From IMG/VR virus record IMGVR_UViG_3300042568_000223, positions 1-23,032 of that record: 23,032 nt of DNA, one strand, 5' to 3'. Made by a program: the position numbers and the translations under genes. Numbering within the stretch: position 1 is the stretch's first letter; each line of letters opens with the position of its first letter. The notes below the pieces were generated by a model that saw nothing but the letters and a program-made list of their open reading frames with translations, ran no database searches and had not been told where the DNA came from. Positions 1 to 23,032 of this stretch are shown here, one piece after another. Source of the DNA: a virus.

Positions 1-7
1 AGAAAAA

Positions 8-3000
8 ATGAATGTTGCAAACGCCTCATTTGATCTTATAGAATTATCTCCAAGACTTTCGGTTAACCTATCTAATCAAACAAAGTCTTTCTCTATTACA
101 AAGAGTGCATCTGATCTTGGGATTAGCGGAATGCCAGTTGGACAACTTTTAGCATCTACAGGATCCCTCACTATTTTTGACATTGATGATGCCTTTAACC
201 TAAACAATACAAAGAGCATTGTCCACAACTACCTAACAAGAAATATTCAGTTTAAATTTTATGAAGTTATTGTTGATGTAGCAGGGTATGATTATTACAT
301 ACCAATTAAAACCTTATACTCAGAAGGATTTCCAAAGATAGATCATAATAGCAAAAAGGTGTCTTTAGAACTTAGAGATATGTTCTTTAGGTTTGAATCT
401 ATGACTGCTCCGCAGATGTTGACAACAAATACATCAGTTAGTTCTGCCGTATCTCTTCTTCTAGACTCAGTTGGGTTTTCAAACTACGCATTTAAAAGAT
501 TGCCGAACGAGCCAGAACTAATCATTCCATATTTCTTTATCCCACCAAATAAGACTGTGGCTGAGGTATTGCAGGATCTTGCAATATCTACACAAACAGC
601 AATGTTTTTTGATGAGTATAATAATTTTGTTATGATGAGCAGAAACTATATCATGCCATCATTAAATGATAGAGCAACAGATATTGGAGTGTATGGCGTA
701 GATGATCAGGCAGATACTGGGGTATTGGAAAATGAAACCACTAGATCTGTTCTATCAAATATTATCGGCGTGGCATCTCATGACAACTCCGTATATAATG
801 GCGGAACAATCACATACGATGTAAGGTATATACAGAGATCGGTTGGATCCATAAAGCAAGCAAGTATGATAGATAACGATAAGGTTTGGGTATATAAGCC
901 TGTGCTTCTTTGGGAAGTTAGTGGTAGCGAAAATACAAAATCAATTAACCAAGAGGTAGGCGCTCAGTCTAGTTATGTATTAAGTGCAATCCCAATGAAC
1001 TCATCATTGTCTGACGCTGTTCCAACAGTATCGAACCATGTTGTTATAAATAACGTTATTGATTTAGGAGAGGGGGTCTACTGGATCCCAAGATATAATG
1101 GATATTTTTATGCAAATGGGGAGATTATAAAATTTGATGCAGTAGAGTATAATGTTGCTGGTGTTGGTAACGTATGGATTAACGGTGTAGAAGAATATCA
1201 AAACTACTTCTCAAAACTTCCTTTTAATGGAAAGATCTACCCAACTGGATTAGTCAGAATATATTCAGAACCCAACTACGAAACAATTAATGGAACTACA
1301 CGACTTACTAACGGATCTGTAGCAAAACATGGTCGTGGTCAGTTTAACACAAAGATAGTATCTCACGATGCTGGAATAAACGAATACTGGACCAACGATA
1401 ATAATGTTAGAGGTTGTGTCATGGACTCAGACTTACTATTCAATTCTGTAAAAGTTACTGCTGATGGAAAGGATTACCAGACAGCAAAAACATCGGGACT
1501 TACAACTTTAAAGGAGTTCACATTTGATTTAGAAGATGGCCCTGCTGGAATAAGTTTAGACACTGCAAAAAAGTCTTCACGTAATGGTATTATTAAAAAC
1601 TTCTTATCTTCTTCTTATAAAAATGAAAATGATGTAAAGTCTTTGCTATCAACACAAAGTGGAACAATTCAGTCTTCCGCACTTGTATTTAACGGTCCAA
1701 CCTTTAATACTGCTGAAACATCTGCAAACTATGTTTCATATGTTTACAAAAAACTAACAGATAGTTATAAGAGTTTTGGAACAAGGATGAGAATTGTTGG
1801 TAAAATTGAATCAAACAAGGATAAAACTCAAAGCATGGTTGGAGGAAGTCAATACTATACCGTTACGGGGCTAACCCCAGATACCGATATTTATGTTACT
1901 GGAGGCTCTGGCGGAATTGCTGTATTGCTAAATCCAGAAACAAACAACGGATATTACTTTGAAATCGGAGCACTTAGCACATACAAGGTTGACTCAACTA
2001 ATACAAATGTAAACAATATATTCTTTTATAAAATTGCAAAAGAAGTTGGATCTTCAAATTCAGATAAGGCCATCCCAATTAAGTTGTGGGAAGGCTTAAC
2101 AAATATAGTTGTTGATGATGGAAGATTTACTGGTCAATATAGAATGGTTGCGGAACAAACTCCAACAGTCTATGACTTAAATGTTGAGTATGAAAAAACT
2201 TCTAGCGGATTAAGGTTTTATCTATTTATAAACGGAAACCAAGTTGCAGTAGTTGACGACACAAGCCCACTGCCAGTATACTCAAATATGGCACTTTTTG
2301 TCAGGGGATCTGCAAAGTGTATGTTTGAGCACATATATGCTATTACAAATAACTATACACAAAATACTGCCTATTCTATAGATACACCAGTAAATAAGAT
2401 TTATGCAGATAAGGAGATAGATACCAATGCTGCATTCTCTAAGTATGCTATGTCTGGAGTTGTTCAAGGGACATACTTATCAGGTATAAGTCCATACCAG
2501 CCACCAGAGCACAGAATGTATTTTGATGAATTTGGAACAATCATGAGAGAGGCAGCGCTATTTGATGTTAAGTATGACAAGGCTTGGCCAGCACTTTTTG
2601 CAAAGATGTCGCCTACTTTTAATAGGCTAAAGGGATACACTGTATCTGGTTTCCGTGCAGGGTCCTATGGTGCAGAGTTTATGGTTTTTAATGCTACAGA
2701 TACTGCACTTAGTTTAGACGAAACAACTGGAAACTATCTTAGGATTCAAGGAATTACATTTACTCAAAATTCTCAAAACGATTTAACTGTAGATTCTTAT
2801 TTTTCTAAAAATAGCGACTTTTCAAATCCAGAACTTTCTGGAACAACAGTTCTTGTTTCTCCAGAAAAAACCAAACAAGAGTATCAAGACATTAAAATAA
2901 GCAGAATGACACATGGTAAAAAAGAATTCTCATTAAACGTTCCATATATACAGACGCAGGATGATGCTAATAGTTTAATGGGCTGGATGATTAAAAAAAT

Positions 3001-3202
3001 TATGAAGCCTAGACAGTCCATTGGCTTACAGATTTTTGCAAACCCAATGATTCAACTTGGAGATATTGTAGAGGTATCATACGTTAAAGACAATATTGAT
3101 ATTTTAGGATCACTTGATAAAAGGTTTGTAGTATACAATATAGAATATAGCAAAGATGAGTCAGGCCCATCAATGTCGCTATACGTTAGTGAGGTATTGT
3201 AA
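8..3202 (+). CDS. Tail hub / minor tail protein with central LamG-like domain
   Basis: Probable tail-tip (baseplate hub or minor tail) protein of 1064 residues. The N-terminal ~215 residues are beta-rich and include a segment of the type seen in gp27-like hub proteins (about 140-213: a helix, then PPNKTVAEVLQDLA and an aromatic strand pair). The C-terminal ~105 residues (about 960-1064, with LGDIVEVSY and a final VVYNIEYS strand) also look hub-like. Residues about 555-775 resemble a LamG/concanavalin-type jelly roll (YYFEIGAL, LRFYLFINGNQVAVVDD, MALFVRG), which in other tail proteins is often a glycan-binding module. The frame is open upstream to the window edge, so the ATG at 8 may be internal, although AGAAAAA just before it could serve as a weak ribosome site. 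The stop overlaps the next ATG (TAATG). The tail role is fairly secure; the domain names come from reading by eye. Confidence 0.7.
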   Translation: MNVANASFDLIELSPRLSVNLSNQTKSFSITKSASDLGISGMPVGQLLASTGSLTIFDIDDAFNLNNTKSIVHNYLTRNIQFKFYEVIVDVAGYDYYIPIKTLYSEGFPKIDHNSKKVSLELRDMFFRFESMTAPQMLTTNTSVSSAVSLLLDSVGFSNYAFKRLPNEPELIIPYFFIPPNKTVAEVLQDLAISTQTAMFFDEYNNFVMMSRNYIMPSLNDRATDIGVYGVDDQADTGVLENETTRSVLSNIIGVASHDNSVYNGGTITYDVRYIQRSVGSIKQASMIDNDKVWVYKPVLLWEVSGSENTKSINQEVGAQSSYVLSAIPMNSSLSDAVPTVSNHVVINNVIDLGEGVYWIPRYNGYFYANGEIIKFDAVEYNVAGVGNVWINGVEEYQNYFSKLPFNGKIYPTGLVRIYSEPNYETINGTTRLTNGSVAKHGRGQFNTKIVSHDAGINEYWTNDNNVRGCVMDSDLLFNSVKVTADGKDYQTAKTSGLTTLKEFTFDLEDGPAGISLDTAKKSSRNGIIKNFLSSSYKNENDVKSLLSTQSGTIQSSALVFNGPTFNTAETSANYVSYVYKKLTDSYKSFGTRMRIVGKIESNKDKTQSMVGGSQYYTVTGLTPDTDIYVTGGSGGIAVLLNPETNNGYYFEIGALSTYKVDSTNTNVNNIFFYKIAKEVGSSNSDKAIPIKLWEGLTNIVVDDGRFTGQYRMVAEQTPTVYDLNVEYEKTSSGLRFYLFINGNQVAVVDDTSPLPVYSNMALFVRGSAKCMFEHIYAITNNYTQNTAYSIDTPVNKIYADKEIDTNAAFSKYAMSGVVQGTYLSGISPYQPPEHRMYFDEFGTIMREAALFDVKYDKAWPALFAKMSPTFNRLKGYTVSGFRAGSYGAEFMVFNATDTALSLDETTGNYLRIQGITFTQNSQNDLTVDSYFSKNSDFSNPELSGTTVLVSPEKTKQEYQDIKISRMTHGKKEFSLNVPYIQTQDDANSLMGWMIKKIMKPRQSIGLQIFANPMIQLGDIVEVSYVKDNIDILGSLDKRFVVYNIEYSKDESGPSMSLYVSEVL

Positions 3203-3693
3203 TGGTTGAAGCAACACCCAATTTGCCAGTCCCACCTCTTACTACGCCTCCAGAAATGCCAGTAAAAGTTGCAACACCAGACCTCCTAATATTTAGAGAC
3301 GAAGTTTTGCCTATTGAAATAATGACAGATTTAATTTTTGAAGATATTGGTGGACAAGAGTTAATCAATATAGCAAGAAGCGATATACTAAATGGAATTG
3401 ACATTTTGTATAATCCAATTAAGAATATCTCAAGTTTATATTTGCAGTATAACCCAAACAACATTTTAGCGCTACAAGGAATCTCTGAGGCATACTTTAG
3501 TCAGTTTGCAATTAATTTTGGATCCAGAGTCCCATCAACTGGAACGGGCCCAAACAGTTCTATCGTATATCTAGATGAAGAAGGTAACTTGATTATAGAA
3601 TTGGTAAATATGAAAGATTCAGAATCTGTAGAAGTCCAGATTCAGGTAAATGGATCTAAGTTTAGTGATACAATATATGAGGTGAATGAATAA
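3202..3693 (+). CDS. Probable tail-associated protein, unknown function
   Basis: A 163-residue protein I do not recognise. The first ~30 residues are rich in proline, threonine and valine (PNLPVPPLTTPPEMP), which suggests an extended linker or collar segment. The rest alternates short strands and helices and ends in a beta-rich region (about 120-160: SIVYLDEEGNLIIELVN, VEVQIQVNGS). It has no signal peptide, membrane segment or cysteine motif. It is coupled to both neighbours by TAATG overlaps (ATG 3202 and ATG 3693), so it is almost certainly made with the tail proteins. A virion structural role is inferred from position only. Confidence 0.6.
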   Translation: MVEATPNLPVPPLTTPPEMPVKVATPDLLIFRDEVLPIEIMTDLIFEDIGGQELINIARSDILNGIDILYNPIKNISSLYLQYNPNNILALQGISEAYFSQFAINFGSRVPSTGTGPNSSIVYLDEEGNLIIELVNMKDSESVEVQIQVNGSKFSDTIYEVNE

Positions 3694-4928
3694 TGATAAC
3701 TAATACTGGTAAAAATATTTTAGGTAAATACCTAATTGGGCAGGCTCCATCTTATGCTTCTTATATAGCCATCGGCTGTGGACCCCAACCAAAGGCCTCA
3801 GACCACGTTTTTAGCCCTTCAGAGAGGGAAGACTACCAGAACAGAACATCCCTAGAGTTTGAGATGGACAGGTGGCAAATTACTTCTCGTGGATATATTA
3901 CAGAAAATCAAATAATTACTGTAGACGGTGTCGAGGTAGTTGTTCCAGTATCGAAGATAGTTTTTACCACAGAAATACCTTCAGATCCAAGATATGAAAT
4001 CACAGAGGTTGGTGTATTTTCAGCAGGGGCAAACCCAGCAGCAGGCGCATTCGATAGTAAAATGCTTTATTCATTTACAACATCAGAAACATGGGAGTAT
4101 CACAACTCTGAGGGCAAAGAGGATATCCCGCTGATTGAGACTCCACTAGACTATAACTCAGATACTGACAATAAGGACAATGTAATCCTTGGAGAATACA
4201 ATATTTTAAGTGAAACTGTTCCTCAGTTCTGTCCAGTGTTTAGGGCATATGCTGATGATAGAGTGTTTAATGATGAAGACAGACTTGCCAGATACGAAAG
4301 GCCAAGATTTTTAAATGATGCAATGATGATTGTTGGAAACTTATCAAATCTAAGTGTTGGTAGCGATGGAAGAATTGTTGTGAATGAAACTACTCCTGGT
4401 GGACACATTCACAATATAGATCCATCTTTTAATCTAACCAAAAACTCCCCATTAGATGAGATTAAATTAGCCTTTTCAGTTGTTAATAAAAATCCAACAA
4501 ATGATGAGTTTCCAGACCAAGTTATTCTTATGGCTGAATTTTCTAATTCTGATACTCAGGATCAAGGAGAATGGTCTAGAATGGAAATCATTATGAATAA
4601 TGGAACAGATCCAGGAGAATATGATTTTACACAAAACAGATATTTTTCAATTTCTAAAAAGTTAAGCGAGTTGCACTCTAGCATTGGTGCAAACTGGGGA
4701 GACGTTTCTATTGTAAAGATATATGGATGCACAAAAAAGAATGGCCTGCTATCGGATAACTTCTATATATCTTTGGATGCAATGAGATTAGAAAATGTTA
4801 CAAGTTTTAATCCACTATATGGACTCAGTGGATATTCAGTTATTAGTAACATTGGGTCTCAGCCAATAACAAAAGAAAAGGGAACCACTTCATATCTAGA
4901 ATTTAGATTTGCTGTGGATGTTGTTTGA
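3693..4928 (+). CDS. Probable tail fibre / tail-tip structural protein
   Basis: 411 residues. The N-terminal ~120 residues (TNTGKNILGKYLIGQAPSYA, then YIAIGCG, and ITEVGVFSAG) match the style of N-terminal attachment domains in many phage tail-fibre and tail-collar proteins: a short helix, an IGIG/IAIGCG turn, then a 'YEITEVGVF' strand. The C-terminal half (about 240-410) is a beta-rich module with alternating polar and aromatic strands (VILMAEFSNSD, WSRMEIIMNNG, VSIVKIYGC, LEFRFAVDVV) that could be a jelly-roll adhesion domain. It sits in the tail module, with its start overlapping the upstream stop (TAATG) and its stop overlapping the next start (TGATG). A host-recognition role is plausible but inferred. 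Confidence 0.6.
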   Translation: MITNTGKNILGKYLIGQAPSYASYIAIGCGPQPKASDHVFSPSEREDYQNRTSLEFEMDRWQITSRGYITENQIITVDGVEVVVPVSKIVFTTEIPSDPRYEITEVGVFSAGANPAAGAFDSKMLYSFTTSETWEYHNSEGKEDIPLIETPLDYNSDTDNKDNVILGEYNILSETVPQFCPVFRAYADDRVFNDEDRLARYERPRFLNDAMMIVGNLSNLSVGSDGRIVVNETTPGGHIHNIDPSFNLTKNSPLDEIKLAFSVVNKNPTNDEFPDQVILMAEFSNSDTQDQGEWSRMEIIMNNGTDPGEYDFTQNRYFSISKKLSELHSSIGANWGDVSIVKIYGCTKKNGLLSDNFYISLDAMRLENVTSFNPLYGLSGYSVISNIGSQPITKEKGTTSYLEFRFAVDVV

Positions 4929-5359
4929 TGGCTGAGGTTATTAAAAGGGTTAAGATATTAAAAAAGGATCTTCCTTTTAGAAATTCAACAACAAACTCTT
5001 ATAACATTAGGTATAGGATTGTTGAAGAAGAGGGAAATAAGAGTAGCCACTGGTCTCCAATATACAATATCTACATACCTAAAGAAAATATTGTAGACGC
5101 AGTATTATCATTTGATCCGTCCACAAAGGTATTTAATTTAGTTTGGCAGCCAGATGAGTCAGATATCTCATTTGATGTTTATATAAGTTATGATAATAAA
5201 CAAACTTGGCAATATATAAATACTGCCTATTCTCCATATTATTCTGGAATAGTAAAACCCACAGCAACAAATTTTGCGGTATGGGTTCAAAAAACTACTT
5301 ATCCAAAATTAGAGTCAGAAAGGGCAAGACTATACGTGTCTGGAATACAGACACTGTAA
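4928..5359 (+). CDS. Fibronectin-III-like small tail protein
   Basis: A 143-residue protein from the ATG at 4928, which overlaps the previous stop as TGATG. A TTG three bases upstream would only add one Met, and the overlapping ATG is the better choice. The sequence resembles one or two Ig/fibronectin-type-III-like beta sandwiches: NSYNIRYRIVEEEGNKSSHW with a following Pro, then VFNLVWQPDESDISFDVYIS and a final AVWVQKTTYP strand. Such modules are common ornaments on tail and capsid proteins, where they give weak surface or carbohydrate contact. It lies in the tail module and is followed within 15 bases by the next tail gene. The fold call is moderate and the function is inferred. Confidence 0.55.
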   Translation: MAEVIKRVKILKKDLPFRNSTTNSYNIRYRIVEEEGNKSSHWSPIYNIYIPKENIVDAVLSFDPSTKVFNLVWQPDESDISFDVYISYDNKQTWQYINTAYSPYYSGIVKPTATNFAVWVQKTTYPKLESERARLYVSGIQTL

Positions 5360-5368
5360 TGGTATAAT
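5358..5368 (+). promoter_or_regulatory. Extended -10 promoter, probably leaderless
   Basis: AATGGTATAAT contains a perfect TATAAT (5363-5368) with an upstream TGG, an extended -10 element. No good -35 hexamer lies 16-18 bases upstream. Transcription would begin about 7 bases after the hexamer, at or next to the ATG at 5374, and there is no Shine-Dalgarno sequence. A leaderless mRNA is therefore the simplest reading. Confidence 0.5.
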
Positions 5369-5373
5369 ATATT

Positions 5374-5817
5374 ATGGCTAAAATTCCACTACCAGAAAGA
5401 GGGCAACCGCTAGACGTTGCCTACATTTATCAATTAGCAAATGCTATTAATGATTTGGCCTCTCAGTCATCATCATCCACATATAAGTATGTAACTGTAG
5501 ATACTAAAGACTTAGGGCCACAATATGTAAAGGTGTCCGAGTCTAGAATTATTGGTGGATATATAGATATCTACAATAATACAAATATTACTGCTAGCGA
5601 AGAAAAGCCATTCTCGTATGACTTTAAGGTAGACTTCAAGTATGCCCCTATTGTAACGGCAACAGTAGTCAACAATGGAGATTCTGACCAAGGAAACGAT
5701 GTATCTGTTGTAATTAAAAGAGTTACAACAAGCAAGGTTGAGGGCATTGTAAGATTTAATAAGACTGGAAAGATGTCTGTTGGATTAAACATAATCGTAG
5801 TTGGTATACCTAACTAA
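5374..5817 (+). CDS. Small tail protein with lectin-like C-terminal half
   Basis: 147 residues. The first ~40 residues form a helix (LDVAYIYQLANAINDLASQS) followed by a Ser-rich linker. The rest is a beta sandwich with the pattern of H-type-lectin-like or tail-collar modules (FSYDFKVDFKYAPIVTATVV, SVVIKRVTTSKVEGIVRF, VGLNIIVVGI): 'YAPIVTATV' followed by two strands, ending in a hydrophobic strand. It may be a short fibre or receptor-contact protein. There is no Shine-Dalgarno sequence before the ATG; instead a TATAAT ends 5 bases upstream, so a leaderless transcript is possible alongside read-through from the tail operon. The stop overlaps the next ATG (TAATG). Confidence 0.55.
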   Translation: MAKIPLPERGQPLDVAYIYQLANAINDLASQSSSSTYKYVTVDTKDLGPQYVKVSESRIIGGYIDIYNNTNITASEEKPFSYDFKVDFKYAPIVTATVVNNGDSDQGNDVSVVIKRVTTSKVEGIVRFNKTGKMSVGLNIIVVGIPN

Positions 5818-6008
5818 TGTTAAAGTGCATAAAGTGTCGTGGAAGAATGTTTGTTGATAGAACTCATAGTTCTGCTATACATCTAGAAACATACTGTATG
5901 TCTTGTGGATATAGAAAATTTTTTAATCCACCTGTAGATTCTGAAGAGGGAAGATGGCTACTAAAAAAGGAACAATTGAGAGCGAAGGTTACAATCTCGC
6001 CCCTATAA
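5817..6008 (+). CDS. Small zinc-ribbon protein
   Basis: 63 residues with two CxxC pairs, Cys4/Cys7 and Cys27/Cys30, separated by a 19-residue beta hairpin. This is the signature of a zinc ribbon (knuckle CIKC, then CMSC-GYRKFF). The C-terminal ~25 residues are charged (EEGRWLLKKEQLRAK) and lie within a 55-base overlap with the next gene. The partner is unknown; such proteins often bind nucleic acid or RNA polymerase. The TAATG overlap with the tail gene upstream suggests co-translation, yet its content looks regulatory, so it may mark the boundary between the tail and early regions. Confidence 0.6.
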   Translation: MLKCIKCRGRMFVDRTHSSAIHLETYCMSCGYRKFFNPPVDSEEGRWLLKKEQLRAKVTISPL

Positions 6009-6499
6009 TTCCTGGCAATAAAAAAGTCTGGTTTTTAAATGGGGACCTAGTTCGTTTGCATCATCTCAATAAGTCTAATGGGATCATGTCGGTTTACAAT
6101 ATCACAAAAGATCAGATTGAAAGTTGTTTAGTTTCTGATTTTAAAAATAAAAGAGAGCGAGCCTATACTGTAGGTCAGACTGCTGATTTAGTTAATCGTC
6201 ATAAAAAGTATATGCCATCACTAATGAAACGAGGAGTCATTCCATTTCCAACGGGATCTCAAAAAGGTGGAGCAAGAGGCTTTCAAGTAAGATCATATTA
6301 TTCAGAATCCCAGGTCCATCAGATTCGTGATATACTTGCTACATACCATATTGGTAGACCAAGAAAAGATAATTTAATAACAAATGATATAACTCCTTCA
6401 CGCCAAGAGTTGACAAGGCGAATGGGAGACGGTATACTTACATATACGAGAACAGAAGATGGTAGATTTATTCCAGTGTGGAGTGAATCAATCAAATAG
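5954..6499 (+). CDS. MerR-like winged-helix DNA-binding protein
   Basis: 181 residues. Residues about 68-125 look like a MerR-family winged helix: YTVGQTADLVNRHKKYMPSL is the helix-turn-helix, GVIPFP follows, a Gly/Arg-rich wing (KGGARGFQVRSYY) comes next, and then SESQVHQIRDILA as the following helix. The rest has no ligand-binding domain I recognise. A regulatory or excisionase-like role is inferred. The start has a reasonable ribosome site (GAAGAGGGAAG before ATG 5954) inside the upstream gene. Its 3' end contains a near-consensus promoter (6410-6438), so this protein or its neighbourhood may help control the downstream operon. It could equally bind DNA for another purpose. Confidence 0.55.
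   Translation: MATKKGTIESEGYNLAPIIPGNKKVWFLNGDLVRLHHLNKSNGIMSVYNITKDQIESCLVSDFKNKRERAYTVGQTADLVNRHKKYMPSLMKRGVIPFPTGSQKGGARGFQVRSYYSESQVHQIRDILATYHIGRPRKDNLITNDITPSRQELTRRMGDGILTYTRTEDGRFIPVWSESIK
6410..6438 (+). promoter_or_regulatory. Near-consensus promoter for the replication operon
   Basis: TTGACA at 6410-6415, a 17-base spacer, then TATACT at 6433-6438: a full -35 match and 5 of 6 at -10. It lies inside the MerR-like gene and would start transcription near 6445, about 70 bases before the first operon gene at 6515, which has a strong Shine-Dalgarno (GGAGGG). This is the most likely start of the early/replication transcript. Confidence 0.6.
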
Positions 6500-6514
6500 T
6501 CCCTTGGAGGGTAA

Positions 6515-6724
6515 ATGGAAAACGATAATACAAAGGTCTCAGTAACTCTGGGATACACGCTCAATCTTGGAAACTTTCAGTCTCTTAGACTTGACCTAGG
6601 AGTAGTAGACTCAAAGCGTGATGGAGAAAATACGGATCAGGCTTTTGAGCGTGTCTACAAGTTTGTTGAAGACAAACTAACTGCTAAAATTGTAGAAGCA
6701 CAAGCGGAGGCTGACGAAAAGTAA
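6515..6724 (+). CDS. Conserved-looking small protein, unknown
   Basis: 69 residues, first gene after the promoter at 6410-6438, with a strong ribosome site (TTGGAGGG, about 6-7 bases before ATG 6515). The N-terminal half forms two amphipathic strands (VSVTLGYTLNLGNFQSLRL) and the C-terminal half is an acidic helix (DQAFERVYKFVEDKLTAKIV). I do not recognise the family. The strand-strand-helix layout and its place at the head of a replication operon suggest a small accessory factor. The stop overlaps the next ATG (TAATG), so the two are translationally coupled. Confidence 0.6.
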   Translation: MENDNTKVSVTLGYTLNLGNFQSLRLDLGVVDSKRDGENTDQAFERVYKFVEDKLTAKIVEAQAEADEK

Positions 6725-7032
6725 TGGCCGAACGCAAAGACCGAATGGCTTTGCTTTCACGCTACAGCAAACACCATACTGCAAAGTATGAGCAAAAGCC
6801 ATCACTTAATTTAAATGTTGAACAATGGGCGTCTGACGCTCTCATTGAATCTTATGGAATAAGCAAGTGCTACGACTTATTGGAGTATTACTTTTCTGTT
6901 TCTCAATCTCCGTCTTGGAACTATTTTGCATACAATGCTGAAAAGATATTGCAGGCAAGGCTTGATAAAGAGCAAGATGATAAAGACAGATCAGAGAGGC
7001 GCAAAAAGGCTAAGGAATGGTTGAATGGATAA
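6724..7032 (+). CDS. Small helical protein, unknown; possible replication accessory
   Basis: 102 residues, mostly helical, with a basic N-terminus (MAERKDRM) and a strongly charged C-terminal helix (KEQDDKDRSERRKKAKEW). The middle has an aromatic block (WASDALIESYG, YDLLEYYFSVSQSPSWNYF). There is no enzyme motif. It overlaps the preceding stop and the next start (ATG 7025 lies 8 bases before its end), so it belongs to the replication transcript. A helicase-loader-like or DNA-binding role is only a guess, made because DnaB follows two genes later. Confidence 0.55.
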   Translation: MAERKDRMALLSRYSKHHTAKYEQKPSLNLNVEQWASDALIESYGISKCYDLLEYYFSVSQSPSWNYFAYNAEKILQARLDKEQDDKDRSERRKKAKEWLNG

Positions 7033-7723
7033 TCTTGTAGTTGCATTTCTTACATGTGGAAGAGAAGAATATCTGGATGATACAATCTCGTCCTGGGAAT
7101 CTTTGTCTAAGATAGATGAGTATGCTCGAATTATATTTGATGATTCTGGTAATGCAGATTACAGAAGTATGCTATCTAAAAAATATCCACAATATAAAGT
7201 TGTTGCGATATCAGATAGTAATCTTGGATTAAACTATGCCTACAATTTTGCTTTTAAGTATTTAAAGCAGTCAGGGTTTGAGTTCACTCTTTGGATTGAA
7301 GATGATCAGAAGTTATTAAAGTCCCTTGACTTAGAAGATATGGTAGATGTATTAAAGAATAACAACCTGTTGCAGTTGTCTACAATTAGAAAGCCTTTCT
7401 TTTATAATGAGTTAGGATATAAAAGTGTTGTAGAATTTTTAGTTAAGACTGGTTGGCCCATTGAACAAAGAGATAAGTTTGTTATTCATTCTGCAATGTG
7501 GGCAAACCATCCAAATATTTTTATGAATAGCATTTTAGAAGTAGAGTATCCAGCAGACCTTGACACAGCAACATCGGAAATGAGATTTGGTAAAAAACTT
7601 TTAAGTTATTTTCCACGCAGAACCTTTGGGTTTTATGGTAATATAGATGATGAACCGCAATCAGAGCACATAGGAAAAAATAGTATGAATACGATCAATT
7701 ATTATTGGGGGGAAGATGAATAA
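7025..7723 (+). CDS. GT-A fold glycosyltransferase-like protein
   Basis: 232 residues with the outline of a family-2-type glycosyltransferase. A nucleotide-binding start (LVVAFLTCGREEYLDDTISS) is followed by FDDSGN (Asp39-Asp40), then SNLGLNYAYNFAF, then a DxD-like metal site in LWIEDDQ (Glu92-Asp93-Asp94). Tryptophan- and aromatic-rich segments follow, and the length is about right for a minimal GT-A enzyme. It would transfer a sugar from a nucleotide-sugar donor; the acceptor (phage DNA, virion protein or host envelope) cannot be read from sequence. It lies within the replication operon just before DnaB, with an 8-base overlap on both sides, which is unusual for an envelope-modifying enzyme and makes DNA modification worth considering. 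Confidence 0.6.
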   Translation: MDNLVVAFLTCGREEYLDDTISSWESLSKIDEYARIIFDDSGNADYRSMLSKKYPQYKVVAISDSNLGLNYAYNFAFKYLKQSGFEFTLWIEDDQKLLKSLDLEDMVDVLKNNNLLQLSTIRKPFFYNELGYKSVVEFLVKTGWPIEQRDKFVIHSAMWANHPNIFMNSILEVEYPADLDTATSEMRFGKKLLSYFPRRTFGFYGNIDDEPQSEHIGKNSMNTINYYWGEDE

Positions 7724-8942
7724 TACAGAGTCAAAACTAATTTCAGCGTTACTAGAAGATAAGCAGTTGCATGTTCTTTTACAGGCAAACATAGACTCTC
7801 TCCTAAGAACTCACAGCGACATCTGGAATTTTATTCGTCTTTATGCAGAAAATAATGGAGCAGTCCCACCAACATCACTTGTTGTAGAGAAGTTTAGAGA
7901 CTTTGAGCCAGTTAAGGGCATAGGGTCCACAAAACATCATCTTTCAGAGTTACAAACAGAATATTTAAATGATAGCCTAAAGGATATTCTTAGGGGTGCA
8001 GCATCAGAGGTTCAGCAAGGTCAAGGTCCAAAAGCACTAGACGAACTAATTACAAGAACATCAGAGTTAAAGAAGAACACATCAAACATACGTGATATTG
8101 ATGTCACAGATCTTGAATCAGCAGTGGCTTACTTTGAAAACATTAAAGAGCAGCAGGCTCTTGGACATAGAGGAATTAAAACTGGACTGCCAGGATTTGA
8201 CAACTACTTACCTTCAGGAATTATGCCAGGACAACTAGGAGTGTTTCTTGCATATCCAGGTATTGGAAAGTCGTGGCTTGCACTTTACTTTGCGGTTCAA
8301 GCATGGAAGCAGGGCAAGTCGCCAATGGTAATTTCCCTTGAAATGTCTGAGACAGAGGTTCGCAATCGTGTATTTACAATTATGGGTGAAGGCTTGTGGT
8401 CACACAGAAAGATCTCTAATGGAGAGATTGAGTTAGATATGCTAAAGTCTTGGCATGCTAAAAATCTTGTGGGTAAACCAGAGTTTCATATTATCTCAAA
8501 TGATAACGGTGGCGAGATCAATCCTTCTGTTCTTCGTGGAAAGATAGATCAGTATAAGCCAGACTTCGTAATTGTTGACTACCTTCAGTTGATGAGTCCT
8601 AATCAGAAGTCAGATAATGAAACGGTAAGAATGAAGAACCTCTCACGAGAACTTAAACTTATGGCTATTGGCGACGAGGTTCCAATTATTGCTATCTCAT
8701 CTGCCACACCTGACGATGTCAACGACCTATCTACAGTGCCTACACTTGGACAAACTGCCTGGTCTAGACAGATTGCCTATGATGCTGACTGGGTGCTTGC
8801 CCTAGGTCGTGGAACTAATAGTGATATTATTGAATGTGCTTTTCGTAAAAATCGTAATGGATTTATGGGAGATTTCCTAGTCCAGTGTGACTTTGACAAG
8901 GGCTACTATCGATACAAGGATTTTGAAGATAAGACGGTATAA
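7716..8942 (+). CDS. dnaB: DnaB-type replicative helicase
   Basis: 408-residue RecA-fold helicase, a little shorter than bacterial DnaB (usually ~450-470). The N-terminal helical domain (1-~140) lacks strong similarity to the bacterial one. The ATPase domain has Walker A at 179-186 (AYPGIGKS), the helix-strand with SLEMSETEVRNR, Walker B at 286-292 (IVDYLQL, Asp288), the NLSRELKLMA arginine-rich helix, and ISSATP with a Gln/Trp-rich end (LGQTAWSRQIAYDADWVLAL). It unwinds the fork 5'-3' and would pair with the primase encoded at 9194-10138. It follows the glycosyltransferase gene with an 8-base overlap. Confidence 0.9.
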   Translation: MNNTESKLISALLEDKQLHVLLQANIDSLLRTHSDIWNFIRLYAENNGAVPPTSLVVEKFRDFEPVKGIGSTKHHLSELQTEYLNDSLKDILRGAASEVQQGQGPKALDELITRTSELKKNTSNIRDIDVTDLESAVAYFENIKEQQALGHRGIKTGLPGFDNYLPSGIMPGQLGVFLAYPGIGKSWLALYFAVQAWKQGKSPMVISLEMSETEVRNRVFTIMGEGLWSHRKISNGEIELDMLKSWHAKNLVGKPEFHIISNDNGGEINPSVLRGKIDQYKPDFVIVDYLQLMSPNQKSDNETVRMKNLSRELKLMAIGDEVPIIAISSATPDDVNDLSTVPTLGQTAWSRQIAYDADWVLALGRGTNSDIIECAFRKNRNGFMGDFLVQCDFDKGYYRYKDFEDKTV

Positions 8943-8943
8943 T
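8938..8943 (+). promoter_or_regulatory. Possible -10 element (leaderless GTG start)
   Basis: TATAAT at 8938-8943 spans the dnaB stop and ends 5 bases before the GTG at 8949, the same spacing as at 5363-5374. No -35 hexamer is visible at a suitable distance, and a CGG rather than TGG precedes it, so this is weaker than the other promoter calls. Confidence 0.35.
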
Positions 8944-8948
8944 ATAAT

Positions 8949-9275
8949 GTGGAAAAATTTCATCATAGACCAATTAAAAAGTTTAACCTCAACGGGGTCA
9001 TTCACGATGACTCTGCTATTGGTAGGCTTAAAGGAGAATATATAAGACTACTAGTCTCAGAAATGAGACTGTCTGGATATGTTCCAAAATTTGAAATTGA
9101 TCCAGATTTTACTATAGACTTTAACGAGACAAAAAAATATTTTGAATTTGAGATAACATTATACGGAATATATGTAGGGAAAAGGAAAAGCGAATGGATA
9201 GCAGGAATAGACGGAAACAAGGCGATATATATACAAAAGAGCAAATCAAACGAATTCTCGCAGGAACAGGTATAG
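8949..9275 (+). CDS. Small protein between helicase and primase, unknown
   Basis: 108 residues from a GTG start, with no Shine-Dalgarno and a TATAAT 5 bases upstream. The sequence is basic and aromatic (FHHRPIKKFNL, YIRLLVSEMRLSGYVPKFEID, YFEFEITLYGIYVGKR) and looks like a compact mixed fold. I do not recognise it. Its last ~27 codons overlap the primase start (ATG 9194) in a different frame. Position between helicase and primase suggests a helicase-primase accessory, but nothing in the sequence proves it. Confidence 0.55.
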   Translation: MEKFHHRPIKKFNLNGVIHDDSAIGRLKGEYIRLLVSEMRLSGYVPKFEIDPDFTIDFNETKKYFEFEITLYGIYVGKRKSEWIAGIDGNKAIYIQKSKSNEFSQEQV

Positions 9276-10138
9276 ATGTAGCCTCTGAAGTAGATTCAGA
9301 CTATATAATTTTTTGCCCCTATCACAATAACCACCATACACCAGCAGGTGAAATAGATAAAACAAAAGGAACTTTTTTCTGTTTTTCATGTAGAAAGATT
9401 GCAGATTTAGTAGAGTTTGTTATGCACACTTCTGGTAGAACATATTTTGAGTCTGTTAGATTTATTAAGAGTAAAGAGCAAGAGCAAGACCTAGAAAGAC
9501 AGATCAGCCAGCAACTAGTTCATAAGCCAGAGTTTACATTGTTTGATGAGTTAGTATTAAAAAGACTTCATAACAATCTATTAAGTTTTGACAGAGCAAA
9601 AGAATATCTTAAGTATAGAAAGATTAACTCTAATTCTTGGTCAAAGTTTTCTTTAGGGTATTCAGAAAAACAGGACATGGTAACTATTCCAGTTCACAGC
9701 CCAGACAACTTGCCAATTGGATTTGTTGGTAGATCTATTGAAGGCAAAGAGTTTAAGAATACTCCAGGTCTTCCAAAAAGTAAAACCTTATTTAATTTAA
9801 ATAGGGTAAAGACTTCAAGCAGAGTTTATGTAGTGGAGTCTTCGTTTGATGCTATCAGGCTTGATCAGGTTGGATTTCCTGCAGTAGCAACATTGGGTGC
9901 AACAATATCAAATGCACAAGTAGACTTGCTTCAAAAGTATTTCAATGATATAATTGTCATTGCAGATAACGATGTCGCAGGCAGCAACATGAAAGACAGG
10001 CTTATTGAAAGGCTTGGATCTCGTGTTTCTGTTATTGAATTACAAAAACAATATAAAGACATTGGCGATATGGATGATGAAGCAATTAAGGAACTTGAGT
10101 TCCAGTTTGACAAATCTATATCGTTTATGCTAAACTAA
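9194..10138 (+). CDS. dnaG: DnaG-type primase (CHC2 zinc finger + TOPRIM)
   Basis: 314-residue primase, far shorter than bacterial DnaG (~580) and lacking its C-terminal helicase-binding domain. The CHC2 zinc-binding site is Cys41, His44, Cys63 and Cys66 (CPYH ... CFSC). The TOPRIM catalytic set is visible: Glu215 in VVESSFDA, and Asp258/Asp260 in IADNDVAG. It makes RNA primers for the phage DnaE. The start ATG 9194 lies inside the upstream gene and has AAAAGGAAAA a few bases before it. The 82-base overlap is long but the zinc finger begins only 41 residues in, so no later start would keep the fold. Confidence 0.85.
   Translation: MDSRNRRKQGDIYTKEQIKRILAGTGIDVASEVDSDYIIFCPYHNNHHTPAGEIDKTKGTFFCFSCRKIADLVEFVMHTSGRTYFESVRFIKSKEQEQDLERQISQQLVHKPEFTLFDELVLKRLHNNLLSFDRAKEYLKYRKINSNSWSKFSLGYSEKQDMVTIPVHSPDNLPIGFVGRSIEGKEFKNTPGLPKSKTLFNLNRVKTSSRVYVVESSFDAIRLDQVGFPAVATLGATISNAQVDLLQKYFNDIIVIADNDVAGSNMKDRLIERLGSRVSVIELQKQYKDIGDMDDEAIKELEFQFDKSISFMLN
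10107..10136 (+). promoter_or_regulatory. Promoter before the ssDNA-binding protein gene
   Basis: TTGACA at 10107-10112, an 18-base spacer, then TAAACT at 10131-10136 preceded by TGC (extended -10). Transcription would begin near 10143, about 20 bases before the ATG at 10164, leaving room for the AAAGGAGA ribosome site. It is inside the primase gene's 3' end. Confidence 0.5.
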
Positions 10139-10163
10139 TATAACAACACAAAGGAGAAATAAT

Positions 10164-10820
10164 ATGAGCGTAGTAAAGGGATTAAAAGCAATCAACGCCC
10201 TGCTCGACAAGCCAAAGTATGACGAAAACTCACCAAAGGTTAAGTGGCTAAAACTTGCCGATGGTCAATCAGTAAAGATCCGATTCATTGAAGAGTTGGA
10301 CGAAGACTCTGCAAACTATAGCGAAGAGCGTGGACTTGCACTTGTTGTAAAGGAACACACAAATCCAAAGGACTATAAGCGTAAGGCTGTAGACACAATG
10401 GATACAGAAGGCCGTGACTGGGCTGAAGAAATGCATCGCAAGGATCCAAAGGCTGGCTGGAGAGCACGTCTTCGTTTCTATTGCAACGTTCTAGTTGACG
10501 ACGGCATTGAAGCACCATATGTTGCTATCTGGTCAATGGGTATCAGTAAGCAATCATCATTTAACACAATTCGTGAGTATGCACTTGAAACAGGAAGCAT
10601 CTCAAACATTCAATGGAAGTTAAAGCGTAATGGTCAGGGAACTGAAACAAACTATACACTTATTCCATCTGCTCCAGACAAGGAGCCTTTTAACTGGGGA
10701 GAGATTAAGCCTTATCCCCTAGAACTTGCTTTGCGTAAGGTTCCATATGCTGAACAAGAAGCGTTCTACCTTGGATTTGATTCACCATCAATCACTTCGT
10801 CAACGAATGCTGACTGGTAA
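10164..10820 (+). CDS. ssb: Single-stranded DNA-binding protein (gp2.5/gp32-like)
   Basis: 218 residues in the layout of phage ssDNA-binding proteins of the T4 gp32 / T7 gp2.5 kind. A basic N-terminus precedes an OB-like core (VKWLKLADGQSVKIRFIEEL, then aromatic/basic strands KAGWRARLRFYCNVLV and APYVAIWSMG). It ends in an Asn-Ala-Asp-Trp tail rather than the acidic DDDIPF tail of bacterial SSB. It has the strongest ribosome site in the window (AAAGGAGA) and its own promoter, as expected for a protein needed in quantity. It would coat single strands for DnaE and RecA. The assignment is by order and composition, since this family is poorly conserved. Confidence 0.65.
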   Translation: MSVVKGLKAINALLDKPKYDENSPKVKWLKLADGQSVKIRFIEELDEDSANYSEERGLALVVKEHTNPKDYKRKAVDTMDTEGRDWAEEMHRKDPKAGWRARLRFYCNVLVDDGIEAPYVAIWSMGISKQSSFNTIREYALETGSISNIQWKLKRNGQGTETNYTLIPSAPDKEPFNWGEIKPYPLELALRKVPYAEQEAFYLGFDSPSITSSTNADW

Positions 10821-10823
10821 TCA

Positions 10824-13800
10824 ATGAACTATGTAGGCTTACATGTCCATACACACTATTCATTATTTGATGGTGTCGCTACTCCAGAAGAATACATTGA
10901 CCGTGCAGTTGAGTTAGGGATGCCAGCAATTGCCATCACTGACCACGGAACTTTATCTGGGCATAGGGAACTGCACCGTATTGCAAAAGCGAAGGGTATT
11001 AAGCCTATACTTGGTGTAGAAGGCTATATGTGTCAAGATAGATTTGATACTAGAGATAAGTCTGAAAGAGATGGAGATCTAGATCTAGTCTACAACCATA
11101 TAGTCCTTCTCGCCAAGAACCAAATTGGTTTAGAGAATCTAAATAAGATTAATGAAATTGCTTGGACAGAAGGGTTTTTCAAGAAGCCAAGATTTGACTT
11201 TGAAATTCTTGAAAAATATGCAGAGGGTATTATTGTTACTTCTGCTTGCCCAAGTAGTGTTTTAGTAAAGGCACTTGAGAACAACGAGTTTGCTATTGCT
11301 AAGAAGCACATTGAATGGTTTAAACGTGTATTTAATGATGACTATTATATTGAGGTAATGCCACACAATCCAGCAGAAATTAATAAGCAACTTATTGCTT
11401 TGGCTGATGAGTTTGGAGTCCAGGTTGTTGTAACTCCTGACTGCCACCACAGCACAACAGATCAAAAAGAAATTCAAGAATTTAAACTTCTTCTTAATAC
11501 ACACGTAAAGATTGACAAAGAGCATACATTTGAAAAATCTAAAAAGCAACCAGATATGATGAAGCGTCTTGATTATTTGTATGGCGAAGATAGACAGATC
11601 ACTTTTAATAAGTTTGATATTCATTTGCTATCTTATGAAGAAATGAAATCTGCTATGGAAGCACAGGGAATTAACCGTCCAGATATCTACTCTAATACGC
11701 TTGCTATTGCTGAAAAAGTTGGGGACTATGGAATTCAAGAAGGACTAAACCTACTTCCAGTCCAATATAAGAATCCAGATAGAGAGTTAAGAGAAATTGC
11801 CTTAGAGGGATTGATTCAAAGAGGCATCGTAGATAACCAGGAATACCTAGATAGACTAGATGAAGAACTCTCAGTCATTAAAGATAAAAAATTTGCTCCA
11901 TACTTTCTTGTAGTTAGAAATATGATTGCTTGGGCCAAGAAGGAAGGAATCATGGTTGGTCCTGGCCGTGGTTCTGCTGCAGGATCTTTGTTATGCTATG
12001 CACTAAGCATTACAGATATTGATCCAATTAAGCACGGACTTCTCTTCTTTCGTTTTATTAATCCAGATCGTAATGACTTCCCTGATATCGATACAGACAT
12101 TCAAGATTCTCGTCGTGAAGAGGTTAAAGATTATCTAGTTAGACAGTATAGGCACGTTGCATCTATTGCTACTTTTCTTTCCTTTAAAGACAAAGGTGTT
12201 GTAAGAGATGTTGCAAGAGTTTTAAACATTCCACTTACAGATGTTAATAAGGTTTTAAAGTTAGTTGATACTTGGGATGATTTTTGCACATCAAAAACAA
12301 CACGTGAGTTTCGTGAAAAATATCCAGAGGTAGAGATTTATGGAGAGCAACTCCGTGGTCGTATTAGAGGCACTGGAATTCACGCTGCTGGTGTTGTTAC
12401 TAGTAAAGATCCTATTTTTAGATTTGCACCAATGGAGACCCGTTCTTCTACAGGTAGCGATGAGCGCATTCCCGTTGTTGCGGTTGATATGGAAGAGGCA
12501 GAAAGAATTGGTCTGATTAAGATTGATGCTTTGGGTCTTAAGACTTTATCCGTTCTTAAGGATACCGTAGATATGATTAAAACAAATCATTACAAAGACA
12601 TTAACTTGTTGGAGATTGACATGTCAGATGCCAATGTTTATGAGATGCTATCTAGTGGTTATACAAAGGGTGTGTTTCAGTGTGAAGCAACGCCATACAC
12701 AAACCTTCTTGTTAAGATGGGTGTAAAGAACTTTAATGAACTTGCTGCATCTAATGCTCTTGTTAGACCAGGCGCTATGAATACAATTGGAAAAGACTAC
12801 ATTGATCGTAAACATGGTCGTCAAAATATTAGTTATACTCACCAAGTATTGAAAGAATTTACGGAGGAAACTTATGGTTGTATTCTTTACCAGGAACAAG
12901 TTATGCAAGCATGCGTATCTCTTGGAGGTATGTCCATGTCGGAAGCAGATAAAGTTAGAAAAATCATTGGAAAGAAAAAAGATGCTAAAGAGTTTGACCA
13001 GTTTAAAGACAAATTTGTCGAAGGTGCTTCTCGTTTTGTTTCTCCTAACACTGCTCGTGATTTGTGGCATGATTTTGAAGCACACGCAGGGTATTCATTT
13101 AATAAGTCTCACGCAGTAGCATACTCTACACTGTCTTATTGGACAGCATGGTTAAAGTATCACTATCCTCTAGAATTTATGTTTGCCCTTCTGAAGAACG
13201 AAAAGGATAAAGATGGTAGAACTGAGTATCTGATTGAGGCAAAGCGTATGGGAATTTCTATCAAACTTCCACACATCAACGATTCAGATGCAGACTTTAA
13301 GATTGAAGGCAAGGGCATTAGGTTTGGGCTGACTGGAATTAAGTATATATCTGACAACATTGCCAGCAAGTATATTGCAGGAAGACCCTTTACATCTTAC
13401 AAGCAACTAGAAGAGTTTACCTTTACTAAGGGTAATGGAGTAAATAGTCGTGCACTCCAGGCACTAAGAGTTATTGGAGCAGCAACATTTACAGACAATC
13501 CAAGAAACGACAATGAGATAAAAGAAAATCTATATGAATACTTAAACTTGCCAGAGTTTAATCTGGTTGTTCCTTCACACTACTATGCGTTTATACAGGA
13601 TGTAGAGGAGTTTGAGGAAAAGGGATCCTACATTTTACTTGGCATGGTAAAATCAATTAAGAGAGGAACGGGGTGGTCACGAGTTGAAGTTTTGGACAAG
13701 ACTGGCAGTATTGGTATATTTGACGATGAAGCAACCACTATTGAGACTGGTCGTAGTTATCTTATTCTTGCAAACGATAATCGGATTGTATCTGCAATAC

Positions 13801-14096
13801 CGTCTGACGAGATAAATGGATCATCAAATGCGTTGGTAAAGTTTTTAAATTATAAGCAGTTACCTTTTTCAGAAGATGAGATGTTTGTTATTTCTTTTAA
13901 GCCAAGAATTACTAAGGCTGGAAAGAAGATGGCATCCCTAACACTTGCAGATACGTCTAGAGATCTTCACTCTATTACCGTATTCCCTACTGCTTTTGCA
14001 AAAGCATATATGAGGTTAGAAGAAGGAAAGTCTTATAAGTTTAGTTTCGGAAAGACTAAAGATGGAACAGTTATATTGGAGGATATAAATGCTTGA
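10824..14096 (+). CDS. dnaE: DNA polymerase III alpha subunit (DnaE) with PHP domain
   Basis: 1090-residue C-family replicative polymerase. The PHP domain comes first: His7/His9 in HVHTHYS, Asp16, Asp40-His41 in ITDHG, Glu66 in GVEGY, and Asp206/His208 in PDCHH. These metal-binding positions are kept, unlike in E. coli DnaE, where several have been lost. The polymerase catalytic aspartates are Asp421 and Asp423 (PDIDTD) and Asp568 (KIDALGLKTL). The palm/fingers region has GRGSAAGSLL. The C-terminus has an OB-like region (about 935-985) and a second beta-rich segment with GKKMASLTLAD near 1040. It starts 3 bases after the SSB stop with no clear ribosome site, so translation is probably coupled. 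No DnaQ-type exonuclease is seen in the window. Confidence 0.93.
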   Translation: MNYVGLHVHTHYSLFDGVATPEEYIDRAVELGMPAIAITDHGTLSGHRELHRIAKAKGIKPILGVEGYMCQDRFDTRDKSERDGDLDLVYNHIVLLAKNQIGLENLNKINEIAWTEGFFKKPRFDFEILEKYAEGIIVTSACPSSVLVKALENNEFAIAKKHIEWFKRVFNDDYYIEVMPHNPAEINKQLIALADEFGVQVVVTPDCHHSTTDQKEIQEFKLLLNTHVKIDKEHTFEKSKKQPDMMKRLDYLYGEDRQITFNKFDIHLLSYEEMKSAMEAQGINRPDIYSNTLAIAEKVGDYGIQEGLNLLPVQYKNPDRELREIALEGLIQRGIVDNQEYLDRLDEELSVIKDKKFAPYFLVVRNMIAWAKKEGIMVGPGRGSAAGSLLCYALSITDIDPIKHGLLFFRFINPDRNDFPDIDTDIQDSRREEVKDYLVRQYRHVASIATFLSFKDKGVVRDVARVLNIPLTDVNKVLKLVDTWDDFCTSKTTREFREKYPEVEIYGEQLRGRIRGTGIHAAGVVTSKDPIFRFAPMETRSSTGSDERIPVVAVDMEEAERIGLIKIDALGLKTLSVLKDTVDMIKTNHYKDINLLEIDMSDANVYEMLSSGYTKGVFQCEATPYTNLLVKMGVKNFNELAASNALVRPGAMNTIGKDYIDRKHGRQNISYTHQVLKEFTEETYGCILYQEQVMQACVSLGGMSMSEADKVRKIIGKKKDAKEFDQFKDKFVEGASRFVSPNTARDLWHDFEAHAGYSFNKSHAVAYSTLSYWTAWLKYHYPLEFMFALLKNEKDKDGRTEYLIEAKRMGISIKLPHINDSDADFKIEGKGIRFGLTGIKYISDNIASKYIAGRPFTSYKQLEEFTFTKGNGVNSRALQALRVIGAATFTDNPRNDNEIKENLYEYLNLPEFNLVVPSHYYAFIQDVEEFEEKGSYILLGMVKSIKRGTGWSRVEVLDKTGSIGIFDDEATTIETGRSYLILANDNRIVSAIPSDEINGSSNALVKFLNYKQLPFSEDEMFVISFKPRITKAGKKMASLTLADTSRDLHSITVFPTAFAKAYMRLEEGKSYKFSFGKTKDGTVILEDINA

Positions 14097-14412
14097 TAGT
14101 TTAGCAGTTGATTTACATAGGGTTGCAGTTGAAAAAGGATTTTGGCCAAAGACAGAAGATGTGGATGACATCTTTGTTGCAAAACAAATGATGATGATCG
14201 TATCAGAGGTTGTTGAGGCAATGGAAGCAATTCGCAAAGAAAAGGGTGAAGAAGAGATTACAAAAGAGTTTGCTGATATTTTTATTAGAACTCTAGATCT
14301 CTATGCAGGACTTGTTGAAGCAGGGTATACTAGATTATCACTAGATCATGTATTAAAAGAAAAATCAGAATTTAATCAGACTAGACCAGAGAAGCACGGA
14401 GTAAGATTCTAA
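14089..14412 (+). CDS. mazG: MazG-like nucleotide pyrophosphohydrolase
   Basis: 107-residue, all-helical MazG/all-alpha NTP-PPase-type protein. The metal motif is present: Glu40xxGlu43 (EVVEAMEA) and Glu60xxAsp63 (EFADIFIRTLD), 16 residues apart. It would hydrolyse (d)NTPs or (p)ppGpp-like nucleotides to monophosphates and pyrophosphate, and phage MazG may tune nucleotide pools during infection. The start has a good GGAGG about 7 bases upstream and overlaps the dnaE stop by 8 bases. The stop overlaps the recA start (TAATG). The length is typical of single-domain MazG, not the duplicated bacterial form. Confidence 0.8.
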   Translation: MLDSLAVDLHRVAVEKGFWPKTEDVDDIFVAKQMMMIVSEVVEAMEAIRKEKGEEEITKEFADIFIRTLDLYAGLVEAGYTRLSLDHVLKEKSEFNQTRPEKHGVRF

Positions 14413-15422
14413 TGACAGTAACAGTTGAAGAAGCAATGGCGTCACTTGACCCAAAGTTAAGAAAAAAATTGGGGACTGGAGTTGGAGTTAACTATGAATA
14501 CCAACCTACACCTAGTTACGGATTAAACCGTGCTCTAGGTGGAGGTCTTCCTTATGGGAGACAAGTTCTTATCTGGGGCTCTAAGTCCTCTGCAAAGTCT
14601 TCTATGTGCCTTCAGATGATTGCTCTAGCACAAGCCGAAGGTAAACTATGTGCATGGATTGATTCAGAAATGTCATACTCTGAAGACTGGGCTAGAACTT
14701 TGGGGGTAGATCCAGAAAAATTAATCTACTCACAAGCAAGAACTATTAGTGATATGGTAGATGTTGGCGTTGGATTAATGAATGCTGGTGTTGACCTAAT
14801 CGTAGTAGATTCTATTACATCAATGCTTCCTGCCATCTATTTTGAAAAAGATACAGATGAAATGAAAGCCTTAGAAAATACAAAACAGATTGGAGCAGAA
14901 TCCCGTGACTTTAGTAACGCATGGAAAATGCTTAACTATGCAAACAATAAAGTTAAGCCAACTTTGCTTGTTCTTATTTCTCAGTCTCGTAACAATATCA
15001 ATGCTATGTATACTAGCCAGCAGCCTTCTGGTGGTCAGGCTACTAAGTTTTATTCCTCATGTATTATTAAACTCTTTTCTTCAGAGTCAGATAATCAAGC
15101 AATTAAGGGTAAGATCAAGGTAGGAGATAAATTAATTGAAGAAAAGATTGGTAGAACTATTAAGTGGGAACTCCAGTTCTCCAAAACCTCTCCAGGGTTC
15201 CAGTCTGGTGAGTATGATTTTTATTTCAGAGGTGACAATATTGGTCTTGATACCATTGGTGATTTGGTTACTACCGCAGAACTAAATGGCATTGTAGAAC
15301 GCACAGGTGCTTGGTATATACTTCCTGACGGCACAAAGGTTCAAGGTAAAGAAGCATTCGTTAATCGTGTAAGAGAGGATCTTGACTTGCAAGAATCAAT
15401 TAAGTCTAGGTTAAATGACTAA
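14412..15422 (+). CDS. recA: RecA/UvsX-family recombinase
   Basis: 336 residues. The ATPase core has Walker A at 56-63 (GSKSSAKS), in which alanine (Ala61) replaces the usual glycine before the Lys. The catalytic-type Glu86 is in WIDSEMSYS, and Walker B is LIVVDSI (Asp133). Following segments match RecA L1/L2-type loops (QIGAESRDFSNAW, NNINAMYTSQQPSGGQATKFY). It would form filaments on single-stranded DNA and drive strand exchange for recombination-dependent replication and repair. Its C-terminus is short, without the acidic tail of E. coli RecA. It is coupled to mazG by TAATG, and its 3' end overlaps the next small gene. Confidence 0.88.
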   Translation: MTVTVEEAMASLDPKLRKKLGTGVGVNYEYQPTPSYGLNRALGGGLPYGRQVLIWGSKSSAKSSMCLQMIALAQAEGKLCAWIDSEMSYSEDWARTLGVDPEKLIYSQARTISDMVDVGVGLMNAGVDLIVVDSITSMLPAIYFEKDTDEMKALENTKQIGAESRDFSNAWKMLNYANNKVKPTLLVLISQSRNNINAMYTSQQPSGGQATKFYSSCIIKLFSSESDNQAIKGKIKVGDKLIEEKIGRTIKWELQFSKTSPGFQSGEYDFYFRGDNIGLDTIGDLVTTAELNGIVERTGAWYILPDGTKVQGKEAFVNRVREDLDLQESIKSRLND

Positions 15423-15591
15423 ATATAGTATATACGAAGGAAAGTTTCCTTGTAAGACTTGTAAAAAAGAAGTAAAGACTATGAGAGTTTATATGGAAAC
15501 TGGTATGGCGTCTTGGATGTGCTCAGAAAAACATTTATCAGAAGTATTGTTATTTAGAAAAGGATACAAAAAGGTAAAAAGAAATGACTGA
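15415..15591 (+). CDS. 58-residue zinc-knuckle-like protein, unknown
   Basis: A small ORF of 58 codons. It starts at ATG 15415, overlapping the recA stop, and ends 8 bases inside the next gene. It has Cys13 and Cys16 (CKTC) and a further Cys (MCSEKH), so it is a candidate metal-binding knuckle. A basic C-terminal stretch (LFRKGYKKVKRND) could contact nucleic acid. I do not recognise the family. The close spacing, overlaps on both sides and unbroken reading frame argue that it is a real gene rather than chance. Confidence 0.6.
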   Translation: MTKYSIYEGKFPCKTCKKEVKTMRVYMETGMASWMCSEKHLSEVLLFRKGYKKVKRND

Positions 15592-15865
15592 GAAGAGCGA
15601 AAGCAAAAGAATCGGTGCAAAGCAGCACAAGAATTCTGGACGCAACACCCAAAAGGGTGATGCTTCTTGGAAAACCTTTGTCGTAGACTTTAAAGAGGTG
15701 GGTAAATCTTTTACCTTAAACAAAGAGGTTTGGGCTAAGGCTACTACAGATGCCATGAAGAATGGCAAGGATCCAGCCATAGTGGTCGTAATGGGCGAGG
15801 GTAATGCAAAAGTAAGACTTGCTATAATTGAAATGAGCATACTAGAAGATATGATGGAGGAATAA
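15584..15865 (+). CDS. Holliday-junction-resolvase-like PD-(D/E)XK protein
   Basis: 93 residues. The core HKNSGRNTQKGDASWKTFVV plus DFKE fits the minimal archaeal/phage PD-(D/E)XK pattern: a Ser-Gly-Arg turn, Asp in KGDA, then a (D/E)xK-like strand FVVDFKE, followed by KSFTL and a helix (KEVWAKATTDAMKNGKDP), and a hydrophobic strand AIVVVMGEG. Such small enzymes cut branched DNA. The catalytic glutamate expected before the motif is not clear, so activity is uncertain. It lies two genes downstream of recA, which agrees with a role in recombination. It overlaps the 58-residue gene by 8 bases and the next start by 1 base. Confidence 0.5.
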   Translation: MTEKSESKRIGAKQHKNSGRNTQKGDASWKTFVVDFKEVGKSFTLNKEVWAKATTDAMKNGKDPAIVVVMGEGNAKVRLAIIEMSILEDMMEE

Positions 15866-16170
15866 TGGAACAAGAAAAAACAACAATAGAGATGATAAAT
15901 GGGTTGGCAGAGATTGCTGATTATATGGATGATGAAGAGTTAACTACTGCCCTTACCTTCATTGCTAAGATAATTATTAAGCCAGATATCCCATTAAATG
16001 TAGCAACTGTAGAGATTGTAAGGTTGCAGGCCATTGCAGCAAAAATGGCTTTTAAGGCTACGTGGATGGCAAATGTAGACAAGTCAGATCGTGGAAAGAA
16101 GAACCTTTACTATACTGCTGCAGAGTCAATCAACAATCTTGTTTCTGCTTTGAAATATATAACCAGATAA
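15865..16170 (+). CDS. Small helical protein, unknown
   Basis: 101 residues, predicted entirely helical, with an acidic N-terminal half and a basic C-terminal part (KSDRGKKNLYYTAAESINNLV). There is no recognisable domain, cysteine motif or signal. It starts at ATG 15865 overlapping the upstream stop (TAATG). Its own stop (16168-16170) sits in the centre of a 15-base perfect palindrome that overlaps the next promoter, so its end marks a transcriptional boundary. Function not known. Confidence 0.55.
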   Translation: MEQEKTTIEMINGLAEIADYMDDEELTTALTFIAKIIIKPDIPLNVATVEIVRLQAIAAKMAFKATWMANVDKSDRGKKNLYYTAAESINNLVSALKYITR

Positions 16171-16176
16171 TCTGGT
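16162..16176 (+). repeat. Palindrome overlapping a -10 element (candidate operator)
   Basis: ACCAGATAATCTGGT is a perfect 15-base inverted repeat (6-base arms, 3-base centre). Its right end reaches the first base of the TATACT at 16176. A protein bound here would block this promoter. The stop codon of the upstream gene forms its centre. Confidence 0.5.
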
Positions 16177-16181
16177 ATACT
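16173..16181 (+). promoter_or_regulatory. Extended -10 promoter for the Cas4-like nuclease
   Basis: TGGTATACT gives an extended TGN plus TATACT (16176-16181). There is only a weak TTGAAA 20 bases upstream, so it probably depends on the extended element. The start would be near 16188, giving a leader of about 18 bases before the ATG at 16206. Confidence 0.5.
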
Positions 16182-16205
16182 TAATAGAACAGAAATGGAA
16201 TTGCT

Positions 16206-17024
16206 ATGACAAAAAATTTACTAAAAGGCGTTATGATTAAAGCAGAAAAGGATGCAGTGGACACAATCGGCAAGAACGAAATGATTGAAAAAATTCAGCA
16301 CGGATACATCATTAACCGAGGTCCAAAGCATACGCAAAAGAAAACTTTTGCCCCATCTACAATTGCTTATGGTCATGGAGAGTGCCCAAGATATTGGTAT
16401 CTTGCATTTGAAGGCCAAACATTTGAAGACAATACAGATGCATATGGTGCAGCAAATATGACTGCTGGAACATTGTCGCATGCTAGAATTCAGGATGCTA
16501 TGATGAATTCTGGAATTGCTAAAATCTATCGAGATGATGAAAATCAACCAACTACAGAGTTTAAGATTAGACACGACGATCCTCCAATCTTTGGATATGG
16601 AGACGCTATGCTTGACTGGAATGGCGAAGAGATCGTTGGAGAAATAAAAACCATGATGAATGAAGGCTTTGAGTATCGAAAAGCAAAACAAAAGCCAAAG
16701 ACTAGTCACGTTGTCCAGTTGCTTATTTATATGAAAATTCTCAAGAAGGCAAGGGGAGTGTTAATTTATGAAAATAAAAATAATCACGAACTACTTGTCC
16801 TTCCTGTAGAAGTAAACGATCATTACCGTCGGTGGGTAGACCAGGCATTTGATTGGATGAGGGCAGTTCGTAAGGCTTGGGTTGACAAGACCTTGCCTAC
16901 AAAAAACTATAGATCTAATTCTAAGATTTGTAAGTCATGTCCAATTCAAAAAGCATGTGCAGAGGCAGGCGCAGGAGAGTTAAAACTTAAATCCTTGGAG
17001 CCTCTAGAAGATGAAACATTGTAG
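16206..17024 (+). CDS. Cas4/RecB-like PD-(D/E)XK exonuclease
   Basis: 272 residues. Nuclease motifs: His92 in LSHARIQ, Asp133 in FGYGDAMLDW, Glu146-x-Lys148 in VGEIKTM, and Gln171 in VVQLLIYMK. One cysteine, Cys60 (GECPRYW), lies before the nuclease core and three, Cys242, Cys245 and Cys251 (CKSCPIQKAC), after it. This one-plus-three layout matches the Fe-S cluster of Cas4 and AddB-type nucleases. It would resect DNA ends, generating single strands for the phage RecA. It has its own extended -10 promoter overlapping a palindrome, and its 3' end overlaps the next gene by 14 bases. No CRISPR array or other cas gene is in the window, so a recombination role is more likely than adaptation. Confidence 0.8.
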   Translation: MTKNLLKGVMIKAEKDAVDTIGKNEMIEKIQHGYIINRGPKHTQKKTFAPSTIAYGHGECPRYWYLAFEGQTFEDNTDAYGAANMTAGTLSHARIQDAMMNSGIAKIYRDDENQPTTEFKIRHDDPPIFGYGDAMLDWNGEEIVGEIKTMMNEGFEYRKAKQKPKTSHVVQLLIYMKILKKARGVLIYENKNNHELLVLPVEVNDHYRRWVDQAFDWMRAVRKAWVDKTLPTKNYRSNSKICKSCPIQKACAEAGAGELKLKSLEPLEDETL

Positions 17025-17295
17025 TTGGTGCGATAACCAATTTAGTCCGACAGTATCTTATCAGATATACTGCTCTACATCTTGTAGAGATCAAGCAACG
17101 AAGCAAAAAATTGCAGATAGATACATATATACAAGAAGGCAAAAGCGTGTTGGTAAAAATAGGAAATGTAGAAGTTGTGATCTAGATTTATCAATATATA
17201 ATGATGAATCTCTTTGCAACAACTGCGTAGTTGATCCAAAAGAAGTAAATAAAGCATTAAAAGATATGAAAGGTATTGCAAATGGTAAAGAATAA
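17011..17295 (+). CDS. Double zinc-finger protein
   Basis: 94 residues with two cysteine clusters of zinc-ribbon type. The first is Cys4/Cys7 (CSWC) with Cys21/Cys25 (CSTSC). The second is a CRSC pair near residue 55 with CNNC about 15 residues later. A basic linker (YTRRQKRVGKNRK) joins them and could touch DNA or RNA. The C-terminal ~20 residues are a lysine-rich helix. It sits between two DNA-processing enzymes and overlaps the Cas4-like gene by 14 bases, so a DNA-repair partner role is possible. It might also be an HNH-type remnant, but I see no HNH catalytic triad. Confidence 0.6.
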   Translation: MKHCSWCDNQFSPTVSYQIYCSTSCRDQATKQKIADRYIYTRRQKRVGKNRKCRSCDLDLSIYNDESLCNNCVVDPKEVNKALKDMKGIANGKE

Positions 17296-17308
17296 GTGGG
17301 GAATAGAA

Positions 17309-17878
17309 ATGATTCCAAAGCGTATTTGCGCTATTGACGCAAGCACCAACAGTCTTGCATTTGCTATGTTTGATACTTTTACAAAAGAAATTATAAGTGT
17401 TGGCAAGATTACCTTTGAAGGCAAAGATACCTACGAAAAGGTTATGGATGCTGGGAAAAAGGTAAAAGCATTTCTTGAAATATATGGCGGTTTTGAAGCA
17501 ATTATTATTGAGCACACTGTGTTTATGAATAGCCCAAAGACTGCTGCAGACCTTGCTTTAGTCCAAGGGGCTATACTTGGTGCTGCAGGACAAACTGGAA
17601 CGACTATAATTGGTAAGGTTGCTCCTATTACTTGGCAAAACTTTATTGGTAACAAAAAGATATCCAAGGATGAAAAGTTGTTTATTAAATCACAAAATCC
17701 AGGGAAGTCAGAATCTTGGTTAAAATCTCACGAAAGAGAACTCAGAAAGCAAAGGACCATTAGGTATATTAATACTATATATGATAGAACTATTACTGAT
17801 AACGACGTAGCAGATGCTTGTGGCATTGGTCATTGGGCACTATCAAACTGGAGCAAGGCAATAGGGGTTGACAAATAG
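17309..17878 (+). CDS. ruvC: RuvC-like Holliday junction resolvase
   Basis: 189 residues from ATG 17309, chosen because GTGGGGA lies 5-6 bases upstream. In-frame starts at 17276 and 17282 would overlap the previous gene. It carries the RNase H-fold acidic set: Asp10 (CAIDAST), Glu68 (IIIEHTV) and Asp166/Asp169 (DNDVADACG). The length is close to bacterial RuvC (~170). It would cleave four-way junctions symmetrically as a dimer and may debranch replicated DNA before packaging. The family also includes phage variants with broader branched-DNA activity, so strict RuvC specificity is not assured. Confidence 0.75.
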   Translation: MIPKRICAIDASTNSLAFAMFDTFTKEIISVGKITFEGKDTYEKVMDAGKKVKAFLEIYGGFEAIIIEHTVFMNSPKTAADLALVQGAILGAAGQTGTTIIGKVAPITWQNFIGNKKISKDEKLFIKSQNPGKSESWLKSHERELRKQRTIRYINTIYDRTITDNDVADACGIGHWALSNWSKAIGVDK

Positions 17879-17896
17879 TATTATGGCTGCTAAACT
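17868..17896 (+). promoter_or_regulatory. Near-consensus promoter before the packaging block
   Basis: TTGACA at 17868-17873, a 17-base spacer and TAAACT at 17891-17896, with TGC before the hexamer (extended -10). It begins inside the RuvC-like gene. Transcription would start near 17903, which is after the ATG at 17883 and before the in-frame ATG at 17916. Confidence 0.5.
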
Positions 17897-18038
17897 ATAT
17901 ACAAGCGAAGTCTATATGCGTAAGAGATATCTTATGGATAAAAAGACTCCAGAAGAGATTGCAAAGGAGTGCGGAGTTAGTCTAGAAACTATCTACGTAT
18001 ACCTTGCTAAATTTGGATTAAGGAAATCAAAGCGATGA
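17883..18038 (+). CDS. Small helix-turn-helix protein
   Basis: 51 codons from ATG 17883 (40 from the in-frame ATG at 17916). The sequence KKTPEEIAKECGVSLETIYVYLAKFGL is a classic helix-turn-helix of the kind found in small phage and transposon regulators. A basic C-terminus (RKSKR) follows. The promoter at 17868-17896 would start transcription after ATG 17883, so its transcript could only make the shorter 40-residue form. Read-through from the RuvC-like gene could make the longer one. Neither start has a good ribosome site. The gene's TGA overlaps the next ATG (ATGA). Confidence 0.6.
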   Translation: MAAKLYTSEVYMRKRYLMDKKTPEEIAKECGVSLETIYVYLAKFGLRKSKR

Positions 18039-18169
18039 ATAAGATTCAGAAAGTAATTGTTGCAGCAACAATAGCAGGTGCCGTTGGTGTTTCCTATGCA
18101 CTATACACCTTAAGAGGTTTGCCAGAAGCATTTGATTGGGAAGACGATGAGGAAGAGTCGTATGAGTGA
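18035..18169 (+). CDS. 44-residue single-span membrane protein, unknown
   Basis: Short ORF of 44 codons. A basic N-terminus (MNKIQK) is followed by one hydrophobic stretch (VIVAATIAGAVGVSYALYTL, residues 7-26) and an acidic tail (DWEDDEEESYE). The expected topology is one membrane span with the acidic end on one side. It is too small for known holins of the larger classes, but a small holin-like or membrane-anchoring role cannot be excluded; no lysis genes are nearby. Both ends overlap neighbours (ATGA at 18035, and the next ATG at 18162), so it is likely translated. Confidence 0.5.
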   Translation: MNKIQKVIVAATIAGAVGVSYALYTLRGLPEAFDWEDDEEESYE

Positions 18170-18404
18170 AAACCTAAACATCACCGTTGATCAAGTTAAT
18201 CACCCACAGCACTACACAACAGATCCTTCTGGTGTAGAATGCATTGAAATTACTCGCCATCGTAACTTTAATATTGGTAATGCTTTTAAGTATCTTTGGA
18301 GAGCAGGACTCAAAGATGAGTCAAAAACAATTCAAGATCTAGAAAAGGCAATTTTCTATATTAAAGATGAAATTAATAGACTAGAGGGAAAATATGTCAA
18401 CTGA
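18162..18404 (+). CDS. DUF3310-family phage protein
   Basis: 80 residues from ATG 18162 rather than the in-frame ATG at 18132, which falls inside the upstream gene. The family hallmark is clear: NHPQHY (residues 13-18), GVECIEI, then NIGNAFKYLWRAGLK and the C-terminal helix IQDLEKAIFYIKDEINRLEG. DUF3310 proteins are common in phages and are often called nucleotide-kinase-related in annotation; the true function is not settled. It starts within the 44-residue gene and overlaps the small terminase gene by 11 bases. Confidence 0.85.
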   Translation: MSENLNITVDQVNHPQHYTTDPSGVECIEITRHRNFNIGNAFKYLWRAGLKDESKTIQDLEKAIFYIKDEINRLEGKYVN

Positions 18405-18927
18405 AGATGATTTAGTTAAGCATTTAGATCAAGTCAACCTTGTTGTTGAAGAGTATCTTAAAGGGAACGATCCAACTGTAATCTCTAAGCAGTTATCGAT
18501 ACCAAGACAAAGAGTGGTAACACTTATTAACGAGTGGAAGGTTATGGCATCTGCTAATGATGCTATTCGTGCTCGTGCCAAAGAAGCGCTTGCTGCAGCA
18601 GATACACACTATAGCAAGTTGGTTTCTCGAACATATGAAGTTATTGATGAAGCATCTATGACTAATAACCTTAGTGCTAAGACTGCTGCAATTAAACTTG
18701 TAATGGATATCGAATCAAAGAGAATTGACATGCTTCAAAAGGCTGGACTGCTTGAAAACAAAGAACTGGCTGAAGAGATGATGGAAATTGAAAAGCGTCA
18801 AGAAGTTCTTATGTCTATTCTAAAAGACATTGCAGCAGAATATCCACAGGTTCGTGATGACATTATGCGTAGACTATCTGCAGTATCTAAAAAGGATGAG
18901 GTAATAACTGTTGTCCACGGAGTTTAA
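18394..18927 (+). CDS. terS: Probable small terminase subunit
   Basis: 177 residues, all helical. Residues about 20-47 contain a helix-turn-helix (GNDPTVISKQLSIPRQRVVTLINEW) that could recognise packaging DNA. A long central helical region follows (about 55-130), of the type that oligomerises in small terminase rings, and the C-terminus is charged. The gene lies immediately before the large terminase and overlaps its start by 17 bases, which is the strongest argument. I see no sequence motif unique to the family, and other DNA-binding regulators could look alike. Confidence 0.65.
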   Translation: MSTEDDLVKHLDQVNLVVEEYLKGNDPTVISKQLSIPRQRVVTLINEWKVMASANDAIRARAKEALAAADTHYSKLVSRTYEVIDEASMTNNLSAKTAAIKLVMDIESKRIDMLQKAGLLENKELAEEMMEIEKRQEVLMSILKDIAAEYPQVRDDIMRRLSAVSKKDEVITVVHGV

Positions 18928-20692
18928 TGATTTCTTTGAAGCACTTAAAGATAATCACTTTGCAGAAACACCAGTAGACGCAAAGACGTTTGTTGAGGGT
19001 GAGCAATATCTAAATCAGCCTGGACTATCTGATATTCAATACGATATTGTTGAAGCAATGAGCCAGATATATCGTAAAGAAGACCTTATAGATCTTTTGG
19101 GTGCTGAAGAAGGTGCCAGATATTATGAAAAATATACTAAAAATGAAATCATTCTGCAACTTGGCAAGGGATCTGGAAAAGACTTCACATCAACAGTAGC
19201 CTGCTCATACATAGTATACAAACTACTGTGTCTAAAAGAACCTGCAAGATACTTTGGAAAACCTGTCGGAGATGCTATCGACCTTATTAACGTTGCTATT
19301 AACGCTCAACAGGCAAAGAATGTTTTCTTTAAAGGATTTAAGAATAAGATTGAAAACTCTCCCTGGTTTGCTGGAAAGTTTTATGCAAAGGCTGACTCTA
19401 TAGAGTTTGATAAGTCAATCACAGTTTATTCTGGTCACTCAGAAAGAGAATCCCACGAAGGTTTGAACCTTATTCTTGCAGTTCTTGATGAGATTTCTGG
19501 TTTTGCATCTGAAATTGGAAGTGGTAATGATCAGGGAAAGACTGCGGAAAATATCTACAAGGCTTTCCGTGCATCTGTAGACTCTCGTTTCCCTGACCTT
19601 GGTAAGGTTGCACTGCTTTCATTCCCACGATATCCAGGTGACTTTATTTCAGAAAGATATGATGCGGTTATTGCTGAAAAAGAGGCTGTAGAAAAGACTC
19701 ACAAGTTTGTTATTAATCCTTTACTGCCAGATGATTCAGCAGATAATACTTTTGAAATTTCTTGGGATGAAGATCATATTCTTTCATACAAATACCCAGG
19801 AGTATTCGCATTAAAAAGACCTACCTGGGAAGTAAATCCAACACGCAAGATTGATGATTTTAAGATTGCATTTATGACTGATCTAGGAGATGCTATGCAG
19901 CGTTTTGCATGTGTCCCTACGTTTGCATCTGATGCATTTTTTAAGCAGATTGAAAAAGTAAGAAACTGTATGGTGTCAAGAAACCCTATCGATACCTTTA
20001 AAAGGTTTGACGAAAACTTTAAGCCAGATCCAAACAAGATATACTATGTCCACGCCGACCTTGCACAAAAGCATGACAAGTGTGCAGTTGCTATTGCCCA
20101 TGTTGACAAATGGGTTAATGTTCAGGTAATCAAAGACTACGAGCAGGTCGCACCCATAGTAATAGTAGATGCTGTTGCTTGGTGGGAGCCAAAGGTTGAA
20201 GGCCCAGTAAATCTTTCAGAAGTAAAACAGTGGATCCAAAATCTTCGTAGACTAGGATTTAATATTGGAATGGTTTCGTTTGACCGTTGGCAATCTTTTG
20301 ATATTCAAAATGAATTGAAGCAAGTAGGAATGAGAACTGATACTGTTTCTGTTGCTAAAAAACATTATGAGGATATGGCAATGTTAGTGTATGAAGAAAG
20401 ACTTCTTATGCCAGCCATTGAACTTCTGTTCGACGAACTAACACAACTAAAGATCATGAAAAATGATAGAGTTGACCACCCCCGCAAAAAGTCAAAGGAC
20501 TTGGCTGATGCTGTGTGTGGAGCAATATTTGGGGCAATATCACATACCCCAAGAGACCTTAACCTTGAAGTTGATATTCACACAATTAGTGATCGACCTA
20601 AGCAAGTTGACAGGCCTGAAGACAATGTGATACAATATAAACCTATGCCAAACGATGTAAAAGATTATTTGGATAGACTAAATCTACTATAA
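18911..20692 (+). CDS. terL: Terminase large subunit
   Basis: 593-residue packaging motor and nuclease. ATPase: Walker A-like LGKGSGKD (84-91, Lys90, with Asp91 where Thr/Ser is usual) and Walker B LAVLDE (Asp193-Glu194). Nuclease (RNase H fold): Asp383 in VHADLA, Asp458 in VSFDRWQ, and Asp530/Asp533 in DLADAVCGA. It cuts concatemers and drives DNA into the capsid. The start is TTG 18911, preceded by AAGGATGAGG; no in-frame ATG occurs near. Its 3' end holds the promoter for the following gene (20607-20636). The absence of portal and capsid genes right after it means other modules lie beyond the window. Confidence 0.9.
   Translation: MSTEFNDFFEALKDNHFAETPVDAKTFVEGEQYLNQPGLSDIQYDIVEAMSQIYRKEDLIDLLGAEEGARYYEKYTKNEIILQLGKGSGKDFTSTVACSYIVYKLLCLKEPARYFGKPVGDAIDLINVAINAQQAKNVFFKGFKNKIENSPWFAGKFYAKADSIEFDKSITVYSGHSERESHEGLNLILAVLDEISGFASEIGSGNDQGKTAENIYKAFRASVDSRFPDLGKVALLSFPRYPGDFISERYDAVIAEKEAVEKTHKFVINPLLPDDSADNTFEISWDEDHILSYKYPGVFALKRPTWEVNPTRKIDDFKIAFMTDLGDAMQRFACVPTFASDAFFKQIEKVRNCMVSRNPIDTFKRFDENFKPDPNKIYYVHADLAQKHDKCAVAIAHVDKWVNVQVIKDYEQVAPIVIVDAVAWWEPKVEGPVNLSEVKQWIQNLRRLGFNIGMVSFDRWQSFDIQNELKQVGMRTDTVSVAKKHYEDMAMLVYEERLLMPAIELLFDELTQLKIMKNDRVDHPRKKSKDLADAVCGAIFGAISHTPRDLNLEVDIHTISDRPKQVDRPEDNVIQYKPMPNDVKDYLDRLNLL
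20607..20636 (+). promoter_or_regulatory. Consensus-like promoter for the secreted-protein gene
   Basis: TTGACA at 20607-20612, an 18-base spacer, then TACAAT at 20631-20636 with TGA before it (extended -10). It lies inside the terminase gene and gives a leader of about 68 bases. A second TATAAT at 20688-20693 has no -35. Confidence 0.6.
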
Positions 20693-20710
20693 TGAAAAGG
20701 AATAAATTAA

Positions 20711-21850
20711 ATGAACTCATTTAAGAAAATCGCACTAGCCGTGGTTGCAGCCATGACTTTGGGCACAATGGTAGCAACACCTGCAAGTGCTGCTGTAATG
20801 TCAGTTGCTGTAGATCTTGCTGGAACGGCTAATACAACCGCTTCATCAATCTCAACACCTGCATCATTGCCAGTCCCTGCAGACAACACAGTTGACGCTG
20901 CTGACGCACTAAAGTTCGTCGCAACAGTTGACACAGGAACAGTCGTTTCTGTGGTAGCAACAAACGCAACAATCGTGTCTGCACTACACACATCTGCTGC
21001 ACCAGTAGGAGCATCATCAGGTTCTTCAACTTTGACAATCGCAACTGGCACAGGAACAACTGCAACATTCTGGGTATACACAAAGACCACAGCAATTGGA
21101 ACAGTAACAGTTACCAATCAGGGAACTACATTTACATACTACGTTCAGGGAACTGCTGGTAAGATTAATAACCTTACACTTTCAGCACCTGCAACTGGCG
21201 CTGCTGGAACAAAGCAGGACATCACTGTAACAGCAACAGACGCATTCGGAAACAAAGTTTCTGGTAAGTCAATTACTGCAACAGTATTTGCTGCAACAGC
21301 AACACTAGACACAGCAACAGCAACAACTGGTGCTACACTTTCAGACTTTGGAGTTGCTACATTTAAGGCAACACTTCCAACAACTGGAACACGCTCACTT
21401 ATTACATTTGCTCCAACAACATCTTCAGATGCTGTGGCTGCTGCTGTAACAGGTTTGACCGCTCCAACACTCGCACCGTTTGCAGAGATTACAGTTCGTG
21501 ATCTAGCATCAGAACTTTCTGCACAGGTTGCAGCAAAGGATGCAGCGCTTGCTGCAAAGGCTGCTGCAGATGCTGCACTTGTTAAGGCAACAGCAGAGCA
21601 TACTGCTCTAATTGCTGCTGAGAAGGCTGCTTCTGCTAAGGCACTTGCCGATGCAAAGATTGCTTCAGACAAGGCACTTGCAGATGCAAAGGCTGCTTCT
21701 GACAAGGTTATCCTTGATAAGGATGCAACAATTGCTAAGTTGACTGCAGATAATGCTGCTGCACTTAAGGCAATTAAGACATCATTCAATGCACTTGCTA
21801 AGAAGTGGAATGCAAAGAATCCAAAGGCTAAGGTTACTTTACTTAAGTAA
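20711..21850 (+). CDS. Exported Ig-like/coiled-coil surface protein (moron candidate)
   Basis: 379 residues. Residues 1-27 form a signal peptide (basic FKK, hydrophobic core, ATPASA then A), with likely cleavage after Ala27. Next comes an Ala/Thr/Ser-rich beta region (about 28-150), then an Ig-like domain (about 151-240, with LTLSAPATGAAGTKQDITV and DAFGNKVSGKSI, typical of bacterial Ig/invasin-like folds). A long Ala/Lys-rich coiled coil follows (about 265-360, with 11-residue repeats), and the C-terminus is basic (KKWNAKNPKAK). Exported, probably surface-attached. Codon and amino-acid composition (GCA/GCT, ACA) is markedly G+C-richer than its neighbours. With its own promoter and terminator it fits a moron. 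I recall similar proteins in low-GC freshwater actinobacteria, but cannot verify this. The start has AAAAGGA 9 bases upstream. Confidence 0.75.
   Translation: MNSFKKIALAVVAAMTLGTMVATPASAAVMSVAVDLAGTANTTASSISTPASLPVPADNTVDAADALKFVATVDTGTVVSVVATNATIVSALHTSAAPVGASSGSSTLTIATGTGTTATFWVYTKTTAIGTVTVTNQGTTFTYYVQGTAGKINNLTLSAPATGAAGTKQDITVTATDAFGNKVSGKSITATVFAATATLDTATATTGATLSDFGVATFKATLPTTGTRSLITFAPTTSSDAVAAAVTGLTAPTLAPFAEITVRDLASELSAQVAAKDAALAAKAAADAALVKATAEHTALIAAEKAASAKALADAKIASDKALADAKAASDKVILDKDATIAKLTADNAAALKAIKTSFNALAKKWNAKNPKAKVTLLK
21626..21724 (+). repeat. Three tandem 33-base (11-residue) repeats
   Basis: Three in-frame units, 21626-21658, 21659-21691 and 21692-21724, encode AASAKALADAK, IASDKALADAK and AASDKVILDKD. 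The 11-residue period suits a hendecad coiled coil. The units are similar at the DNA level too, which suggests recent duplication within the surface-protein gene. Confidence 0.7.
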
Positions 21851-21864
21851 TTAATCCAACAACT

Positions 21865-21897
21865 AAGGGGATTGGCTAAGTGCTAGTCCCCTTTTTT
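21865..21897 (+). terminator. Intrinsic (rho-independent) terminator
   Basis: Left arm AAGGGGATTGGC (21865-21876), loop TAAGT, right arm GCTAGTCCCCTT (21882-21893), followed by a T-tract to 21897. The stem is 12 pairs with two wobble pairs and begins 14 bases after the stop of the exported-protein gene. It is the only clear terminator in the window. Confidence 0.85.
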
Positions 21898-21908
21898 GTG
21901 CAATAAAA

Positions 21909-21917
21909 TGGTATAAT
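21909..21917 (+). promoter_or_regulatory. Extended -10 promoter for the PA14 gene
   Basis: TGGTATAAT (TATAAT at 21912-21917), the same AATGGTATAAT context as at 5358-5368. No -35 is possible, as the upstream bases are the terminator's T-tract. Transcription would begin near 21924. Confidence 0.55.
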
Positions 21918-21925
21918 CATCCTAT

Positions 21926-21940
21926 CAGACATCATGTCTG
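21926..21940 (+). repeat. Palindrome over the start of the transcript (candidate operator)
   Basis: CAGACATCATGTCTG is a perfect inverted repeat with 7-base arms around a single C. It covers about +3 to +17 of the predicted transcript, a typical repressor position, and could also form a small RNA hairpin just ahead of the ribosome site. Confidence 0.5.
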
Positions 21941-21955
21941 CAAGGGGGAAAGGTA

Positions 21956-23032
21956 ATTAAACGACTACTAAGAATAGTAACAGCCACAGTTTTAGCCTTT
22001 GGCTGGCTACTTATAGCCCCCCAAGAAGCCCACTCTGATGATCCACTAACAGTGGCAGCACAAGAAATACAAGAACTTAACGATAGTGTATATGATCTTG
22101 GCTACCAAGATGACCTTATAGATCTTATAGACATAGCAGAAAATAAGTTTGCCTTAGCCACAAATGCGAAGGAACTTAAAGATGATGCCTATGATGCCCA
22201 CGAAGATGCAGTAGAGGCAGAAGCCACAGCCTTAGAAGCAAAGAACCTTGCCCAGTCAAATGTGGATGGTCAGACAGCCACAGTAGCCTTGGCCCTTGAA
22301 CATAAAGACAACGCCCTTGAAGAAAAGAATGATGCTCAAGATGCACTCAGCATAGCCAATATTAATGTTCAAACTACTCAATCAAGTATGCAGAGTGCTG
22401 GAGGAACAGGTTTGGCATACACTGTTTATACTCTTGTTAGGCAGGGTAATGTTGCTACCCCAGGATCTGTTCTTTGTTCTGGCACCTGGAACTCAGGCCA
22501 TATGAGTCTTCCAGTGTGCGGAAATAGATATGAAAACCTTATAGTTAAATTTACTGGACAGATAACAGCCCCTTCATGGTTTACACAAACCTACTTTGCA
22601 GGATATACGGATGATGGTTTTAGAATGTATGTTGACGGGCAACTTGCTGTTGATAACTGGGTAGAGCAAGGGACAACTTGGAGCGATTACTCTCCCGTAT
22701 ATGATGTTAGTGAAGACAAAACTTTAGATGTAGAAATATGGTGGTATAACGGTGGAGGACCAGGTTCCTATCATCTTGGCTGGGCTATACCTGGTGGATG
22801 GACTGGAGCAGGATGTGATTATGCTGGAAATCCAAGAGTCTGGGGACAAAATTTTAGTTGTAATCTTAATACATTTTCTTCTGGATCAGGACCAACTCAA
22901 TCACAAATAAATGCTTACAATGATGCTGTTGCAGCACAGGCTATAGCACAAACAAACTATAACAATAAATTGGCAGTATACAATGACAAACTAAGCGTAT
23001 ACAACTCTGAAAATGCAACACTGTCATCAATG
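21956..23032 (+). CDS. Exported coiled-coil / PA14-like domain protein (partial at window end)
   Basis: An open frame of 359 codons that runs off the window. The proposed start is ATT 21956, 7 bases after the GGGGG of AAGGGGGAAAGG, because no ATG, GTG or TTG is in frame between the stop at 21914-21916 and the GTG at 22052. From ATT the protein begins with a signal peptide (KRLLR, hydrophobic core to about residue 20, likely cut near AHS, residue 27). An acidic/Ala-rich coiled coil follows (about 30-140). Then comes a PA14-like beta domain (about 152-282, with FAGYTDDGFRMYVDGQLAVD). Four cysteines (174, 188, 287, 302) could form disulfides outside the cell. A second coiled coil begins near 313. 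PA14 domains usually bind carbohydrate. A surface-binding role is inferred; a virion fibre is an alternative. Confidence 0.65.
   Translation, partial: MKRLLRIVTATVLAFGWLLIAPQEAHSDDPLTVAAQEIQELNDSVYDLGYQDDLIDLIDIAENKFALATNAKELKDDAYDAHEDAVEAEATALEAKNLAQSNVDGQTATVALALEHKDNALEEKNDAQDALSIANINVQTTQSSMQSAGGTGLAYTVYTLVRQGNVATPGSVLCSGTWNSGHMSLPVCGNRYENLIVKFTGQITAPSWFTQTYFAGYTDDGFRMYVDGQLAVDNWVEQGTTWSDYSPVYDVSEDKTLDVEIWWYNGGGPGSYHLGWAIPGGWTGAGCDYAGNPRVWGQNFSCNLNTFSSGSGPTQSQINAYNDAVAAQAIAQTNYNNKLAVYNDKLSVYNSENATLSSM

Follow-up and report, generated by a model that had tools for sequence, protein, structure and literature searches.

A possible phage-made fibrillar adhesin with exchangeable tips and ATG-free start codons, encoded at the end of an IMG/VR virus contig

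The last open reading frame of the 23,032-nt IMG/VR virus contig IMGVR_UViG_3300042568_000223 (hereafter the window, i.e., the whole stretch of DNA that was analysed) raises the question of what a phage does with an exported protein that carries a PA14-like domain between two coiled coils, and with which partner it does so. A first-pass annotation had described a signal peptide, a coiled coil, a PA14 domain, a second coiled coil and four cysteines, and had proposed that the protein acts at the surface of the infected cell as one half of a two-gene system with the adjacent Ig/coiled-coil protein. All of the described elements are present in the frame, which remains open up to the window end, with 359 residues visible and the remainder lost at the contig end:

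21956..23032, + strand: PA14 surface-protein gene, the 5' 359 codons of about 709, running off the window end
21956..22036, + strand: signal peptide of 27 aa; its non-ATG start, in the window ATT, is conserved (pN/pS and start-codon survey)
22109..22396, + strand: coiled-coil arm 1, residues 52-147 (AlphaFold2 helix)
22403..22891, + strand: tip, PA14 domain, residues 150-312 (Pfam, profile-to-PDB and AlphaFold2/Foldseek)
22475..22861, + strand: four cysteine codons at 22475, 22517, 22814 and 22859 (C174, C188, C287, C302; from the sequence)
22610..22615, + strand: Asp219-Asp220, invariant in 42 tips and aligned with MhPA14
22898..23032, + strand: coiled-coil arm 2, residues 315-430, truncated at the window end (AlphaFold2 helix)

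The rest of the gene was read from L002, a relative that is 99.7% identical over the visible stretch and carries the complete gene (709 aa); the full-length features described here (spacer, C-terminal domain, tail) are taken from it. From its N-terminus the protein comprises the signal peptide, the first helical arm, the PA14 tip, the second helical arm, the spacer, the C-terminal domain and the tail. In L002 the Pro-rich spacer is a Pro/Glu/Thr repeat (PxEP) of about 100 residues, and its length varies among relatives from 94 to 144 aa. A conserved C-terminal domain of ~150 residues sits between the spacer and a hydrophobic tail that ends in RR (residues 689-707, hydropathy 1.9; 1.16-2.0 across members, some of them only moderately hydrophobic, with a low-confidence AlphaFold2 helix). 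The domain search matched no known anchor domain in the protein. IMG/VR holds 556 related stretches, so the observation is not due to chance. One further member of the family, A0A6J5NKY8 from an uncultured Caudovirales phage (BFVD/UniProt; 707 aa, 64% identical along its full length), differs in bearing just the automatic name 'PA14 domain containing protein', and we found no description of this family's architecture, tip exchange or start codon in the open-access literature. The full protein had no match in isolated phages (tblastn against INPHARED). Among bacterial genome contigs neither the PA14 protein, at the sensitivity used, nor its Ig/coiled-coil neighbour found a relative, and a cellular origin was dropped on the basis of these scans.

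The PA14 assignment held up under structure prediction: when the AlphaFold2 model of the tip was compared with the PDB by Foldseek, the best matches were nearly all PA14 domains (E from 8e-6). The Pfam match to PF07691 lies just above the cut-off of 24 (E 1.6e-5, 25.2 bits) and falls below it in some relatives (15-23 bits), and a profile of 42 tips retrieved the PA14 domain of RsgI3 (E 3.8e-19), 6qdi (7.3e-18) and MhPA14 (3.8e-7) from the PDB. Asp219-Asp220 is invariant in the 42 tips, down to 22% identity, and aligns with the D-cis-D pair Asp136/Asp137 of MhPA14, which holds Ca2+ and sugar (PMC6650083); because of this invariance and alignment the tip likely binds sugar. The tip thereby resembles the RTX adhesin modules MhPA14 and MpPA14 in its fold and, residue for residue, in the Asp-Asp Ca2+/sugar motif. 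The whole protein has exactly four cysteines, invariant in 75 aligned full-length relatives. Since the L366/L372 type retains only the first pair, they suggest two separate disulfides.

Both helices flanking the tip (52-147 and 315-430) were modelled by AlphaFold2 at pLDDT mostly above 90. Sequence distances of arm 1 and arm 2 are strongly correlated across 75 sequences (Mantel r 0.84; partial r 0.75 once the other segments are controlled for), whereas arm 2 and the tip, which are adjacent in sequence, are uncorrelated under the same control (partial r -0.06). Part of the co-variation of the arms reflects shared ancestry; the controls for this are the partial correlation and the lack of correlation with the tip that lies between the arms. 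Because the arms co-vary across the tip lying between them, they probably pair as an antiparallel hairpin with the tip at its end. Streptococcal antigen I/II (P1/SpaP), a wall-associated protein, likewise has a tip between two pairing stalk arms and a Pro-rich part; the likeness is one of architecture, and unlike in the PA14 protein one arm of antigen I/II is alpha-helical, the other polyproline, and the protein is sortase-anchored. P1 has a centrally located adhesive domain (PMC8286594). In RTX adhesins, too, the ligand domain buds out of a split support domain (PMC12077191), as the tip would here, but these proteins are Gram-negative, type I secreted and much larger, with an Ig-like support in place of the coiled coil.

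The signal peptide, IKRLLRIVTATVLAFGWLLIAPQEAHS, with cleavage before DD, was recognised by eye and by selection. Its first codon is ATT, and a standard ORF caller picks GTG 22052 as the start, thereby dropping the signal peptide. Taken at face value, that start would leave the signal-peptide region untranslated and make the product a cytoplasmic coiled-coil protein. Standard gene callers do begin there, but we find this hardly credible: the signal-peptide codons have a pN/pS of 0.30 (338 non-independent pairs), a conserved Shine-Dalgarno sequence stands at the right distance from the upstream start, and half of the relatives have TTG at exactly the same codon. Furthermore, 15 of 43 upstream regions of the AUU/AUA/AUC type contain an in-frame stop just upstream and no ATG, GTG, TTG or CTG able to keep the signal peptide; in some relatives the stop codon is immediately 5' of the ATT, with no other usable start. 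On the strength of the pN/pS value and of these stops the signal-peptide region is evidently translated. Across 117 distinct upstream regions the start codon is TTG (63), ATT (24), ATA (22) or ATC (8) and never ATG or GTG, in contrast to other genes of the same phages (ATG in 80/80 for the Ig gene and in 71/71 for the next TM gene). In Staphylococcus aureus, expression from AUU and AUA starts behind an extended Shine-Dalgarno sequence is about 10% of that from AUG, and IF3 modulates such starts (PMC13009471). By analogy, the start codons suggest that the protein is translated sparingly in the phage host. If the protein does act at the cell surface, the gene is a natural example of near-forbidden start codons that evolution has kept in a single phage gene, and of surface remodelling that gene callers hide because the ATT start strips the signal peptide from the annotated protein.

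Four elements precede the start:

21865..21893, + strand: terminator-like hairpin with T run, separating the Ig/coiled-coil gene from the PA14 gene (hairpin scan)
21909..21917, + strand: extended -10 promoter-like element TGGTATAAT (conservation only)
21926..21940, + strand: 5' stem-loop CAGACATCATGTCTG, closely preceding the ribosome-binding site (relatives and folding)
21942..21948, + strand: strong Shine-Dalgarno sequence AAGGGGG (conserved in ATT/ATA/ATC-type relatives)

The promoter-like element recurs in most relatives whose upstream regions were compared; a simple consensus promoter scan does not list it. Folding of the stem-loop is not significant in the window alone (z -1.2) and is stronger in the L067 and L073 types (z -3.5 and -3.9). 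A stem-loop after the extended -10 element also occurs in the upstream regions of L067, L073, L142, L168 and L225, with differing stem sequences, and is absent from the TTG type of L049; it looks as if the hairpin, and not its sequence, is what is kept in several lineages. The terminator-like hairpin suggests that the Ig/coiled-coil gene and the PA14 gene are transcribed separately. The scan that found it returned one such hairpin against 1.5 expected by chance from shuffles, and many relatives have similar hairpins.

The identity of the partner was decided by counting loci. Two genes upstream of the PA14 gene are relevant here:

18911..20692, + strand: terminase large subunit (Stanwilliamsviridae, about 54% identity over the full length)
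20711..21850, + strand: exported Ig/coiled-coil protein, 379 aa, a frequent, non-obligate neighbour (ORF list and locus counts)

Of 100 informative loci, 77 have the Ig/coiled-coil gene next to the PA14 gene and 13 have it at another place in the retrieved sequence; in the other 10 it was not seen. In a second phage lineage the Ig/coiled-coil gene is some 7-8 kb away on the downstream side, and the PA14 gene retains its other neighbour. Co-occurrence of the two in other phages is therefore common and not obligate, and of the proposed two-gene surface system the surface-fitting anatomy is supported and the partnership with the Ig/coiled-coil protein is not. The obligate partner is instead a two-TM protein (~68 aa) encoded directly downstream of the PA14 gene in all 117 informative loci (113 counted, plus four whose two-TM start overlaps the stop codon), and the two genes form a unit. 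The Shine-Dalgarno sequence of the two-TM gene, AGGAGG, is contained in the final codons of the PA14 gene, and at 78 further loci found via the two-TM gene the C-terminal domain precedes it every time. Apparent non-ATG starts of the two-TM gene probably stem from alignment to longer N-termini. The two-TM protein has no match in isolated phages.

An obligate, translationally linked partner with two hydrophobic segments could also be holin-like, and the PA14 protein would then be a wall-crossing component of lysis or envelope remodelling late in infection, with its tip on wall glycan. A second TM protein usually comes next (weak holin match, phrog_443, E 0.008), a CHAP endolysin is encoded within about 3-10 kb, and a toxic envelope protein might need a near-forbidden start codon. 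However, the position of the CHAP endolysin is widely variable and unlinked, several lineages have no second TM gene after the unit, the protein has no catalytic domain, and lysis does not need exchangeable sugar-binding tips. We therefore regard a lysis role as quite unlikely.

The exchange of tips is apparent when the gene is set against the rest of the phage. The phage backbone resembles that of Stanwilliamsviridae in its terminase and in gene order (tail, helicase, DnaE, MazG, RecA, Cas4, RuvC, terminase), a resemblance rather than a formal taxonomic placement; at a GC content of 37%, a low-GC actinobacterial host is plausible. Three N-terminal classes occur on one C-terminal domain with its two-TM partner: PA14, an unrelated beta domain that sits between the same arms as PA14, and a stalkless third domain. 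All three are carried by a common spacer, anchor and tail, and PA14 tips diverge down to 22% identity. Tip distance is uncorrelated with terminase distance (r 0.01, 89 loci): near-identical PA14 tips occur in phages at terminase distances of 0.46-0.49, and different tip classes in phages at a distance of 0.02 (2% difference). The tail proteins of the second lineage are only 24-30% identical to the window's, yet its PA14 protein is near-identical. This pattern fits a tip that is exchanged between phages and behaves as an accessory surface gene, which argues against a part of the virion.

A tail fibre or decoration protein with a PA14 receptor-binding tip would, admittedly, also be expected to swap tips, as receptor-binding proteins typically do, and PA14-like and other lectin folds are known in phage structural proteins, some of the BFVD matches being annotated as structural. 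Nevertheless, the signal peptide is under selection, the Pro-rich spacer and the hydrophobic, TM-like RR tail do not suit a virion protein, and the gene is located after the terminase, about 15 kb away from the tail genes. Together with the near-identical protein in phages of such dissimilar tails, this makes a virion component very unlikely; we rejected identity as a phage tail fibre since the gene lies outside the tail module and is decoupled from tail and terminase similarity.

The second tip (L142, L153, L161, L164, L165, L167, L168, L170) is 91-98% identical among its members though their stalks differ, and for this reason appears to have spread recently. It has no match in Pfam and none by Foldseek at E 1e-3, the model being poor (pLDDT 55); with weak carbohydrate-module and jelly-roll-like matches only, we claim no fold for it. 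The stalkless third domain, joined to the common C-terminal domain and tail and accompanied by the two-TM partner, is found in L410, L396, L407, L364, L409, L379, L386 and L402 and has no match in Pfam or PDB.

We tentatively interpret the PA14 protein, at somewhat short of an even chance, as a phage-made fibrillar adhesin, i.e., a membrane-anchored lectin that the infected cell, probably an actinobacterium, would display on its envelope. The gene would be transcribed from its own promoter-like site and translated sparsely from an AUU, AUA, AUC or UUG start behind a strong Shine-Dalgarno sequence, and the product exported by Sec. Its hydrophobic C-terminal tail would remain in the membrane, accompanied or chaperoned by the co-translated two-TM protein, the Pro/Glu/Thr spacer of 95-145 residues would cross the cell wall, and the two long helices would pair as an antiparallel hairpin and expose the tip outside the wall, where it could bind glycan through Ca2+ at the Asp-Asp site. 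The most likely use would be occupation of the cell's own surface glycans by the tip, such that further virions, whether competitors or progeny, adsorb less (superinfection exclusion or adsorption interference). Given the surface topology, the architecture and the recombination pattern make this adsorption role possible, though we hesitate to call it probable; low expression fits poorly with stoichiometric receptor masking and counts against it.

The same anatomy would also suit a surface adhesin that mediates adhesion between cells or between cells and particles, with progeny released near new hosts and no masking of receptors. In RTX adhesins, PA14 tips bind cells and cause them to aggregate (PMC12077191; PMC6650083). 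Few copies would be enough, matching the weak start codons, but there is no evidence of partner cells. The hosts, moreover, are presumably planktonic and dilute, which we count against adhesion, and on balance we consider it unlikely.

Our preferred reading, a lectin displayed on the infected cell, can be compared with described systems. Fibrillar-adhesin-like proteins combine an extracellular signal, an adhesive domain (PA14 being named as promiscuous), a rod-like stalk and a surface anchor (PMC8286594). The present family has the adhesive domain (PA14 in most members) and a rigid stalk, here paired helices of about 100 residues, which the third-tip proteins lack. In contrast to the bacterial proteins it is phage-encoded, carries its adhesive domain between the two arms of a probable helical hairpin and has, in place of a sortase or SLH anchor, a new C-terminal domain with a hydrophobic tail and a two-TM partner. 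Ltp-type superinfection-exclusion lipoproteins are likewise phage-encoded, on the Gram-positive host surface and horizontally spread; Ltp is, however, a small lipoprotein directed against the tape measure protein, with no PA14, stalk or wall spacer (PMC3952083). Identity with this type was rejected, as the PA14 protein has no lipobox (no signal-peptide cysteine) and no match to such a family. Each element is already known. For their combination in a phage, with a new anchor cassette, swappable tips and ATG-free starts, we found no earlier description, nor did we find a phage PA14 surface protein of this kind described in the open-access literature. If the reading is true, an abundant aquatic phage group coats the infected cell with a lectin that is modular and exchangeable, and the tips are a directly testable set for phage-phage competition and surface glycan recognition. 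A broader version, which we put forward as speculative and somewhat unlikely, is a general platform for surface display by phages, in which a constant cassette (spacer, C-terminal anchor domain, tail, two-TM partner) would carry at least three swapped, unrelated tips of glycan-binding type in two distant phage lineages and, at a low or late dose set by obligate IF3-sensitive starts, control which virions adsorb.

Several other genes were noted in passing. The tail protein at window positions 2-3202 is cut by the contig start (relatives' frame, about 1440 aa), and a glycosyltransferase-like protein with weak TAGT and phage glycosyltransferase matches is encoded at 7025-7723. Downstream of the PA14/two-TM unit, L002 encodes an HslV-like peptidase (L002 9650-10174), an exported protein that weakly matches a phage protease family (10410-11186) and a Nol-like carbamoyltransferase (11370-12791). 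In L067, a short gene just after position 12085 that starts MRKIVSIALAGLLMVSLTGCDS, a likely lipoprotein, adjoins the two-TM gene of the second lineage.
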